A stretch of 64,000 nucleotides of DNA from Chitinophagaceae bacterium (GTDB lineage: Bacteria > Bacteroidota > Bacteroidia > Chitinophagales > UBA10324). Position 1 is the first letter of the stretch. Each line of letters opens with the position of its first letter. This document shows, piece by piece, positions 1 to 64,000 of the stretch. The stretch lies in contig CANIPU010000004.1 of NCBI GenBank assembly GCA_947469485.1, positions 91,537 to 155,536 of the forward strand, read 5' to 3'. The notes under the pieces are model-generated. The model had not been told where the DNA came from, searched no databases, and worked only from the letters and a program-made list of their open reading frames with translations. The translations under genes were made by a program, and so were the position numbers.

Positions 1-19
1 TTCAACTGAGTTGAATAGA

Positions 20-325
20 CTATGAACCATACTTTGCTTTCCAGGCCTCAATTCCTCCAACTAAATTCCTGACATTTGTGAAGCCTTGTTGCATCATATA
101 AGCCTGAGCATTTGCGCTTCTTTTACCTGATTTGCAATGAACTATTATTTCACCATTCTTATTATCAGCGTATTCCGAAAGAGATCCAGGCAATGTAGCT
201 AATGGAATTAATTTTCCGCCGATATTAAATTCATCGTGTTCCCATTCTTCGCGAACATCAATCACAATTAAATCTTCGTTCTTGTCTTTTCGCTCTTTTA
301 ATTCTTCTACAGTAATATCAGGCAT
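20..325 (-). CDS. Single-domain rhodanese-like sulfurtransferase
   Basis: A 101-residue protein made of one rhodanese domain. It carries the N-terminal 'VIDVREEWEH' segment and an active-site loop 'VHCKSGKRS' whose Cys64 is the predicted persulfide carrier, followed by the usual 'GGIEAWK' end. There is no signal peptide, so it should be cytoplasmic. Such small rhodaneses move sulfane sulfur between thiol carriers, but the partner cannot be read from sequence. The ATG at 325 is preferred over a TTG one codon earlier. It lies 3 bp behind the stop of the upstream T9SS cargo gene, so the two may share a transcript although no functional link is obvious. Confidence 0.9.
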   Translation of the reverse strand: MPDITVEELKERKDKNEDLIVIDVREEWEHDEFNIGGKLIPLATLPGSLSEYADNKNGEIIVHCKSGKRSANAQAYMMQQGFTNVRNLVGGIEAWKAKYGS

Positions 326-328
326 CAA

Positions 329-2158
329 TTAATTTTTTATAAATCGAGTGGTGAATGATTGTTTGCTTTGTTTGTCAATTACAGTCAATAAATACATACC
401 AGCAGAAAAGTCTCCAACAAAAATATCCTCATAAATACCATCAGATTTTCGCATTGTTCTGCCTGAAATGTCTGTGATAATTAGTTCAGCATGCTTAATA
501 CCGGTAACATTCACATGAAGCATATTTTCAACGGGATTAGGATAGCAATTGACTTTAATGGTGTTAGATGAAATATTTTTTGTTGAAGTAAATGGAAGTT
601 CTGCTCCAACTACAGGTCTGATCATTAAAGAACCTGAATAAGATGATTGACTCCAGACACCAGTTACATTGTAATATGAATTCAGATGTGAATCAGTATT
701 CCGGTCGAGCCCAACATTATAAAAGTTAGGAAATGATTGCAACATACCAACATAAAATGTATCGGTTATTAATTTTGGGGTATCAAGAATATAAGTTGCA
801 AAACCATTAATACTATCAATGTATGAAGGTTTTAAAAAATCCTGCTCATAAATTAGTTGAGTATTTGGGACCAAAGATTTCCAGATAAGAATTGAAAAAA
901 GTTTATCGCTGATATCAGCATCAATGTGAGCAAAATGAAATTGAACAGCCCTTAAGGTATCCGGAATATTTACTTTATATTTTACAGCAATCTTTCCTCC
1001 GGCAGCGTTAAGTCCATAAGCTTTTTCAGCACTTCCATCATCGTGAGCATAATAATTAAAGAAGGGTTGAACACGATAGGCTGAATCATTTTGCCTTAAA
1101 TCATCAGGTGTTGCAGTTGCTTTGCATTTAATAATTAAAAGTGCGCTATCACCAGGAGGAACTGCCCCAACCGGGAATGTACTATTCGCCTGAACAACAG
1201 AAGTACCGGCATTAAAATTTAAAGCGGAAGTTGAACTTGAAAAAACATTGGAACTGCTGTAAATCTCATCAGCAAAATATTGAATTGCTGTATTCATAGT
1301 TACATTATTATTATTTAAAATAGTAAACGGAAAAGTTGATAGTGTTTCTTCAGGTTGATTGTTTCTGAATTGTGTCCATGGCATAAACTCATAATTTTTT
1401 AATATAGTTCCAGGGGTGTAAATAGCTGCAACATCCTGAATAAGTGTATCAGCGATGCTTCTTCCTGCATATAGTCTCACATAATCTATATGCCAGTGAT
1501 CGTTGTTGCCGGAAGTAGTGGCAATGTTTCTGAATCGGAATTGAAAATTATTAAAGAAGTAAGAATTATCAGTAACCGGAACCATTAACTGCCTGAACTT
1601 AATAATTGTTGGTGCAGAAGCATCTCCATCCATTTGCCAAACTTCATTCCAGCTTCCATCACTCTTTTTAAGTTCTAATAAAAGTATATCTCCAATATTA
1701 GGATAATCTCCTACCCCCATTTTTTCATAAAAGAAACTCAGATAAACCGAGTCAGCGGGTGAAAGGGTTTCCATGTGTATAGGTAGCGAAGTCAATGTAT
1801 CTGATTCGGCTTGTTGTACCACACCTGTTGTATCATAAGGTATTCCATACTCATTCAATCCATCAAAGGTTGCAACTCCAATGGATGGCGGAAGAACAGG
1901 GTATGTAGTATTCACAAAACAATCCTTGTCTAACCACAAATTCTGATCTGGATATTTGTGATTCGGGTCTAGCTGTGAATAAGAAAAATCATCGATAAAT
2001 GGCAGACTTAAAGTATCAGTTGATCTTAGTTTTGAATGATGGCTATCAAAAAGTAAAGCACTGTTGTATTTTAATTCAGAAATTATTTCCTGCGCTGATG
2101 AAGTATTGTGCATCAGGATAAAAAACAAAATAAAAATAGTCGATAAAATTTTTTGCAT
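329..2158 (-). CDS. T9SS type A cargo protein, function unknown
   Basis: A 609-residue exported protein. The N-terminus is a clear signal peptide (hydrophobic stretch from about residue 5, ending near 'SSAQ'). The last ~80 residues form a T9SS type A sorting domain with the 'CYPNPVENMLHV' start, a 'DISGRTMR' strand and an 'AGMYLLTV' end. The middle is beta-rich, with motifs often seen in Bacteroidota surface proteins ('DDFSY' opening, 'DHWHIDYVRLYAG' reminiscent of MAM/jelly-roll modules), but I cannot assign a catalytic function. It should be translocated by T9SS and then anchored or released at the surface. It is the first of many such proteins in the window. Confidence 0.85.
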   Translation of the reverse strand: MQKILSTIFILFFILMHNTSSAQEIISELKYNSALLFDSHHSKLRSTDTLSLPFIDDFSYSQLDPNHKYPDQNLWLDKDCFVNTTYPVLPPSIGVATFDGLNEYGIPYDTTGVVQQAESDTLTSLPIHMETLSPADSVYLSFFYEKMGVGDYPNIGDILLLELKKSDGSWNEVWQMDGDASAPTIIKFRQLMVPVTDNSYFFNNFQFRFRNIATTSGNNDHWHIDYVRLYAGRSIADTLIQDVAAIYTPGTILKNYEFMPWTQFRNNQPEETLSTFPFTILNNNNVTMNTAIQYFADEIYSSSNVFSSSTSALNFNAGTSVVQANSTFPVGAVPPGDSALLIIKCKATATPDDLRQNDSAYRVQPFFNYYAHDDGSAEKAYGLNAAGGKIAVKYKVNIPDTLRAVQFHFAHIDADISDKLFSILIWKSLVPNTQLIYEQDFLKPSYIDSINGFATYILDTPKLITDTFYVGMLQSFPNFYNVGLDRNTDSHLNSYYNVTGVWSQSSYSGSLMIRPVVGAELPFTSTKNISSNTIKVNCYPNPVENMLHVNVTGIKHAELIITDISGRTMRKSDGIYEDIFVGDFSAGMYLLTVIDKQSKQSFTTRFIKN

Positions 2159-2265
2159 TCAGAATATTATTTATTGTATCAATTTGACACAACTATGAAA
2201 CTCAAATGTGTTTAAAAAATTGTTTGTTCAATAAAAGAAATATCCACGATTGATGTTCAACTGAA

Positions 2266-3069
2266 TTACCTGGGTTCTTCTTCATCGCCTGGGGTGTCCA
2301 GCTTAAACTGATCCAGAGTAATGTATACATCCACCGCTTCTCCAAGATTTAATTTATTATCAGTATCGAGTATCGAAGGAGTTTGCTTGTAAACAATAGC
2401 ATTCAAGGAATCACCTCGAACAGTATTGTCAGCTATAACCGCTCCCAGGTTCAGAGAGGATGCATCCAAAATAAATTTCACTTCGCGCAGTGTATGACCA
2501 ATCAGTTCGGGTACTTCCACTTCAGTATTTCCTAATCCGTCACCTAAAATCAAATCAATGGTTGAGCCTTTTTTTATTTTATTCCCTGCATTTATATGGC
2601 GGCCTCTTACCATCCAGTCAAGCACCACATTCTGGGCTAAGTCTGGTTTGTAAATTAACTGACCAACCCTTAACCCAATGTTTTCTAATATCATTTGAGC
2701 CTGCTTTAATGAATTATCAGTAAGATCAGGCATTTTAACTTGTGGTGGAATGATTGCATTTACTGTGAGGTAAATAGTTCTTCCTTCCTTCACTTTTGAA
2801 TTGGCAACAGGGATTTGTTCAAGAACTGCGAGCTTCGGTTTCTTATCATTGAAAGATGAATCAGCAATGGCAATTTCTAAATTCCGGTCACTCAAAACTT
2901 GCTTGGCTTTTTCAAAAGTCATTCCTGTTAAATCCGGAACAGTAACTGTTTCACCGTGCTTGGTGTAAGAATTCAGTGCCGATGTACCTAGCCAAAATAC
3001 GATTATGAACATGGCGATGGCCCCAAGTATGTTATAAAGAAAAATTCTGCTTTTAAGAAATTGCCACAT
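2266..3069 (-). CDS. Single-pass membrane protein with three PASTA domains
   Basis: 267 residues. One membrane helix (about residues 10-30) is followed by three PASTA modules at roughly 39-105, 106-178 and 179-253, each opening with a V-P-x-L or M-P-D-L motif. PASTA domains in other bacteria bind peptidoglycan fragments or beta-lactams. The usual kinase or transpeptidase domain is absent, so this is a stand-alone sensor or adaptor facing the periplasm. It starts one base after the stop of the double D-Ala-D-Ala ligase gene and is almost certainly co-transcribed with it. That supports a role in cell-wall synthesis, though its exact job is inferred from context. Confidence 0.88.
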   Translation of the reverse strand: MWQFLKSRIFLYNILGAIAMFIIVFWLGTSALNSYTKHGETVTVPDLTGMTFEKAKQVLSDRNLEIAIADSSFNDKKPKLAVLEQIPVANSKVKEGRTIYLTVNAIIPPQVKMPDLTDNSLKQAQMILENIGLRVGQLIYKPDLAQNVVLDWMVRGRHINAGNKIKKGSTIDLILGDGLGNTEVEVPELIGHTLREVKFILDASSLNLGAVIADNTVRGDSLNAIVYKQTPSILDTDNKLNLGEAVDVYITLDQFKLDTPGDEEEPR

Positions 3070-3070
3070 A

Positions 3071-5764
3071 TTATGTAGTAATAGTAGTATGTTGATTTCG
3101 GCGGCTAAATTCTAAAATTTTATCGATAAAGTCGTAAGGCTTATAATGATTGATGGCTGCCTGGTGAAAAATACAGGTGGCTGGGGTCATACCGGGAAGG
3201 GAATTCACTTCAATTACGACCGTTTCGGCATTGTTATTTGCATCAATGCGCACAAATGCATCAATACGGCAGTAGCCCTGCACATTTAAAAGTCGCGCTG
3301 CTTTTTCCAGATCTGTTTTTACCTGCTTTGCAATTTTTGTGTATTCTTCTTTTGATTTTCCGAATCGTGCCGGAGTAATGTTTTGTCCTTCGCCTGCTAA
3401 AAATTTTTCTTCGAGCGAAAGCACATCAGCAGTGGCGAGTGTTTCGCTTGGTTCAAATACTTCGTAGGAAATTGTTCCGTCATCGTTGTGATGAGTAAGC
3501 ATTCCGCAAGTGATTTCTAAAAAATGTTTTGCCCCATTAGCAGCAATTAAATCTTCTACTAAAAATTGTTCTTTGCGCGGAAACTCTTCTTTCGGTTTTA
3601 GGTGAAGTGTAGCAGCTTCGTTTGAATTCAGTAATTCCTGCTCACGAAACATGAGGCGACTGAATGCGATTAACTCGTCACGCGTTTTTATCTTTTTTAC
3701 AGCACTGCTGCAACCATCATCCACCGGTTTGGTGATGATTGGTAATTTATGTTTGTCGAGAATAGTATCAGTAAATTTTTCTTCGCTCGCGCTCCAATCT
3801 TTTTTATAAACCAACGATTGTTGCGCTTCATGAAAACCATGCTGTAACAGTAATTGGTTGGTGTTAAATTTATTTATGGTGATTTGCGAAGAAGAAACTC
3901 CACTGCCGTTGTAAGGCAAACCAACTTTTTCTAAGTGCTGCTGGACACTACCATCTTCGCCAGGACGACCATGAAGTGCTATGAAAACTCCTTCCACTTC
4001 ATTGGGTAATTCAGAATAGGAAAGCTTTTTCGGAACAAATAAATAGTTGCTGGAAGAAAATTTTTGTGTAATGTTTTTACACTGCTCTTTAATTTTTTCA
4101 ATTACAGGATGAAAGCCGAAGTGTTTTATCTTTTCGCGAATGTCATCGGCATTATCTTTCAGTAAAAGGTTAATCGGAATCTGGTAAAGTTCGTGTTGCT
4201 CATTGCTGCCGGTGAGAAAAACAGGAATGGGCTGGTACTTATCGGAGCTGGCGAGCTTCTCAAAAATATTTCTTCCGCTCTCGACGCTGATGTGTCGTTC
4301 GGTGGAGTACCCGCCGAGAATAACTGCAATGCATATTTTGTTTTCAGCGTGTTGCAGTAGTTTATCAATTCCATTATTAAGCCGTTGTAAGAGTGGTTCG
4401 TAAACAGCAGGGCGAACATTGGTGCGCATTCGCTCGCGCACACTGGTGTGTATGATGAACGAAAGAAACTGCGAAGGATTTAACCCAATCTCTGCTGCCT
4501 GATGAAAGAAGAACGAAGACGGCAACATTCCGCTTGTCGTGTTCGGATCGTTGAGAATAATTTTTCCATCTGTTCGAATGAAACCATCAATACGGGCATA
4601 AACATGAAACCCAAAAAAGTTAAAAAGTTTTTCGCACTCCCGGCGAATGGCTTCAATTTGGTCATCAGGAATTTGTATCGGTGTGATTTTTCGAGAAAGC
4701 CCTGCGAGGTATTTTGAGCGGTAATCAAAAACTTCTTTTCCTTTTACAATTTCAGTGGGCGGAAGAGCAACAGGATTATTTTTTTCATCAACAATCACGA
4801 TGCACGAAAATTCTTTTCCTTCAATAAATTCTTCAATCAGAATTTCAATTTCAGCATCATAAGCTTCAAGAATTAATTGTGAAATATTTTCCGCTGAAGA
4901 TTTTTCAAACAACTGAAATAATTCTTCAGGATGAAAATATGTTTTTCCATTAATGCGCAATGGCAAACCGACATTTTCCCTGATGTCGCATAGGTTATTT
5001 AAGAAAGTGATTTTTTCTTCATCATTTTTCTTTTCCCAATCAGCAGATTTCCATTCGAAAAAGAAAAATGCTTTATCAATTGCTTTCGTAATTGCTTCAA
5101 CATCTTTTTCGTGAATGATGGAAACACCAATTGAAGAACCCTGATTAGCAGGGCGAATAACCAAGGGCAATCCAACCGCTGTAACACTTTTTTCGATTAG
5201 GGAATTTTTATCGACACTAAGCCACTCGTCCCGCGTAACAGTTTTGAAGCGGGTAGGAGCAAAACCGCCTTCGTTCATCATCCGTTTCTGAAATGCTTTG
5301 TTGATACCAATAGCGGATGGAAGAATGCCGGAACCGGAATATGGTATCTGATAAAAATCAAGAATGCCTTGTATACTTCCGTCCTCGCCATACGAACCGT
5401 GCAGTGCAAGAAAAGCAAAATCAATAATTGAACTGAGTTCGTTCGGAAGAATTTTTTTTCCTACTGTTGAAATAATTTCATCTTGTTTTTCGCGAGGCAA
5501 TTTCCCTAACGATTCAATATATACTTGGAAGGGATGTGTGGTAGTTGGAATAAAATTGACTGAAGGATAAAAATCGCGAATGCTTCCTTTATAAATGTAT
5601 TGCCAGTCGAGCAGAATCAGATTGTGAAAACTGTCAATAAAAATTGGAACAGGTTCGAAAATGGATTTATTAAGATTGTCGTAAACTGTTCTCCCACCGG
5701 CAAATGATATTTCGCGCTCGCGTGAGCTGCCGCCAAAAAAAATTCCGATTCTGATTTTATTCAT
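3071..5764 (-). CDS. Tandem (double) D-alanine--D-alanine ligase-like protein
   Basis: 897 residues, more than twice the usual ~300-370 of Ddl. Two complete ATP-grasp Ddl modules lie head to tail, residues 1-~470 and ~474-890. Each has its own N-terminal 'GG-x-S-x-E' loop (GGSSRERE; GGYSTERH) and 'LHG..GEDGS' motif. The C-terminal module ends with the canonical 'EVNSLPGMT' metal-binding segment. The N-terminal module has 'NDPNTTSGML' instead, so its metal/substrate site differs. The expected reaction is ATP-dependent D-Ala-D-Ala formation for peptidoglycan; whether both halves are active is unknown. I see no stop or frameshift at the junction, so the fusion looks genuine. The PASTA protein gene follows directly. 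Confidence 0.9.
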   Translation of the reverse strand: MNKIRIGIFFGGSSREREISFAGGRTVYDNLNKSIFEPVPIFIDSFHNLILLDWQYIYKGSIRDFYPSVNFIPTTTHPFQVYIESLGKLPREKQDEIISTVGKKILPNELSSIIDFAFLALHGSYGEDGSIQGILDFYQIPYSGSGILPSAIGINKAFQKRMMNEGGFAPTRFKTVTRDEWLSVDKNSLIEKSVTAVGLPLVIRPANQGSSIGVSIIHEKDVEAITKAIDKAFFFFEWKSADWEKKNDEEKITFLNNLCDIRENVGLPLRINGKTYFHPEELFQLFEKSSAENISQLILEAYDAEIEILIEEFIEGKEFSCIVIVDEKNNPVALPPTEIVKGKEVFDYRSKYLAGLSRKITPIQIPDDQIEAIRRECEKLFNFFGFHVYARIDGFIRTDGKIILNDPNTTSGMLPSSFFFHQAAEIGLNPSQFLSFIIHTSVRERMRTNVRPAVYEPLLQRLNNGIDKLLQHAENKICIAVILGGYSTERHISVESGRNIFEKLASSDKYQPIPVFLTGSNEQHELYQIPINLLLKDNADDIREKIKHFGFHPVIEKIKEQCKNITQKFSSSNYLFVPKKLSYSELPNEVEGVFIALHGRPGEDGSVQQHLEKVGLPYNGSGVSSSQITINKFNTNQLLLQHGFHEAQQSLVYKKDWSASEEKFTDTILDKHKLPIITKPVDDGCSSAVKKIKTRDELIAFSRLMFREQELLNSNEAATLHLKPKEEFPRKEQFLVEDLIAANGAKHFLEITCGMLTHHNDDGTISYEVFEPSETLATADVLSLEEKFLAGEGQNITPARFGKSKEEYTKIAKQVKTDLEKAARLLNVQGYCRIDAFVRIDANNNAETVVIEVNSLPGMTPATCIFHQAAINHYKPYDFIDKILEFSRRNQHTTITT

Positions 5765-5856
5765 CGCAGTAAAAATATCTGAACGAACAATACAACACGA
5801 AAAGTGTATTCAAGTTCCTGTGTGGATATTCCTCATGTTACTTTGCAGTGGGGCTT

Positions 5857-6465
5857 TCAATTTTTTATCTGTTCCACTAACTCTAATCGTTTCACAATTG
5901 AATTTTTTGGAAGAATAGTTCCGGGTGATAAAACAGTGTTTGCTCCAATCTTGGAATTATCGCCAACCAATGCTCCGAATTTTTCGGAGTTGGTTTCCAA
6001 TATTTTTCCATTGTATTAAACTGAAATTCGTTTATCAGTTCTTTCGTTGAAATGATTGGCGGTGTGTGCTCCGGCTTCGAAGTTTACATGATTGCCGATA
6101 ATACAGTCGCCGATAAAATTCAAATGGGCAATTGTTGTGTTCGGGAAAATGAAACTTGATTTTATTTCACATCTGGGACCCACTGTAACAGATTCAGCTA
6201 AATAAACTCCTGAACGCAGGTATGCATTAGCTCCAACAAAACAATTTTCAGAAATAATTATCGGTGCTTTTAAAACAACTCCTTGTTCAACGATTGCAGA
6301 CTTATGAATAGCTATTCCGTTTTCGATCTTATAATCTGAATTGAGGTCAGCAATTTTCTTTTCAAGTACCGTAATAATATTTTTAGTGATTTCCCAGGGT
6401 TGAAAATTCAGTAGTTCTGGAAATAATACTTTGTATTCACTTATAAAATCTAAGACTGAAATCAT
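5857..6465 (-). pseudogene. LpxA-family left-handed beta-helix transferase, interrupted by an in-frame TAA
   Basis: The frame starting at 6465 encodes hexapeptide-repeat (left-handed beta-helix) sequence typical of acyl/acetyl transferases and the C-terminal half of sugar-nucleotidyltransferases. It stops at codon 150 (TAA, 6016-6018) after 'TDKRISV'. Reading on in the same frame gives another 52 residues ('YNGKILETNSEKFGALVGD', then 'KIGANTVLSPGTILPKNSIV') to a TGA at 5857-5859. That continuation is exactly the expected end of this family, giving about 202 residues in all. The gene is therefore either recently inactivated, a truncated 149-residue product, or affected by a base-call error. 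Its ATG overlaps the upstream membrane-protein gene by 4 bp, which indicates an operon. Confidence 0.8.
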
Positions 6466-6977
6466 TCTATATTATAGTTGTTTTCCTTTAGTAACCTTAT
6501 AGCTCTTTCTTTTTCTTCAATATCATTATTCAATATTCCAGGTAGAATTAATATGGTTCTCTTTTCTTTTTCATTTTGCAAATATCGAATCACAAAATAG
6601 CCTTTCGAAAAAAAACGGATTGCTGAAATGTGTTTTATTCTTGTAATAGCATTTTTAGGAATAAATATTTTTGATGGACGCATTGCGATTCGAATAAAAA
6701 AAACATAAACCAACCAAAAACATATAAATACATTTAAAGTGATGCTTCTGTTATGAACAAAACCTTTATAAGCCATAATTCCATACCCAATTATCAATAC
6801 TGAAGGAAGAATTACTCCGATAAACCATTGTCTGAATCCGGCTTTATGCCGGTTTGAAAATGAAAATCGGTTATTACGGATATCTAAACCATCTTTTTGA
6901 AAATAACAAAACCCCTGATCGAGTCTGAATCCATTTTCGATAGATAGCGATTCGTCAAGTATGCGTGATTCTTCCAT
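6462..6977 (-). CDS. Hypothetical membrane protein
   Basis: 171 residues with no family I can name firmly. The N-terminal ~48 residues are soluble. Two membrane helices follow (about 50-70 and 77-97), and then a C-terminal cytoplasmic-looking segment of alternating hydrophobic and charged residues ('KIFIPKNAITRIKHIS', 'GYFVIRYLQNEKEKR'). That tail resembles the small PH-like domains found in some bacterial membrane proteins, but the resemblance is weak. The 3' end overlaps the interrupted beta-helix transferase gene by 4 bp, so translation of the two is probably coupled. The upstream gene is divergent (start 7108). Confidence 0.65.
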   Translation of the reverse strand: MEESRILDESLSIENGFRLDQGFCYFQKDGLDIRNNRFSFSNRHKAGFRQWFIGVILPSVLIIGYGIMAYKGFVHNRSITLNVFICFWLVYVFFIRIAMRPSKIFIPKNAITRIKHISAIRFFSKGYFVIRYLQNEKEKRTILILPGILNNDIEEKERAIRLLKENNYNIE

Positions 6978-7107
6978 TTGTTATTGGGTGAAATTACAGG
7001 AGCAAAATTATCCAGTCAGGCAATATCTGCTAAACAGTTTTTAAACCTATTTCAACATGCAATTTGAAAGTGAAATGAATTATTTTAGCGCTCCAATAAA
7101 TAATAAC

Positions 7108-9951
7108 ATGAAGAAAATAATTTTTGGTACTTCGATTTTGCTTTTTGCTTTTTCGTTCTTCACTTTTGCTCAGACATATCAAACTAACGGAAGCTGCGTT
7201 CAGGTAACTCCTAGAACTTTCCGGTTAACTGATTCTACGGGGCTTGTTGGAGGAAATTTTTTTTCAACAACTCAATTAGACCTCAATAATGCTTTTGATA
7301 TCAACTTTTTCATCGACTTGGGGTGTATTGATGCTTTGGGTGCAGATGGTATAGCTTTTATTTTACAAAATTCAACTTTTGGAGCATCAGCATTAGGTGG
7401 GATAGGTGCAGGTATGGGTTATACTGGAAGTTCAATAATTACTCCTTCATTGGCTGTAGAGTTTGATACAAATCCAAATACATTTGAAGGGTATCCTGAC
7501 CCAACTTATGACCACATAGCTATAATTAAAAATGGCGACTTAACCGTTAACCAATCTGGACCAGTTCAAGTTTCAGCAACTCAGGCTAATGTTGAAGATT
7601 GTGTTTGTCACAAAGGAAGAATACAATGGAATCCGTCGCTTAATAGACTAAGAGTTTATTTTGATGGTACCTTAAGACTTACATATTTTAGTAATATTAT
7701 AACAAATTATTTTGGGGGCAATCCTTTGGTTTACTGGGGTTTTGGGGGTGGAACTGGTGCTTATTATAATATTCAAACGGTGAGCATAGATTTTGCTGAT
7801 GCCGGAGCAAATCTTTCAGTATGTCAAGGTTCAGGAGTTCAATTGAATGGAACCGGAGGTGCCACTTATTCCTGGTCGCCTACAACTGGTTTGTCAAATG
7901 CAACAATTGCAAACCCAATTGCTTCACCAACTATCAACACAACTTATACATTAACAGCTTCAAATCTTTCAGGTTGTTCTGATACTTCAATTGTGAAAAT
8001 TACAGTGAATCCTCTACCAACTGCAAATGCAGGTTCGGATGTATTTATTTGTCCGGGGGCTTCATCTTTTTTAAGCGGTTCTGGAACTGGCAGTTCTTAT
8101 TTATGGTCTCCATCAAGTGGATTAAATAATAACACTATTCTATCTCCAACTGCTTCCCCAAATGAAACAACAACTTATACTTTAACTGTTAATTCTTCCT
8201 TAGGATGCACAGCAAGTGACCAGGTTGTTGTAAATGTTTACGCAGCACCAAGTGTAAATGCCGGACCAAGTCAAAATGTATGTCAAGGAAATTCAGTTCA
8301 ACTTAATGCTTCTGGAGGATTGACTTATTCATGGTCACCAACTATTGGGTTAAATAATTCTACAATTAATAATCCAACTGCCAATGTTCTAATAAACACT
8401 ACCTATACTGTTTCAATTACTGATTTAAATGGATGCTCTGGAAATGATACAGTTTCAATACATATTTTACCCCCAATAACAGTTAGTGCAGGAAATAATG
8501 TAACTATTTGTCAGAATGCAGCCACTCAATTAAATGCGAGTGGTGGAGTTACTTATTCTTGGTCTCCGACAATCGGTTTATCAAATGCTGCAATCGCAAA
8601 CCCAATATGTTTTACGGCCGCAACCACCACATACAGTGTTGTTGTAACAAATAATATGGGCTGTACAGGTTCAGCTCAGGTTGTAGTTACAGTTCTTCCT
8701 CCTGTTGCAGCGCCAAGTATTTCTCCATCACAGCCTTCTATCTGTGCAGGTTCATCTATTCAAATAAATGCAAGTGGTTCTATAAATTATAGCTGGTATC
8801 CAAGTACCGGATTAAATACAACAACCGGTTCAACAGTTGTTGCTTCACCAACCATAACTACCAATTATACATTAGCCGGAACAGATGTTAATGGTTGTGT
8901 CGCGAGTTTATTCTTTTCGGTTGTTGTGAATGGTGTGCCTGCAATTTCCACAAGCCAAATTACTGATGCTTTGTGTAGTGGAACAGGGTCAATAAATATT
9001 GGAATGAATACAGGCTCTTATTCATTTGCCTGGAGTACTGGAGCAACTACAGAAGATATCACAGGACTTAATGCAGGAATTTACACTGTTACAATAACCG
9101 ATAATGGTTGTTCTTCTGTTAATACATTTACAGTCGGGCAATCGGCTTTGCAAAAACCACAGAACTTAATAGTTGATAACCTTACTTCTTGCAGCGCAAG
9201 ATTAAACTGGAGTTCAGTATTGAATATGAGTTATTATAAGGTGCGATTCAGACAAACAGGAACTACAGTTTGGTCGGCTTCTGTAAATGTTGGAACTTCA
9301 TTGTTTTATGATTTTACTGGGTTAAGCGCATCTTCAACATATCAATTTCAGGTTTCAGCTTATTGTGCAAATGGCGCAACAGCAGGATGGAGTACAAAAC
9401 AAGTTACCACAAAAGTTTGTACTACACCTGTTAATAGTGCTGTTTCAATTATCAATTCAACTTCTGTTATAGTTTCCTGGACAGCTTTGTGTTCATCAAA
9501 TAGTTTTCAGGTAATTTATAAAAAAGTCGGAACAACTCAATGGTCTCAGGTTTCAACAAGTCTTACAACAGTTACATTGAATAACTTGATGCCTTCAATA
9601 ACTTACGAATATAAAATTAAAGCAGTTTGCACCGGAGCTGCGTCAGCTTATAGTTCTCTATTAAATTTCACTACTCCTTTGATTAAGCAAGAATCGAATT
9701 CTGCAGGAATATTTCAAATGGAGGTATTTCCAAACCCAACTTCAGGTGTTTTTAATGTTGTACTAAATACTCATTCTTTGAATTTTTCATTGGAAGTAAC
9801 AAATTTATTAGGTCAAAAAATATGGATTAATGAATCAAATAATGCAACAGTTCAAATTGATTTAGGAAATCAAATTGTTTCAGGAATTTATTTGCTGATT
9901 TATAAGGATGAGGAAAGATCTGAAACGCGACGCTTGATTATTGATAAATAA
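7108..9951 (+). CDS. Large T9SS adhesin with lectin, Ig/PKD-like and FN3 modules
   Basis: I chose the ATG at 7108 because it begins a standard signal peptide (MKKIIFGTSILLFAFSFF, ending 'TFAQ'); an in-frame ATG 51 bp earlier would add an unlikely extension. The mature protein has an L-type lectin-like domain (~20-235, with 'GADGIAFILQN' and 'LAVEFDTNPN'). About five Ig/PKD-like repeats follow (~230-640), each with 'C-x-G', 'YSWSP..GL' and 'TTYT' signatures. Then come a SprB-like segment, two FN3 domains (~684-770 and 771-855) and a C-terminal T9SS type A tail ('VFPNPTSGVFNV'). It should be a secreted, surface-bound carbohydrate-binding adhesin. The 947-residue length and modular layout are typical of Bacteroidota. 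Confidence 0.85.
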   Translation: MKKIIFGTSILLFAFSFFTFAQTYQTNGSCVQVTPRTFRLTDSTGLVGGNFFSTTQLDLNNAFDINFFIDLGCIDALGADGIAFILQNSTFGASALGGIGAGMGYTGSSIITPSLAVEFDTNPNTFEGYPDPTYDHIAIIKNGDLTVNQSGPVQVSATQANVEDCVCHKGRIQWNPSLNRLRVYFDGTLRLTYFSNIITNYFGGNPLVYWGFGGGTGAYYNIQTVSIDFADAGANLSVCQGSGVQLNGTGGATYSWSPTTGLSNATIANPIASPTINTTYTLTASNLSGCSDTSIVKITVNPLPTANAGSDVFICPGASSFLSGSGTGSSYLWSPSSGLNNNTILSPTASPNETTTYTLTVNSSLGCTASDQVVVNVYAAPSVNAGPSQNVCQGNSVQLNASGGLTYSWSPTIGLNNSTINNPTANVLINTTYTVSITDLNGCSGNDTVSIHILPPITVSAGNNVTICQNAATQLNASGGVTYSWSPTIGLSNAAIANPICFTAATTTYSVVVTNNMGCTGSAQVVVTVLPPVAAPSISPSQPSICAGSSIQINASGSINYSWYPSTGLNTTTGSTVVASPTITTNYTLAGTDVNGCVASLFFSVVVNGVPAISTSQITDALCSGTGSINIGMNTGSYSFAWSTGATTEDITGLNAGIYTVTITDNGCSSVNTFTVGQSALQKPQNLIVDNLTSCSARLNWSSVLNMSYYKVRFRQTGTTVWSASVNVGTSLFYDFTGLSASSTYQFQVSAYCANGATAGWSTKQVTTKVCTTPVNSAVSIINSTSVIVSWTALCSSNSFQVIYKKVGTTQWSQVSTSLTTVTLNNLMPSITYEYKIKAVCTGAASAYSSLLNFTTPLIKQESNSAGIFQMEVFPNPTSGVFNVVLNTHSLNFSLEVTNLLGQKIWINESNNATVQIDLGNQIVSGIYLLIYKDEERSETRRLIIDK

Positions 9952-10051
9952 GAATTTATTCAGAGGGAAAATAAATATTTAACAATTAGTTAATATAGAA
10001 TAAATATTCTGGTAATATTCATGATTGAACATTTGCGAAATAAAACAGCAA

Positions 10052-10426
10052 ATGTTGCACGAGCGAAAAATACTTTTGGTTGATGATGAACAGGATATTC
10101 TTGATTTGCTCAGCTATAATTTCAAGAAACAAGGTTTTGAAGTACATACTGCTACTGATGGAAATGAAGCATTAAATGAAGTTTCAACTTTCAGACCTGA
10201 TGTTATTGTTTCTGATATTTTGATGCCTAATGCAAGTGGTATAAAAATGTGCAGAATTTTAAAAACTGATGATAGATTTAAAAACATTCCGATAATTTTT
10301 TTAAGCGCTTCAACAGATGAATACCTTGCATTGAGTTCATTAGATGCAGGAGCAATTAAATTTCTTTCCAAACCAATTCATCTTTCTATGCTTTTTGAAG
10401 TTGTAAAGAGAGCAATTCTTCACTAA
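10052..10426 (+). CDS. Single-domain response regulator receiver protein
   Basis: A 124-residue CheY-like receiver with no output domain. It has the acidic pair in 'LLVDDEQDIL', the phospho-acceptor Asp in 'DVIVSDILMP', the switch Ser/Thr in 'IFLSAST' and the conserved Lys in 'FLSKPI'. I chose the ATG at 10052 over a TTG nine codons earlier because the domain begins almost at once after it. No histidine kinase gene is adjacent, so its partner lies elsewhere. It sits alone between two secreted-protein genes and probably signals by protein-protein contact. Confidence 0.9.
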   Translation: MLHERKILLVDDEQDILDLLSYNFKKQGFEVHTATDGNEALNEVSTFRPDVIVSDILMPNASGIKMCRILKTDDRFKNIPIIFLSASTDEYLALSSLDAGAIKFLSKPIHLSMLFEVVKRAILH

Positions 10427-10491
10427 GAAAATAATTTCCATAGTTTATATCGTATCAAGTCTGAACGGCTTTTATCTTTCAACTAAAAACT

Positions 10492-10499
10492 TACATTTG
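10492..10499 (+). promoter_or_regulatory. Candidate Bacteroidota -7 box (TACATTTG) for the sugar dehydrogenase-like gene
   Basis: An exact match to the TAnnTTTG -7 consensus, 19 bp before the ATG at 10519. No convincing -33 TTTG lies at the ideal distance, so this is a moderate call. Confidence 0.45.
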
Positions 10500-10518
10500 A
10501 TTTCCAAAAAAAAATTAA

Positions 10519-12387
10519 ATGAAGAAAGTTCTTTCAGTATTACTGCTTTTGATTGCAACAAAAGTTCAAGCGCAAACAACAATAAGTTTAACTACATGGG
10601 CTTCGGGTATTACACGACCAATTGAAGTTCAGAATTGCGGTGATGACCGGGTTTTTGTTGTTCGGCAGGCAGGAGTAATTCTTGTCTATGATACAGCAGG
10701 TGTAGCACTTCCAACCCCTTTCCTGGATATTCAATCTATTGTTTACGATGGTGGAAATGAACAAGGATTACTTGGGCTTGCATTTGATCCGGACTATAAA
10801 AACAACGGATATTTTTATGTTGATTACACAAATAATTCTAGCTCACACAATACAACAATTTCAAGATTTTCTGTAAGTGCCACAGATTCCAATGTTGCTG
10901 ACCCATCAACTGAATTAATATTGAAAGTTATTTCACAACCCTACAGTAATCACAATGGAGGATGTGTGCGTTTTGGACCTGATGGAATGCTATATGTAGG
11001 TATGGGAGATGGAGGTAGTGGAGGTGATCCAGGAAACCGTGCACAAAACAAACATCTGTTATTAGGAAAAATGTTGCGTTTAAATGTGCATGACAGCGCT
11101 TCAAATTACATACCTTCCGATAATCCATACGCGCTTGATACAACTAATGGTAGCCCTGAAATATGGAATTACGGTGTACGAAACCCATGGCGATTTAATT
11201 TTGATAAAGCAACTGGTGATTTATGGATTGCTGATGTTGGACAGGATACATGGGAAGAAGTGAATTTTGAACCTTATGGGAGTACAGGGAATTTAAATTA
11301 CGGATGGCGATGTAAGGAAGCAAACCATGATTACAATACATCACAATGTACAGGTATTACAAACTTTACTTATCCAATTTGGGAATATCATCATAGTCCA
11401 GGTTGTTCCATATCAGGTGGATTTGTTTATCGTTGTCCGAATAATTCTGCGCTTTGGGGAAAATATCTGTTTGCAGATTATTGCAGTGGAGAAATTTGGT
11501 CATTGACACAAAATGGAGGACCATTATTTGATTGTGATACTTTGATAGATTTTACAAATAATATTATTGCATCTTTTGGAATGGATAAATGGAACAGAGT
11601 ATATGTTTGTGGTGAAGGCAACTCTACTGTTTACAGATTAAATGTTACCTCTTCTGTTTGTAATCCGGTAGCATTTATTGATCATTTAGGAGATACATTA
11701 AACACTTGTGAAGGAGGTACTATACATGCTTATGAATTTCCAGGGTTTCAGTATTCATGGACTTATAATGGAGTAAGCGTTAATTCAAATTCTGCAACAA
11801 TACCAGTTTCAGGTTCAGGTTATTATCAATTGGTAGTGACTCAAGGGGCATGTACTGGAGTTTCAGATTCGGTTTATGTCAATGTTCATGTTGTAACTGC
11901 AACTATAAGCGGGTTACTGGGAACTTATACTCAGAATGATGCACCGATTACTCTTACAGGAACCCCTGCAGGCGGGATTTTCAGCGGTGCTGGTGTAACG
12001 GGAAACATTTTTGATCCCTCTGCAGCCGGAGTTGGAGCACATGAAATTTACTATACTTATACTGATGCTGCCGGGTGTTCTGCTATTGATACTGTAACTA
12101 CTTCAATCGTAAGCGGAATAAATGAATTACCTGCGTTTACTTCATTTGCTATTATACCTAATCCTTCAAAAGGGGATTTTAATATTCAACTTCATGGTTT
12201 CAGGAACGAGAAAATTCAATTTGCAGTTTTGGATATTTCAGGAAGAGTGATTAATCAATTCCAGAATGAAATAAAAATCGGAAGCAATAATTTTCCGGTA
12301 AAGTTAAATTTAGCTGAAGGAGCTTATATGGTGCAGTGGAAATCAAGCACTGAAACCGGAGTGAAAAGAATCATTATTCAAAAATAA
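10519..12387 (+). CDS. Secreted PQQ-type sugar dehydrogenase-like protein with T9SS tail
   Basis: 622 residues: signal peptide (1-~19, ending 'KVQAQ'), then a six-bladed glucose/sorbosone dehydrogenase propeller over roughly residues 25-370. Family hallmarks are 'QGLLGLAFDPDY', 'NHNGGCVRFGPDGMLYVGMGDGG', 'NYGVRNPWRF' and 'WIADVGQD'. An Ig-like segment (~385-530) and a T9SS type A tail ('IPNPSKGDFNI' to the end) follow. The expected activity is PQQ-dependent oxidation of an aldose at the cell surface, but many family members are unproven and the substrate cannot be read from sequence. The next gene begins 6 bp after the stop, implying an operon. A paralogue lies at 15299-17155 on the other strand. 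Confidence 0.85.
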   Translation: MKKVLSVLLLLIATKVQAQTTISLTTWASGITRPIEVQNCGDDRVFVVRQAGVILVYDTAGVALPTPFLDIQSIVYDGGNEQGLLGLAFDPDYKNNGYFYVDYTNNSSSHNTTISRFSVSATDSNVADPSTELILKVISQPYSNHNGGCVRFGPDGMLYVGMGDGGSGGDPGNRAQNKHLLLGKMLRLNVHDSASNYIPSDNPYALDTTNGSPEIWNYGVRNPWRFNFDKATGDLWIADVGQDTWEEVNFEPYGSTGNLNYGWRCKEANHDYNTSQCTGITNFTYPIWEYHHSPGCSISGGFVYRCPNNSALWGKYLFADYCSGEIWSLTQNGGPLFDCDTLIDFTNNIIASFGMDKWNRVYVCGEGNSTVYRLNVTSSVCNPVAFIDHLGDTLNTCEGGTIHAYEFPGFQYSWTYNGVSVNSNSATIPVSGSGYYQLVVTQGACTGVSDSVYVNVHVVTATISGLLGTYTQNDAPITLTGTPAGGIFSGAGVTGNIFDPSAAGVGAHEIYYTYTDAAGCSAIDTVTTSIVSGINELPAFTSFAIIPNPSKGDFNIQLHGFRNEKIQFAVLDISGRVINQFQNEIKIGSNNFPVKLNLAEGAYMVQWKSSTETGVKRIIIQK

Positions 12388-12393
12388 GTTGAA

Positions 12394-14004
12394 GTGTTAA
12401 GAGTAAACCAGAGGTGTTTTTTTTTGTTGAGTTTCTGTTTTATTCTTTTAACAGAAATAATGAATGCACAAACCGGTTACCATTTAACTTTAGTAAAAGA
12501 CACAATTCAAGGTGCACCTGCATTGCACAGCGGAGTTTGTGTTTCATATAATGGAAAATGGTTATTCATTGGTGGCCGCACAAATGGCTTGCATGGCTTT
12601 CAACCTCCATTTGCATTCCCAACTAGTGGTAGAAATGAAATTATTTATGTTGTTGATCCGCTGTTAAATCAAACCTGGCAATCAACAGCAACTATTTTTC
12701 CTGATTCCATATTTGAAGCAATCTGTTCAAGCAATATGGAATATTATTTAGAAGATAGTATTCTTTATATAGCTGGAGGTTATGGATGGAAAAATTCAAT
12801 TGGTGACTTTGTGACTTTTCCGACTTTAACAAGTGTAAATGTGGAAGTACTGATAAATAAAATTCAAAGTAATCAATCAATAGAAGGATTATTTCTTCAA
12901 ACAAATGATTCGTTATTGGCAGTAACTGGCGGTCATCTGGTAAAAATGAATTCGTCATTTTATTTGGTGTTCGGACATCGGTTTGATGGAACATATGCTG
13001 CAACTGCTACTGGAATCTATACCCAGACTTATACAGAACAGATTCGGAAATTTACAGTTAATCATTATTCAAATTACAACCAGGTGACATTTGTCGGAGC
13101 TGCTTCTGATACTACTTTATACCATCGAAGAGATTATAATTTGGTTCCACAAATATTTCCGGATGGTAGTTTTGGATACACAGCTTTTAGCGGGGTTTTT
13201 CAGAAGGGAATAAACCAACCATTCTTTACAACATTGGATGTGCAGAATGATACAGGAATTATTAATACAGGGTTCAATCAGCAATTGGCTAACTACCATT
13301 GTGCTGTTCTGCCGGCATATGATAGCCTTAATAATAATATGCATTCCTGGTTTTTTGGCGGCATGGCAATGTATTATATAGACTCAACCAACGGACAAAT
13401 GGTAACAGACACAGCAGTTCCATTTGTAAAAACAATTAGTAGAGTTACGCGAGATGGATCAGGTATAATGACTGAATCAACTGAAAACTTTAAGCTTAAT
13501 AATTATGAAGGATCAAATGCGTATATTATCTTGAAGGAAGATAGTATACATCTTGAGAACAAGTTGATTCTTCGATTAGATAAAATTTCTAAGCCAACAC
13601 AAATAGGTTGGATGGTTGGTGGTATAATTAGCCCTGAACCAAATATCAGTACAACGGATCCTTCATCAAGTTTTGCTTCCCCTTTTATTTATAAAATTTT
13701 TATTTCTCCGGATTCAATTGTTGGCTATAATACAGGCATTGAAACGCCTTGTTTAGTGCGAGTTTCACCAAACCCTTCAGATGGAATCTTTAATTTTGAT
13801 TTGTATAAATATAAAGAAAACGAACCTGTAACAATTACAATTGTAGATACAAAAGGAACGGTTGTCAAAGTTATTTGTGAAAATCAAATACTAAAAAAAC
13901 GCACTTCATTTTCATGGAATTCAAAACTATTTCCAAATGGTGTCTATTATGCATTACTGCAAAACGGAAGTTATCGTCAAACTTTTTTAATTGTTAAAGA
14001 ATAA
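12394..14004 (+). CDS. T9SS cargo protein, probable kelch-like beta-propeller
   Basis: 536 residues from a GTG at 12394. The start is supported because it puts a hydrophobic signal peptide ('CFFLLSFCFILL', ending 'NAQ') at the N-terminus; the first in-frame ATG (12460) would remove it. The body has repeated 'LFIGGR', 'LYIAGGYGW' and 'SFYLVFGHR' strands that suggest kelch-type propeller blades. The last ~85 residues form a T9SS type A sorting domain ('VSPNPSDGIFNF'). No catalytic motif is recognised. It lies 6 bp behind the sugar dehydrogenase-like gene and is probably co-expressed and co-secreted with it. Confidence 0.75.
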   Translation: MLRVNQRCFFLLSFCFILLTEIMNAQTGYHLTLVKDTIQGAPALHSGVCVSYNGKWLFIGGRTNGLHGFQPPFAFPTSGRNEIIYVVDPLLNQTWQSTATIFPDSIFEAICSSNMEYYLEDSILYIAGGYGWKNSIGDFVTFPTLTSVNVEVLINKIQSNQSIEGLFLQTNDSLLAVTGGHLVKMNSSFYLVFGHRFDGTYAATATGIYTQTYTEQIRKFTVNHYSNYNQVTFVGAASDTTLYHRRDYNLVPQIFPDGSFGYTAFSGVFQKGINQPFFTTLDVQNDTGIINTGFNQQLANYHCAVLPAYDSLNNNMHSWFFGGMAMYYIDSTNGQMVTDTAVPFVKTISRVTRDGSGIMTESTENFKLNNYEGSNAYIILKEDSIHLENKLILRLDKISKPTQIGWMVGGIISPEPNISTTDPSSSFASPFIYKIFISPDSIVGYNTGIETPCLVRVSPNPSDGIFNFDLYKYKENEPVTITIVDTKGTVVKVICENQILKKRTSFSWNSKLFPNGVYYALLQNGSYRQTFLIVKE

Positions 14005-14023
14005 AAGCCAGACAGCAATAAAA

Positions 14024-15193
14024 TTAAATTACCTGTAATAAAAAGCCTTTCAAATAGTTTGTTTCAGGAATTTGCCAGATTACAGGATGGTCCTTGGCTT
14101 GAGCTAACATTTCTATCTGACGGATTTTCTTTCCGGAATCAATAGCTGCTGAATAAACGGCATCAAAAAATAAATCAGGGGTCATAAAGTGAGAGCATGA
14201 AAAGGTTAATAAATAGCCACCACTCCGAACTAATTGCATAGCTCGCAAATTCACTTCTTTATACCCTCGAGCAGCAGAAGCAGTACCCGATCGATTTTTA
14301 GTAAAAGCCGGCGGATCAAGTATTACTACATCAAATAATTTTTTCTCCCTGACCCACTGCGGTAAAACATCAAATGCATTTGCAGCCTTAAACTCACAAT
14401 TATTTTCAAATCCGTTTAGTATTGCGTTTGCCTCTGCTTGTGCAATTGCAGCTTCAGAAACATCAATACTAGTAACCTGTCGGGCTCCAAAGTGAACTGC
14501 CTGTAAGCTAAATGAACCCGTATAGCAAAAACAATCAAGAACAGAAGCATCTTTCACTATCTGTTTCATCGCTAATTTGTTTTCTTTTTGATCAAGAAAA
14601 AAACCTGTTTTTTGACCTTCAACAACATCAATATTAAATTTTACACCAGCTTCATTTATTACAAAATTTGTTTCGAAAGGATTACTTAAAAAACCTTTTT
14701 GTTCTTCAAGTCCTTCAAGTTTTCTAACGGGAATATCGTTTCGCTCATAAATTCCTTTTGGTTTTAATAGGTCATTGACGGCCGCAACAATTTCCAGCTT
14801 CCATTTATCCATTCCAAGTGAAAGAGTTTGCAATACAATTATTTCTCCGAATTTATCCAGAACTAAGCCCGGCAAAAAATCTCCCTCGCCAAATACTACT
14901 CTGTAATTTTCAGTGTATCCAAATTTTTTCCTGAAATCAATGCAATTTTTAATTTTTTTATGAAAAAATTCCGCATCAATTTTTTCATCAAGATTTGTTA
15001 ATAATCTAACTGTAAGTTTAGATTGCGGATTATAATATCCTTTACCTATCAGATTCCTTCCTGAATCAATAACTGATACAATATCGCCGGGTTTTACCGA
15101 TCCGTTAATACTTGCGATTTCATTATCATAAACCCATGGGTGCCCTTCTCGATTTCTGTTACCTTTTCCTTTATTTAAAATAATATCTGCCAT
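14024..15193 (-). CDS. Class I rRNA large-subunit methyltransferase, RlmI-like
   Basis: 389 residues. An N-terminal PUA domain (~1-75, 'GHPWVYDNEI') and a central RlmI-type region lead to a SAM-binding methyltransferase fold with 'VLDCFCYTGSFSLQAVHFGA' and the catalytic 'VILDPPAFTKN' motif. The family makes m5C in 23S rRNA (position 1962 in E. coli), so this is a cytoplasmic ribosome-modifying enzyme; the exact target is inferred. I chose the ATG at 15193 because 'MADIILNKGKG' matches family N-termini, while an upstream in-frame ATG would add ten unconserved residues. It is convergent with the preceding T9SS gene. Confidence 0.9.
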   Translation of the reverse strand: MADIILNKGKGNRNREGHPWVYDNEIASINGSVKPGDIVSVIDSGRNLIGKGYYNPQSKLTVRLLTNLDEKIDAEFFHKKIKNCIDFRKKFGYTENYRVVFGEGDFLPGLVLDKFGEIIVLQTLSLGMDKWKLEIVAAVNDLLKPKGIYERNDIPVRKLEGLEEQKGFLSNPFETNFVINEAGVKFNIDVVEGQKTGFFLDQKENKLAMKQIVKDASVLDCFCYTGSFSLQAVHFGARQVTSIDVSEAAIAQAEANAILNGFENNCEFKAANAFDVLPQWVREKKLFDVVILDPPAFTKNRSGTASAARGYKEVNLRAMQLVRSGGYLLTFSCSHFMTPDLFFDAVYSAAIDSGKKIRQIEMLAQAKDHPVIWQIPETNYLKGFLLQVI

Positions 15194-15240
15194 GTCTGTA
15201 AAAATTGAGCGGCAAAGAAACACTTATTTAGTTTGGTAAT

Positions 15241-15269
15241 AAAAAAAGCGCCCTGATTTGTCAGGGCGC
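15241..15269 (-). terminator. Rho-independent terminator of the second sugar dehydrogenase-like gene
   Basis: A perfect 9-bp stem (gcgccctga / tcagggcgc, loop tttg) at 15248-15269, followed on the minus strand by seven T residues. It lies 30 bp beyond the stop codon at 15299. Confidence 0.9.
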
Positions 15270-15298
15270 CCATAAGTTTTTATAAACTGGGAAAAAAA

Positions 15299-17155
15299 TT
15301 ATTCTGTTTTAATTATTTTTTGAATTGATTTTGATCCCTTTGAATTAATTATTTCCAACAGATAAATACCTGTATTCAACTCTTCTCCAAAGCTAATTGA
15401 GCCATTTATTTCTGAAAGATTAATTAATACTTTCCCTTGTAAATCAATTATTTTCAAGTTAAATAATTCAGATGAAATTAGATCAATTGTAAAGTCATTT
15501 GCTGAAGGATTCGGATAAACCGAAAAATCATCTTCTGATAAATCATAATTTTCATCTCTGCAATTGATCTTGTAAACCTGTACAATATTTGAGTTACGGG
15601 TACAACCATTTGATTTTGTTACAACAACTTTGTATTTTCCTGATACAGTAGGAGTATAGGAATTTGTAGTAGCACCACTAATTGAAGCGCTTCCTTTCTT
15701 CCATTGATAACTTAATCCGGTACCTGTGTTAGCATTAAGGGTAATAGTTGCAGGCAAACAAAAATACTGCGTGTCAGCAGGGGTAACGGTCGCAGGCGGA
15801 AGTAAATTTCTAACAACATTTATTTCATTACTGCTGTTATTGCAAATCATAATTTTATAAGTGCCGGTAAGAGAAGCTGTATATGAAATATTTGTTGCGC
15901 CGCTAATTGCAACATTGTTTTTATACCATTGATATGAATAACCAGTCGGCGTTGCTGAAAGAACAACATTTGAAGGCTGACAAAAAGTAGTTGGACCACC
16001 GGCTGTAATTACAGGAGTTATTGTTCTTGAAAGTTTAAAGATGCCCCCGTTAGATGTATAGCCTCCATTCATTGCATAAATTGATCCATCGGCACCTTGC
16101 ATAATAGAGGTTAATCCTCCGCTTGAAGTTAAATCAGAAATTAAAGTATTGCTTAAAACGGAAGTATAAGCAGGTGCATTTCCAAGAACAAGATCGAAGA
16201 TTTGGCCTTGATCATTATTACCAATGATAATATGATTTTTATATTCGGGAAACATACAGCCACTGTAAAAAATAATTCCGGTTACAGATTGTAGAGGTGA
16301 AGTCCACACTGTTAATGGATTTATTAGTCCGGGAACATTGCAGGGGTTACTATTTCCGTATTGTAAATTACCTTCACAAGTCTGCCAGCCATAATTACCG
16401 CCTTTTCGTCCAAGATTCATTTCGTCTTGAGTATTCTCGCCGTTTTCTGAAATGTATAATGAATCGTTTGCTCCGAAAGTGAAATCAAATGGATTGCGAT
16501 GTCCATATTCCCAAATTCGATCATCATTTAAAGTAGTTGGAACCCCATCATCATAATAGGGATTTGAATTTGGTATGGTTCCGTCTTTATTTATGCGAAG
16601 TATTTTTCCAAAAGGGTTTGTTTTTAATTGGGCATTTGATGGCGTAGCTAATTCTCCAATTGAAACATATAATTTCCCATCTGAAGGACGAAAATGAATA
16701 TTGCCACCAACATGGTTTCCTGGAATTGAATTTGAAACGGGAATATTTAGAATAACTGTTGGTGTAGTTCCAACATTTGAATTATCTGTAAAACGAATTA
16801 CTCGAAGAGACTGGCTGCCATTCGAAGTATTTGGCCAACGATGATTGTAATAAGCATATACATAATGATTTGTATTGTAATCAGGGTCAAAACAGATTCC
16901 CAGCAATCCTCTTTCAAAATTATTATAGGTAGAATCAGCTAAATTGTAGAAAGTTCCAAGGGAAGTTCCTGTTGAACTGTAAACAACAATCTGACCAGCT
17001 TTAATAGTTACAAAAAATCGACCGTCATTTGGTGCGATCGCAAAAGCAACCGGTTGATTTAAACCTGAAAAAACTGTTGTTTGTGTAAAAGGAAGTTGCG
17101 CCGAACAAGTAAATGCTAATAGAAATACGAAAAGGAATGAATTGATTTTTTGCAT
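15299..17155 (-). CDS. Secreted PQQ-type sugar dehydrogenase-like protein with Ig repeats and T9SS tail
   Basis: 618 residues. The ATG at 17155 begins a signal peptide ('MQKINSFLFVFLLAF', ending 'CSAQ'); the frame is open upstream but that stretch is not signal-like. The propeller domain (~25-345) has 'RGLLGICFDPDY', 'NHVGGNIHFRP', 'EYGHRNPFDF' and 'YISENGENTQDEM'. Two Ig-like domains follow (~350-430 and ~435-515; 'YSYQWYKNN' and 'LSYQWKKGS'), then a T9SS type A tail ('VYPNPSANDFTI'). It is paralogous to the protein at 10519 but has a different accessory region. Likely role: surface oxidation or binding of sugars; the substrate is unknown. Confidence 0.83.
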   Translation of the reverse strand: MQKINSFLFVFLLAFTCSAQLPFTQTTVFSGLNQPVAFAIAPNDGRFFVTIKAGQIVVYSSTGTSLGTFYNLADSTYNNFERGLLGICFDPDYNTNHYVYAYYNHRWPNTSNGSQSLRVIRFTDNSNVGTTPTVILNIPVSNSIPGNHVGGNIHFRPSDGKLYVSIGELATPSNAQLKTNPFGKILRINKDGTIPNSNPYYDDGVPTTLNDDRIWEYGHRNPFDFTFGANDSLYISENGENTQDEMNLGRKGGNYGWQTCEGNLQYGNSNPCNVPGLINPLTVWTSPLQSVTGIIFYSGCMFPEYKNHIIIGNNDQGQIFDLVLGNAPAYTSVLSNTLISDLTSSGGLTSIMQGADGSIYAMNGGYTSNGGIFKLSRTITPVITAGGPTTFCQPSNVVLSATPTGYSYQWYKNNVAISGATNISYTASLTGTYKIMICNNSSNEINVVRNLLPPATVTPADTQYFCLPATITLNANTGTGLSYQWKKGSASISGATTNSYTPTVSGKYKVVVTKSNGCTRNSNIVQVYKINCRDENYDLSEDDFSVYPNPSANDFTIDLISSELFNLKIIDLQGKVLINLSEINGSISFGEELNTGIYLLEIINSKGSKSIQKIIKTE

Positions 17156-17257
17156 AAGAAGTTGAGTTTTGAAAGAAATAAAAATAGTGAAGTTTGTTAT
17201 TGATTCGCTATTCGCAAGCCTCAATTTTGTTAATGGCATTTTAATTAAAAATTAAAA

Positions 17258-17292
17258 TTAAAAAAGCTGCCTCACCGGGCAGCTTTTTTGTT
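17258..17292. terminator. Bidirectional-looking terminator downstream of ndk
   Basis: Stem agctgcc / ggcagct (17265-17271 and 17278-17284), flanked by an A-run on the left and a T-run on the right, so it can act both ways. It lies 29 bp beyond the ndk stop on the minus strand. Confidence 0.85.
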
Positions 17293-17312
17293 AAGTGTTC
17301 ACTTTCAAAAAA

Positions 17313-17732
17313 TTAAAATCTCTCAACCTCCGTAAAGAAAAAATTTCCTTCAATTTGTGCGTTTTCATCAGAATCGCTTCCGTGTATTGCATTTTTATCA
17401 ATGCTTTCAGCATAATTTTTACGAATAGTTCCGGCTTCGGCATTAGCTGGGTTCGTGGCACCAATTAGTTTTCTGAAATCTTCTACTGCATTTTCTTTTT
17501 CAAGGATAGCAGGGATAATTGGACCTGAACTCATGAACGAACAAAGATCATTATAGAATGGTCGTTCACGATGAATAAAATAAAATTTCTGAGCCTGTTC
17601 AAGGCTCAATTTTGTTTGTTTAAGAGCAATAATCTTGAAGCCCGATTCTTGAATTTGTTTTAGTATTGCTCCTCCTACTCCTTTTTCTACAGCGTCTGGT
17701 TTAATCATTGTAAATGTTCTGCTACCGTTCAT
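17313..17732 (-). CDS. ndk: Nucleoside diphosphate kinase
   Basis: 139 residues, the normal length for this enzyme. It transfers the gamma phosphate of ATP to other (d)NDPs through a phosphohistidine, keeping NTP pools balanced. The signature '[12 protein letters not shown]' contains the catalytic His117; 'FTMIKPDAV' at the N-terminus and 'HRERPFY' are also conserved. A -7-type box (TATTTTTG on the minus strand, 17759-17766) lies about 27 bp before the ATG. The gene is divergent from the DHH phosphoesterase gene and closed by the hairpin at 17258-17292. Confidence 0.97.
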
Positions 17733-17758
17733 GTCTGTTATTTATTTTTTTTGAGGCA

Positions 17759-17766
17759 CAAAAATA
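17759..17766 (-). promoter_or_regulatory. Candidate -7 box for ndk
   Basis: TATTTTTG on the minus strand fits TAnnTTTG and would give a leader of about 20 nt before the ndk ATG at 17732. No properly spaced -33 TTTG was found. Confidence 0.4.
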
Positions 17767-17841
17767 TACGCATGTTTGCGATTACCGCTTTTATAGCAAA
17801 AAATATTTTATCCTTGACCTCTGAAAATTAAAATTTTACCG

Positions 17842-18849
17842 ATGACATTTGATCAATTAAAAGAACTTCTTAGAACACCCAGGTACATTGTCATCACCAC
17901 ACATCAAAAACCAGATGGAGACGCGCTTGGTTCTTCATTGGCACTTTACCATTTTTTATGCAAACTGAATCATACACCAATTGTAATTTCTCCTACTGAT
18001 TATCCGAATTTTTTACAATGGTTACCAGGAAATGACACAGTTGTGAATTTTGAGCAACAACCTGATTCAGCTAAAGAATGGGCAGGGAATGCTGAACTAA
18101 TTTTTTGCCTTGACTTTAATAAATTATATCGTATTAATTCTTTAGGTGATTTATTAGGAAAGGCGACTGCACCTAAAATACTAATTGACCATCACCTTGA
18201 ACCTGATTCATTTGCCGACTTTGAATTATGGGATGTTGAGAAGTCTTCAACATGTGAACTGGTTTATGACTTTATTGAAATGCTGGGAATGACTGATTTG
18301 ATTGATGAAAATATTGCAACTTGCTTATATGCAGGACTATTAACAGATACCGATAGATTCAGAATCCCACGAACCACACCCCGTGTACATCAGATAACTG
18401 CCTCACTTTTAGAAAAAGGAGTTGACCATACTAGAGTTTATAATGAAATTTATGAAACTTTTTCTGAAAACAGGTTGAGGTTTTTTGGTTTCTGCATGAC
18501 AAAGTGTATGACTGTTCTCCCCGAATATCATACTGCTATTCTTTCAATCGAAGGTGAAGACATTCGTAGGTATCACATATCCACGGGAGACACTGAAGGG
18601 TTAGTCAATTATCCAATGATGATTAATGATGTTTGGATGACTGCAATTATTATTCAACGACCCGATCAGGTAAAGCTTTCATTCAGAAGTAAAGGAGATA
18701 TTGATGTAAACTGGTTGTGTAAAGAATATTTTCAGGGAGGTGGACATAAGAATGCATCAGGAGGGAAGAGTGAAGTTTCAGTAGCTGAAACCAAAGAGAA
18801 ATTACTTTCTATATTAGCCGCCCAAAAATTTAATTTAAATCTTATATGA
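17842..18849 (+). CDS. DHH/DHHA1 family phosphoesterase (NrnA-like)
   Basis: 335 residues. The N-terminal DHH domain has the metal-binding 'HQKPDGDALGSS' motif, 'CLDFNKLYRI' and the name-giving 'LIDHHLEPD'. The C-terminal DHHA1 domain ends with the 'GGGHKNASGG' substrate loop. Members hydrolyse short oligoribonucleotides (nanoRNA), pAp or cyclic-dinucleotide products; length and single-pair architecture fit NrnA rather than the larger GdpP. It is cytoplasmic with no signal peptide. The stop overlaps the start of the first FKBP gene by 4 bp, so this enzyme heads that cluster, a linkage often seen in Bacteroidota without a known functional reason. Confidence 0.9.
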   Translation: MTFDQLKELLRTPRYIVITTHQKPDGDALGSSLALYHFLCKLNHTPIVISPTDYPNFLQWLPGNDTVVNFEQQPDSAKEWAGNAELIFCLDFNKLYRINSLGDLLGKATAPKILIDHHLEPDSFADFELWDVEKSSTCELVYDFIEMLGMTDLIDENIATCLYAGLLTDTDRFRIPRTTPRVHQITASLLEKGVDHTRVYNEIYETFSENRLRFFGFCMTKCMTVLPEYHTAILSIEGEDIRRYHISTGDTEGLVNYPMMINDVWMTAIIIQRPDQVKLSFRSKGDIDVNWLCKEYFQGGGHKNASGGKSEVSVAETKEKLLSILAAQKFNLNLI

Positions 18850-19757
18850 ACTTTTCAAATTTTTCAAAATCTATTGTTGTTTGCTTACCAATTCTTCTTT
18901 CATTAACATTTGCTTCTTGCAATAGTGATGAAAATGTTTCAGGTTATTCTACATCTACTAATGGTCTGGATTATAAAATAATTACTGACGCCAAACAAGC
19001 TAAAGCCAAAGTTGGCGATTATGTTCAATATTATTCAACTATCAGAACTACAAAAGACTCACTTATTTTTTCATTAAAAAATGCTGGTCCAGCAGAAATC
19101 GGGCAAGTTGCTGCGCCAAAAGAAGAAGGTGACCCGATTGAGATTTTAACTTTTATGGGCAAGGGTGACAGTGCTTCTTGTCTTATCCCTGCCGAAACTT
19201 TTTTCAAAGGAGTTCAGTTACCTTCACCATTAAAAGCAGGAGACAGAATAAAACTTGATATCAAAATTACAGATGTTTTTCCTAAAGCAGATTATGATGC
19301 TAAAATGGCCGAAATTCAATCGCAGAAATTGGCTATGGCTGAAGCTGATGCTTTGAATTATATAAAAGCTAACAATTTAAATGCTCAAAGATTACCAAGT
19401 GGCATGTATTATATAGTAGAAAATCCGGGTACAGGTGCAACACCAGAAAATGGAAAAAATGTAAAAGTTAACTATCGCGGTACTTTGTTTAATGGAACTG
19501 AATTTGATTCTTCTTTAAAACCAGGCCGTGAACCATTTGAATTTGTACTAGGTCGTGGTCAGGTAATAAAAGGTTGGGATCAGGGAATACCATTATTTAA
19601 AGTTGGCGGAAAAGGTAAGTTGATTATTCCTCCTGCTATGGGTTATGGTGAACAAGGTCAGGGGAATATCCCATCAAACAGCTGGTTGGTATTTGACATT
19701 GAGGTTTTGGGTGTATCAGAAGCCCCGAATAAGCAAGGAGGAATTCAAATGCAATAA
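18846..19757 (+). CDS. FKBP-type peptidyl-prolyl isomerase, lipoprotein (first of three)
   Basis: 303 residues. A lipoprotein signal (lipobox 'FASC', Cys at ~27) predicts anchoring in the outer or inner membrane, facing the periplasm. The C-terminal ~110 residues are a canonical FKBP domain ('VKVNYRGTLFNGTEFDSS', 'GQVIKGWDQGI', 'IPPAMGYGEQGQGNIP'). Residues ~38-150 appear to be a second, degenerate FKBP-like module ('VGDYVQYYSTIRTTKDSLIFS') that lacks the 'GW..G' and 'YG' motifs. A short helical linker joins them. Expected role: cis-trans prolyl isomerisation or chaperoning of exported proteins. The start overlaps the DHH gene by 4 bp. Confidence 0.9.
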   Translation: MNFSNFSKSIVVCLPILLSLTFASCNSDENVSGYSTSTNGLDYKIITDAKQAKAKVGDYVQYYSTIRTTKDSLIFSLKNAGPAEIGQVAAPKEEGDPIEILTFMGKGDSASCLIPAETFFKGVQLPSPLKAGDRIKLDIKITDVFPKADYDAKMAEIQSQKLAMAEADALNYIKANNLNAQRLPSGMYYIVENPGTGATPENGKNVKVNYRGTLFNGTEFDSSLKPGREPFEFVLGRGQVIKGWDQGIPLFKVGGKGKLIIPPAMGYGEQGQGNIPSNSWLVFDIEVLGVSEAPNKQGGIQMQ

Positions 19758-19786
19758 ATCATTTTCTTAATACTTTTATTAAACAG

Positions 19787-20674
19787 ATGAATAAAAAAAA
19801 GTCACTTTTCATTTTTACAGGAATATTAGTATTTGCAGTTTTATTAATTGCTTTAATTACCGCAATAGGTTCTGGAGGAGCAGCAGGTTATATAAAATTA
19901 CCATCTGGCTTGGAATATAAAATTGTAGAAAATAATGCGAAAGAGAAAGTTCAAGAAGGAGAACTTATGATTGCTTACATTACTTATAAAACCGATAAAG
20001 ATTCGGTTGTTTTTACTACTTATACAACAGAAAAAAAATCTACGGTTTTTCCTGTAGGAAAAGCAGAAAACATTGGTGATATGAATGAAGCTTTTTTATT
20101 GCTTGGCCCAAAAGATTCCGCTTTATTTAAACTACCTGCCGACAGCATTTTCAAAGGCAATGCGAAGCGACCTCCCTTTGCAGGCAAAGGAACTTTTATT
20201 CATGTCGGAATCAGGGTTGATACAGTTATGAGTAAGGATGCATTTTCAAAAATTGCGGAAGAAAAATCACTGATTCAAAAAAAAGTTGATGATGATTTAA
20301 TAAAAGAATATTTGACTGCAAATAATCTTAGTGCAAAGAGAACTGCCAGCGGGCTTTATTACATTATTGAGAAAAATGGAAATGGAAGTAATGCCAAACC
20401 CGGAAATTCTATTTCAGTGTTGTACACGGGTAAATTATTAGACGGAACTGTATTTGATGCCTCGGAAAAGAACGGTGGTGAACCTTTTAAAGTTGAATTG
20501 GGAACACATGCGGTAATTGCCGGTTGGGATGAAGGACTCACATATTTTAATAAAGGTTCCAAAGGAATTTTACTAATTCCTTCTTACTTGGCTTATGGCG
20601 ATCATGAGTATCCTGGCCGTATACCGGCAAATTCAGTTTTAATTTTTCAAATAGAAGTTACTAATATTAAATAA
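19787..20674 (+). CDS. FKBP-type peptidyl-prolyl isomerase, membrane-anchored (second of three)
   Basis: 295 residues. The N-terminal hydrophobic segment (~6-28) lacks a clear cleavage site or lipobox, so it probably serves as a membrane anchor with the rest in the periplasm. It repeats the layout of its neighbours: a divergent FKBP-like module (~35-145, 'EGELMIAYITYKTDKDSVVF'), a helical linker, and a C-terminal FKBP domain (~190-295) with 'ISVLYTGKLLDGTVFDAS', 'HAVIAGWDEGL' and 'IPSYLAYGDHEYPGRIP'. It begins 29 bp after the first FKBP stop, so the three look co-transcribed. Substrates are unknown. Confidence 0.9.
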   Translation: MNKKKSLFIFTGILVFAVLLIALITAIGSGGAAGYIKLPSGLEYKIVENNAKEKVQEGELMIAYITYKTDKDSVVFTTYTTEKKSTVFPVGKAENIGDMNEAFLLLGPKDSALFKLPADSIFKGNAKRPPFAGKGTFIHVGIRVDTVMSKDAFSKIAEEKSLIQKKVDDDLIKEYLTANNLSAKRTASGLYYIIEKNGNGSNAKPGNSISVLYTGKLLDGTVFDASEKNGGEPFKVELGTHAVIAGWDEGLTYFNKGSKGILLIPSYLAYGDHEYPGRIPANSVLIFQIEVTNIK

Positions 20675-20722
20675 AAATTTCGGTACATTTTTTTCTTACA
20701 AAACAATTCACAAAATAAAACA

Positions 20723-21574
20723 ATGAAAAAATACATCTCACTTCTTGTATGCTTGCTTCCATTAATTGTTAATGCTCAGAATTATAAAGATTTTAAATCA
20801 ACTCCTGGTGGTTTAAGATATAAAATGATTGAAGACAAGAAAAAAGCCAAATCACAATTAGGTTACATGGTTAAAATATTTTTAACCTATACTACTGAAA
20901 AGGATTCAGTAGTTTTTTCTTCAAAAATGATAGGTGAACCAGCTGAACTTCCGATTACAGCTCCACAGTACAAAGGAGATCCAATGGAAGGATTCGCCTT
21001 AATGGGAGCCGGCGATAGCGCAATGTTTTTAATTCCTGCTGATAGTATGTTTAAAGGGCAGGCCGGTACACCTGCCTGGGCTAAACCAGGTTCTATTGTT
21101 AAACTCGGTGTTCGTATGATTAGCTCAATGTCACAAGCTGATTATGATGCTGGTAAACAAAAGGAAGCTGCCGGGCAAATTGGAATAGATGATCAGATCA
21201 TTCAACAATACATTAAAGATAAAGGATTAACCGCTCAAAAAACTGCGTCTGGTTTATATTATGTAACTGAAAAGCAAGGAGATGGAGCAAAAGTTGAATC
21301 GGGTAAAAAGGTAACAGTAAATTATACCGGAAAACTAACAAACGGAACCATGTTTGATTCTTCCTTAAATCCAGGTCGTACTCCTTTTGAATTTACAATT
21401 GGACAACATCAGGTAATTGCCGGATGGGATGAGGGAATTGCTTTATTTAATGTTGGTGGAAAGGGAACCTTATTAATTCCTTCAGCGCTTGGTTATGGTG
21501 CTCGTGGTGCCGGTGGCACCATTGGACCAAATGCAGTTTTGATTTTCGATATCGAAGTTCTTGGTGTTCAATAA
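20723..21574 (+). CDS. FKBP-type peptidyl-prolyl isomerase, periplasmic (third of three)
   Basis: 283 residues with a cleavable signal peptide (1-~18, ending 'VNAQ') and no lipobox. As in the two upstream genes, a divergent FKBP-like module (~30-140) precedes a C-terminal domain carrying all the usual motifs ('VTVNYTGKLTNGTMFDSS', 'HQVIAGWDEGI', 'IPSALGYGARGAGGTIG'). Of the three, this has the most canonical active-site loop. Different export signals (lipoprotein, uncleaved anchor, soluble) suggest the paralogues work in different parts of the envelope. A strong terminator follows at 21597-21628. Confidence 0.9.
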   Translation: MKKYISLLVCLLPLIVNAQNYKDFKSTPGGLRYKMIEDKKKAKSQLGYMVKIFLTYTTEKDSVVFSSKMIGEPAELPITAPQYKGDPMEGFALMGAGDSAMFLIPADSMFKGQAGTPAWAKPGSIVKLGVRMISSMSQADYDAGKQKEAAGQIGIDDQIIQQYIKDKGLTAQKTASGLYYVTEKQGDGAKVESGKKVTVNYTGKLTNGTMFDSSLNPGRTPFEFTIGQHQVIAGWDEGIALFNVGGKGTLLIPSALGYGARGAGGTIGPNAVLIFDIEVLGVQ

Positions 21575-21596
21575 GGTTTTGAGAAAATAATTTTTA

Positions 21597-21628
21597 AAGC
21601 CCTCTTCAATTTTGAAGAGGGCTTTTTT
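21597..21628 (+). terminator. Rho-independent terminator of the FKBP cluster
   Basis: A 13-bp perfect inverted repeat (21597-21609 / 21612-21624) whose outer T-A pairs run into a plus-strand T-run, 23 bp after the third FKBP stop. Confidence 0.9.
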
Positions 21629-21639
21629 ATTTCGTTATT

Positions 21640-22752
21640 TTACAATTCTCTATATGTTTTCATTAATTGATCAGCCTGAATTCTTGAATTAAACCTGGAT
21701 GAATAAGCAATCGCAAGTGTAGATAATTGTTTATGTAAATGAGAATTATAGGTCAAGTTGGAAATCGCATCGGAAGTCTCGTCTACATTCAACGGATCAA
21801 TATAAAGAGCACCATTTCCTGCTGCTTCTTCCATGCATGAATTTTTGGTGGTTATAGAAGGAATTCCATGAGCGCTTGCTTCAATTAATGGAATGCCAAA
21901 ACCTTCGAAAAGTGAAGTATATATAAATAAACTGGACAATGAATAAATGATGTTTAATTCATTGTTGTTTACATCAGTTAAAAAAGCCACTTGAACATTT
22001 TTGCCGGTTGATTTTAAGTAATCTTTTATTTCATCAAAATAAGAAGTCTTTTTTCCAACGGCAATTAGCGGCAGAGCTTTATCTCCTAAATTATTTATTG
22101 CCTTTATTACAGTCAAAAGATTCTTTCTCTTTTCGATTGTGCCGGTATATAAAATAAATTTTTGGGGTAATTGATATTTTTGCTTAACCATATCCTGAAT
22201 GTCCATTGAAATCATACGGGTAATATGGTTAGGCAAAGAAGGATGTATAACTTCAACCTTCTTTTCATTAATGCCATAATAATCAACTATATCATTTTTT
22301 GTCTGATTACTAATGCTTATGATTTTATCAGCTCTGTTACAGGCATATTTAGTTTTTATGTCGTAAATATTTCGATCAATAAATTTATAATTGAACGGTT
22401 GTTTTCTGAAAATCAAATCGTGAATTGTAACAATAGTTTTTGCTTTTGAGCGCTTCAATCCAAAGGGCAGTTCATTACTCAGTCCGTGATAAACATCTAT
22501 GTTTAATTTTTTCCAGTCATTCACCTGACTATAGCTCCGCCAGTATGTTTTGGAAAAAGAAGCACCACTCACCATCTCCACATTCCTGCGAACAAGAGCC
22601 TGTTTGAATAATTCATTTTTGTTTTCAGCAGCAAACAAAAAATAATTTTCATCAGCATAAAACTGCGCCAGCGATTCAATCACACTACGGCTATAGTTCC
22701 CTAATCCTGAATAATTTAAAAAAGCCCGTTTTGCATCAAATCCAATTCTCAT
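21640..22752 (-). CDS. Family 4-type glycosyltransferase
   Basis: 370 residues, GT-B fold. The N-terminal half has 'YSGLGNYSRSVIESLAQ' (acceptor side). The C-terminal Rossmann half has 'ILYTGTIEKRKNLLTVIKAI' and the nucleotide-sugar-binding 'YTSLFEGFGIPLIEASAHG' with the EX7E-type acidic pair common in GT4. It transfers a sugar from a nucleotide donor to a lipid- or glycan-bound acceptor, most likely in surface polysaccharide synthesis; donor and acceptor cannot be told from sequence. There is no signal peptide, so it should be cytosolic or peripheral. It stands alone rather than within a polysaccharide cluster. Confidence 0.85.
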   Translation of the reverse strand: MRIGFDAKRAFLNYSGLGNYSRSVIESLAQFYADENYFLFAAENKNELFKQALVRRNVEMVSGASFSKTYWRSYSQVNDWKKLNIDVYHGLSNELPFGLKRSKAKTIVTIHDLIFRKQPFNYKFIDRNIYDIKTKYACNRADKIISISNQTKNDIVDYYGINEKKVEVIHPSLPNHITRMISMDIQDMVKQKYQLPQKFILYTGTIEKRKNLLTVIKAINNLGDKALPLIAVGKKTSYFDEIKDYLKSTGKNVQVAFLTDVNNNELNIIYSLSSLFIYTSLFEGFGIPLIEASAHGIPSITTKNSCMEEAAGNGALYIDPLNVDETSDAISNLTYNSHLHKQLSTLAIAYSSRFNSRIQADQLMKTYREL

Positions 22753-22805
22753 TATTCAAATAGTATAAATTGCGCTGATGTTAACTTATTAATTGAAAAT
22801 AAAAG

Positions 22806-22889
22806 TGCCGGCGGAGAGATTCGAACTCTCATGCCCTTGCGAGCGCTGCGTTCTGAGCACAGTATGTCTACCAGTTTCACCACGCCGAC
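22806..22889 (-). tRNA. tRNA-Leu (anticodon CAG)
   Basis: 84 nt. Acceptor stem GTCGGCG pairs with CGCCGGC (one T-G wobble). The D arm has 'TGGTAGAC', and the anticodon loop CTCAGAA, closed by a CTGTG/CGCAG stem, gives CAG. A long variable arm (gcgctcgcaagggc region) confirms a class II tRNA, and the T arm has 'GAGTTCGAATCTC'. CCA is not encoded. Confidence 0.95.
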
Positions 22890-22902
22890 TTAATATAAAT
22901 GA

Positions 22903-22910
22903 CAAATTTA
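22903..22910 (-). promoter_or_regulatory. Candidate -7 box for the tRNA-Leu gene
   Basis: TAAATTTG on the minus strand, 13 bp before the tRNA 5' end, matches TAnnTTTG. No -33 element was identified. Confidence 0.4.
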
Positions 22911-22962
22911 ACGGGAAGATTTACTTAAGGAAAATAAAGTAAGATGCAATTCTGAAAAAGTA

Positions 22963-25737
22963 TTATCTGAATAAAGTTACATCTCCTGAATTAGTTCGAT
23001 TGACAGAAACATTTCTTCCATCGCGATCTTTTCCCCTGAACATCCAAACGAAAACTCCGGTGCTGAATGGCTTTCCATTTAATGTTCCATCCCATCCTTC
23101 ATTTTGATCATGAGAAAGGAATACCATTTGTCCCCAGCGATCAAATACCATTAAAGTAAAATCAGTCATTGGTAATCCATATACTTTAAATACCGGATTG
23201 AATATGTCCCCGTTAGGTGAAAACGCAGAAGGAACAAATACATCAGGGCATTTAATATTTACAACAACTGATGCAGTACCTGTGCAACTTCCTGAAGTTC
23301 CTACAACAGTATAAACAGTTGTGTCAGAAGGATCAGCAAGCGGGCTTGCACAATCCAGGCAGCTTAAATGTAAATCCGGTGACCAGGAGTAAGTATTTGC
23401 ACCACTGGCATTTAATGAAACAGGAGTTGTCCAACAAGTAGTGAGAGTATCAGGGTTAATTGTAACGATCAAATTTGGCTGAACAGAAATAACAACTGTA
23501 TTTGATGTAGCAGGGCTTCCTGAAACACAGTTAGCTGTGGATACCATTACACAGGTGATATTATCTCCATCACTAAAAATATTTGTGTAAGATGATCCGG
23601 TTAATCCGGTTGAAGTTCCGTTTAATAACCAGTCATAAATGGGAGAGGACCCACCATTTATTCCGGTAGCAGTGATAGTTGCCGACATACCCTCACAAAT
23701 AACAGCGTTATCAGCTGCAATAGTTATTGAGGCAACGGTTTGTGGAGTTACAGTAATAGTTATTGTATTTGATGTAGCAGGATTATTTGAAACGCAATTT
23801 GAGTTTGATGTCATAATACAAACAACTACATCATTATCATTTAAAGTCGTGGTGCTATAAGAAGCAGAGTTTGTTCCAATATTTACGCCATTTACCTGCC
23901 ATTGATAAGCGGGTGCTGCACCACCATTAGTTGGTGTTGCACTAAAATCAACATTCATACCTGCACAAATTGAAATGGTTGAAGCTGAAATTAAAACTGA
24001 AGCAGGTGCACCTGTTGTAACAATCATTGCAATTTGATTTGATGTTGAAGGAGACCCTGTTACACAACTCAAAGCAGAAGTAACTATACAAGTTACAATA
24101 TCACCATTGTTCAAAGCTGTTGTGCTGAATGATGAAGAATTTGTTCCGGCATTAACTCCATTTATCTGCCATTGAAAGATTGGAGCCCCGCCTCCATTTA
24201 CTGCTGTTGCGGTAAAATCAACTTGGTCACCAAAACATATTGTTGTGTTGTTAGCGCTAATAGTCACTGATGCAACTAATCCAGTGGTTACAGTAATTGT
24301 AATTGAGTTTGACACATCTGGAGATCCGGTAGCACAATTTGCGTTTGAGGTTAAAATACATGTTACAACATCTCCATTATTTAAAGTTGATGAAGTAAAA
24401 GTTGGTGTGTTAGTTCCAGTATTTACACTATTTAACTGCCATTGATAGGTAGGTGCAGATCCGCCATTTGTTGCAACTGAAGTAAAAGTTACCGGGTCAC
24501 CTGCGCAGATTACAGTTGTATTTGCAGTTATTGTATCGGAAACAATTACAGATGGAGAGACAGTTATTGCAATGGAATTTGAAGTTGCCGGATTTCCTGT
24601 TGAACACAAATTACTTGAAGTCATAATACATGTTACTATATCTCCGTTATTCAAAGTCGTTGTACTAAATAAGGTACTATTAGAACCAGAATTGGTTCCA
24701 TTAACTTGCCATTGATAAGACGGAGTTAATCCTCCATTCGTGGGCACTGCAGTAAAGTCAACTTGTTGTCCTGAGCAAATAACTGTTGTATTGGCAGAAA
24801 TATTTACATCAGCAGGTGCAATTGGGTTTACTGTAATTGCAACTGCATTTGAAGTTGCAGGTGAACCGGTAGCACAAGCTAAATTCGATGTCATTATACA
24901 AGTAATAACATCGCCATTGTTTAAAGTTGTAGTGCTAAAGTTTGGACTGTTTGTTCCGGAATTACTTCCATTTACTTGCCATTGATATGTTGGTGCTGCT
25001 CCACCGTTTCCTGGAGTTGCAGTAAAATCTACTTGTCCCCCCGTGCAAATTGTAGTAATGTTCGCAAAAACGCTTACTGTAGCTGGCACACTTGAAGTAA
25101 CATTAATTATTTCGTTGTTTGAAATAGCAGGTGAGCCATTAACACAATTGGCATTTGATGTTAAGGTGCAAGTAACCATATCACCATTGTTTAAAGTAGT
25201 ACTGCTAAATGTCAGGCTATTTCCTCCAACATTTCCACCATTAATTTGCCATTGTAAAACTGGTGCTGATCCACCATTAACAGGTACTGCGGTAAAATCG
25301 ACTTGTTGTCCGGCACAAATAATATTTTGAGAAGCTGAAATAGTTATTGAAGCAGTTACAACTGAATCTATCTGCAGGTCAATTCCGTTATCAGTACCAA
25401 TTGTAATCGGGTCATCGCTTACAACTCTTATTCTGTAATTGGTTCCGGCGATTGTGTTGCATGGAATTGTTCCAGCGATATTCCCAATGTTTGCAGTGCT
25501 GGGGAATGTACCGATTGCAATTGGTGCTGCAAAACTTCCTGTGGCATCTGATAATTCAGCAGTATAAATATTAGGAGCATTAAAAATTCCAGTACTTGTA
25601 AAAGGAATGTTTATTACTCCGCATTGACAAAACGGGCTTCCAATAATTACTCCTGTTGTAATTGACTGCGAAAATGATTGTGTAGAAAATAAAGTCGAAA
25701 ATAAAATGGCAATAAAAAATCTAATGGCTTTATTCAT
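22963..25737 (-). CDS. Gliding-type (T9SS type B, CHU_C) surface protein with seven Ig-like repeats
   Basis: 924 residues from the ATG at 25737, which starts a good signal peptide ('MNKAIRFFIAILFSTLF', ending 'SFSQ'). After an N-terminal domain (~25-130) come seven tandem ~90-residue Ig-like repeats. Each carries an 'ICAGQQVDFTA'-type strand, 'NGG..P.YQWQVNG', 'LNNGD.VTCIMTSN..C' and 'GSPATSN', with a conserved Cys pair. A short Ig/PKD-like domain ('NTYSWSPDLHLSCLDCASP') follows. The C-terminal ~90 residues are a gliding-motility-associated CHU_C domain ('VPSAFSPNGD', 'FDRWGQMVF', 'GWDGTLNGKP', 'GVFVWMF'). It should be exported by T9SS via the type B signal and act as an adhesin-like stalk. 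Confidence 0.88.
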   Translation of the reverse strand: MNKAIRFFIAILFSTLFSTQSFSQSITTGVIIGSPFCQCGVINIPFTSTGIFNAPNIYTAELSDATGSFAAPIAIGTFPSTANIGNIAGTIPCNTIAGTNYRIRVVSDDPITIGTDNGIDLQIDSVVTASITISASQNIICAGQQVDFTAVPVNGGSAPVLQWQINGGNVGGNSLTFSSTTLNNGDMVTCTLTSNANCVNGSPAISNNEIINVTSSVPATVSVFANITTICTGGQVDFTATPGNGGAAPTYQWQVNGSNSGTNSPNFSTTTLNNGDVITCIMTSNLACATGSPATSNAVAITVNPIAPADVNISANTTVICSGQQVDFTAVPTNGGLTPSYQWQVNGTNSGSNSTLFSTTTLNNGDIVTCIMTSSNLCSTGNPATSNSIAITVSPSVIVSDTITANTTVICAGDPVTFTSVATNGGSAPTYQWQLNSVNTGTNTPTFTSSTLNNGDVVTCILTSNANCATGSPDVSNSITITVTTGLVASVTISANNTTICFGDQVDFTATAVNGGGAPIFQWQINGVNAGTNSSSFSTTALNNGDIVTCIVTSALSCVTGSPSTSNQIAMIVTTGAPASVLISASTISICAGMNVDFSATPTNGGAAPAYQWQVNGVNIGTNSASYSTTTLNDNDVVVCIMTSNSNCVSNNPATSNTITITVTPQTVASITIAADNAVICEGMSATITATGINGGSSPIYDWLLNGTSTGLTGSSYTNIFSDGDNITCVMVSTANCVSGSPATSNTVVISVQPNLIVTINPDTLTTCWTTPVSLNASGANTYSWSPDLHLSCLDCASPLADPSDTTVYTVVGTSGSCTGTASVVVNIKCPDVFVPSAFSPNGDIFNPVFKVYGLPMTDFTLMVFDRWGQMVFLSHDQNEGWDGTLNGKPFSTGVFVWMFRGKDRDGRNVSVNRTNSGDVTLFR

Positions 25738-25866
25738 TGAGATAAAAATCATTTTAAATTTCTGTTTGTACAAAATTAACTCACAATTACTTAATTCTGA
25801 TTAAGCAGAATTAACACAAAATTACTCGTTCTAATTGTGTTTGGTTGCTGAATTACTAATTAAATA

Positions 25867-26667
25867 CTAACGGTTCTTTAGTAGATTCTTAAGCAAATTA
25901 TCTGATTCGTGAATTGCTATATAATTGGGGCCAATAAAATCCTCATGCTTGAATTTATAATTGCGAAATTCAACATGTTTAGGGTAAATTTTTCCAATTA
26001 TAAAATTGAATTTATTGAGGTAATCGTAATAATCGACAAGAAGATTTTTTGAGGTGATATTGATATATCCATATTCAAATTGAATCATTCTTATCGTTCG
26101 ATTTGTTAGGGCTTTTTCAAATCCTTTCAATGCATCCAATTCTGCACCTTCAATATCTAATTTCAAGAAGTCGATTTTATAAATAGAATTTTGCTCCATG
26201 TATAAATCACCTTTCATTAATTCAATTATTTCAGTTTTCTGAACTGAATAATCAACACCTTTTATTTCGTAAAGCGATGAATGTGTATGAGAATTATAAA
26301 TTTTAATTTCTTTTTGAATATTCCCACTGTATAATCCAGCATTAACCGGGGTTATGTTTTTATATGCAAGGACATTTTTTTTTAATAAATTAAATGTGGA
26401 TACAACTGGTTCAAATGCAAATAATTTTGCATCAGGACAAAATCTGGTAGCTAACACGCTATAATCACCAACATTTGAACCACCATCAATGATAGTAGCA
26501 GGTGAAAGTGTGTTAAGTTTTTTTAATACTGTTGATTCACCATTACTATATGGATCATGATTTCGATTTTCATACATCCTGTTCATTGAGCGTCCGAATC
26601 CGGAAAGCCCTTTTAAAATAAAATTGTGTGTGTTGCGTTTGAAAATTCGCTTAAGAATATTGCTCAT
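25867..26667 (-). CDS. FkbM family SAM-dependent methyltransferase
   Basis: 266 residues. The SAM-binding motif is 'TIIDGGSNVGDYSVLATRF', with 'KLFAFEPVVSTFNLLKKNV' as motif II and 'DFLKLDIEGAELDALKGFE' as the post-core motif; together these define the FkbM family. Members O-methylate sugars or other hydroxyls, and in Bacteroidota they often modify glycans. The substrate here is unknown. No signal peptide, so it is cytoplasmic. It lies just downstream of a heparinase-like cargo gene on the same strand (27-bp gap), possibly in one transcript. Confidence 0.88.
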   Translation of the reverse strand: MSNILKRIFKRNTHNFILKGLSGFGRSMNRMYENRNHDPYSNGESTVLKKLNTLSPATIIDGGSNVGDYSVLATRFCPDAKLFAFEPVVSTFNLLKKNVLAYKNITPVNAGLYSGNIQKEIKIYNSHTHSSLYEIKGVDYSVQKTEIIELMKGDLYMEQNSIYKIDFLKLDIEGAELDALKGFEKALTNRTIRMIQFEYGYINITSKNLLVDYYDYLNKFNFIIGKIYPKHVEFRNYKFKHEDFIGPNYIAIHESDNLLKNLLKNR

Positions 26668-26694
26668 TTATGAAGGAAAAAAATATTTTAATGA

Positions 26695-29283
26695 TTATGA
26701 TTTTACAAATCGAATTAATTGTGTTCCCATAATATTTTCAGCTTTTATAAAGTAAATTCCTGTAGGAAGGAATTTAGTATCAATTTTCAAATCATCAGAA
26801 ATTGTTTTTTGTAAAATCTGAATTCCTTTTTCATCTGAAATCTGTATTTGAATTTTTTCCTTCTTACTAAAGATTGAAATGAATAAATAATCGTGCGAAG
26901 GATTAGGAGAAACATGAATCAGCTGAATTTTATTTTCTAACAACTTAGCTGATGCACTATGCAATACAATTTCAATCGAGTGATTTCCAAGAAATGTAGT
27001 AAGATCAAATGTGTATTCTAAAATACCATTACTATCAGAAGTTATTCCGTAAACTGCATCATTGCCATCGAATAAAATATCAAATGAAGTAAGTGGTTTT
27101 AAATCCGCAGCTATAATTTTCAGAACTCTTTGCGCAGGAATATTTTCTGCAAGATGATGAATAACTCCGGTATCCCCATTAGCACTGAAATAAAACAATT
27201 CAGTAACCCAATCTACAGCAATACTTACAGCATTCTGGTGTAATAGTCCGCCTGCTAATGATGGTGTTATATTGTCACCAATATTTATAGTATGAAGAAA
27301 TATTATTGAATCTGTTGTAAATGTTGGAGCAACTTCAATACGCCATTTACCAGGAGTTGTATGAATTGTATCCACTGGTCCGGCAACAGGGTAATTTGTT
27401 CCATCAACAAAGTATTCGTAGCCATTTCCCCCGATTCGAGTGGTTATATTATTGATTGGAAGCAAAGTTCTGACTGCAACATTTCCGTTTCCGTTTGTTT
27501 GTGAAATGTCTTTGCCGTCAAACGATTCAATGTGATTTGGAACTGTTGTATTCACTAAATTTCCACTGATGCTGGGTTCATTCTGAAAATGCAGTATCCA
27601 TTTTAAATCGCGTTGACTAGTTGCTGTATTTTTCAAATGAACAAAGTCAAGCACAACCACTTTGTTAGGTTTGTAAAAAAATAAGCGGCGAGTAAATCGA
27701 TCCAGTTTTGTGGAGTCATAACTCTGATGCGCATCAGCAATGTTATAACAGTAATCGTTTCCGCTTCCCCATAAAATCCATTTTCCTTTTTGGAATTGCG
27801 GCGAAGAAATATCATTAATGTTCATCAGCGTAGGCGATTCATTTTGACCGCCATCATTGCTCACATTCACTCCCCAATTGGTGTATTGCTCACTCGAATC
27901 ATAAACGCAAATGCTGTTATGAGCAATTGTTTTCATATAATAATTAATGTAGTGCGCATCGCCATATGAATAATAATAACCTGAATTTATTATCTGCGGC
28001 GCATTTTTGTAAATGCAAAATGAATTGTTGTCGCGATGTTCATGCGCTGCTTTTTTTGTCGGTGAATTAAAGAACCATACCAGTGCTGATGAACTGTCCC
28101 ACCCGGTTCTGCTCACCGATAAGCCGGTTTTATTACTCCACCAGTCATGTGCGATATCAGGTTTTGAAACTGCAGGCATATTAAAATCTTTATACATCAA
28201 CTTTAAGTAAATTGGCCAGGTCCAGGTAATGTTTTGTGGTAGCGAATAATATTGAGCGAGCCACAAACTGCGAGGGTCATTAAAAATTTGCGCATGACGG
28301 TAAACAACACGATCACCTTGTTCATTTGTAAAACCATCACCGAGATTTATTGTCCATCCATTGGGTTGAATAAAATACCAATACTGATTAATTGAATTTT
28401 TTACCCAGGATAATTCGCTGTAAAAATCATTGCCTGTAGCAATGCGCATATTTTCAAACAACTGAAATTGATCCACCAGACTCCACATTGAATAGGCAGC
28501 TCCCCAATTCCATCCACCAGCATCGTCACGAAAATGTGAATAGCAGGGATTAAATCCATTCATCCATTTATCATAAGTTATGTGGTACCACTGTAACACT
28601 GTGTCTTGTTGTAATGCAGTTAAACCATCAGCATTAAAAAGAACAAGCGAATATTGATTTGCAAAAAAGGTATTCCATGCATTGTGGCTTGATACATAAC
28701 TATTACCTGAGTTTGAAGTTATGTAAGTATTCATGAAGTAGCGATCAACCTTATATAGATTTTGTGCAAGATGTTGGCGCATTTGTACGGGCAATGAATC
28801 ATAACACCAATCGAGTAACAGTCCGCCAAAATCAGCAAGGCCACGAATGAAATTTTCATTAGTGTACCAATCGTAATTTAAAAAGTTAAGTGTGTCGTAT
28901 CGGTTGTTAATTTGGGTTATCAGAAATCTGCATCGTTTAAGTTCTGAAGCATCACCGGTGATTTTGAAAAGTGATGGTACAAATTGACCTTGCATAGCCG
29001 CCCACTGCGAACTGAAATCCCAAGTCCATAAAGTGGAATCGTTGCCTAATAAATAAAGTTGCGGATCATTATACCAATTGCTGTATACCGCATTATGAAA
29101 TGAATTGTAAGTTGCCTGACAATCGCCGGAAGAAATATTTGTTTGCAACCAGGCAAATCGTGTTGAATCAATATAAATGCGAGGCCTTGATTGATGAATG
29201 GAAGGGTAGGACTGACTATATGAAAAGTGGGTTATTAAAAATAAACAGAAAATTATCGCAGCAAAATTTATAAACTTTTTCAT
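26695..29283 (-). CDS. Secreted heparinase II/III-like polysaccharide lyase with T9SS tail
   Basis: 862 residues. A signal peptide (~1-23, 'SYSQ') is followed by an alpha-toroid-like N-terminal domain ('FIRGLADFGGLLLDWCYD', 'SSHNAWNTFFANQYS', 'GGWNWGAAYSMWSLV'). A beta-sheet domain resembling heparinase II/III C-terminal regions comes next ('AAHEHRDNNSFCIYKNAPQI', 'KTIAHNSICVYD'), and the protein ends in a T9SS type A tail ('VSPNPSHDYLFI'). It would cleave an acidic polysaccharide by beta-elimination outside the cell; which one (heparin-like, alginate-like or other) cannot be determined. It is not within a recognisable utilisation locus. Confidence 0.8.
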   Translation of the reverse strand: MKKFINFAAIIFCLFLITHFSYSQSYPSIHQSRPRIYIDSTRFAWLQTNISSGDCQATYNSFHNAVYSNWYNDPQLYLLGNDSTLWTWDFSSQWAAMQGQFVPSLFKITGDASELKRCRFLITQINNRYDTLNFLNYDWYTNENFIRGLADFGGLLLDWCYDSLPVQMRQHLAQNLYKVDRYFMNTYITSNSGNSYVSSHNAWNTFFANQYSLVLFNADGLTALQQDTVLQWYHITYDKWMNGFNPCYSHFRDDAGGWNWGAAYSMWSLVDQFQLFENMRIATGNDFYSELSWVKNSINQYWYFIQPNGWTINLGDGFTNEQGDRVVYRHAQIFNDPRSLWLAQYYSLPQNITWTWPIYLKLMYKDFNMPAVSKPDIAHDWWSNKTGLSVSRTGWDSSSALVWFFNSPTKKAAHEHRDNNSFCIYKNAPQIINSGYYYSYGDAHYINYYMKTIAHNSICVYDSSEQYTNWGVNVSNDGGQNESPTLMNINDISSPQFQKGKWILWGSGNDYCYNIADAHQSYDSTKLDRFTRRLFFYKPNKVVVLDFVHLKNTATSQRDLKWILHFQNEPSISGNLVNTTVPNHIESFDGKDISQTNGNGNVAVRTLLPINNITTRIGGNGYEYFVDGTNYPVAGPVDTIHTTPGKWRIEVAPTFTTDSIIFLHTINIGDNITPSLAGGLLHQNAVSIAVDWVTELFYFSANGDTGVIHHLAENIPAQRVLKIIAADLKPLTSFDILFDGNDAVYGITSDSNGILEYTFDLTTFLGNHSIEIVLHSASAKLLENKIQLIHVSPNPSHDYLFISIFSKKEKIQIQISDEKGIQILQKTISDDLKIDTKFLPTGIYFIKAENIMGTQLIRFVKS

Positions 29284-29323
29284 TCAGAAAATTAATTTAT
29301 TAATGCAAAAATCAGTCAGAAAT

Positions 29324-30139
29324 TTATACCGCTACATCAAACTCACGCAAAGTTTGATTGAGTGAAGTTTTTTTATCAGTGCTCTCTTTTCTTTTTCCAA
29401 TTATTAGCGCACAACTTACATTGTAATCACCTGCAGGAAATTTTTTTGTGAATGAGCCTGGTATAACTACTGAGTTAGATGGAACTCTGCCTTTATATTC
29501 AATCGGCGAATTTCCACTTACATCAATTATTCGTGTGCTTTGAGTTAGAACCACATTTGCACCAAGTACTGCACCTTGTTCTACCATCACGCCCTCAACA
29601 ACAATACATCTAGAGCCAACAAAACAGTTGTCTTCAATTATAACTGGAGATGCCTGAACAGGTTCCAGTACTCCACCAATTCCAACTCCTCCACTCAGGT
29701 GAACATTTTTACCGATTTGAGCGCACGAACCAACTGTGGCCCATGTATCAACCATTGTTCCTTCATCTACATATGCACCAATGTTTACATAAGATGGCAT
29801 TAGTATAACCCCTTTCGCTAAGAATGCTCCGTGCCTTGCAATTGCATGCGGGACAGCTCTTACTCCAATAACTTTATAGTTCTTCTTCAAAGGAATCTTA
29901 TCATAAAATTCTATAGGTCCGGCATTGAAAGTTTCCATTTGCCTTATTGGGAAATAAAGCAGAACAGCTTTTTTTAGCCATTCATTAACAACCCAAACTT
30001 CATTAGATTTTTCTGCAATGCGCAACTCACCTTTGTCAAGAAGATTTATTGCATTTTCAATTGCCTGAATGGTTGATTTGTCTTTTAGCAGTTCACGGTT
30101 ATTCCAGGCGCTTTCAATTTGTTCTTTAAGCTCGGTCAT
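29324..30139 (-). CDS. dapD: 2,3,4,5-tetrahydropyridine-2,6-dicarboxylate N-succinyltransferase
   Basis: 271 residues, the normal DapD length. It succinylates tetrahydrodipicolinate in the succinylase branch of lysine/meso-diaminopimelate synthesis, feeding peptidoglycan. Visible features are the helical N-terminal domain, 'GVRAVPHAIARHGAFLAKGV', and hexapeptide repeats forming a left-handed beta-helix ('MPSYVNIGAYVDEGTMVDTW', 'VGIGGVLEPVQASPVIIEDN'). The ATG at 30139 ('MTELKEQIESAW') fits family starts; the longer open frame upstream is not conserved-looking. The gene is divergent from the YwqK lipoprotein gene. Confidence 0.95.
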   Translation of the reverse strand: MTELKEQIESAWNNRELLKDKSTIQAIENAINLLDKGELRIAEKSNEVWVVNEWLKKAVLLYFPIRQMETFNAGPIEFYDKIPLKKNYKVIGVRAVPHAIARHGAFLAKGVILMPSYVNIGAYVDEGTMVDTWATVGSCAQIGKNVHLSGGVGIGGVLEPVQASPVIIEDNCFVGSRCIVVEGVMVEQGAVLGANVVLTQSTRIIDVSGNSPIEYKGRVPSNSVVIPGSFTKKFPAGDYNVSCALIIGKRKESTDKKTSLNQTLREFDVAV

Positions 30140-30238
30140 ACAGTAAAATAATTTCATCAAAGAAAGCAAGAAGCAAATAGATTTAGGCAGATAATTTTTT
30201 TGAACAACCAACACAATAAACTCGTTGATTTTTCATTT

Positions 30239-30246
30239 TACATTTG
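30239..30246 (+). promoter_or_regulatory. Candidate -7 box for the YwqK-type gene
   Basis: TACATTTG, matching TAnnTTTG, 13 bp before the ATG at 30260. This would give a very short leader; no well-spaced -33 element. Confidence 0.4.
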
Positions 30247-30259
30247 TCAAAAAAACTAA

Positions 30260-30922
30260 ATGAGAAAAATTCTTGCAGCGGTTTTTCTAATATCGATTCT
30301 TTATTCCTGTAAACAAAAAACAATGCAGGTAAAGTCTTTTTATGATCATGAAGGAAAAATATTAAAAGAAGAGTATACTGTGTTGAGTGATAGTCCTGAA
30401 ATCAGAAATGGAATTTATTCTTTGTATAATCAATCCGGAAAAATTATTGAAGTCCGCAATTACTTGCATAATCAATTGACAGATACACTTAGGAGATTTT
30501 ATGATGAAGGAACAGTTAGCGAAGAATGCATTTATAAAAACAATGAAATAAACGGCTACCGAAAATTGTTTTATAAGAATGGAAAAGTAATGAACCATGA
30601 GACTTATTTGAATGGAAATTTTGATGGGGCATATCATTCATATTTTGAAAATGGAAACAAAAAGGAAGAGGGGCAATATGTGTCAGAAGTTATGCAGGGA
30701 ATGTGGAAGTATTTTTATGAAACAGGGGAATTACAACAGGAAGTTGAATTTGCTGATAATATGGAAAATGGCTTTTATAAATATCATTTTAAGAACGGAA
30801 AAATTAAAGAAGAAGGGAATTATTTAAATGGAAAGAATGATGGTATTTGGAAATACTATGATGAAACAGGAATCCAAATTGCTGATACTTCATGGTATGA
30901 AGGTTATTCTGTGAAAAAATGA
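30260..30922 (+). CDS. Lipoprotein with MORN/YwqK-type repeats
   Basis: 220 residues. A lipoprotein signal with lipobox 'LYSC' (Cys ~17) predicts membrane anchoring outside the cytoplasm. The rest consists of about seven ~22-residue repeats of the form 'Y..NGK...EG.Y..G...G.W.YY', the MORN-like unit found in proteins annotated as YwqK-family antitoxins. That antitoxin name comes from a Bacillus toxin locus. No toxin gene is adjacent here and the protein is exported, so an antitoxin role is unlikely. Function unknown; probably a surface or periplasmic binding protein. Confidence 0.8.
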   Translation: MRKILAAVFLISILYSCKQKTMQVKSFYDHEGKILKEEYTVLSDSPEIRNGIYSLYNQSGKIIEVRNYLHNQLTDTLRRFYDEGTVSEECIYKNNEINGYRKLFYKNGKVMNHETYLNGNFDGAYHSYFENGNKKEEGQYVSEVMQGMWKYFYETGELQQEVEFADNMENGFYKYHFKNGKIKEEGNYLNGKNDGIWKYYDETGIQIADTSWYEGYSVKK

Positions 30923-30927
30923 TTAAG

Positions 30928-31746
30928 CTACTTAAAAGGTGAATCAGCCTCCTTTGAAATTGTGTTATAAGCCATTCTATCAACCCATGCAGGAAAAAAT
31001 TTGCCAAGTAAAACCGATATTTTTCCCTGAGTTGTAAGTATTATAGTCCTTTTTCTTTTTCTAACACCATTCACAATGTTTTGAGCAACTTCGGCAGAAC
31101 TCATTAATTTTTTTTCATCTAATGGCGTATCACCCTGGGCTTGTGCATTGTGATTAAGAGCTGTTTTTCGAATATTTGATTCAGTATAACCTGGGCAACA
31201 TATCATTACATGCAATCCTGTTTTTAAATTTTCACTTCGCAAAGAGCCAAGAAAACCATGCATAGCAAACTTAGAAGCTGAATAACCTGTTCTTCCGGGT
31301 AAACCTAAATAACCGGCAATAGATGAAATGCCGACCACGCTTCCTTTGTTCTTAAGAATTTCAGGTAAAGCATATTTCGTACAATAAACAGTGCCCCAAA
31401 AATTAATATCCATTAATTGTTTTATTACTTTCAAATCCAGATTGTTAAAAAGGGCCCTCATCGAAACACCAGCATTATTTATTAATACATCAATCTTTCC
31501 AAATCTTAAAATTGTTTCGTTTATGATTTTTCTGCAATCATCTTCAATACTTACATCCGATACTACCTCTAACACTTCAGCATTGGTTATTGCTTTTATT
31601 TCCAAAGCAGATTCAGCAAGTGTTTTTGCATTTCTGCCTGTTATAACAACCTTGCATTCAGCTCTCGCAAATTCTATTGCACAAGCTTTGCCTATTCCGG
31701 AGGATGCTCCTGTGATGATTACGACTTTGTTTTTTAAATCATTCAT
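30928..31746 (-). CDS. SDR family NAD(P)-dependent oxidoreductase
   Basis: 272 residues, classical short-chain dehydrogenase. It has the cofactor motif 'ITGASSGIGKACA', the structural 'INNAGVS', the catalytic Ser in 'GISSIAGYLG' and the 'YSASK' Tyr/Lys pair. 'TGRN' after the second strand suggests NADP preference. The extended C-terminus ('KRKRTIILTTQGKISVLLGK') resembles the DHRS/short-chain branch that contacts membranes. The substrate is unknown. It is convergent with the YwqK-type gene with only 5 bp between stops. Confidence 0.88.
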   Translation of the reverse strand: MNDLKNKVVIITGASSGIGKACAIEFARAECKVVITGRNAKTLAESALEIKAITNAEVLEVVSDVSIEDDCRKIINETILRFGKIDVLINNAGVSMRALFNNLDLKVIKQLMDINFWGTVYCTKYALPEILKNKGSVVGISSIAGYLGLPGRTGYSASKFAMHGFLGSLRSENLKTGLHVMICCPGYTESNIRKTALNHNAQAQGDTPLDEKKLMSSAEVAQNIVNGVRKRKRTIILTTQGKISVLLGKFFPAWVDRMAYNTISKEADSPFK

Positions 31747-31853
31747 GACGGCGAAGATAGTTTTATGATTTAATCTTTAATTGTGCAATGGTTAAACTTT
31801 CAATCATTCAATCTTTCAATTTACTTTGCATTCATAAAATGAAATAATTAAGA

Positions 31854-32372
31854 ATGTCGTCAGAATTAAATAAACTTTCTTCATATAAGCCAGAAGAAAT
31901 TCCATCAGCAAAGGGTTATCGGTTTGCAATAGTTCGTTCTGAATGGAACAGCGAAATAACTAATCCCCTTTGTGATGGTTGTATAAAAACATTAGTACAA
32001 AATGGGGCTAAAGAATCAAGTATAAAAGTTTTTAATGTTCCGGGAAGTTTTGAGTTGACTTTTGCGTGCAGCGAGTTGGTAAAAACAAAAAATTTTGATG
32101 CAATAATTGCAATCGGTTGCATAATAGAAGGGGAAACAAGGCATTTTGAATTTATTGCAAAAGCTGTTGCTAATGGTATTACACAGCTAAATGTATTAAG
32201 AACTATTCCGGTGATATTTGGTCTGCTTACACCCGCATCACAACAGCAAGCAATAGATAGAGCAGGAGGTAAATTTGGTAACAAAGGAGTTGAAGCTGCT
32301 ATTACCGCAATTAAAATGGTTGCTCTTAAAGGTCGTATTCGCAAAAGAAAATTTAAAATCCTAGAGAATTAA
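31854..32372 (+). CDS. ribH: 6,7-dimethyl-8-ribityllumazine synthase
   Basis: 172 residues. It condenses 5-amino-6-ribitylaminouracil with 3,4-dihydroxy-2-butanone 4-phosphate, the penultimate step of riboflavin synthesis. Conserved features are 'IVRSEWNSEITNPLCDGC', the 'VPGSFELTFA' loop, 'AIGCIIEGETRHFEFIA' with the catalytic-region His, and 'PVIFGLLTPASQQQA'. The enzyme normally assembles as an icosahedral or pentameric complex. Other rib genes are not adjacent. The MBL hydrolase gene starts 3 bp after the stop, so the two are probably co-transcribed. Confidence 0.96.
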   Translation: MSSELNKLSSYKPEEIPSAKGYRFAIVRSEWNSEITNPLCDGCIKTLVQNGAKESSIKVFNVPGSFELTFACSELVKTKNFDAIIAIGCIIEGETRHFEFIAKAVANGITQLNVLRTIPVIFGLLTPASQQQAIDRAGGKFGNKGVEAAITAIKMVALKGRIRKRKFKILEN

Positions 32373-32375
32373 TAT

Positions 32376-33212
32376 ATGAAACTATATACAATTGATACTG
32401 GTTTTTTTAAACTTGATGGTGGTGCCATGTTTGGGGTAGTTCCTAAAACTATCTGGCAAAAAATTAATTCTTCTGATAATAATAATCTGTGCGATTGGGC
32501 CATGAGGTGTTTATTGGTAGAAGAAGGCAATCGATTGGTATTAATTGATTGCGGACTTGGTAATAAACAAAGTGAAAAATTTTTCAGCTATTACCAACCT
32601 TTTGGCGATGATACTTTGGATAAATCATTAAGAAAAAACGGTTTTCGGCCTGATGATATAACAGATGTATTTCTAACACATTTGCATTTTGATCATTGTG
32701 GTGGCGCTGTTAAAATCGACAATAATGGGAAATATTTACCGGCATTTCCAAATGCAACATATTGGAGTCATTCAAAACATTGGGAATGGGCTGTAAACCC
32801 TAATTCGAGGGAGAAGGCCAGTTTTTTGAAAGAAAATATTTTACCGATTAAAGAAAACGGTCAATTGAAAATGCTTGATGATGGAGAGGAAATTTTTACG
32901 GGCTTTTCAAATATTACTGTATTTGGTCATACTGAAGCTATGATGTTGCCCAAAATTACTTATAAGGATAAAACAATTGTTTATTGCGCCGACTTACTAC
33001 CATCCGCAGGGCACTTGCCAATTTCATATGTTATGGCCTATGATGTTCGACCATTAATTACTTTAATAGAAAAAGAAAAATTCTTGAACGAGGCAATTGC
33101 GAAAAACTGGCTTTTGTATTTCGAACACGATAAGAACATTGAAGCATGTTCGATTATTCAAACAGAAAGAGGAATTCGATTAAAAGATGAGCTTAAGGTA
33201 AGTGATCTTTAA
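32376..33212 (+). CDS. MBL-fold metallo-hydrolase
   Basis: 278 residues. The metal-binding 'THLHFDHCGG' motif is intact, followed by further ligands in 'VFGHTEAMMLP' and 'IVYCADLLPSAGHLP', all in normal order for the metallo-beta-lactamase superfamily. Without a signal peptide it should be cytoplasmic. The group includes quorum-quenching lactonases, glyoxalase II-like and other hydrolases; the sequence does not decide between them. It is 3 bp downstream of ribH and probably shares its transcript. Confidence 0.85.
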   Translation: MKLYTIDTGFFKLDGGAMFGVVPKTIWQKINSSDNNNLCDWAMRCLLVEEGNRLVLIDCGLGNKQSEKFFSYYQPFGDDTLDKSLRKNGFRPDDITDVFLTHLHFDHCGGAVKIDNNGKYLPAFPNATYWSHSKHWEWAVNPNSREKASFLKENILPIKENGQLKMLDDGEEIFTGFSNITVFGHTEAMMLPKITYKDKTIVYCADLLPSAGHLPISYVMAYDVRPLITLIEKEKFLNEAIAKNWLLYFEHDKNIEACSIIQTERGIRLKDELKVSDL

Positions 33213-33230
33213 TTTTCCTAGATCATTCTG

Positions 33231-33649
33231 GAAAATAAAAATAACTGCTGCAGGTGCATAAGCCGGATTCTGTATTCTGATTTGCATCAGAAGCATTGTC
33301 ATTTATCTGGTTTCGGTTTCGCAACCGGAATCGAGCAGCCAACCCGTTCTGCTTTCAACTTTCGTTGAAGAAAGAGCGAGCAACTCTTGAACAGAATTTA
33401 TTTGGCCTTTCAGCCCGCAAGGTTTACCCGTGAAAGATTTTGCAACCAATCACCGTGAGCTTTTACCTCCCGTTTTCATCTTTTCCTACCGAAGTAAAAA
33501 CTTCAGTGGGTAGTTATTTTCTGTGGTACTTGCTATCCTTCATTAATTACTTAATGAAGTTCCACTCGTTAGGTGGTGCGGTGCGCTATGCTGTCCGGAC
33601 TTTCCTCCCTAAAATTAATTAAGGCGACAATCTTCCCTGCAGCAGTTAT
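33231..33649 (-). ncRNA. rnpB: RNase P RNA (catalytic subunit)
   Basis: The 5' region on the minus strand contains the universal 'GAGGAAAGTCCGGAC' signature (around 33593-33608), and the 3' region contains 'ACAGAATCCGGCTTAT'. The two ends (33636-33649 and 33241-33254) form a perfect P1 helix of about 14 bp, which fixes the boundaries. Internal conserved pieces are also present, including an 'ACAGAAAATAACTACC' core and a 'GGTAAACCTTGCGGGCTG' segment. A T-rich run after 33241 is the likely terminator. It makes the mature 5' ends of tRNAs. The 5' end lies just 1-2 bases beyond the smr-type gene stop. This element fills the otherwise gene-free stretch 33213-33650. Confidence 0.95.
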
Positions 33650-33650
33650 T

Positions 33651-34643
33651 TCAAAGATCAATGAATGTGGCACCATGCCCATAGCGATGGTGATATTCGT
33701 TTCTATATGGAAGGAATGAATAATCTGAATCAAGAATATTGCAAACTTCATTTTTCAATTTCCCTTTTCCATAGCCATGAATTACAACTAATCGCTCACG
33801 CTTATTTTGAATGGCACGCTCCAATACTCTTTTAAAAGCACTTAATTGTTTTTCAAGTATTTCACCTGAAGCTAAAGTCTTTTCGTTGATACCTAATGAA
33901 GATGCGTGTAAATCAATTTCTTCAATTCCTCCGGTTTTTAAATCAGCATTGTCGTAGTTTAAAACTTTATTGGCTTTCATTAAAGCCTCAAGTTCTTCTT
34001 TGGAAATATGATGTCGTTCTATTTCAGATTTTCTTCCGGGCCACTCATTGAATATTTCATACACATAAACTTCATCCGGAAAAGTTTCAAATTTCCTTTT
34101 CTTTTTAAAGTGAGCATTTGGTCTTATACGCAATTCAATTTCATTCTCATCGCCTTTTTGTTGCCAGGCACTTAGATAAATATTTGGCTTGTCGTTTAGT
34201 TTGTCTTCCTGAAAAGGAAAAAGTTGTTTTTTTGTTTTTGGCGCTAATAGTCCGCTATGAGAAAAATTTATACCATCAGAAAAATCAAGTATAATATTGT
34301 AATGTACCGCAAACTGAAAACCATTTTGAATATAAACCTGAAGGGCAGGCTTGTTTTCCTGATCAATAAAAGGTTCCATGATCAAAAGCAACCCTCTTTC
34401 TTTTAAAACCAATAGACTAATCGGAACTTTTTCTTTTGGTCGTTGCTCTTCACGGGGGCGAAATTCTCTACGCTCTGCTGGTCTGGGACCATTGGCAATT
34501 AGTGTAATATCCTCCGGATAAACGGGTATTTCATCCCCATCGAGATTTACATAAATCATTCCGTTTGCAACTCGTGTAACTATTGCAGTTTCATTCATGT
34601 GAATGAGTGTTACTTTCTCGCCTGCTCTAAAATCTTGTTTCAT
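33651..34643 (-). CDS. DUF2027/Smr domain protein
   Basis: The C-terminal ~90 residues form an Smr domain ('EEIDLHASSLG', 'LVVIHGYGKGKLKNEV', 'GATFIDL'), the nuclease-like module also found at the end of MutS2. The N-terminus has a small beta-barrel-like domain ('FRAGEKVTLIHMNETAIV'), followed by the DUF2027 region that is characteristic of Bacteroidota. I favour the ATG at 34643 over one nine codons upstream (34670), because a good promoter (-33 TTG and -7 TAGGTTTG) lies between and just before them, and the domain starts right after 34643. Role: probably nucleic-acid binding or cleavage; unproven. rnpB begins immediately after its stop. Confidence 0.85.
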   Translation of the reverse strand: MKQDFRAGEKVTLIHMNETAIVTRVANGMIYVNLDGDEIPVYPEDITLIANGPRPAERREFRPREEQRPKEKVPISLLVLKERGLLLIMEPFIDQENKPALQVYIQNGFQFAVHYNIILDFSDGINFSHSGLLAPKTKKQLFPFQEDKLNDKPNIYLSAWQQKGDENEIELRIRPNAHFKKKRKFETFPDEVYVYEIFNEWPGRKSEIERHHISKEELEALMKANKVLNYDNADLKTGGIEEIDLHASSLGINEKTLASGEILEKQLSAFKRVLERAIQNKRERLVVIHGYGKGKLKNEVCNILDSDYSFLPYRNEYHHRYGHGATFIDL

Positions 34644-34652
34644 ATACTTTTG

Positions 34653-34684
34653 CAAACCTAAGTCAATCATTTAAAAACTCACAA
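34653..34684 (-). promoter_or_regulatory. Promoter of the Smr-domain gene
   Basis: On the minus strand, -33 TTG (34682-34684) and -7 TAGGTTTG (34653-34660) are separated by 21 bp, close to the Bacteroidota optimum. The predicted start of transcription is only a few bases before the ATG at 34643. Confidence 0.55.
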
Positions 34685-34743
34685 CCTTTCAATTATTTCT
34701 TATTTATAAAATAAAAATTGGTTTTAGATATAAGTTAAAAATC

Positions 34744-35388
34744 ATGAAAACAAATCAGCGTTGGAAACTAGCTCAATATTTTGAAAAGCGTTGGTGGAAA
34801 AATTACCTCCGAAATAAAACAGTTGAAGACTACCTTATCTGGAAGAAAAAATATTGGCTTGATTTATTGGAAAAAGGAAGAATTTCAGTTCCGGATAATT
34901 GTATGGTTTTAGATGCAGGTTGCGGGCCTGCAGGAATTTTTATGATTTTTGAAAAACAACAGACTACTGCTATTGACCCTTTGCTAAATGATTATGAAAT
35001 ACAATTACAACATTTCAAAAGACTGAATTACAAAACCGTTGAATTCATTCATACTCCAATTGAGAATTTTAAAAGAGAAAAATGTTTTGATTTTATTTTT
35101 TGTATGAACGCAATTAACCATGTACAGGACTACGAAATTTCAATGAACAATTTGGCAGAATCTTTAAAGCAGGGTGGAAGTTTTATTATAACTATTGATG
35201 CACATAACTACTCAATATTCAAGCGTTTGTTCAGAATAATTCCAGGAGATATTCTTCATCCTTATCAATTTGATTTAGAAGAATATAAATCTCATTTAAT
35301 AAATAGAGATATTGAAATTGTGAATGAAGTATTATTGAAACAGGAATTTTTCTTTAATCATTATATGATTATTGGAAGAATGAAATAA
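34744..35388 (+). CDS. Class I SAM-dependent methyltransferase
   Basis: 214 residues. The SAM-binding motif is 'VLDAGCGPAGIFMIF', the acidic end of strand 2 is 'TAIDPLL', and motif IV is 'FDFIFCMNAINHVQD', all standard for class I methyltransferases. The N-terminal 'QRWKLAQYFEKRWWKNYL' and the 'HPYQFDLEEYKSHL' C-terminus are not enough to assign a substrate. Cytoplasmic, no signal peptide. It stands alone, divergent from the Smr-domain gene, and is closed by a terminator shared with ahcY. Confidence 0.82.
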   Translation: MKTNQRWKLAQYFEKRWWKNYLRNKTVEDYLIWKKKYWLDLLEKGRISVPDNCMVLDAGCGPAGIFMIFEKQQTTAIDPLLNDYEIQLQHFKRLNYKTVEFIHTPIENFKREKCFDFIFCMNAINHVQDYEISMNNLAESLKQGGSFIITIDAHNYSIFKRLFRIIPGDILHPYQFDLEEYKSHLINRDIEIVNEVLLKQEFFFNHYMIIGRMK

Positions 35389-35426
35389 AAAAAGCCATCG
35401 AGTTAAAAAAACGATGGCTTTTTTAT
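35388..35426. terminator. Bidirectional terminator between methyltransferase gene and ahcY
   Basis: An 11-bp perfect stem (35390-35400 / 35412-35422) of the form aaaagccatcg / cgatggctttt, with A-run before and T-run after, placed between two convergent genes. Confidence 0.9.
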
Positions 35427-35442
35427 TTACAAAGTTAATTTT

Positions 35443-36762
35443 CTAATATCTGTAATACTCAGGTTTAAAAGGACCTTCTTTTGGGATACCTAAATATTCT
35501 GACTGATTATTAGACAATACATCTAATTCGACACCAATTTTTGCTAAGTGCAACTGTGCAACTTTTTCATCTAAATGTTTAGGTAAAGTATATACTTTGT
35601 TTTCGTAATTAGAAGTGTTGTTCCAAAGTTCCAATTGAGCTAGAACCTGATTTGTAAATGAATTACTCATTACAAATGAAGGATGCCCCATTGCACAGCC
35701 AAGATTCACCAATCGGCCTTCAGCAAGTACAATAACATCTTTGCCATTAATTGAATACTTGTCAACCTGTGGTTTAATGGTATCTTTTGTATTACCGAAA
35801 TTTTCGTTCAACCAAGCCATATCAATTTCAATATCAAAGTGGCCAATGTTACAAACAATAGCTTTATCTTTCATTGAACGGAAGTGTGTTTCATTTATTA
35901 CACCCATACAACCTGTTGCAGTTACAACTATGTCCGCTTCCTTAACAGCATCAACCATCTTTTTTACTTCATATCCGTCCATTGCGGCTTGCAATGCACA
36001 GATCGGGTCAATTTCTGTTACAATAACGCGTGCACCTGATCCGCTAAGAGACTCTGCCGATCCTTTTCCAACATCGCCATAACCTGCAACAACAGCAACT
36101 TTACCAGCCATCATTACATCTGTAGCGCGTCGAATTGCATCAACTAAACTTTCGCGACAACCGTATTTATTATCAAATTTTGATTTTGTCACACTATCAT
36201 TCACATTAATTGCTGGCATATGAAGTGTTCCGTTTTTCATTCTTTCATACAGACGATGAACTCCGGTTGTTGTTTCTTCACTTAGTCCTTTAATACCATT
36301 AATAAGCTCAGTGTAAACATCAAATACCATGTTTGTCAAATCACCACCATCATCTAAAATCATATTTAATGGCTTGTCAAAGCTTCCGAAGAATAGTGTT
36401 TGTTCAATACACCAGTTGAAATCAGCTTCATTTTGGCCTTTCCATGCAAAAACAGGAACTCCGGCGGCTGCAATAGCTGCAGCAGCATGATCTTGAGTTG
36501 AGAAAATATTACAACTTGACCAACGAACCTCAGCACCTAAATCAACCAATGTTTCAATCAAAACAGCTGTTTGTATTGTCATATGAAGACAACCTGCAAT
36601 TCTAGCTCCTTTTAAAGGTTTTTTGCCTTTATATTCTTCACGAATAGCCATTAATCCGGGCATTTCTGCTTCAGCCAGTTTAATTTCTTTTCGACCCCAA
36701 TCAGCCAGAGAAATATCAGCTACTTTGTAAGGCATTTTAATGTCAATTACACTCTTAGTCAT
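35443..36762 (-). CDS. ahcY: Adenosylhomocysteinase
   Basis: 439 residues, full length. It hydrolyses S-adenosylhomocysteine to adenosine and homocysteine, relieving product inhibition of methyltransferases. The NAD-binding '[15 protein letters not shown]' motif and the family blocks '[16 protein letters not shown]', '[14 protein letters not shown]' and '[20 protein letters not shown]' are intact, and the C-terminal 'KPEYYRY' is the classic end. Two Met codons are adjacent; the second (36762) is used here. A strong promoter lies upstream (36807-36836). Cytoplasmic tetramer by homology. Confidence 0.97.
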
Positions 36763-36806
36763 CATGATTTTATGTTTAAATTTTTAGTATTTAAATTAAG
36801 GAGGCG

Positions 36807-36836
36807 CAAATGTAAATAATAGTGTTTAAGTATCAA
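36807..36836 (-). promoter_or_regulatory. Promoter of ahcY
   Basis: On the minus strand, TTG (-33, 36834-36836) and TACATTTG (-7, 36807-36814) are separated by 19 bp, an excellent fit to the Bacteroidota sigma-ABfr consensus. The leader would be about 35 nt, too short for a SAH riboswitch. Confidence 0.65.
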
Positions 36837-36919
36837 GTTATTATGCTTAATTAGTATGTATTATAAAGTGATTTTGGAACTTTATGTAATTCAATAACAT
36901 TAGAACTGCCATAAGGTTT

Positions 36920-36927
36920 TACTTTTG
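36920..36927 (+). promoter_or_regulatory. Candidate -7 box for the bacilliredoxin gene
   Basis: TACTTTTG matches TAnnTTTG and would give a ~33-nt leader before the ATG at 36966. The -33 part is not clear. Confidence 0.45.
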
Positions 36928-36965
36928 CATTAATTTCAAATCAAAACTTCAAATAAAAATAAAAA

Positions 36966-37379
36966 ATGTATCCACAAGAATTAACAGCACCAATGAGTAG
37001 AGAATTAACTGCAAGCGGATTCGAAGAGTTAAAGACTGCTGAGGCGGCTGAATCAGCAATTTCAGATGCAAAGGGTTCAATGTTACTGGTTGTGAACTCA
37101 GTTTGCGGTTGTGCGGCAGGAAGTGCTCGCCCAGGAGTCTTATCTTCTTTAAAAGGAGAAAAAAAACCAGAAAAACTAGTAACTGTTTTTGCCGGAGTTG
37201 ATAAGGAAGCCGTTGATGTTGCGCGTAAACATTTAATGCCATACCCACCTTCATCTCCTGCAATTGCTTTATTTAAAGATGGAAAATTGGTTCATATGAT
37301 TGAGCGCCATCACATCGAAGGAAGAACAGCGGAAATTATTTCAACTCATTTGAAAAAAGTATACGAAGAATTCTGCTAA
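36966..37379 (+). CDS. BrxA/BrxB family bacilliredoxin
   Basis: 137 residues, the usual length. The active-site motif '[14 protein letters not shown]' contains the C-x-C redox pair that defines the family (formerly DUF1094/YphP). In Firmicutes, bacilliredoxins remove bacillithiol from S-bacillithiolated proteins; in Bacteroidota the thiol partner is also thought to be bacillithiol in many species, but this is inferred. The '[19 protein letters not shown]' start is typical of the family, which supports the chosen ATG. It is divergent from ahcY and closed by a bidirectional terminator. Confidence 0.93.
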
Positions 37380-37399
37380 AATTTAATTAGATATCATTC

Positions 37400-37438
37400 A
37401 AAAAAAATCCGCTTTTTAATAAGGCGGATTTTTTTTTG
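37400..37438. terminator. Bidirectional terminator after the bacilliredoxin gene
   Basis: Stem atccgc / gcggat (37407-37412 and 37424-37429), extended by A-T pairs, with flanking A-run and T-run. It separates two convergent genes. Confidence 0.85.
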
Positions 37439-37459
37439 ACAATTAATGAATTCATCTTT

Positions 37460-38200
37460 CTATTCTATTGGGTCTGAATTTTCCTTGAAGTTAAAATTCA
37501 AAATCATGTTAATGCTATAAAGCATTTCAGTATTAAAACCGAAAGATCTCTTGATATCAGAGCTTGCGGGAATTTTCCAGGTATATGATAAAGGGAAACT
37601 TACTTGCAAATCAATACTTAAAACCTTATTCGGCATAAATAGGACACCTGCATATGGAAGCAATCCAACTGTATATTGCTTGTAACTGTTTTTCAATAAA
37701 AAATCTGGTGAAAAATAACTGAGGGAATCACTGAAATTAAAATTTCCAAGTGTGTCTTTTAAGTAAACTAATGTATTGCTTCCTTGATCATGATGTGTTG
37801 CACCTCCACTTATTCCTAAACCTGAAAAGAGTTCTATGCTTTTATCAGGGCTGCTTAATTGAAATTTTTCATAACTTAAACTAATTCCGCTGCTTGTTTG
37901 CGAAATGTACTCGCTCGTTAATGAAATTAATGAATCGTTTATTGATATTTTTTGAGGGGTATTTATTTGTAAAGCATTATTTCCGGAATAAAAAGCACTA
38001 CTGGAAAAAGAAAATCTAAAAGCATGATTTCGAACGCGATTTCTTATAAACCCTACTTGCTGAACAGATGAACTATTATTCCCGGCTAATTTTAACAAAT
38101 TGAAGCCAATTGATATTTGCTTGATAGTATCAGGAGTTATTACATCCTGTGCATTGGTTTGAAAAGATAGAATTGAGAAAAGAATAATCAGTTTTTTCAT
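37460..38200 (-). CDS. Predicted outer-membrane beta-barrel protein, function unknown
   Basis: 246 residues. A short signal peptide (1-~17, 'SFQTNAQ') is followed by alternating polar/hydrophobic strands typical of a small outer-membrane barrel ('GFNLLKLAG', 'HAFRFSFSSSAFYSG', 'SGISLSYEKFQL', 'VLSIDLQVSFPLSYTW'), ending in 'NMILNFNFKEN'. I recognise no specific family. It is a single gene, convergent with brxB and divergent from the TonB-dependent receptor. The 216-bp gap to the next gene holds only a -7-type box. Confidence 0.65.
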   Translation of the reverse strand: MKKLIILFSILSFQTNAQDVITPDTIKQISIGFNLLKLAGNNSSSVQQVGFIRNRVRNHAFRFSFSSSAFYSGNNALQINTPQKISINDSLISLTSEYISQTSSGISLSYEKFQLSSPDKSIELFSGLGISGGATHHDQGSNTLVYLKDTLGNFNFSDSLSYFSPDFLLKNSYKQYTVGLLPYAGVLFMPNKVLSIDLQVSFPLSYTWKIPASSDIKRSFGFNTEMLYSINMILNFNFKENSDPIE

Positions 38201-38400
38201 TAGTTATTATTTTAATTTTTTGTTCTTTATTATTCAACGAACATAATCAAATATTATTTTCAAAAACAGGAGGTAAGTTTCCAAAAATCAGGATTTATGC
38301 AAATTAAACTTTACGAGCTAATTAAGTTTAAGTCAAAATCAAGGTAATTACTTCTACATAATTTTTATCGGTTGTTTAAATGCGGTTAATCTTCATCGCA

Positions 38401-38408
38401 TACATTTG
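38401..38408 (+). promoter_or_regulatory. Candidate -7 box very close to the TonB receptor start
   Basis: TACATTTG, 8 bp before the ATG at 38417, would give a near-leaderless mRNA. The nearest upstream TTG is 26 bp away, wider than usual, so this is tentative. Confidence 0.35.
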
Positions 38409-38416
38409 CGGCGCTT

Positions 38417-40774
38417 ATGAAAAAAATTCTGTTGCTATTCTTAATTATAAATTGTCAATACACAATTATCAATTCTTCTTTCGCTCAAAACAAATTCACA
38501 CTGAGTGGTTATGTAAAAGATTCTGTTTCAGGTGAAAGTTTAATTGCTGCTTCTGTTTTTGTAAAAACCAACTCACAAGGTACCTATACCAATGAATATG
38601 GATTTTATTCAATTTCTCTGCCTGCCGGAAATTACGAACTCATTTATTCGTATGTCGGATTTAAAACAATTTCGAAAACTGTTACACTGAATGCGGATAT
38701 GCGCATCAATGTTAACCTTCCTTCTTCGTCAAATACTTTAAAGGAAATTATTGTTGAGACAGAAAAGAAAGATGCGAATGTGCAGAGCTCCGATGTAGGA
38801 AAGTATGAATTGCAAATGGATAAGATAAAATCGCTTCCTGCAATTTTTGGTGAAGTGGATATTATGAAAACCATTCAGTTGCTACCGGGAGTACAGGGCG
38901 GAACCGAAGGCACGAGCGGATTTTATGTTCGAGGTGGCGGACCTGATCAGAATTTAGTTTTGCTGGATGAAGCTGTGGTTTATAATACAGGGCACCTGTT
39001 TGGTTTCTTCTCGGTATTCAACGCCGATGCAATTTTGAATACCACTTTATACAAAGGTGGAATGCCGGCAGAATATGGCGGACGAATTTCTTCGGTGCTC
39101 GATGTAAACATGAAGGAAGGAAACAACCAAACCTTTCATGCTTCGGGTGGAATTGGTGTGATTGCTTCACGACTGACTTTAGAGGGGCCGATCAAAAAAA
39201 ATAAATCTTCGTTCATGATTTCAGGAAGAAGAACTTACATTGATGTTTTGCTCAAACCTTTTATTGAGAAATCAAAATTTTCTGGTAGCGGATATTATTT
39301 CTACGACCTGAATGCAAAGGCGAACTATACTTTTTCTGATAAAGACCGTGTTTTCCTGAGTGGATATTTTGGTCGCGATGTTTTCAGTTTTAAAAATGCA
39401 GACATCAACATGACCATACCATGGGGAAATGCAACCGGTACTGTTCGCTGGAATCATTTATTTAACAACAAATTATTTATGAATGTGGATGCCATTTACA
39501 ACGATTATCATTTTGAACTCGATGCCTCGCAAAGCGATTTTGATATTCGTTTGTACAGTGGAATAAAAGACAGAAATGCCAAGATTGACTTCACATACTA
39601 TCCCCACATCCGACATGAAATAAAATTCGGCGTCAATTATACTTACCATATTTTTCTGCCGAGCAGTGTAACAGCCAAGAGCGGCGATGTGGAATTTAAT
39701 CCGGCACGCATTGAAAGAAAGTATGGCCACGAGAGCGGATTATTTTTACAAGATAAATATACTATCAGCGACAAAATTGAAGTGAATGCAGGAGTTCGGG
39801 TTTCGATGTTTGAGCAGGTAGGTCCGTATAAAAAAATATTGTACGGATTTACAGGTTTACCTGGTGACAGCATTGTTTATGCAGCAGGTCAGCACATCAA
39901 AACATATTATGGTTTTGAGCCGCGATTGATTTTAAAAGTCAGCGTAGATAAACATTCATCAATCAAAGCGAGCTACAATTTCAGCAAGCAATACATTCAC
40001 TTGGTCAGCAACAATGGAACAACATTGCCGACTGATATATGGGTACCAAGTTCTTTGGTGGTGAAACCACAAATGGGCAATCAGTATTCAGTTGGGTATT
40101 TCCGGAATTTCTTTGATGATAAATTGGAAACTTCTGTTGAAGTTTATTACAAGACTTTAAAAAATCAGATTGAATTCAAAGAAGGATATACGCCAACTCC
40201 CAATGAAGATCTGGAAGAAAGTTTTGTCTTCGGAACCGGCGATTCAAAAGGGATTGAATTTTATATTAACAAAGCGCGTGGAAGATTTACAGGTTGGATT
40301 TCGTACACACTCGCATACACCAATCGTCATTTTCCTGATTTGAATGATGGGGTTTCATTTCCATACCGCTACGACAGAAGAAATGTTTTATCCGTTGTGG
40401 CTTCTTATAAATTAAATGATCGATGGACTTTAGCCGGAACATTTGTTTATCAAACAGGAATTGCGTTCACGCCCCCTCAGGGGAAATATTTTATAGAAGG
40501 AAATGTGGTGACTGAATACGGAACCATAAATGGATTCAGAATGAAGGCTTACCACCGAGCTGATATTTCATTAACATTTGAAGGACGGAAAAGAAAATTC
40601 ATTCAGGATGGATGGAATTTCAGTATCTATAATTTATACAACCGTAAGAATCCATATTTTATTTATGACAAGTACGAAGGACAGTTTTTAGTTGATCCAA
40701 CCATAACCATTCAGGCCAGACAAGTGAGTTTATTCCCTGTCATTCCTTCTGTCACCTGGAATTTTAAATTTTAA
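38417..40774 (+). CDS. TonB-dependent outer-membrane receptor with carboxypeptidase-like N-terminal domain
   Basis: 785 residues. A signal peptide (1-~24, 'SSFAQ') is followed by a CarboxypepD_reg-like domain (~25-110, 'FTLSGYVKDSVSGESLIAAS'), a plug domain (~120-230, 'LPGVQGGTEGTSGFYVRGGGPDQNLVLLD' region with 'PAEYGGRISSVLDV') and a 22-stranded barrel ending in 'PSVTWNFKF'. It imports a substrate across the outer membrane using TonB/ExbBD energy. The following DUF4249 lipoprotein (5-bp gap) is the standard partner for this receptor subgroup. The substrate is unknown; iron chelates or small organics are possible. Confidence 0.93.
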   Translation: MKKILLLFLIINCQYTIINSSFAQNKFTLSGYVKDSVSGESLIAASVFVKTNSQGTYTNEYGFYSISLPAGNYELIYSYVGFKTISKTVTLNADMRINVNLPSSSNTLKEIIVETEKKDANVQSSDVGKYELQMDKIKSLPAIFGEVDIMKTIQLLPGVQGGTEGTSGFYVRGGGPDQNLVLLDEAVVYNTGHLFGFFSVFNADAILNTTLYKGGMPAEYGGRISSVLDVNMKEGNNQTFHASGGIGVIASRLTLEGPIKKNKSSFMISGRRTYIDVLLKPFIEKSKFSGSGYYFYDLNAKANYTFSDKDRVFLSGYFGRDVFSFKNADINMTIPWGNATGTVRWNHLFNNKLFMNVDAIYNDYHFELDASQSDFDIRLYSGIKDRNAKIDFTYYPHIRHEIKFGVNYTYHIFLPSSVTAKSGDVEFNPARIERKYGHESGLFLQDKYTISDKIEVNAGVRVSMFEQVGPYKKILYGFTGLPGDSIVYAAGQHIKTYYGFEPRLILKVSVDKHSSIKASYNFSKQYIHLVSNNGTTLPTDIWVPSSLVVKPQMGNQYSVGYFRNFFDDKLETSVEVYYKTLKNQIEFKEGYTPTPNEDLEESFVFGTGDSKGIEFYINKARGRFTGWISYTLAYTNRHFPDLNDGVSFPYRYDRRNVLSVVASYKLNDRWTLAGTFVYQTGIAFTPPQGKYFIEGNVVTEYGTINGFRMKAYHRADISLTFEGRKRKFIQDGWNFSIYNLYNRKNPYFIYDKYEGQFLVDPTITIQARQVSLFPVIPSVTWNFKF

Positions 40775-40779
40775 AAGCA

Positions 40780-41658
40780 ATGAAAACATATATATCAATC
40801 ATACAATCGTTTGCAATTTTAATTGCTTTTTCAATTTTATACTCTTCTTGCGAAAAGGATATTTCAATTGATGTTCCGGAGCCACCAGATAAATTGGTTG
40901 TCGAGGGTTTTATTGAAACAGGAAGTTTTCCTTATGTCATTCTTACAAAAAACTCTGCCTACTATTCAACTTTCAATCTTACCGATATCAATAAATATTT
41001 CGTACATGATGCAGTGGTGAAAGTTTCTGACGGAACTGATACAGTTACTCTTCAGGAAATAACATTGGATACCGCCGGAGTTCAGATTTCAGTTTACTTC
41101 AGTTTGAACATGATAGGGCAGGAAGGAAAAACTTATTCGCTTCACATTGAAGCAGAAGGAAAAACAGTTGATGCGGTTACATCTATTCTTCCTTCCATTC
41201 AACTTGATAGCATTTGGGTTGTCTTCAATGAAAAGCCAGATTTCCCTGATAAAGTAAGAATGTATTGTCAGTTAACCGACCCTTCGCAACTTGGTCAGTA
41301 TGTTCGATATTTTACAAAAGTTGATACTGAAACTTTTAAACCCGGACTCAATTCAGTGTTTGATGATGTATTGATTAACGGAACCACATTTAAATTCCCG
41401 CTCGACAGAGGATACAACAGAAACGACTCCATTGATTTTGATTCGTATGGTTTATACAATAAAGGTGATACAATAACATTAAAGTGGTGTAACATTGATA
41501 AAGCGCATTTCGATTTCTGGCGCACCCTCGAATTCAGTTTGGGCAGTCAGGGAAATCCATTTTCATCGCCGCTCGAGATAAAATCAAACATTGTTGGCGG
41601 CCTTGGGATTTGGGGCGGCTACTCGCCGAGTTATAAAACCATTATTGTTCCGCAGTAA
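40780..41658 (+). CDS. DUF4249 lipoprotein, partner of the TonB receptor
   Basis: 292 residues. The lipobox 'LYSSC' (Cys ~26) predicts outer-membrane anchoring. The domain opening 'PEPPDKLVVEGFIETGSFPYVILTKN' is typical of DUF4249, a family nearly always encoded behind a TonB-dependent receptor in Bacteroidota. By analogy with SusD or other surface lipoproteins it may cap or assist the receptor, but its function is not established. The gap to the receptor gene is 5 bp, so they form an operon. It is convergent with fabI with just 2 bp between stops. Confidence 0.88.
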   Translation: MKTYISIIQSFAILIAFSILYSSCEKDISIDVPEPPDKLVVEGFIETGSFPYVILTKNSAYYSTFNLTDINKYFVHDAVVKVSDGTDTVTLQEITLDTAGVQISVYFSLNMIGQEGKTYSLHIEAEGKTVDAVTSILPSIQLDSIWVVFNEKPDFPDKVRMYCQLTDPSQLGQYVRYFTKVDTETFKPGLNSVFDDVLINGTTFKFPLDRGYNRNDSIDFDSYGLYNKGDTITLKWCNIDKAHFDFWRTLEFSLGSQGNPFSSPLEIKSNIVGGLGIWGGYSPSYKTIIVPQ

Positions 41659-41660
41659 TT

Positions 41661-42476
41661 TTATTTCTTCACAAACATTTCCATTACCTTTTCGCTTACA
41701 CCTGTATTGGAAAATCCGCCATCGTGAAAAAGGTTCTGCATGGTTACCATTCTTGAAAAATCACTGAACAACATGAGGCAATATTTTGCACAATCTTCTG
41801 CGCTTGCATTTCCAAGAGGAGAAATATCATTTGCGTAGTTAAAGAATATATCAAATCCTTCAACTCCACTGCCAGCAGTAGTCCAGGTTGGAGATTGAGA
41901 AATGGTGTTGACACGAACTTTATTTTTTACACCATAGTGATAGCCAAAACTGCGCGCAATACTTTCAAGCGTTGCTTTTGCATCAGCCATATCGCCATAA
42001 CTCGGGAAAGTGCGTTGAGAAGCTATATAAGTAAGGCCAACCACTGAACCCCATTCATTTAATGCATTCATTTGGTAAGCGCATTGCAATACTTTATGAA
42101 GAGAGACTGCGGAGATATCTAATGTCTTCTGATAAAATTCATAACTCAAATCAGTGTAGGATTTTTTCTTGCGCACATTCGGACTCATACCAATAGAATG
42201 CAGAATAAAATCAATTGGTCCATTATGAATTTCCATGCAACGCTTCAGCAAATTATTAATATCATCAATAGAAGTTGCATCAGCCGGAACAACTTCGGCA
42301 TTACACTTTGCAGCAAGTTCATTTATTTTTCCCATACGCATAGCAATAGGCGCATTCGTAAGTGTAATGCTTGCGCCTTCAGCCACAGCAGCTTCCGCTA
42401 CTTTCCATGCAATAGAACTTTCGTCCAGAGCTCCGAAAATCAATCCTTTTTTTCCTTTGAGTAGTTGATTAGCCAT
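41661..42476 (-). CDS. fabI: Enoyl-[acyl-carrier-protein] reductase (NADH)
   Basis: 271 residues. It reduces trans-2-enoyl-ACP, the last step of each fatty-acid elongation cycle, and is the target of triclosan-type inhibitors. Divergent SDR features fit FabI: 'GLIFGALDESSIAWKVAEAA' cofactor loop, 'FILHSIGMSP', and the catalytic Tyr-x6-Lys in 'SYGDMADAKATLES'. The substrate-loop region 'NTISQSPTWTTAGSGVEGF' is present. A TAGGTTTG box on the minus strand at 42496-42503 is a likely -7 element, giving a short leader. Confidence 0.95.
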   Translation of the reverse strand: MANQLLKGKKGLIFGALDESSIAWKVAEAAVAEGASITLTNAPIAMRMGKINELAAKCNAEVVPADATSIDDINNLLKRCMEIHNGPIDFILHSIGMSPNVRKKKSYTDLSYEFYQKTLDISAVSLHKVLQCAYQMNALNEWGSVVGLTYIASQRTFPSYGDMADAKATLESIARSFGYHYGVKNKVRVNTISQSPTWTTAGSGVEGFDIFFNYANDISPLGNASAEDCAKYCLMLFSDFSRMVTMQNLFHDGGFSNTGVSEKVMEMFVKK

Positions 42477-42495
42477 AAAATAATTTGATTTGACA

Positions 42496-42503
42496 CAAAC
42501 CTA
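42496..42503 (-). promoter_or_regulatory. Candidate -7 box for fabI
   Basis: TAGGTTTG on the minus strand, 20 bp before the fabI ATG, matches TAnnTTTG; the -33 part is weak. Confidence 0.45.
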
Positions 42504-42526
42504 AACAGCATTTTCATATTTTTAAA

Positions 42527-44221
42527 TTACAATTTCAAATCATCAACAGTAGCCAGCCAATTACCGGCCTCGGCAATTACACTTTGAATGGTTGATTCTT
42601 CAAATGGTGATTTGATTTTTGCCAGTTCAACTAATTTTAAAAACGACATGCTTCCTCCTGCATCGCAGAGTGTAATGTAATCCTTCATGGCATTCGCCTG
42701 ATTCTCTCTTGATTTTTTCCAGAACTGGAAAGCACAAATCTGCGCAAGCGTGTAATCAATGTAGTAGAAGGGAGAACGGTAAATGTGCATTTGCCGTTGC
42801 CAGAAACCTCCGTCTTCTAAATAATTATTGCCATCGTAATCGCGTAGCGGTAAATATTTCTTCTCAATGTTTCTCCATGCTTTGTTGCGTTCAGCTGGTG
42901 TAACAGTCGGATTTTCATAAATGAAATGCTGGAACTCATCCACCGCCACGCCATACGGAATGAACATGAGTGCATGAGTGAGATGTGCATACTTGTACTT
43001 ATCGGTTTGCTCTTCAAAATATTTATTCATCCACGGCCAGGTCATGAACTCCATGCTCATGCTGTGAATTTCACAAGCTTCAAGTGTTGGTGAAAGATAT
43101 TCATCCACTGAAAGATTTCGGCTGCGGTATGCCTGAAAAGCGTGACCCGCTTCATGCGTAAGCACATCAATATCGTGCGAGGTGCCATTGAAATTACTGA
43201 AGATATATGGCGCTTTGTACGAGGATAGATAAGTGCAATAACCTCCGCCAGCTTTGTTCGGCTTGTTCACCAGATCCATTAACTGCGAGTCAAGCATGAA
43301 GTGAAAGAACTCTCCGGTTTCCTTCGACAACTCATCATACATGGTTGTTGCATGATTCACAATCCAATCTGGATCGCCATGAGGTTTTGCATTGCCGGTT
43401 TTGAAGTCAATGCCTTCATCATAATATTTTAAAGCGGAAAGTTCAAGGCGCTTGCTTTGGCGATTCTTGAGTTCTGTAGCGAGCGGTACTAAATATTTGC
43501 GCACACTTTCTCTGAAAAGAGAAACCATTTGCTGATTGTAATCAACGCGCTGCATTCTAGCATAACCTAATTCAACAAAGTTTTTATAACCGAGTTTGAG
43601 CGCCATGCCATGACGAAGTTTTACCAACTCATCAAAAATTTCATCGAGGCGCTGGTGGTTTTCGGCAAACCAGTTATCTGATTTAGCGTGTGCTTTTTTG
43701 CGCACATTTCGATCTTCCGATTGTTTGAAAGGAACGAGACCACTAAGATTATAAGTGCTTCCCTGAAATTCAATCTTAGCAGAAGCAAGCAACTTGGTAT
43801 ATTCAGTAGAGAGTTGATTTTCTTTTTGCAGGTCTTCAATAATGGCTGGCGAAAAAGTTTTGACACTTAACTCAGCAAGCATAAACAATTGTGCGCCGTA
43901 AATATTTTCCAACTCTGTACGCTTCGGTGATTCAATCAGTGCTTTATAAAACTGCATCACCAGGTCGCGGTACATGGGTTCAATATCATCCATGTACTCT
44001 TGTTCTTTTTCATAAAACTCATCGGCTGTGTTCACACTGTTGCGGATTGAAACCAGGGTCATGGCCGTATCAAATGTTCGGCGCATGATATAGACTGTCT
44101 CAAACAGTTTTTGCAGTTCTGCAATGTTCGTTTCAGTTTTAAACTTTGTTACACTTTGCGTGAATGCTTGCTTGAATTGTTCAAAGTCAGGGCGGGTATA
44201 TTTAAGTTCAGGAAATTTCAT
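42527..44221 (-). CDS. M3 family oligoendopeptidase
   Basis: 564 residues. The zinc-binding HExxH motif appears as 'LTHEAGHAFQAY', with the third ligand region 'PTLEACEIHSMSMEF' downstream, as expected for M3 (PepF/thimet-like) metallopeptidases. The N-terminal half is the helical domain of the family. There is no signal peptide, so it is cytoplasmic and probably trims oligopeptides. Length fits the 'M3 family oligoendopeptidase' subgroup. Single gene; the upstream 214 bp (44222-44435) shows no other feature. Confidence 0.94.
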   Translation of the reverse strand: MKFPELKYTRPDFEQFKQAFTQSVTKFKTETNIAELQKLFETVYIMRRTFDTAMTLVSIRNSVNTADEFYEKEQEYMDDIEPMYRDLVMQFYKALIESPKRTELENIYGAQLFMLAELSVKTFSPAIIEDLQKENQLSTEYTKLLASAKIEFQGSTYNLSGLVPFKQSEDRNVRKKAHAKSDNWFAENHQRLDEIFDELVKLRHGMALKLGYKNFVELGYARMQRVDYNQQMVSLFRESVRKYLVPLATELKNRQSKRLELSALKYYDEGIDFKTGNAKPHGDPDWIVNHATTMYDELSKETGEFFHFMLDSQLMDLVNKPNKAGGGYCTYLSSYKAPYIFSNFNGTSHDIDVLTHEAGHAFQAYRSRNLSVDEYLSPTLEACEIHSMSMEFMTWPWMNKYFEEQTDKYKYAHLTHALMFIPYGVAVDEFQHFIYENPTVTPAERNKAWRNIEKKYLPLRDYDGNNYLEDGGFWQRQMHIYRSPFYYIDYTLAQICAFQFWKKSRENQANAMKDYITLCDAGGSMSFLKLVELAKIKSPFEESTIQSVIAEAGNWLATVDDLKL

Positions 44222-44435
44222 TCAGTAGTTTTTAGAATTTGGCTAAAATATATTTGACACTAATAGTTATCAGACAATTAAATACACAGCATAAATAAAA
44301 AGTGTTGCAAACAGATAGTAATCAATGAACAAAAAAATTCTTCTTTGAGTTGAAAATATTGAACTGCTCCTGTCGTCTGCTTTGTTCAGACTATCTTCGC
44401 AAACTCATTTTTTTTACTTCTAATTATTAATTGTT

Positions 44436-46295
44436 TTGGCAAGACCTAATTTCAACAGCAACGGCAAACCGGAAGAAGAATTACCTAAAGCAAAAATCAA
44501 CCGCGGCAATCTAAAGGAAGCTATGGACCTTCTTCGGTTTGCAAAACCATACCGTGGCTACTTCATAGGCGGATTAATTTTTCTTTTCCTCAGCAATCTG
44601 GCAACCATGTCGTTTCCGTTTGCAACAGGTAAACTGATTGATACTGCTTTGCTCGAGGGAAAAGGAACCGGACCATTTGCCAATATAAATGACCTCTCCC
44701 TCTTTCTCATGGGAGTTTTAGCATTTCAACTGGTGTTTTATTTCTGCCGGATTTATTTGTTTGCCCTTACGGGTGAAATGACATTGGCGGATATGCGGCG
44801 CGAAACTTATGGTCGCATTATTTCATTGCCTATGAGCTTCTTTTCTAATCGAAGAGTGGGCGAATTAGCCAGTCGATTGTCGTCAGACCTTTCACAGATT
44901 CAGGATACAATTACAAATACGCTTGCAGAGTTTCTCCGGCAAATAATGGTGTTGCTGATTGGCATGACGCTCATCTTCAGCATATCAACCAAGCTGGCTT
45001 TAGTAATGCTATCTGTTTTCCCTGTGGTGATTGTTGCCGCAGTTTTGTTTGGTAAAGTGATAAGGAAATTATCGAAGAAGGCGCAGGATCAGTTAGCAGA
45101 ATCAGCAACCATAGTTGAAGAAACACTGCAGGGAATTACAAATGTGAAAGCATTTACAAACGAGGGCTACGAAACAAACCGTTACAGAACTACTTTGGAT
45201 AAAGTGGTTTCAATCGCATTGAAGAGTGCTAAGTACAGAGGCGCGTTTGCTTCATTTTTAATTGTCTCGATGTTCGGTGCCATTGTGTTGGTGATGTGGT
45301 ATGGCTCTGTTCTGATTCAAAGCCATGAACTCACTGTCGGGCAGCTCATTTCATTCATTATATATACCACATTTGTTGCCGGATCCATGGCTGGCTTTGC
45401 GGAAGTTTATAGTCAGTTGCAAAAAACAATTGGTGCCACTCAACGCGTGCGCGAGTTAATATGGGAAGTGCCTGAACAGATTGATACAAAAAATGCAACT
45501 GTTACACCGGAGAATAAAATTATTGGTGAAGTGGAGTTCAGTCATCTCGCGTTCAGTTATCCATCGCGACAAGAAATTGAAGTATTAAAAGATATTTCGT
45601 TCACCATTAAACAAGGGCAGAAGATTGCGATTGTGGGACCAAGCGGCGCAGGCAAATCAACCATTGCCGGATTACTGTTACAGTTCTACCAACCATCAGC
45701 AGGGCAAATTTCGTTCGACCGAAAACCTGCCGTTGCATTTCAATTAACACAGTTGCGCAAGCAAATGGCGTATGTTCCGCAGGATGTTATTCTGTTTGGC
45801 GGGACCATTCATGAAAACATAGCTTACGGAAAACCTGATGCAACAACCGAAGAGATAATTGCTGCTGCGCAGAAAGCAAATGCGCATTCGTTTATCGAAT
45901 CTTTCCCTGAGAAATACGAAACCATTGTTGGTGAACGGGGAATAAAACTTTCCGGTGGACAAAGACAAAGAATTGCAATCGCTAGGGCAGTTTTAAAAAA
46001 TCCTGCAATATTAATTTTAGACGAAGCCACAAGTTCACTGGATTCAGAATCAGAAAAATTAGTGCAGGAAGCGTTGGAAGAACTGATGAAGAACCGAACT
46101 TCATTCATCATTGCTCACCGCCTTTCCACTATTCGCAATGCAGATAAGATTCTGGTGCTCGACAAAGGAATTATTTCCGAAGCAGGAACGCACGACGAAT
46201 TAATGCAGATTGAAAATGGCTTGTATCGCAAACTGAGCGAACTGCAATTCGAAACCAGAAGTATTGAGGAGGTAGTTGCTGTTTCCTCTCTATAA
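44436..46295 (+). CDS. ABC transporter, fused permease and ATPase (exporter type)
   Basis: 619 residues. An N-terminal six-helix membrane domain (~35-335) is followed by an ATPase domain with Walker A 'VGPSGAGKST', signature 'LSGGQRQRIAIARAV', Walker B 'ILILDEATSSLD' and the switch His in 'IIAHRLSTI'. It should work as a homodimer exporting lipids, drugs or peptides; the substrate is unknown. The start codon is TTG: 'MARPNFNSNGKPEEELPKAK' fits N-termini of related Bacteroidota proteins, an in-frame TAA lies 15 bp upstream, and the next ATG would trim 29 residues. Confidence 0.92.
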   Translation: MARPNFNSNGKPEEELPKAKINRGNLKEAMDLLRFAKPYRGYFIGGLIFLFLSNLATMSFPFATGKLIDTALLEGKGTGPFANINDLSLFLMGVLAFQLVFYFCRIYLFALTGEMTLADMRRETYGRIISLPMSFFSNRRVGELASRLSSDLSQIQDTITNTLAEFLRQIMVLLIGMTLIFSISTKLALVMLSVFPVVIVAAVLFGKVIRKLSKKAQDQLAESATIVEETLQGITNVKAFTNEGYETNRYRTTLDKVVSIALKSAKYRGAFASFLIVSMFGAIVLVMWYGSVLIQSHELTVGQLISFIIYTTFVAGSMAGFAEVYSQLQKTIGATQRVRELIWEVPEQIDTKNATVTPENKIIGEVEFSHLAFSYPSRQEIEVLKDISFTIKQGQKIAIVGPSGAGKSTIAGLLLQFYQPSAGQISFDRKPAVAFQLTQLRKQMAYVPQDVILFGGTIHENIAYGKPDATTEEIIAAAQKANAHSFIESFPEKYETIVGERGIKLSGGQRQRIAIARAVLKNPAILILDEATSSLDSESEKLVQEALEELMKNRTSFIIAHRLSTIRNADKILVLDKGIISEAGTHDELMQIENGLYRKLSELQFETRSIEEVVAVSSL

Positions 46296-46349
46296 CTTTT
46301 GTGGCATTAAAATTATCGCAATTGAAATTTATATTCGTGCTGTAAGCGT

Positions 46350-48299
46350 ATGAAGAAACAGCAGAAGAACAAAGAAGTATTAAAACCTTCTTCAACAAAA
46401 AAGATATCTTCGGTAAAATCTCCGAACAAAAACCTGAAATGGTTTTTGTTGGGCGGAATTCTGCTACTCACCTTTGTTGTTTACTACCCTTCACTCAAAA
46501 ACGATTGGACAAACTGGGACGACAGAGGATATGTTTTAGAAAATGAATTAACAAAAAACCTCAGCGCAAATACTTTTTCAGATTTCTTCACCACACCACA
46601 AGTGATGGGAAATTACCATCCGCTTCCGATGCTTTCGCTTGCCATTGACTGGAAATTGTATGGAGAAAATGCAGGAGGATATCACCGCTCAGCATTACTG
46701 TTTCATTTGTTAAACACTGCACTCGTTTTCTTTTTCATTTTGTTGCTGATGGAATCAGCTTGGGTGGCTGCAATTGTTGCCGCATTGTTTGCCGTTCATC
46801 CGGCACACACAGAATCCGTTGCATGGATTTCAGAACGAAAGGATATAATGTATGTGTGTTTTTTCTTGATTAGTCTGATTGCTTATTTATTTTATTCGAA
46901 AAGCAAATCAGTTTTAAGTTACACTGTTTGCATTCTTGCCTTTGTGTTTTCTCTGTTATCAAAAGGACAAGCTGTTACACTTCCAATAGTTTTATTGTTG
47001 ATTGATTATTTGAAAAGCAGAAAGTGGGAATGGAAAGTGATAATTGAAAAAATTCCATTCTTGTTGCTTTCAATTGCTTTCGGACTTTTAGCAGTAAAGG
47101 CGCAATCGCTTAGTAAATCAATAGCAGATATACCTTACTATACTTTCCCTGAAAAAATGTTGTTCGCTGCTTTTTCTCTTTTTAGTTATATCTATAAATC
47201 AATCATTGCCTATCCACTTTCAGCTTTTTATCCTTACCCGTTAAAGGGAAATGGATACAGTTGGCTGATTTGGAGTTCACCTGTTTTTCTTTTAGTGATT
47301 GCCTGGTTTGTAATTTATAATTTCAGAAACAATCGCGCAGTGATTTTCGGAGCAGGAGTTTTTATGGTCAACATTGCATTGCTGTTACAAATACTTCCTG
47401 TTGGTTCAGCTATCATGGCAGATCGTTACACTTATCTTGCGTATCTCGGTTTATTTTTTCTGATTGCTTTTGGCTGGAATGAAATACAAAAAGCAAAAGC
47501 GTTATCTCCATTCCTGAAAAAAATGAGTAGTGTAACGGTTTTTGCATTAATCATTGCACAATCTATTCAGGCATACAACAGGAATCAAATCTGGAAGAAC
47601 AGCGAATCGCTTTGGATTGATACTATTGAAAAATATGATTACGCACCAACCGCACACAACAATCTTGGAAGCTATTATCAAAAAAATAATCGTTTGGATG
47701 AGGCGCTTGTACAGTTCAACGATGCCATTCGACTGCAGGAAAAATATCCTGAAGCATTAATTAATCGCTCAGATATTTTCAGGGTGCAAGGGAAAATTCA
47801 ATTAGCAATTGATGATTGCAATAAGGCAATAAAATATAATCCTGAATATCCGGGCGCTTATATGAACAGAGGAATTGCGATGAGCATTGCAGGGAAATAT
47901 GATTCTGCATATCACGATTTTAAAATGGTTTTAAAAACAGAACCAAATAATGCAAATGCCTATGGTAATCTAGGTAATCTTATGGATATGAAAGGACAGG
48001 TTGATAGTGCAATAGGGGCTTATTCAAAAGCGATTTTTATAAATCCATCTTATTATGATTGCTATGGAAATCGAGCCAGAAGTTATCTGAAGCTTAATAA
48101 ACTTAAGGAAGCACTTAATGATGCTAATTCAGCAATTCAGTTTTCGCCGAATGCCGGAAATTTATATGCCCTTCGGGCAGATATTAATTTTAGTTTAAAT
48201 CAATTTGATCTAGCCTTAAAAGACGCTTTGATTGCTCAACGAAATGGATTCAATATAAATCCAGAATATATTGAAATGCTTAAGCAAAAGACTAATTAA
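46350..48299 (+). CDS. TMTC-like multi-spanning membrane protein with C-terminal TPR repeats
   Basis: 649 residues. About ten membrane helices (~30-400) carry an early luminal-type loop with an acidic motif ('NDWTNWDDRGYVLEN') and the signature 'FAVHPAHTESVAWISERKDIMY', both characteristic of TMTC/GT-C-like proteins. From about residue 425 there are five or six TPR units ('PTAHNNLGSYYQKNNRLDEAL', 'YPGAYMNRGIAMSIAGKYD'). Eukaryotic TMTC1-4 are O-mannosyltransferases; bacterial relatives are uncharacterised. It may transfer a lipid-linked sugar to exported proteins, which is inference only. Single gene between the ABC exporter and folB. Confidence 0.8.
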   Translation: MKKQQKNKEVLKPSSTKKISSVKSPNKNLKWFLLGGILLLTFVVYYPSLKNDWTNWDDRGYVLENELTKNLSANTFSDFFTTPQVMGNYHPLPMLSLAIDWKLYGENAGGYHRSALLFHLLNTALVFFFILLLMESAWVAAIVAALFAVHPAHTESVAWISERKDIMYVCFFLISLIAYLFYSKSKSVLSYTVCILAFVFSLLSKGQAVTLPIVLLLIDYLKSRKWEWKVIIEKIPFLLLSIAFGLLAVKAQSLSKSIADIPYYTFPEKMLFAAFSLFSYIYKSIIAYPLSAFYPYPLKGNGYSWLIWSSPVFLLVIAWFVIYNFRNNRAVIFGAGVFMVNIALLLQILPVGSAIMADRYTYLAYLGLFFLIAFGWNEIQKAKALSPFLKKMSSVTVFALIIAQSIQAYNRNQIWKNSESLWIDTIEKYDYAPTAHNNLGSYYQKNNRLDEALVQFNDAIRLQEKYPEALINRSDIFRVQGKIQLAIDDCNKAIKYNPEYPGAYMNRGIAMSIAGKYDSAYHDFKMVLKTEPNNANAYGNLGNLMDMKGQVDSAIGAYSKAIFINPSYYDCYGNRARSYLKLNKLKEALNDANSAIQFSPNAGNLYALRADINFSLNQFDLALKDALIAQRNGFNINPEYIEMLKQKTN

Positions 48300-48306
48300 A
48301 CTTAAA

Positions 48307-48654
48307 CTAAAGAATTCTTTCCATAGTAACAGAAGCTTTATCTACAAAGCCGCCCAACGCAGGATTTAATTTAGAAACTTTAATTTTTATTCTGTTGACA
48401 CGCAATTGAAGCACAATTAAATTGATAATCTCAGTACAATAAGTTTCAATTAATCTGAAAGGTCTTTGAGCGGTCTTTTTACACATTTCATAAAGTGTTT
48501 CATAATTTATAGTTCTGGTCAATTGATCATTTGTTTGAATCGCAAGGTTAATTTCCACTTCAAGATCTATTATTATATCAGAGCCAATAATTTGTTCTTC
48601 ATCATAAAACCCTACTGGCGAATGAAACTTCATCCCTTCAAGACTTATTAGCAT
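48307..48654 (-). CDS. folB: Dihydroneopterin aldolase
   Basis: 115 residues, typical length. It converts 7,8-dihydroneopterin to 6-hydroxymethyl-dihydropterin and glycolaldehyde in folate synthesis. Conserved segments are 'LEGMKFHSPVGFYDEEQ', with the active-site Glu, 'TINYETLYEMCKK', 'RLIETYCTEI' and the C-terminal 'KLNPALGGFVDKASVTME' with the catalytic Lys region. Forms an octamer in homologues. It is convergent with the TMTC-like gene (7 bp between stops) and has no other folate gene beside it. Confidence 0.93.
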   Translation of the reverse strand: MLISLEGMKFHSPVGFYDEEQIIGSDIIIDLEVEINLAIQTNDQLTRTINYETLYEMCKKTAQRPFRLIETYCTEIINLIVLQLRVNRIKIKVSKLNPALGGFVDKASVTMERIL

Positions 48655-48768
48655 TTTTTCGTTTTAGTGAACACAAATAGAAAATTTATTATTGAATTTT
48701 TTTCAATAATTATAAAATACTTTTTTCATAATTCACCAACTAAAATTATCACATGCTAAAATCAATTC

Positions 48769-48776
48769 TATTTTTG
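48769..48776 (+). promoter_or_regulatory. Candidate -7 box for the acyl-CoA dehydrogenase gene
   Basis: TATTTTTG fits TAnnTTTG, 20 bp before the ATG at 48797. A clear -33 TTTG was not found. Confidence 0.4.
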
Positions 48777-48796
48777 TCGCACAATAAAAAAAAGAC

Positions 48797-49975
48797 ATGT
48801 ATAAAGATCAATACCAACATCCTGATTATTATTTGCTAGATGAATTTTTAACAGATGAGCATAAATTAATTCGTGATACTGCAAGAGCTTGGGTCAAAGA
48901 AAATTGTTCACCAATTATTGAAGATTATGCTCAAAGGGCAGAATTTCCTAAGCATTTGATTCCGGGGCTCGGAGAAATTGGTGCTTTCGGACCTACAATT
49001 CCTGTAGAATATGGTGGAGCTGGTCTGGATTATATTTCTTATGGAATAATAATGCAGGAATTGGAAAGATGTGATTCAGGAATTCGGTCTACTGCTTCAG
49101 TACAAGGTTCACTTGTGATGTATCCTATTTATGCTTATGGAAGCGAAGAGCAGAAGAAAAAATATTTACCAAAGCTGGCAAAAGGTGAATTGATGGGATG
49201 TTTTGGTTTAACCGAGCCCGATCATGGATCAGACCCTTCAAGCATGATTACAAATTTTAAGTCGCATGGTGATCATGTAATTTTAAATGGAGCAAAAATG
49301 TGGATCAGTAATTCACCATTTGCTGATATTGCAGTTGTATGGGCGAAAGATGAGCAAGGAGATATTCGCGGATTAATTGTAGAGCGTGGGATGGCAGGAT
49401 TTACAACACCTGAAACTCACGGAAAATGGTCATTAAGAGCATCTGCAACTGGTGAATTGGTATTTGATAATGTTAATGTTCCTAAAGAAAATATTCTTCC
49501 GAATGTTAAAGGATTAAAAGGACCATTAAGTTGTTTGAGTAGTGCAAGATATGGGATTGCGTGGGGGGCTTTGGGTGCCGCAATGGATTGCTATGATTCA
49601 GCTTTGCGTTATTCAAAACAAAGAATTCAGTTTGGAAAGCCTATTGGTGGATTTCAACTGACTCAAAAAAAATTGGCTGAAATGATTACCGAAATCACAA
49701 AAGGGCAGCTTCTTGTTTGGAGATTGGGATTATTGAAAAATGAAAATCGTGCTACTCCGGCCCAAATAAGTATGGCGAAAAGAAATAGTGTTGAAATAGC
49801 CTTGAATATTTCCCGCGAAGCGAGACAAATTCATGGAGGTATGGGTATCACAGGAGAATATTCAATAATGAGGCATATGATGAATCTGGAATCAGTTGTT
49901 ACTTATGAGGGAACCCATGATATTCATTTATTGATTACTGGAATGGATGTAACTGGAATAAATGCATTCAAATAA
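48797..49975 (+). CDS. Acyl-CoA dehydrogenase, glutaryl-CoA dehydrogenase type
   Basis: 392 residues with the full acyl-CoA dehydrogenase layout: N-terminal helical domain (~15-130), middle beta domain ('CFGLTEPDHGSDPSSM', 'WISNSPFADIAVVWAK') and C-terminal helical domain with the catalytic Glu in 'VVTYEGTHDIH' and the FAD contact 'QIHGGMGITGEYS'. 'VQGSLVMYPIYAYGSEEQK' and 'ITGMDVTGINAF' are close to glutaryl-CoA dehydrogenase, which oxidises and decarboxylates glutaryl-CoA in lysine/tryptophan breakdown. The broader family is certain, the substrate likely. An electron-transfer flavoprotein would be needed from elsewhere. Confidence 0.9.
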   Translation: MYKDQYQHPDYYLLDEFLTDEHKLIRDTARAWVKENCSPIIEDYAQRAEFPKHLIPGLGEIGAFGPTIPVEYGGAGLDYISYGIIMQELERCDSGIRSTASVQGSLVMYPIYAYGSEEQKKKYLPKLAKGELMGCFGLTEPDHGSDPSSMITNFKSHGDHVILNGAKMWISNSPFADIAVVWAKDEQGDIRGLIVERGMAGFTTPETHGKWSLRASATGELVFDNVNVPKENILPNVKGLKGPLSCLSSARYGIAWGALGAAMDCYDSALRYSKQRIQFGKPIGGFQLTQKKLAEMITEITKGQLLVWRLGLLKNENRATPAQISMAKRNSVEIALNISREARQIHGGMGITGEYSIMRHMMNLESVVTYEGTHDIHLLITGMDVTGINAFK

Positions 49976-50125
49976 TCCAGAGATTTTTTAATTTTTAAGA
50001 ATAGTCAACGATATAAATTAGCATTTAAACAGATTTTTTATTGATTTCATCTGATTTTTGAACCAATCAATTATTTGGTAATCTAATTTCGGTAGGTCAG
50101 AATGACTTATTAAAATTTGAGAGCC

Positions 50126-50563
50126 ATGAAAAATTTTTTTTACATTGTATTTTCGTTTTGCATTTTCAGTTTTTCGATAAATGCACAGTCCTTAGTGACA
50201 TCTTCTCTTACATTAAATCCTGATACGAATATTTCAAATCAGGAAAACAATTTAGACTACATTGTTTTGAATGCATCAGATAAAAAAATCAGAAGTGATT
50301 TCAGGGAATTAAAAATCAATATAGCACCTAATTCACAAAAAGGAATGTTAAGTCTTGAAATAATTTCGTCAAAACACTGGAACCTTTTGATGGAATTAAA
50401 AAATGGTTTGGAAGATGTATTGCTTTTTGAAGAAGTTGAACTTCATGAAGGACTAAATACAATTCCCTTTGAAACTGATGATGCTGCAATAAATATGTTT
50501 ACATTAAAAATGAGTGAATCGAGTTCAAATTACTCAGCTTCGCTATCTCTCTTAAAAAGGTGA
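50126..50563 (+). CDS. Small exported protein, function unknown
   Basis: 145 residues from the ATG at 50126; a TTG three codons earlier is less likely. A signal peptide ('MKNFFYIVFSFCIFSFS', ending 'NAQ') is followed by a beta-rich domain without recognisable motifs ('GMLSLEIISSKHWNLLMEL', 'INMFTLKMSESSSNYSASL'). It lacks the Cys-rich or PNP-type T9SS tail, so it is periplasmic or outer-membrane. It precedes another exported protein gene by 50 bp. I do not recognise a family and can suggest no function. Confidence 0.6.
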   Translation: MKNFFYIVFSFCIFSFSINAQSLVTSSLTLNPDTNISNQENNLDYIVLNASDKKIRSDFRELKINIAPNSQKGMLSLEIISSKHWNLLMELKNGLEDVLLFEEVELHEGLNTIPFETDDAAINMFTLKMSESSSNYSASLSLLKR

Positions 50564-50590
50564 ACTTTTTTGGAATTAATTAGTAATGGA

Positions 50591-50611
50591 GATTTCCTTT
50601 TAATGGAAATC
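50591..50611 (+). promoter_or_regulatory. Short hairpin just before the start of the 50614 gene
   Basis: gatttcc / ggaaatc form a perfect 7-bp stem with a 7-nt loop, ending 2 bp before the ATG. It could affect translation start. There is no T-run after it, so it is not a typical terminator. Confidence 0.35.
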
Positions 50612-50613
50612 AC

Positions 50614-51465
50614 ATGAAAAATATTTTTACAATAACATTTTTCGAAATTCTATTGCAAATCAGCATTTGCAATGCTATTGACACGCCTGCTAACCTTAAA
50701 GCTGAAGTTATAAACCAATCACAAGTTAAATTAAGCTGGACTGGAAGTATAAATGATTATTCATACGATGTTCGGATTAAAGAAATGAATTCTTCAGTTT
50801 GGAACGAATTTGTAGTTCTGGCACCCAGTACAAACAGGCGTGTAAATAATCTCAATTCTAATACAGAATATGAATGGCAAGTCAGATGTACAAATAAGTC
50901 GAAAAAAGAAATAGCAGCCTATATAAACGGAAATAATTTCGTGACATTTTCTTCCTGCAAAGCCCCTGAAGAAATTACAATGGTTCGAAGTGGAATAGAT
51001 TATCTTATAATAAATTGGGATGATCAGGATGCTGAAAAATATCAAATAAGAATCAGAGAGGAAAAAACAATGGAATGGGTTACTTATTTCATTGAAAAGA
51101 ATGCAATAAGAATAGATAAGCTGCTACCTTATACTGAATATGAAGTATCAATTAGCGCATATTGTAATAAAGAAGACATTGCCGGATCAGTATTTTCTTC
51201 TTCAGAAATTTTTGATACCCACTCATTTTTACAAAATGATTACGAAAGAGTGATTTTTGAAAACAACTATTTTTCTAATTCGAAGAACCAAGGTTTAGTT
51301 TCAGATGCAAAACTGATTAATTCACTTGGACAAATTGTAAATGATATAAAACCTGCCTGTTCTGATTTAAATGGAATTTACTTCGATATAAATACTGATA
51401 CACCTGCAGGAATATATGTTTTACAAATTCCAGGTTCAAACGGAAGGAGATATTTAATTGAATAA
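50614..51465 (+). CDS. Exported protein with two FN3 domains
   Basis: 283 residues. A signal-like N-terminus (1-~21) leads to two fibronectin type III modules (~23-110, 'PANLKAEVINQSQVKLSWTG', and ~115-200, 'CKAPEEITMVRSGIDYLIIN') with the 'YEWQVRC' and 'YEVSISAYC' strands typical of Bacteroidota FN3 domains. The C-terminal ~75 residues resemble a T9SS type A tail in spacing ('KLINSLGQIVND', 'AGIYVLQI') but lack the usual 'PNP' start, so its secretion route is uncertain. Probably a surface or periplasmic binding protein. Confidence 0.7.
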   Translation: MKNIFTITFFEILLQISICNAIDTPANLKAEVINQSQVKLSWTGSINDYSYDVRIKEMNSSVWNEFVVLAPSTNRRVNNLNSNTEYEWQVRCTNKSKKEIAAYINGNNFVTFSSCKAPEEITMVRSGIDYLIINWDDQDAEKYQIRIREEKTMEWVTYFIEKNAIRIDKLLPYTEYEVSISAYCNKEDIAGSVFSSSEIFDTHSFLQNDYERVIFENNYFSNSKNQGLVSDAKLINSLGQIVNDIKPACSDLNGIYFDINTDTPAGIYVLQIPGSNGRRYLIE

Positions 51466-51539
51466 AAGCCTTCTTTTCATAAACATTTCTTGTTTGTAAT
51501 TTTTAATGGATTATTTTTAGTTCATAAAATAAACTATCC

Positions 51540-52334
51540 ATGAAAAAATTACTACTTGTTTTTGCTGGCGCTTTTATGATTTTAAATGCCTCTGCTCAGA
51601 CTCAATGTCCGGATTTTACAATCAAAACAACCGATGGATTAAATCGGGTTTTATCAACTACTTTAAATCAAGGAAAAACTGTTTTACTTGATTTCTTTTT
51701 TACAACATGCGGTTATTGCATTCAGTATGCACCAATTATTGACCAGTTTTATGCAGCCAATGGATCTGGTACCGGAAGTCTTCAAATCTGGGGAATTGAT
51801 AATGGAGATTCAGATGCTTAAGTTGATGCTTATAAAACGCAATATGGTGTAACAAACCCATGTGCCAGCGGTAGTGGAGGAAGCGGTAATTCTGTAACCA
51901 CAACATTTCAATCAAATTTTAATTTTACCGGATGGCCAACTTATTCGTTGGTTTGCCCAAATGGAAATATATACTGGGATATCAATTACCCTCCATCTGC
52001 AACAGGTTTTGATTCTTATGTAAGCAATTGCGCAGCAACAGTTGGTGTAAGTAATCCTCGTGAATATCAGTTTTCAGGTATCGATGTAATTGCTCCGAAC
52101 CCAGCAACTGAAAATGTAATGGTTGCAATGCAAGTAGCACAACAATCTAAAGTGCAATTACAGATTGTAAATATGTTAGGACAAGAAGTTAAAAATATTG
52201 ATCTAGGAGCTATTGAAGCCGGGGGTCATGTTGTTACTTTAAATCTTAACGAATTTTCTTCCGGAAACTATCTTGTAAAGATGATTTGCAATAACAAATC
52301 TGTTGACGGATATAAATTAAATGTGATTAAATAA
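51540..52334 (+). pseudogene. Thioredoxin-like (TlpA-type) T9SS protein, interrupted by an in-frame TAA
   Basis: One frame of 265 codons with a single TAA at codon 94 (51819-51821). Before it: signal peptide (1-~19, 'NASAQ') and the start of a thioredoxin fold with the redox motif 'FFTTCGYCIQYAP' (Cys57, Cys60). After it, in the same frame: 'VDAYKTQYGVTNPCASG', 'FTGWPTYSLVCPNGNIYWD' (the rest of the TlpA-like fold) and a T9SS type A tail ('VIAPNPATENVMVAMQ', 'SSGNYLVKMI'). Only one base change is needed to restore the gene, so it is a recent nonsense mutation or a consensus error. The intact protein would be a secreted thiol-disulfide protein. A terminator follows. Confidence 0.82.
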
Positions 52335-52352
52335 TTAGAACATTTGTTACTA

Positions 52353-52388
52353 AAAAAGCCGCATAGATTAATCTATGCGGTTTTTTTA
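52353..52388. terminator. Terminator after the thioredoxin-like gene
   Basis: A 10-bp perfect stem (52359-52368 / 52371-52380, ccgcatagat / atctatgcgg), with an A-run before and a T-run after; between convergent genes, so it can serve both. Confidence 0.9.
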
Positions 52389-52402
52389 TTTAAAGTTGTT
52401 TT

Positions 52403-53449
52403 TCAGAAAACCCTCTTTCCTTTTGTATTAATATATTCCCAGTGATTTTCTTTTTTCACATAGGCTAATCCTCTGAAAAAATTAAAACCCGATTCATATT
52501 GATAATCAATGGCAACTTTACCTTCCTTGTCAATAAAACCATACATGCCATTATATTTAACCATTGCATATCCATCAGAAAATTCTGTACCACTTGTATA
52601 AATCGGAGGCACAATCTTTTTTCCTTCTTTATCAATATACTGAACAAGACCATCAATCATTTTCATGGCATTGGGTTCGTATTTCATTTTAACCTTAACC
52701 AAAGCGATTCCTTCCGAAAAATTACCAGTACTATCATATTCCGCGGGTATAATTATTTCACCTAAAGAATTGAAATAGCCAAATAAAGTTGATTCCTGGA
52801 ACCAGCATAAACCATCACTAAAATTCCCGCAGCTTTCAAAATCACCTTTACCCCAATTGTTTCCTGCAGTATCAATAAAAGTAGAACGGTATTCACCAAA
52901 AAAAACATGAAGTAATCCTTCTGAATAATCTGAAATTCTGTTTTCATCTAAATAAAAGTCTTTAATTTCAAAAGCTGATTCTCCTTTAGAATTGAAGAAA
53001 TGAAAACTTAAAAATCCGTCTTCAGTTCCAATAGCTCTTCCATTATAGAAATTTGAAATATTAGATAATGCTGAAACCTTAATCTCTAAATATTTTCCAG
53101 CAGTGTCGATAATATCCCAATACATTCTTTCTTCATTACTTAACCTTCCAACTCCAGCAAACCCTTCTGAAAAATGCTTAACAGTATCGTAAATTGGTTT
53201 TGCCATCCATTCACCATTCACATCAATGAAGCCGTATTTCCCTTTTTCTTTTGCTATAGCTTTACCGTCATAGAAATAGTCGCACCAATCATATTGAGGT
53301 TTTATAACCCATTGACCAGTACTGTTTATAAATCCATATTTCCCATTTTCAATTGCCGGATAAAAAAAGTGACCTGGAATGAAATGTTGAGCTGTGGAAT
53401 TAAATATTGGAAAGTGTAATAAGATTAAAACTAGTTTGAAGTATTTCAT
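52403..53449 (-). CDS. Exported WG-repeat protein
   Basis: 348 residues with a signal peptide (~1-20, 'FNSTAQ'). The rest is a run of WG repeats, each ~45-50 residues and built on 'KYGFIN..G.WVIKPQYD....F.DG.A.....GKYGFID'. About six can be counted, the last ending with 'YVKKENHWEYINTKGKRVF'. WG repeats form beta-propeller-like or solenoid scaffolds; no catalytic residues are known. It probably binds something in the periplasm or outside. Convergent with the interrupted thioredoxin-like gene. Confidence 0.85.
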   Translation of the reverse strand: MKYFKLVLILLHFPIFNSTAQHFIPGHFFYPAIENGKYGFINSTGQWVIKPQYDWCDYFYDGKAIAKEKGKYGFIDVNGEWMAKPIYDTVKHFSEGFAGVGRLSNEERMYWDIIDTAGKYLEIKVSALSNISNFYNGRAIGTEDGFLSFHFFNSKGESAFEIKDFYLDENRISDYSEGLLHVFFGEYRSTFIDTAGNNWGKGDFESCGNFSDGLCWFQESTLFGYFNSLGEIIIPAEYDSTGNFSEGIALVKVKMKYEPNAMKMIDGLVQYIDKEGKKIVPPIYTSGTEFSDGYAMVKYNGMYGFIDKEGKVAIDYQYESGFNFFRGLAYVKKENHWEYINTKGKRVF

Positions 53450-53489
53450 GTTTCAAATTAAGAACAATGTTTTCAATGAAAAAACAACT

Positions 53490-53526
53490 AAAAAAAATCC
53501 CCTGTAGAAATAACCACAGAGGATTT
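53490..53526 (-). terminator. Terminator of the histone-like gene
   Basis: An imperfect stem (aatcccctgt / acagaggatt, one mismatch) at 53497-53525 runs into eight T residues on the minus strand, 20 bp after the stop at 53546. Confidence 0.75.
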
Positions 53527-53545
53527 AAATTTTTTTTAAAAAAGG

Positions 53546-53731
53546 TTATTTTTTTTTAATTTCTTCTTTCATTGTTTGTATTTCAGTTCTGATTGTGTTT
53601 GCAAGTTTTTTTAACTCCTGCATGTGTTTGCGGGCTCTGGTACCAGCAGCATTGTTTTGTTTTTCATAAAACTTGCGAAAATCTTCTTCTGCATTTGCAA
53701 GAAAAGTTCTGATTTCTTCTAAACGATTCAT
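53546..53731 (-). CDS. Histone H1-like small DNA-binding protein
   Basis: 61 residues, highly charged and helical. The sequence 'EDFRKFYEKQNNAAGTRARK' followed by 'MQELKKLANTIRTEIQ' matches a group of small Bacteroidota proteins commonly annotated as histone H1 family, which share the 'KFY.K.N.AAGTR.RK.LQ..K..A..IR.E' pattern. A nucleoid-binding role is inferred; there is no long Lys/Ala tail like that of eukaryotic H1. It is short, alone, and has its own terminator, which fits an abundant monocistronic product. Confidence 0.8.
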   Translation of the reverse strand: MNRLEEIRTFLANAEEDFRKFYEKQNNAAGTRARKHMQELKKLANTIRTEIQTMKEEIKKK

Positions 53732-53838
53732 ATTAGGTTTTTTTGGTTTGATTAAGAATTTAGGAGGGTTAAGGTAAAATTATTTTTGATAACAGGTTAA
53801 TTTTTTTTGAAAAAAAAATAATACTCATTGGTTAATAG

Positions 53839-54357
53839 TTATTCCAGATGAAATCGCATGTTGTTTCCTTCAGGAGAATTAACCACAATTTTGTTCCAGT
53901 TTCGTAAATCAACTTTTCTTTTCAGGTTTAAAGTAAGATAAGAGGTTGTGAAATACAGTACATCAATAAAAAACAAAACAGGAACAATTTCTCCAAATTC
54001 CAGCATGGCTCTATCATTACTCGCAATGGCTAAAGTTAAGAGTGTACTTCCGAAAAAAGATATTCCGGTGTAAGTGCCAATAAGGTACTTGTATGTATTT
54101 GGGTTGTAGAAATAAAAGAACTGAACCGAATCAAAAGGAAATGAAGCACTGCCATCAAGAACAAATTCATTTTTTTCAATTGCAGTTAAAGTTCCTTTAA
54201 ATACCTTTCCATTCAATAATTTTAGTTTTATCTCTTTTGGTGTTGGAACAACCAGAAAATTTCTTGGGGCACTTTTTTTCTGAAGCATTAATACCTGTTG
54301 GGCATTTGAATTAAATGCCAATGAGAGTATTAAAAACAATACGAGAATCGGCCTCAT
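53839..54357 (-). CDS. Exported or membrane protein, function unknown
   Basis: 172 residues. A signal peptide (~1-19, 'NSNAQ') precedes a small beta-domain ('PKEIKLKLLNGKVFKGTLTA', 'KNEFVLDG'), which recalls SH3/Sm-like folds, and two hydrophobic helices (~95-115 and ~123-145). I recognise no family. It begins one base after the stop of valS (54359) and is thus co-transcribed with it, though a functional tie to aminoacylation is unlikely. Confidence 0.6.
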   Translation of the reverse strand: MRPILVLFLILSLAFNSNAQQVLMLQKKSAPRNFLVVPTPKEIKLKLLNGKVFKGTLTAIEKNEFVLDGSASFPFDSVQFFYFYNPNTYKYLIGTYTGISFFGSTLLTLAIASNDRAMLEFGEIVPVLFFIDVLYFTTSYLTLNLKRKVDLRNWNKIVVNSPEGNNMRFHLE

Positions 54358-54358
54358 T

Positions 54359-56986
54359 TTAATTAAGTTTTGAAAGCTGCTCTTCCAATGATTTTATTTT
54401 GCTTTCAGCATCTGCTTTCTTTTGGTTTTCTTTTTCCAATACTTCCGCTTTTGCATTGGCAACAAATTTTGAATTGCTGAGTTTTGCCATTACTGAATTT
54501 AAAAATCCTTGTTGATGTTGCAAATCTTTTTCTAACCTGATTTTTTCCTGGGCAACATCTATTTTTTTATTCAGCACCAAAAAGAATCTATCCTGTTTTA
54601 CTAAAAATGAAACTGAACTTTCAATTTCATTTAAAGTGTGTTCAAATGATTTCAGGTTTGCTAGCTTGATAATCAGTTTTGAGGAATCAGTAAAACCATT
54701 TGCCGAAGTACCCATTACAAATAATTCAAGGGCTTCTTTCGGAGAAATATTATTCTGATTGCGTTGATTGCGAATGTGTGCAACAATTTCCTTTACCCGA
54801 TCTCCCTGTTCAATAATTTCAGTATCGAATTTTTTTATTGATGGAAATGATGCAATACAAATTGAATCATCCGATTTTCTATCTTTCAAGTTCTGATATA
54901 TCTCTTCGGTTACAAAAGGCAGTATAGGATGCAACAACTTTATTAATTCTTCAAAGAAGAAAATAGTTTTTTCATAAGTGTTTCGGTCAATTGGTTTGCC
55001 GAATTCAGGTTTTATCATTTCCAGATACCACGCGCAGAAATCATCCCATATTAAAATGTATAATGATTTAAGAGCACCTGTTGGATTGAAATCTTTAAAA
55101 TGATTTTCAATTTCTTCAGTTGTTTGAATCAATTTATTTTCAAACCAATTTATTGCATAATCGTTAACAGAAGTTTTTTCATCAACAATTTCCCACCCTA
55201 TTATTAACCGCAATGCATTCCAGATTTTGTTATTGAAATTTCTTCCCTGCTCCACTAATTTTTCATCATACAACAAATCATTACCGGCAGGTGAGCAGAT
55301 TAAAATTCCGAAGCGACAGGCATCAGCGCCATATTGATCAATGAGGTCAAGTAAGTCGGGTGAGTTACCCAATGACTTACTCATTTTCTGACCTTGTTTA
55401 TCGCGAACTATTCCGGTGAAATACACATCGGTAAACGGAATTTCTTTTTTGAATTCCAATCCTGCCATAATCATTCGTGCCACCCAGAAGAAAATAATTT
55501 CAGGGGCTGTCACTAAAGTTTTAGTAGGATAGTAGTATTTTAATTCGGCATTGTCGGGTTCGGAATTCCAGTTAAATACTTCGAATGGCCATAACCAACT
55601 ACTAAACCAGGTATCTAATACATCTTCATCCTGCGTAAGCGGGAAGTTTGAGTTTTGTTCAACTAAGTCAGGAAATTTTTCATTGAATTTTTTTCTTGCT
55701 TCAGTTTCATTTTCAGCAACTACGAAATTTCCTTTCGAATCATACCATGCCGGAATGCGATGGCCCCACATCAACTGACGACTGATACACCAGTCTTTGA
55801 TGTTTTCCATCCAGTGACGATAGGTGTTCTTGAATTTTGCAGGATGAAATTTTATTTCATCACTCATTACTTTCTCCAGGGCAGGTTTAGCCATGTCGGT
55901 CATGTTGCACCACCATTGCATTGACAGACGAGGTTCAATTACTGCATCGGTTCTTTCGCTGAAACCATTTGTGTTTGTTATCTCTTCAATTTTTGAGAGC
56001 AACCCTTTTTCTTCTAAATCAATTGCAATTTTCTTTCGAACTGCGAAACGGTCTTCACCAATATAAATTTGTGAAGCAGCGCTCATAGTTCCATCGTCAT
56101 TCAGTACATCAACTACTTCGAGTTTGTGTTTTAACCCAAGATTGTAATCATTCAAATCGTGTGCAGGAGTTACTTTTAATGCACCTGTGCCGAATTCGAT
56201 ATCAATATAATCATCATAAATAATGGGAACACGACGATTGATGAGCGGAACAAAGCAAAACTTTCCTTTCAGGTGCGCATATCGCGGGTCATTTGGGTGA
56301 ACACACACGGCAGTGTCTCCTAAAATAGTTTCAGGGCGGGTTGTAGCAACTGTTATAAATTCATCAGAGCCTTCGAGTTTATATTTTACATAATATAGTT
56401 TACTGCGTACTTCTTTATGAATAACCTCTTCATCACTCAAGGCAGTTTTTGCCTTAGGATCCCAGTTAATCATTTTCACTCCGCGATAAATATTTCCTTT
56501 CTCGTACAATTCAATAAATACGCGAATAACCGCCTGATAATAATTTGGGTCCATGGTGAATGCGGTGCGGTTCCAATCGCAGGAACAACCCATTTTGCGC
56601 AGTTGCTTTAGTATGATGCCGCCATATTTTTCTTTCCATTCCCATGCATATTTCAAAAACTCTTCGCGAGTGAGTTTCTTTTTATCAATGCCTTGTTCTT
56701 TCAGGTAATTTACAACTTTGGCTTCGGTTGCAATTGAGGCATGGTCGGTTCCGGGAACCCATACTGCATTAAACCCCTGCATGCGTGCACGGCGGATGAA
56801 AATATCCTGCACTGAATTATTTAACAGATGCCCCATGTGCAACACCCCTGTAACATTGGGTGGAGGAATGACCATAGTATACGACGGGCGACCATCAGGT
56901 TTTGATTCGAACAATTTATTTTCAATCCATTGGTTGTACCACTTGGTTTCAACTTCAGCAGGGGAATATGTTTTTCCGAGTTCCAT
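54359..56986 (-). CDS. valS: Valine--tRNA ligase
   Basis: 875 residues, normal length. It has the class I HIGH motif ('GVLHMGHLLNN', ~49-53), the CP1 editing domain, the 'KMSKSLGN' loop (~534), the anticodon-binding domain ('LWDDFCAWYLEMIKPEF') and the C-terminal coiled-coil arm (~810-875) that is typical of ValRS. It charges tRNA-Val and edits mischarged Thr. Single copy in the window. The start ATG at 56986 is supported by 'MELGKTYSPAEVETKWYNQW'. Confidence 0.97.
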   Translation of the reverse strand: MELGKTYSPAEVETKWYNQWIENKLFESKPDGRPSYTMVIPPPNVTGVLHMGHLLNNSVQDIFIRRARMQGFNAVWVPGTDHASIATEAKVVNYLKEQGIDKKKLTREEFLKYAWEWKEKYGGIILKQLRKMGCSCDWNRTAFTMDPNYYQAVIRVFIELYEKGNIYRGVKMINWDPKAKTALSDEEVIHKEVRSKLYYVKYKLEGSDEFITVATTRPETILGDTAVCVHPNDPRYAHLKGKFCFVPLINRRVPIIYDDYIDIEFGTGALKVTPAHDLNDYNLGLKHKLEVVDVLNDDGTMSAASQIYIGEDRFAVRKKIAIDLEEKGLLSKIEEITNTNGFSERTDAVIEPRLSMQWWCNMTDMAKPALEKVMSDEIKFHPAKFKNTYRHWMENIKDWCISRQLMWGHRIPAWYDSKGNFVVAENETEARKKFNEKFPDLVEQNSNFPLTQDEDVLDTWFSSWLWPFEVFNWNSEPDNAELKYYYPTKTLVTAPEIIFFWVARMIMAGLEFKKEIPFTDVYFTGIVRDKQGQKMSKSLGNSPDLLDLIDQYGADACRFGILICSPAGNDLLYDEKLVEQGRNFNNKIWNALRLIIGWEIVDEKTSVNDYAINWFENKLIQTTEEIENHFKDFNPTGALKSLYILIWDDFCAWYLEMIKPEFGKPIDRNTYEKTIFFFEELIKLLHPILPFVTEEIYQNLKDRKSDDSICIASFPSIKKFDTEIIEQGDRVKEIVAHIRNQRNQNNISPKEALELFVMGTSANGFTDSSKLIIKLANLKSFEHTLNEIESSVSFLVKQDRFFLVLNKKIDVAQEKIRLEKDLQHQQGFLNSVMAKLSNSKFVANAKAEVLEKENQKKADAESKIKSLEEQLSKLN

Positions 56987-57128
56987 TTATTGATTTCAGT
57001 AATGAGGGCGAAAATAACTGATGTAATGAACCTTGTGAAGGATTATATAAATGATGTGTAAGTTTTTTAACTGATTTATCATTCTTTTTATCTAAAAAAA
57101 TGACCGTGAGTATTATTATAAACTGTGT

Positions 57129-57160
57129 TTTGAGTGAAAGCATTTTTCTATTTACATTTG
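57129..57160 (+). promoter_or_regulatory. Promoter of the serine palmitoyltransferase-like gene
   Basis: TTTG (-33, 57129-57132) and TACATTTG (-7, 57153-57160) with 20 bp between them, an excellent match to the Bacteroidota consensus. The leader would be about 30 nt. Confidence 0.65.
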
Positions 57161-57194
57161 AGCACTTTAAAAATTTAAAACAAGAGATAAAGCG

Positions 57195-58436
57195 ATGGAT
57201 TTATTTGAAAAATTACTTCAGAACCGTGGTCCGCTGGGTAAACTATCGAGTGTAGCACACGGATATTATACTTTCCCGAAGCTGGAAGGTGAAGTTGGAA
57301 GCCGCATGATTTTTCGCGGGAAGGAGCGGATTATATGGAGTTTAAATAATTACCTGGGATTGGCCAATCACCCGGAGGTGCGTAAGGCGGATGCAGATGC
57401 TGCCGAGCAGTATGGATTGGCATTGCCGATGGGTGCGCGAATGATGAGTGGTAATTCGGATATTCATGAGAAACTGGAAAAGCAACTTTCGGAGTTTGTA
57501 GGTAAGCAGGATACTGTTTTACTGAACTACGGTTATCAGGGAATGGTATCGGCAATTGATGCGTTGGTCGACCGCCGTGATGTGATTGTGTATGATGCTG
57601 AAAGCCATGCATGCATTATTGATGGTGTGCGTTTGCACATTGGTAAGCGCCTTGTTTTCGGGCATAATGACATTGAGAGTTTTGATAAGCAAATGAAGCG
57701 CGCCAGCGATACTGTGGCTGAAACAGGCGGTGCTATATTGGTTATAACTGAAGGTGTTTTTGGAATGGGTGGTGACCAGGGGATATTGAAGGAGATTGTT
57801 GCCATGAAGCAGAAATATTCGTTCCGTTTGCTCGTGGATGATGCACATGGATTTGGAACAATGGGAAAAACAGGAGCCGGAACCGGAGAGGAGCAGGGTG
57901 TGCAGGATCAGATAGATATTTATTTCAGCACATTCGCAAAATCAATGGCGAGCATTGGTGCTTTTATAAGCAGCGATGAGCAGGTTGCAGATTATCTGCG
58001 ATACAATATGCGGTCACAAATTTTTGCGAAGTCATTACCGATGCCGTTGGTAATTGGTAATTTGAAAAGACTGGAACTGTTGCGTTCGAAACCTGAATTG
58101 AAAGCGAAGTTGTGGAGTAATGTTATGAAGTTGCAGAAAGGTTTGCGTGATCGTGGTTTTGATATTGGTAAAACAAATTCGCCTGTAACGCCGGTTTACC
58201 TGAATGGTAATCCGAATGAAGCGGCGAATATGATTATGGATATTCGTGAGAACTACGGAGTGTTTTTGTCTGTGGTTGTTTATCCGGTGGTGCCGAAGGG
58301 TGTGATGATGTTACGATTGATTCCGACTGCTACTCATACTGATGCTGACATTGATGCAACCTTGAATTGTTTCAGTGAAGTTTCGGAAAAACTGAAGTCA
58401 GGTTTTTATCTGAAACAGAAATTGGTCACTGTTTAA
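57195..58436 (+). CDS. PLP-dependent alpha-oxoamine synthase, serine palmitoyltransferase-like
   Basis: 413 residues, fold type I. It has the aromatic/His stacking region ('YDAESHACIIDG'), the cofactor Asp in 'LLVDDAHGFGTMG', and the Schiff-base Lys in 'STFAKSMASIGAF' (~249). The alpha-oxoamine synthases join an amino acid to an acyl-CoA with loss of CO2. In Bacteroidota this group includes serine palmitoyltransferase, which starts sphingolipid synthesis. Related possibilities are Kbl (2-amino-3-ketobutyrate ligase) and BioF. The 413-residue length and 'LPMGARMMSGNSDIHEKLE' favour the SPT-like group. The base composition is more G-rich than in its neighbours. A terminator follows, before tyrS. 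Confidence 0.8.
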   Translation: MDLFEKLLQNRGPLGKLSSVAHGYYTFPKLEGEVGSRMIFRGKERIIWSLNNYLGLANHPEVRKADADAAEQYGLALPMGARMMSGNSDIHEKLEKQLSEFVGKQDTVLLNYGYQGMVSAIDALVDRRDVIVYDAESHACIIDGVRLHIGKRLVFGHNDIESFDKQMKRASDTVAETGGAILVITEGVFGMGGDQGILKEIVAMKQKYSFRLLVDDAHGFGTMGKTGAGTGEEQGVQDQIDIYFSTFAKSMASIGAFISSDEQVADYLRYNMRSQIFAKSLPMPLVIGNLKRLELLRSKPELKAKLWSNVMKLQKGLRDRGFDIGKTNSPVTPVYLNGNPNEAANMIMDIRENYGVFLSVVVYPVVPKGVMMLRLIPTATHTDADIDATLNCFSEVSEKLKSGFYLKQKLVTV

Positions 58437-58457
58437 AAACTATAAGTAAACATTTTG

Positions 58458-58490
58458 AAAAGGCGGAGAAATGTTTTCTTCGCCTTTTCT
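58458..58490 (+). terminator. Terminator between the SPT-like gene and tyrS
   Basis: An 8-bp outer stem aaaaggcg / cgcctttt (58458-58465 / 58481-58488) with an A/T-rich inner part and T residues after, 22 bp behind the stop and 17 bp before the tyrS ATG. Confidence 0.75.
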
Positions 58491-58506
58491 ATTTTTGAAC
58501 GAATTG

Positions 58507-59799
58507 ATGAAACCGACAAAAAATTTTATTGAGGAATTAAGGTGGCGTGGAATGTTGCAGGACATTATGCCGGGTGCTGAGGAATTGCTGACCAACGAAT
58601 GTATTGCAGGTTATGCGGGCTTTGACCCCACAGCTGATTCACTGGGAATTGGGAATCTGGTTCCGATTATGTTGCTCAAACATTTTCAATTGTGTGGACA
58701 TAAACCAATTGCTGTGGTTGGTGGCGCGACCGGAATGATAGGTGACCCATCGGGTAAATCGGCAGAGCGGAATTTGCTGAGTGAAGAAATTATTCAACAC
58801 AATCTGAACTGCCAGAGGGTGCAGCTTGAAAAATTTCTTGATTTTTCGGCAGGACCATCGCAAGCAGAAATTCTGAATAATATATACTGGTATAAAAATT
58901 TCGGTTACATACAATTTCTAAGAGATGTAGGAAAACATTTATCCATTAACTACATGCTGGCGAAAGATTCTGTTCAGGGAAGAATGGAAACCGGAATTTC
59001 GTACACTGAATTTTCTTATCAGATTTTACAGGGTTATGATTTCTACTGGTTGTACACTCATTATAATTGCAAATTGCAAATGGGTGGCAGTGATCAGTGG
59101 GGGAATATGACCACCGGAACTGAACTTATCCGGAGAATGGCTACGGGTAATGAAGCATTTGCTTTCACTTGTCCGTTAGTTACAAAGGCTGATGGAACAA
59201 AATTCGGGAAAACAGAAAGTGGTAACATATGGCTGGATGCGAAGAAAACTTCTCCGTATAAATTTTATCAGTTCTGGTTGAATGCCGCTGATGCTGATGC
59301 AGGTCGTTATATCAGAATATTTTCTTTATTAAGTAAGGATGAAATTGAAGCGATAGAAACTTTACATAATGCCGAACCTCATAAACGGATTTTACAAAAG
59401 AAATTAGCTGAGGAGATTACCACCTTCGTTCATTCGAAAGAAGATTTGCTTTCAGCCATTAAAGCTTCTGATATTTTATTCGGACAATCAACAGCTGATT
59501 CATTGAAGACTTTGAGCGATCGTGATTTCACTGAAATATTTGAAGGGGTACCAACTAAAACAATTTCAAAATCATTGGTTGAAAACGGAATCGGGATTAT
59601 GAATTTGCTTGTTGATCAAACACAATTTTTTCCTTCGAATGGTGAAGCCAAAAGAACATTGGCAGGGAAAGGAGTCAGCGTAAATAAAACAGTGATAGAA
59701 TCAACTGAACAAAAAATAGGGGTTCAGGAACTGATAAATAATAAGTACTTGTTGCTTCAAAAAGGTAAGAAGAATTATTTTTTGGTTGTGGTGGAGTAA
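58507..59799 (+). CDS. tyrS: Tyrosine--tRNA ligase (HIGH motif altered)
   Basis: 430 residues. It charges tRNA-Tyr. The tyrosine-binding region ('GFDPTADSL', 'YQILQGYDFYWLY', 'LQMGGSDQWGNM') and the KFGKT form of the KMSKS loop ('ADGTKFGKTESG') are intact, and an S4 RNA-binding domain ends the protein. The usual HIGH or HIGN motif reads G47-I-G-N50, so the first His is a Gly. I chose the ATG at 58507 ('MKPTKNFIEELRWRGM') because it fits the family; the 12 codons upstream overlap the terminator. No other tRNA-Tyr gene elements nearby. Confidence 0.94.
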   Translation: MKPTKNFIEELRWRGMLQDIMPGAEELLTNECIAGYAGFDPTADSLGIGNLVPIMLLKHFQLCGHKPIAVVGGATGMIGDPSGKSAERNLLSEEIIQHNLNCQRVQLEKFLDFSAGPSQAEILNNIYWYKNFGYIQFLRDVGKHLSINYMLAKDSVQGRMETGISYTEFSYQILQGYDFYWLYTHYNCKLQMGGSDQWGNMTTGTELIRRMATGNEAFAFTCPLVTKADGTKFGKTESGNIWLDAKKTSPYKFYQFWLNAADADAGRYIRIFSLLSKDEIEAIETLHNAEPHKRILQKKLAEEITTFVHSKEDLLSAIKASDILFGQSTADSLKTLSDRDFTEIFEGVPTKTISKSLVENGIGIMNLLVDQTQFFPSNGEAKRTLAGKGVSVNKTVIESTEQKIGVQELINNKYLLLQKGKKNYFLVVVE

Positions 59800-59922
59800 G
59801 AACCTTAAATAAAAATTATAAACATTAAAATATACTTTTTGTTAATTTGCATTGCGAATTCAAATAATTGGACCTGAATTTGTAAAAGCACCTTCCATAA
59901 AAAATAAACTAAAAACTAAATC

Positions 59923-60471
59923 ATGAAAAAGAACATTTTACTTGCTGTTATTCTCTCTTCAGGAATGATGGTTTTCTCTGCTGCAAATGCGCAAACTACC
60001 AAGGAGAAACAAACAACTACTACTGACCAGAATGCTACCATGCAGAAAGGATCAACACCAATTAATTCTACCACAACACCGGTAACCACAAAGGAGACAA
60101 AACCTTCTACCACTGCCCCAACAACTACAACTAAACAAACAACCCCTGTTGACCAAACTAAACTAACGCCAAAAGAATTGGGTGTGAAAGTGACAGATTG
60201 GATGAAAGTGAACATTGGACTTGATGAAGCACAAGCAGGCAGAGTGAATGTAGCAGCAACTACTCTTTTAACAAAAGTTCGCGAAATCAGAAAAAATGTA
60301 ACTGATGTTGAAACACGCAAAGCACAGATTCAGCAGGCAATGCAGACTTACAATGCTCAAATAAAAAGCGTTTTGAAACCTGAGCAATTAGAAATTTATA
60401 AAACTAAAAGACCGGAATTGATTAAAGAATTTAAAGAAATGAAGGACGAAACTGCGAACGAGCACGAATAA
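59923..60471 (+). CDS. Exported Spy/CpxP-like protein with Thr-rich linker
   Basis: 182 residues. A signal peptide (1-~24, 'AANAQ') is followed by a Thr/Pro/Lys-rich low-complexity linker (~25-85) and a helical domain (~90-170). The last has 'QAMQTYNAQIKSVLKPEQLEIYK', resembling the LTxxQ motif of Spy/CpxP periplasmic chaperones and the Bacteroidota variants of that fold. It likely stays in the periplasm. Function by homology is protection from envelope stress, which is inference. A strong terminator follows. Confidence 0.7.
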   Translation: MKKNILLAVILSSGMMVFSAANAQTTKEKQTTTTDQNATMQKGSTPINSTTTPVTTKETKPSTTAPTTTTKQTTPVDQTKLTPKELGVKVTDWMKVNIGLDEAQAGRVNVAATTLLTKVREIRKNVTDVETRKAQIQQAMQTYNAQIKSVLKPEQLEIYKTKRPELIKEFKEMKDETANEHE

Positions 60472-60489
60472 TTTATTAGTGATAAATTT

Positions 60490-60528
60490 AAAATCCCGAT
60501 TCATGAAAATGAATCGGGATTTTTTTTG
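60490..60528 (+). terminator. Terminator of the Spy-like gene
   Basis: A 14-bp perfect stem (60491-60504 / 60509-60522) with a gaaa tetraloop and a T-run after; among the strongest in the window. Confidence 0.92.
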
Positions 60529-60562
60529 TCATAACTATTTTCAATTAATGCAATTAGCCTAT

Positions 60563-61069
60563 TTAAATTTTATTGAAAGTGCTTACCATTGAAATTCCCC
60601 TGGCCAGGGTTTGATAAACCACGCAATATCGTTCAGTAAGTTTTGCAAGAGATTGTATTTGTTCTTCTGTAGCATCTGTATTCAGATTAAAATAAAGTCG
60701 GATAGATTTAAATCCAACTGATGCTTCTTTTGAAACAGCTAATGTGCCTCGAAAATCCAAATCGCCTTCGGCATTAACTGTTCCTTCCTTTATTTCAACA
60801 CCTATTGCTGTTGCTACTGCACTGAGCGTAACTCCTGCACAAGCAACTAATGCCTCCAGTAATAAATCACCGGAGCAAGCGAGCATTCCATCGCCTCCTG
60901 TGGCGGGATGCAAACCAGCTTCAACCATTGCTCTTCCGGTTTCAACTTTACACGAAATGCCTTCGCCGATTTTTCCTGCTGCTTTTAATGTGATGGTTGC
61001 AGATTCTGGTTGCTCACGATATTTTTCTTTAAGCGGAGCTTGCAGATTTTTTAATTGTTCTGAATTCAT
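60563..61069 (-). CDS. OsmC family peroxiredoxin-like protein
   Basis: 168 residues. It has the OsmC/Ohr fold pattern: an N-terminal beta part ('MLACSGDLLLEALVACAGVTL' with the first Cys) and the second conserved Cys in 'TERYCVVYQTL' near the C-terminus. The pair would reduce organic hydroperoxides. The N-terminal extension 'LKNLQAPLKEKYREQPESATI' is seen in the longer OsmC subgroup. Cytoplasmic. It stands alone and is convergent with the Spy-like gene. Confidence 0.88.
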   Translation of the reverse strand: MNSEQLKNLQAPLKEKYREQPESATITLKAAGKIGEGISCKVETGRAMVEAGLHPATGGDGMLACSGDLLLEALVACAGVTLSAVATAIGVEIKEGTVNAEGDLDFRGTLAVSKEASVGFKSIRLYFNLNTDATEEQIQSLAKLTERYCVVYQTLARGISMVSTFNKI

Positions 61070-61151
61070 TTTATAAAATTTTACAAGTTGAATTTATTCT
61101 GAGATTTAATAGTTCTGTACATTGTATTAATTTGAATTATATGGTGCTCGT

Positions 61152-61550
61152 TTAGGTTTTAATCCATCCTTGTTTTTTATAGTATTCAATTCCTTTTTTC
61201 ATCATCGCATTCAATTCCTTTTCATTCACATCTTCAGGTTTCTTAAAATGAAAACATGTTTTTCCTTTTAAACATTTATAAGTGTTAGGTGCAACAGCTA
61301 AAAATTCTTTCACATTCATATAAGTTGGAAAAAAATAAAACACCACTGAATCTTTACGCACGGCAGTAGAGGCGAAGTACATACCGGGAACCATTTCTTT
61401 TTTGTGACCATAGGCGGCTTCTATATTTCCTATCCACTCGCAGTCAATAGCACCGTCTTTATTTTTCGCCACTAATGGCGGCGCATACTGCTTCATTATT
61501 TTTTTGACCGAGTCAATTATTTTTTCTTTTGTTTCAGTGGTAACAGGCAT
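61152..61550 (-). CDS. DUF1801-like protein
   Basis: 132 residues with no signal peptide. 'MYFASTAVRKDSVVFYFFPT', 'CLKGKTCFHFKKPEDVNEKE' and the C-terminal 'GIEYYKKQGW' resemble the DUF1801 (YdhG-like) fold, in which a short strand-helix layout ends with a 'GK..F.f..pe' strand. Function unknown. Not in an operon: 82 bp separate its stop from the OsmC start on the same strand. Confidence 0.6.
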   Translation of the reverse strand: MPVTTETKEKIIDSVKKIMKQYAPPLVAKNKDGAIDCEWIGNIEAAYGHKKEMVPGMYFASTAVRKDSVVFYFFPTYMNVKEFLAVAPNTYKCLKGKTCFHFKKPEDVNEKELNAMMKKGIEYYKKQGWIKT

Positions 61551-61641
61551 TGTAAAATAATTTTATAAAACCGAAATGTAAACAAGTGATTGGAAAAGTT
61601 GTGCGAACGGAGATTTAATTTTGTTATTGTTTTGTAAAACA

Positions 61642-61668
61642 AAAAGAGGCCGCCAATAGGCGACCTCT
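61642..61668 (-). terminator. Terminator of the SprB-repeat T9SS gene
   Basis: agaggccgcc / ggcgacctct stem with one mismatch and an aata loop; T-rich on the minus strand. It lies 25 bp after the stop at 61693. Confidence 0.8.
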
Positions 61669-61692
61669 CATTGGGTGTTTTATTAAAATAAT

Positions 61693-64000
61693 TTATTTAA
61701 CTACGCTAAGTTTTTTCATTATGCTGTTAGAGCCTTCAGTAATTTCAACAAAGTACATTCCGGCGGCAAGCGAACTCACATCAGCACTCAACACATTTTT
61801 ACCGGCAGTTAACTTCACTGTTTGTGCGAGCATTTCACTTCCTAAAATGTTATAGAACTTAACTTTTGCATTGCCGCTTGCTTCGCTGCAATTTATCAGT
61901 AACGAAACTGAATGAGTAGCTGGATTCGGATAAACAGTTAAATCAAAAATTTCCGCTTCTGATATTTCGTTCACCCCAGAACCATTATCAATTGTATTGA
62001 GGGTGGTATTGGTTTTAACCGGAGCGTTGTAATCAAAATAAATAGAAGCAGAGTTTTTAATTTCTGTTCCGTTAGCCAGATTAGGTTTCTGATGTATGGA
62101 GTACATAATGATACCAATACTTCCAAGTGGGTTACTTGCACTATCAGGTAAGTTAATATTGTTGAAGGTGAATTTCACAACACCACTTTCATTCACTTCA
62201 GTTACATAATTATGATTTGACCAATAAGGTAATAATGAAGTTATATCCAGATTACTATCCAATGTATCAATCAACACCACTTTTTGTGCAGCATAAGTTC
62301 CGGTGTTTTGAAAGTGTATGGTGTAATTCAAAACAGAATCATTAGTTGTAATGTAACCTGGCGCACCTGTGCCGCGTGGATTTACTTCTTTAAAATTCGG
62401 ATCCCATGAACCAACAACAGTGTTGTTATAATAATTTACATTGTTCCATGGAGTATAATCATTTAACCAATTTGTCATTGGAGAAGTGTAAGCAACCGAA
62501 TCTTTAAACAATATTGAGGTTCCTAAAGGAATATTTGTTGCTACATTGTACTGCACTGTAAAATTCTGGTCAGCGGCTGTAGTTAGGGTTGGAAAACCTG
62601 AATTAATACTATACCAGTTGGGGAAAGTGCCAGCATTTTGTTGGGTAAATAATCCGGGGAATGCACCTGAAAATGAAAGTTGTCCATCATGTGTGTATCC
62701 GAAATCAATATTTGATTCAGTTAAAGTTCCGTTGTTTGAAACTACTACAGTCTGATTAAAAGTATTTCCTGGAATAGGAGGAGTGTAGAATGTGGTTGAA
62801 ATCTGAACATCATGAATAGGATTTATCACATTGGCAAAATCTACAGTAGAAACACATCCTGAAGCAGCAATTACAGTTACAGGTTGGGCATTGCTTTGAC
62901 AAGCGGCTAATGGATAGAAATACTGAACTGATTCTGACAAAGTATAAGTACCTGATGGGGCAATGAACGAATATATTCCGTTTGCATCAGTGAATGTGTA
63001 ACCTAATCCTGTTGCATGAATCATGATATTTTGAATTCCAGTTTCGCCTGCATCCCAAACACAATTACCATTTAAATCTTCATAAACTTTTCCTGTGATA
63101 GTACAATAGCAACTATTGTTGGATGCATTATAACCAAGATTTGTCCATGCATGATCATTACAACCATTGGCATCTGTAACATAAACACTATAATATCCTG
63201 GTGTAAGACCTGAAGCTAAATTGGTTGTTTCGCCGTTGCTCCAAGAGTAGGTGTAAGGAGTAGTTCCTCCATTGGTAATAGCAACAATATTTCCATCGTT
63301 GCTGAAAATGCAACTGGCAGTTGTTGTTGCTAATCCAACATTTACCGGACTTGAAATCTGAATGGAAGCATACTTTGTAATTGAACAGCCTAAATTATCA
63401 CTGATAACGCAGCTATACCCACCGGCAGGTACATTATTGATTGATGAAGTAATTGCTCCATTATTCCAGGAATAAGAATAAGGTGCAGCTCCTGATGTAA
63501 CCAATATGCTTGCACTGCCATTTGATAACGGACATGTAGCATTTCCGGTAGAAACATTTGCAGTAATTATACTTATTGGTGATACAACAACACTACCAGT
63601 GCGCACACATCCAACAGCATCAGTTATATTAAAACCATAATTTCCGGGAGCTAAATTGGTAGCAGTTGTTCCTGTTTGAACAGGAAATGTATTCCAGTTG
63701 ATCGTATAAGGTGTTGTACCGCCTATAGCAGATACAGTAGCAGTACCGGTTGTGGCGGTACATGAACTTGGTGTACTTGAATAGGTAGCAGTAATTGGAG
63801 TACTTGCAGCTACACTTGCGTAACCTTGTCCAACGCATCCATTTGCGTCAGTTACTGTAATATAATAATATCCTGCAGTTAAACCGGTAACAGTTTGAGT
63901 TTGTTGTCCATTATTCCATAAGTAGGAATAAGGAGGCAAACCACCACTTCCGAATGCAATAATGCTTCCATCATTTTGTAAGCAAGTAGCAGGAGTTGAT
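61693..64000 (-). CDS. Large T9SS protein with SprB-like repeats (5' end beyond the window)
   Basis: The frame is open to the end of the window and continues past it, so only the C-terminal ~769 residues are seen and the start is outside. Five SprB-type repeats ('PPYSYLWNNGQQTQTVTGL', 'TYSSTPSSCTATTGTATV', 'GAAPYSYSWNNGAITSSIN' and others) open the part seen. A SdrD-B/collagen-binding-like domain follows ('CTITGKVYEDLNGNCVWDAG'), then a DUF11-like conserved repeat region ('NDSVLNYTIHFQNTGTYAAQ') and a T9SS type A tail ('VYPNPATHSVSLLI', 'AAGMYFVEI'). SprB itself is the gliding adhesin of Flavobacterium; this is a relative at repeat level only. A surface adhesin is likely. Confidence 0.85.
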   Translation of the reverse strand, partial: STPATCLQNDGSIIAFGSGGLPPYSYLWNNGQQTQTVTGLTAGYYYITVTDANGCVGQGYASVAASTPITATYSSTPSSCTATTGTATVSAIGGTTPYTINWNTFPVQTGTTATNLAPGNYGFNITDAVGCVRTGSVVVSPISIITANVSTGNATCPLSNGSASILVTSGAAPYSYSWNNGAITSSINNVPAGGYSCVISDNLGCSITKYASIQISSPVNVGLATTTASCIFSNDGNIVAITNGGTTPYTYSWSNGETTNLASGLTPGYYSVYVTDANGCNDHAWTNLGYNASNNSCYCTITGKVYEDLNGNCVWDAGETGIQNIMIHATGLGYTFTDANGIYSFIAPSGTYTLSESVQYFYPLAACQSNAQPVTVIAASGCVSTVDFANVINPIHDVQISTTFYTPPIPGNTFNQTVVVSNNGTLTESNIDFGYTHDGQLSFSGAFPGLFTQQNAGTFPNWYSINSGFPTLTTAADQNFTVQYNVATNIPLGTSILFKDSVAYTSPMTNWLNDYTPWNNVNYYNNTVVGSWDPNFKEVNPRGTGAPGYITTNDSVLNYTIHFQNTGTYAAQKVVLIDTLDSNLDITSLLPYWSNHNYVTEVNESGVVKFTFNNINLPDSASNPLGSIGIIMYSIHQKPNLANGTEIKNSASIYFDYNAPVKTNTTLNTIDNGSGVNEISEAEIFDLTVYPNPATHSVSLLINCSEASGNAKVKFYNILGSEMLAQTVKLTAGKNVLSADVSSLAAGMYFVEITEGSNSIMKKLSVVK

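What the first reader, a model, noticed from the sequence alone, without database searches (positions are those of the whole stretch)
3071..5764. Tandem fusion of two D-Ala-D-Ala ligase modules in one reading frame
Seen: one uninterrupted 897-residue frame with two complete ATP-grasp Ddl modules. The C-terminal one has the canonical E-x-N-x-LPGMT segment. The N-terminal one has N-D-P-N-T-T-S-G instead. Known: Ddl is normally ~300-370 residues and dimeric. Inference: the fused pair may be a covalent dimer in which one half makes D-Ala-D-Ala and the other half has a changed substrate (D-Ala-D-X) or is structural. The direct PASTA-protein neighbour fits a cell-wall role.
Basis: partly seen in the sequence, partly recalled or inferred. 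Interest (0 to 1): 0.62.

Follow-up and report, generated by a model that had tools for sequence, protein, structure and literature searches.

The report
Double D-alanine ligase, one working half
Many environmental Bacteroidota make the essential cell-wall building block D-Ala-D-Ala with a single protein in which two ligase copies are fused end to end; comparison across genomes indicates that the front half does the essential job, while the rear half carries an intact but strictly altered active site of unknown product.

Summary
In detail: window 3071-5764, minus strand, is one 897-aa frame with two full Ddl modules. It is not an assembly join. The architecture recurs in 77 of 159 evenly drawn genomes of the class, and in 52 of 52 double-bearing genomes tested it is the only Ddl. 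The N-module (M1) keeps all D-Ala-D-Ala specificity residues; its 'NDPN' only swaps Mg ligand E270 for D. The C-module (M2) has the canonical Mg loop but is changed at both acceptor-specificity positions (S150 to C, Y216 to F). These states were identical in 107 of 107 doubles. Two natural experiments support M1 as the D-Ala-D-Ala ligase and M2 as accessory. A whole family (40 of 41 genomes) has only M1 plus an M2 remnant. Doubles with decayed active sites occur only where a stand-alone Ddl is also present (3 of 3 against 0 of 11). In Saprospiraceae-type genomes the double is often fused to the membrane PASTA protein. Best reading: one ancient internal duplication gave an asymmetric Ddl, linked to PASTA sensing. 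M2's chemistry (D-Ala-D-X, or regulatory) is unproven. I found no publication describing it.

The parts
3071..5764 (-). tandem Ddl gene, 897 aa plus stop
   Evidence: the only gene of the genome with PF01820
4400..5764 (-). Module 1 (aa 1-455), canonical acceptor site, predicted D-Ala-D-Ala ligase
5132..5140 (-). M1 GSS (aa 209-211), S210 = DdlB S150
   Evidence: S210 invariant in 107/107
4709..4714 (-). M1 omega-loop K351-Y352 = DdlB K215-Y216
4541..4549 (-). M1 D406-P407-N408; D406 replaces Mg ligand E270
   Evidence: 107/107 doubles, 17/17 truncated forms
4340..4411 (-). helical linker between the modules (aa 452-475)
   Evidence: AlphaFold2 model, helix 452-475; coordinates
3074..4339 (-). 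Module 2 (aa 476-897), intact ATP/Mg site, altered acceptor site
3707..3715 (-). M2 GCS (aa 684-686), C685 replaces S150
   Evidence: 107/107; alignment
3401..3406 (-). M2 K787-F788, F788 replaces Y216
   Evidence: 107/107; alignment
3203..3211 (-). M2 E852-V853-N854, canonical Mg ligands E270/N272
2266..3069 (-). membrane-anchored protein with PASTA domains, 267 aa, 1 bp downstream
   Evidence: adjacency in 53 of 77 doubles; fused to the double in Saprospiraceae-type genomes

Best explanation
This is an asymmetric tandem D-Ala-D-Ala ligase produced by one old internal duplication in Bacteroidia. It replaces the ordinary single-module ddl as the cell's only D-Ala-D-Ala source. M1 is the working D-Ala-D-Ala ligase: its acceptor site is canonical and only Mg ligand E270 has become D. 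M2 is an accessory ligase module, covalently held beside M1. Its ATP/Mg machinery is intact, but its acceptor pocket is altered at the two positions that set D-Ala against D-X specificity (S150C, Y216F), resembling lactic-acid-bacterial D-Ala-D-Lac ligases. The gene is functionally tied to a membrane PASTA (peptidoglycan-sensing) protein. Shown here: architecture, conservation, only-Ddl status, duplication, loss patterns and PASTA fusions. Inferred: that M1 makes D-Ala-D-Ala in vivo, that M2 turns over, and that PASTA controls or localises the enzyme.
For: Only Ddl in 52/52 double genomes. Mapped catalytic residues invariant in 107/107 doubles down to 38% identity (M1 K144 is K or R); both modules equally conserved, mean pairwise identity 57% and 59%, 76 and 75 invariant columns. 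Careful tree: M1 + M2 + truncated forms on one side of a branch against singles, support 99/96; truncated forms nest inside M1. Family f30: exactly one PF01820 match in 40/41 genomes, nearly all in frames of 555-677 aa; M1 catalytic residues intact in all 17 truncated forms examined, with M2 cut to an N-domain remnant. In PASTA-fused doubles, 3/3 with decayed sites carry an extra stand-alone Ddl against 0/11 intact ones, p = 0.0027; the two extra Ddls read in full have canonical S150/Y216/E270. 15 of 39 doubles in that family have frames of 1140-1341 aa, with PASTA confirmed by Pfam in all seven scanned. AlphaFold2 model pLDDT 89.1, pTM 0.88; both halves match Ddl structures at Z 32-38, and the top row, on M2, is LmDdl2 D-Ala:D-Lac ligase, tied with others. 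S150 and Y216 as specificity positions: PMC7691350, PMC5996685.
Against: No activity was measured. M1's E270D change is unusual and could slow M1. Family f30 shows that M2's catalytic half can be lost, so it is not essential everywhere. PASTA adjacency also occurs with some single Ddls (L133), so it is not specific to the double. Of the three decayed doubles, L168 keeps most of its M2 site, and its genome's extra Ddl lies on a 4-kb contig that could be contamination.
Confidence: 0.75

Rival explanations
1. M2 is a true D-Ala-D-X ligase (D-lactate or another 2-hydroxy or D-amino acid), so these cells make two kinds of termini from one polypeptide.
For: Both specificity positions changed in all 107 doubles. 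DdlB gained weak depsipeptide activity on S150A and Y216F substitution (PMC7691350), and F against Y sets depsipeptide against dipeptide activity in lactobacilli (PMC5996685). The top structural match, on M2, is LmDdl2 (tied).
Against: M2's catalytic half was lost in a whole family, and its site decayed in two of three genomes with an extra Ddl, so no second product is essential there. No VanH/VanX-type partner was seen next to the window gene. C at position 150 is not a known D-Lac signature.
Confidence: 0.35
2. M2 is a regulatory module that binds ATP and D-Ala and sets M1 activity, turning over slowly or not at all.
For: M2 is covalently fixed to M1. An M2 N-domain remnant persists in f30 after the catalytic part is gone. 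The model predicts a firm overall arrangement (pTM 0.88).
Against: All mapped catalytic residues, including K144, R255, D257, E270 and N272, are strictly kept in M2, more than ligand sensing needs.
Confidence: 0.35
3. Simple covalent dimer: both modules make D-Ala-D-Ala and the fusion only stabilises the dimer.
For: Ddl is normally dimeric (established knowledge). Y216F DdlB was crystallised with ADP and a phosphoryl phosphinate (1iow) and keeps D-Ala-D-Ala activity (own knowledge).
Against: Two separate, invariant sets of substitutions in the halves across 107 doubles point to division of labour, not redundancy.
Confidence: 0.2
4. Assembly or frameshift artefact joining two ddl copies.
For: None found.
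Against: Same frame in dozens of independent assemblies, including large isolate contigs and a 7.5-Mb contig.
Confidence: 0.01

Closest known systems
D-alanine--D-alanine ligase (Ddl; TIGR01205, PF01820+PF07478; E. coli DdlB, PDB 1iow/2dln)
   Same: Both modules have the Ddl fold and catalytic residues; M1 keeps the full D-Ala-D-Ala acceptor triad; same genomic role as the only Ddl.
   Different: Two modules in one chain; M1 has D for E270; M2 has C/F for S150/Y216; long insertions in both.
D-Ala:D-Lac ligase LmDdl2 (Leuconostoc, PDB 1ehi) and lactobacillus F-type Ddl
   Same: M2 has F at the Y216 position and a non-serine at the S150 position; top row of the structural comparison (tied).
   Different: Part of a tandem; C at position 150; product unknown; no resistance cluster seen.
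VanA-type D-Ala:D-Lac ligase
   Same: Same fold and Mg site as M2.
   Different: VanA lacks the K-Y/F of the omega loop (E-V in the alignment); M2 keeps K-F.
Carbamoyl phosphate synthetase large chain (tandem ATP-grasp; own knowledge)
   Same: Internal duplication of an ATP-grasp ligase with diverged halves.
   Different: Different family and chemistry; no evidence of channelling between the halves here.
Bifunctional MurC-Ddl fusion (NF011171)
   Same: Ddl within a cell-wall fusion protein.
   Different: Partner is MurC, not a second Ddl or PASTA.

Membership tests
D-Ala-D-Ala ligase (Ddl), module 1 | Ddl N-domain plus ATP-grasp C-domain | tested here: met
D-Ala-D-Ala ligase (Ddl), module 1 | E15, S150, Y216 acceptor/omega-loop residues | tested here: met
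   E16, S210, Y352 in 107/107
D-Ala-D-Ala ligase (Ddl), module 1 | Mg ligands D257, E270, N272 | tested here: inconclusive
   D393 and N408 kept, E270 is D406 in all; tolerated where M1 is the only Ddl
D-Ala-D-Ala ligase (Ddl), module 1 | ATP-dependent D-Ala-D-Ala formation | not testable with these tools
   inferred from being the only Ddl
Ddl superfamily, module 2 | fold, K144, R255, D257, E270, N272 | tested here: met
D-Ala-D-Ala-only Ddl, module 2 | S150 and Y216 | tested here: not met
   C685 and F788 in 107/107
D-Ala-D-Lac ligase of LmDdl2/lactobacillus type, module 2 | F in place of Y216 | tested here: met
   F788; PMC5996685
D-Ala-D-Lac ligase of LmDdl2/lactobacillus type, module 2 | depsipeptide activity | not testable with these tools
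   needs an enzyme assay
VanA-type ligase, module 2 | VanA-type omega loop without K-Y/F | tested here: not met
   K787-F788 present
PASTA-linked protein | PASTA domain in the same chain or next gene | tested here: met
   next gene in the window; same chain in the seven proteins scanned

The most novel reading that the evidence does not exclude
A widespread two-headed Ddl in which M1 makes D-Ala-D-Ala and M2 makes a different D-Ala-D-X dipeptide or depsipeptide, with output set at the membrane by a PASTA sensor. This would be an undescribed layer of peptidoglycan-terminus control in Gram-negative Bacteroidota.
Probability: 0.25. Interest if true: 0.85.

Novelty: new variant of a known kind. 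Interest (0 to 1): 0.62.

Why it matters
Ddl is an essential, drug-targeted enzyme (D-cycloserine) that is normally described as a single-module homodimer. About half of the evenly drawn genomes of a large bacterial class instead rely on a tandem version with a strictly kept asymmetry, and evolution has already run the deletion series: M2 lost in one family, both sites decayed where another Ddl is present. That makes the role of a second ligase site directly testable. The Ddl-Ddl-membrane-PASTA fusions give a direct genetic link between a PASTA protein and cytoplasmic D-Ala-D-Ala synthesis.

Tried and rejected
Assembly join: rejected. A second single-module ddl in the same genome: not found; the other PF07478 matches are not matched by the Ddl N-domain PF01820. 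VanA-type M2: the omega loop does not fit. A close relative of the Bernardetia form in sampled class genomes at E 1e-140: nothing matched (no positive control; the limit was too strict, since weaker relatives appeared). Relatives of the Bernardetia form in viral contigs: none. Literature: seven searches found no description of a tandem or PASTA-fused Ddl; only open-licence PMC papers were searched, so this is not proof of absence.

Full report
OBSERVATION. The finding lies on the minus strand: 3071-5764 encodes one 897-aa frame. Pfam and NCBIfam see two Ddl modules, and the halves align end to end at 25% identity, E 2e-35. A PASTA protein gene follows after 1 bp (2266-3069). Relatives in the same genus encode the same protein at 88-95% identity.

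NOT AN ARTEFACT. In the search of 40 relatives, 21 genomes (own included) encode the tandem essentially full length and four more show it truncated or split at contig ends. In an even draw over the class, 77 of 159 genomes have it, one copy each apart from three that are split over contigs. A draw over the phylum found it only inside the class. In 52 double-bearing genomes there are exactly two Ddl N-domain matches, and every listed match lies in the one long frame, so the tandem is the only Ddl.

ANATOMY. Mapped on E. coli DdlB, M1 keeps E15, H63, K97, S150, E187, K215, Y216, R255, D257, N272, G276 and S281; K144 is K or R, S151 is S or rarely T, and Mg ligand E270 is D406. M2 keeps E15, H63, K97, K144, S151, K215, R255, D257, E270, N272 and G276, but S150 is C685, Y216 is F788 and S281 is T863. 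Apart from K144 and S151 of M1, these states are identical in 107 of 107 doubles as low as 38% identity to the window protein. The modules are equally conserved (57% and 59% mean identity; 76 and 75 invariant columns). All single Ddls in the comparison set have S150 and E270, and all but VanA have Y216. PMC7691350 states that S150 and Y216 are conserved in Ddls that make only D-Ala-D-Ala, and that replacing them gave DdlB weak D-Ala-D-Lac activity. PMC5996685 states that F against Y at this site sets depsipeptide against dipeptide activity.

STRUCTURE. AlphaFold2 with a 73-row alignment gave pLDDT 89.1 and pTM 0.88. Each half aligns with solved Ddls at Z 32-38. The top row, on M2, is LmDdl2 D-Ala:D-Lac ligase at Z 38.3, tied within 1 unit with D-Ala-D-Ala ligases, so it is only consistent with altered specificity.

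ORIGIN. In the careful tree M1, M2 and the truncated forms lie together on one side of a branch against single Ddls (99/96), M2 is one group (100/100), and M1 is one group once the truncated forms are included (100/99). One old internal duplication before spread through the class is the simplest reading. The branches are long and the root is not inferred.

NATURAL EXPERIMENT 1. Two genomes of family f30 and a Bernardetia plasmid carry M1 followed by a short M2 remnant. In f30, 40 of 41 genomes over some 35 genera have exactly one Ddl N-domain match, nearly all in frames of 555-677 aa. In 17 of 17 truncated proteins examined, all M1 catalytic residues are kept, D406 included, while M2 is reduced to an N-domain remnant without its intact GGxSxE loop and without the ATP-grasp part. 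They nest inside M1, so M2 was lost secondarily. M1 alone is therefore sufficient as the only Ddl, and the E270D change is compatible with function.

NATURAL EXPERIMENT 2. In the family of a Saprospiraceae MAG, 15 of 39 doubles lie in frames of 1140-1341 aa. Seven such proteins scanned all end in PASTA after a hydrophobic, membrane-type segment; one lies on a 7.5-Mb contig. Three of these fusions (L166, L167, L168) have lost Mg ligands or other catalytic residues in M1, and two of them clearly also in M2. Exactly these three genomes have an extra stand-alone Ddl; none of the 11 with intact sites does, p = 0.0027; one of the 11 (G529) has an extra partial tandem-like frame instead. The two extra Ddls read in full are canonical. 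The double is thus kept catalytic only when it is the only Ddl, and the dead fusion is retained, which points to a further non-catalytic role of the Ddl-PASTA chain.

SYNTENY. PASTA lies within 500 bp downstream on the same strand in 53 of 77 doubles with enough sequence (single-query detection, so a lower bound). It also follows some single Ddls, such as L133 with a 1-bp gap, so the link is not specific to the tandem.

MECHANISM. Shown: architecture, conservation, only-Ddl status, loss patterns and fusions. Inferred: M1 makes D-Ala-D-Ala; M2 is catalytically competent with a changed acceptor site, or regulates M1; PASTA localises or tunes the enzyme. I give 0.75 to the core model and about 0.35 each to M2 as D-Ala-D-X ligase and as regulator.

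NOVELTY. The domain family is known and records are named 'D-alanine--D-alanine ligase' (for example the Bernardetia plasmid gene). I found no paper on the tandem, its asymmetry or the PASTA fusion, within the limits of an open-licence library. It is a new variant of a known kind.

Noticed in passing
L055:743-4528, L093, L162-L175 (Saprospiraceae-type genomes): Tandem Ddl further fused through a membrane-type segment to PASTA domains in one chain of about 1180-1290 aa.
   Followed up: partly
L166, L167, L168 (G489, G472, G491): Ddl-Ddl-PASTA proteins with decayed active sites, retained beside a separate stand-alone Ddl: apparent pseudoenzymes.
   Followed up: partly
L216-L231 (family f30) and L120:4998-6869 (Bernardetia plasmid): M1 plus a short M2 remnant as the only Ddl in a whole family; the remnant N-domain is kept.
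   Followed up: yes
L214:656-2170 (G529 contig C311): A second, divergent tandem-like Ddl (partial) in a genome that also has an intact Ddl-Ddl-PASTA fusion; its M2 keeps GCS and KF.
   Followed up: no
window 7057-9951 (+): 964-aa secreted-looking protein with repeated similar stretches and a C-terminal sorting-type tail, next to other such proteins.
   Followed up: no
L030 (G006:C96:7067-9721): The G006 match is reported with one in-frame TAA while its open frame is 887 aa; probably a slightly shorter C-terminus.
   Followed up: no
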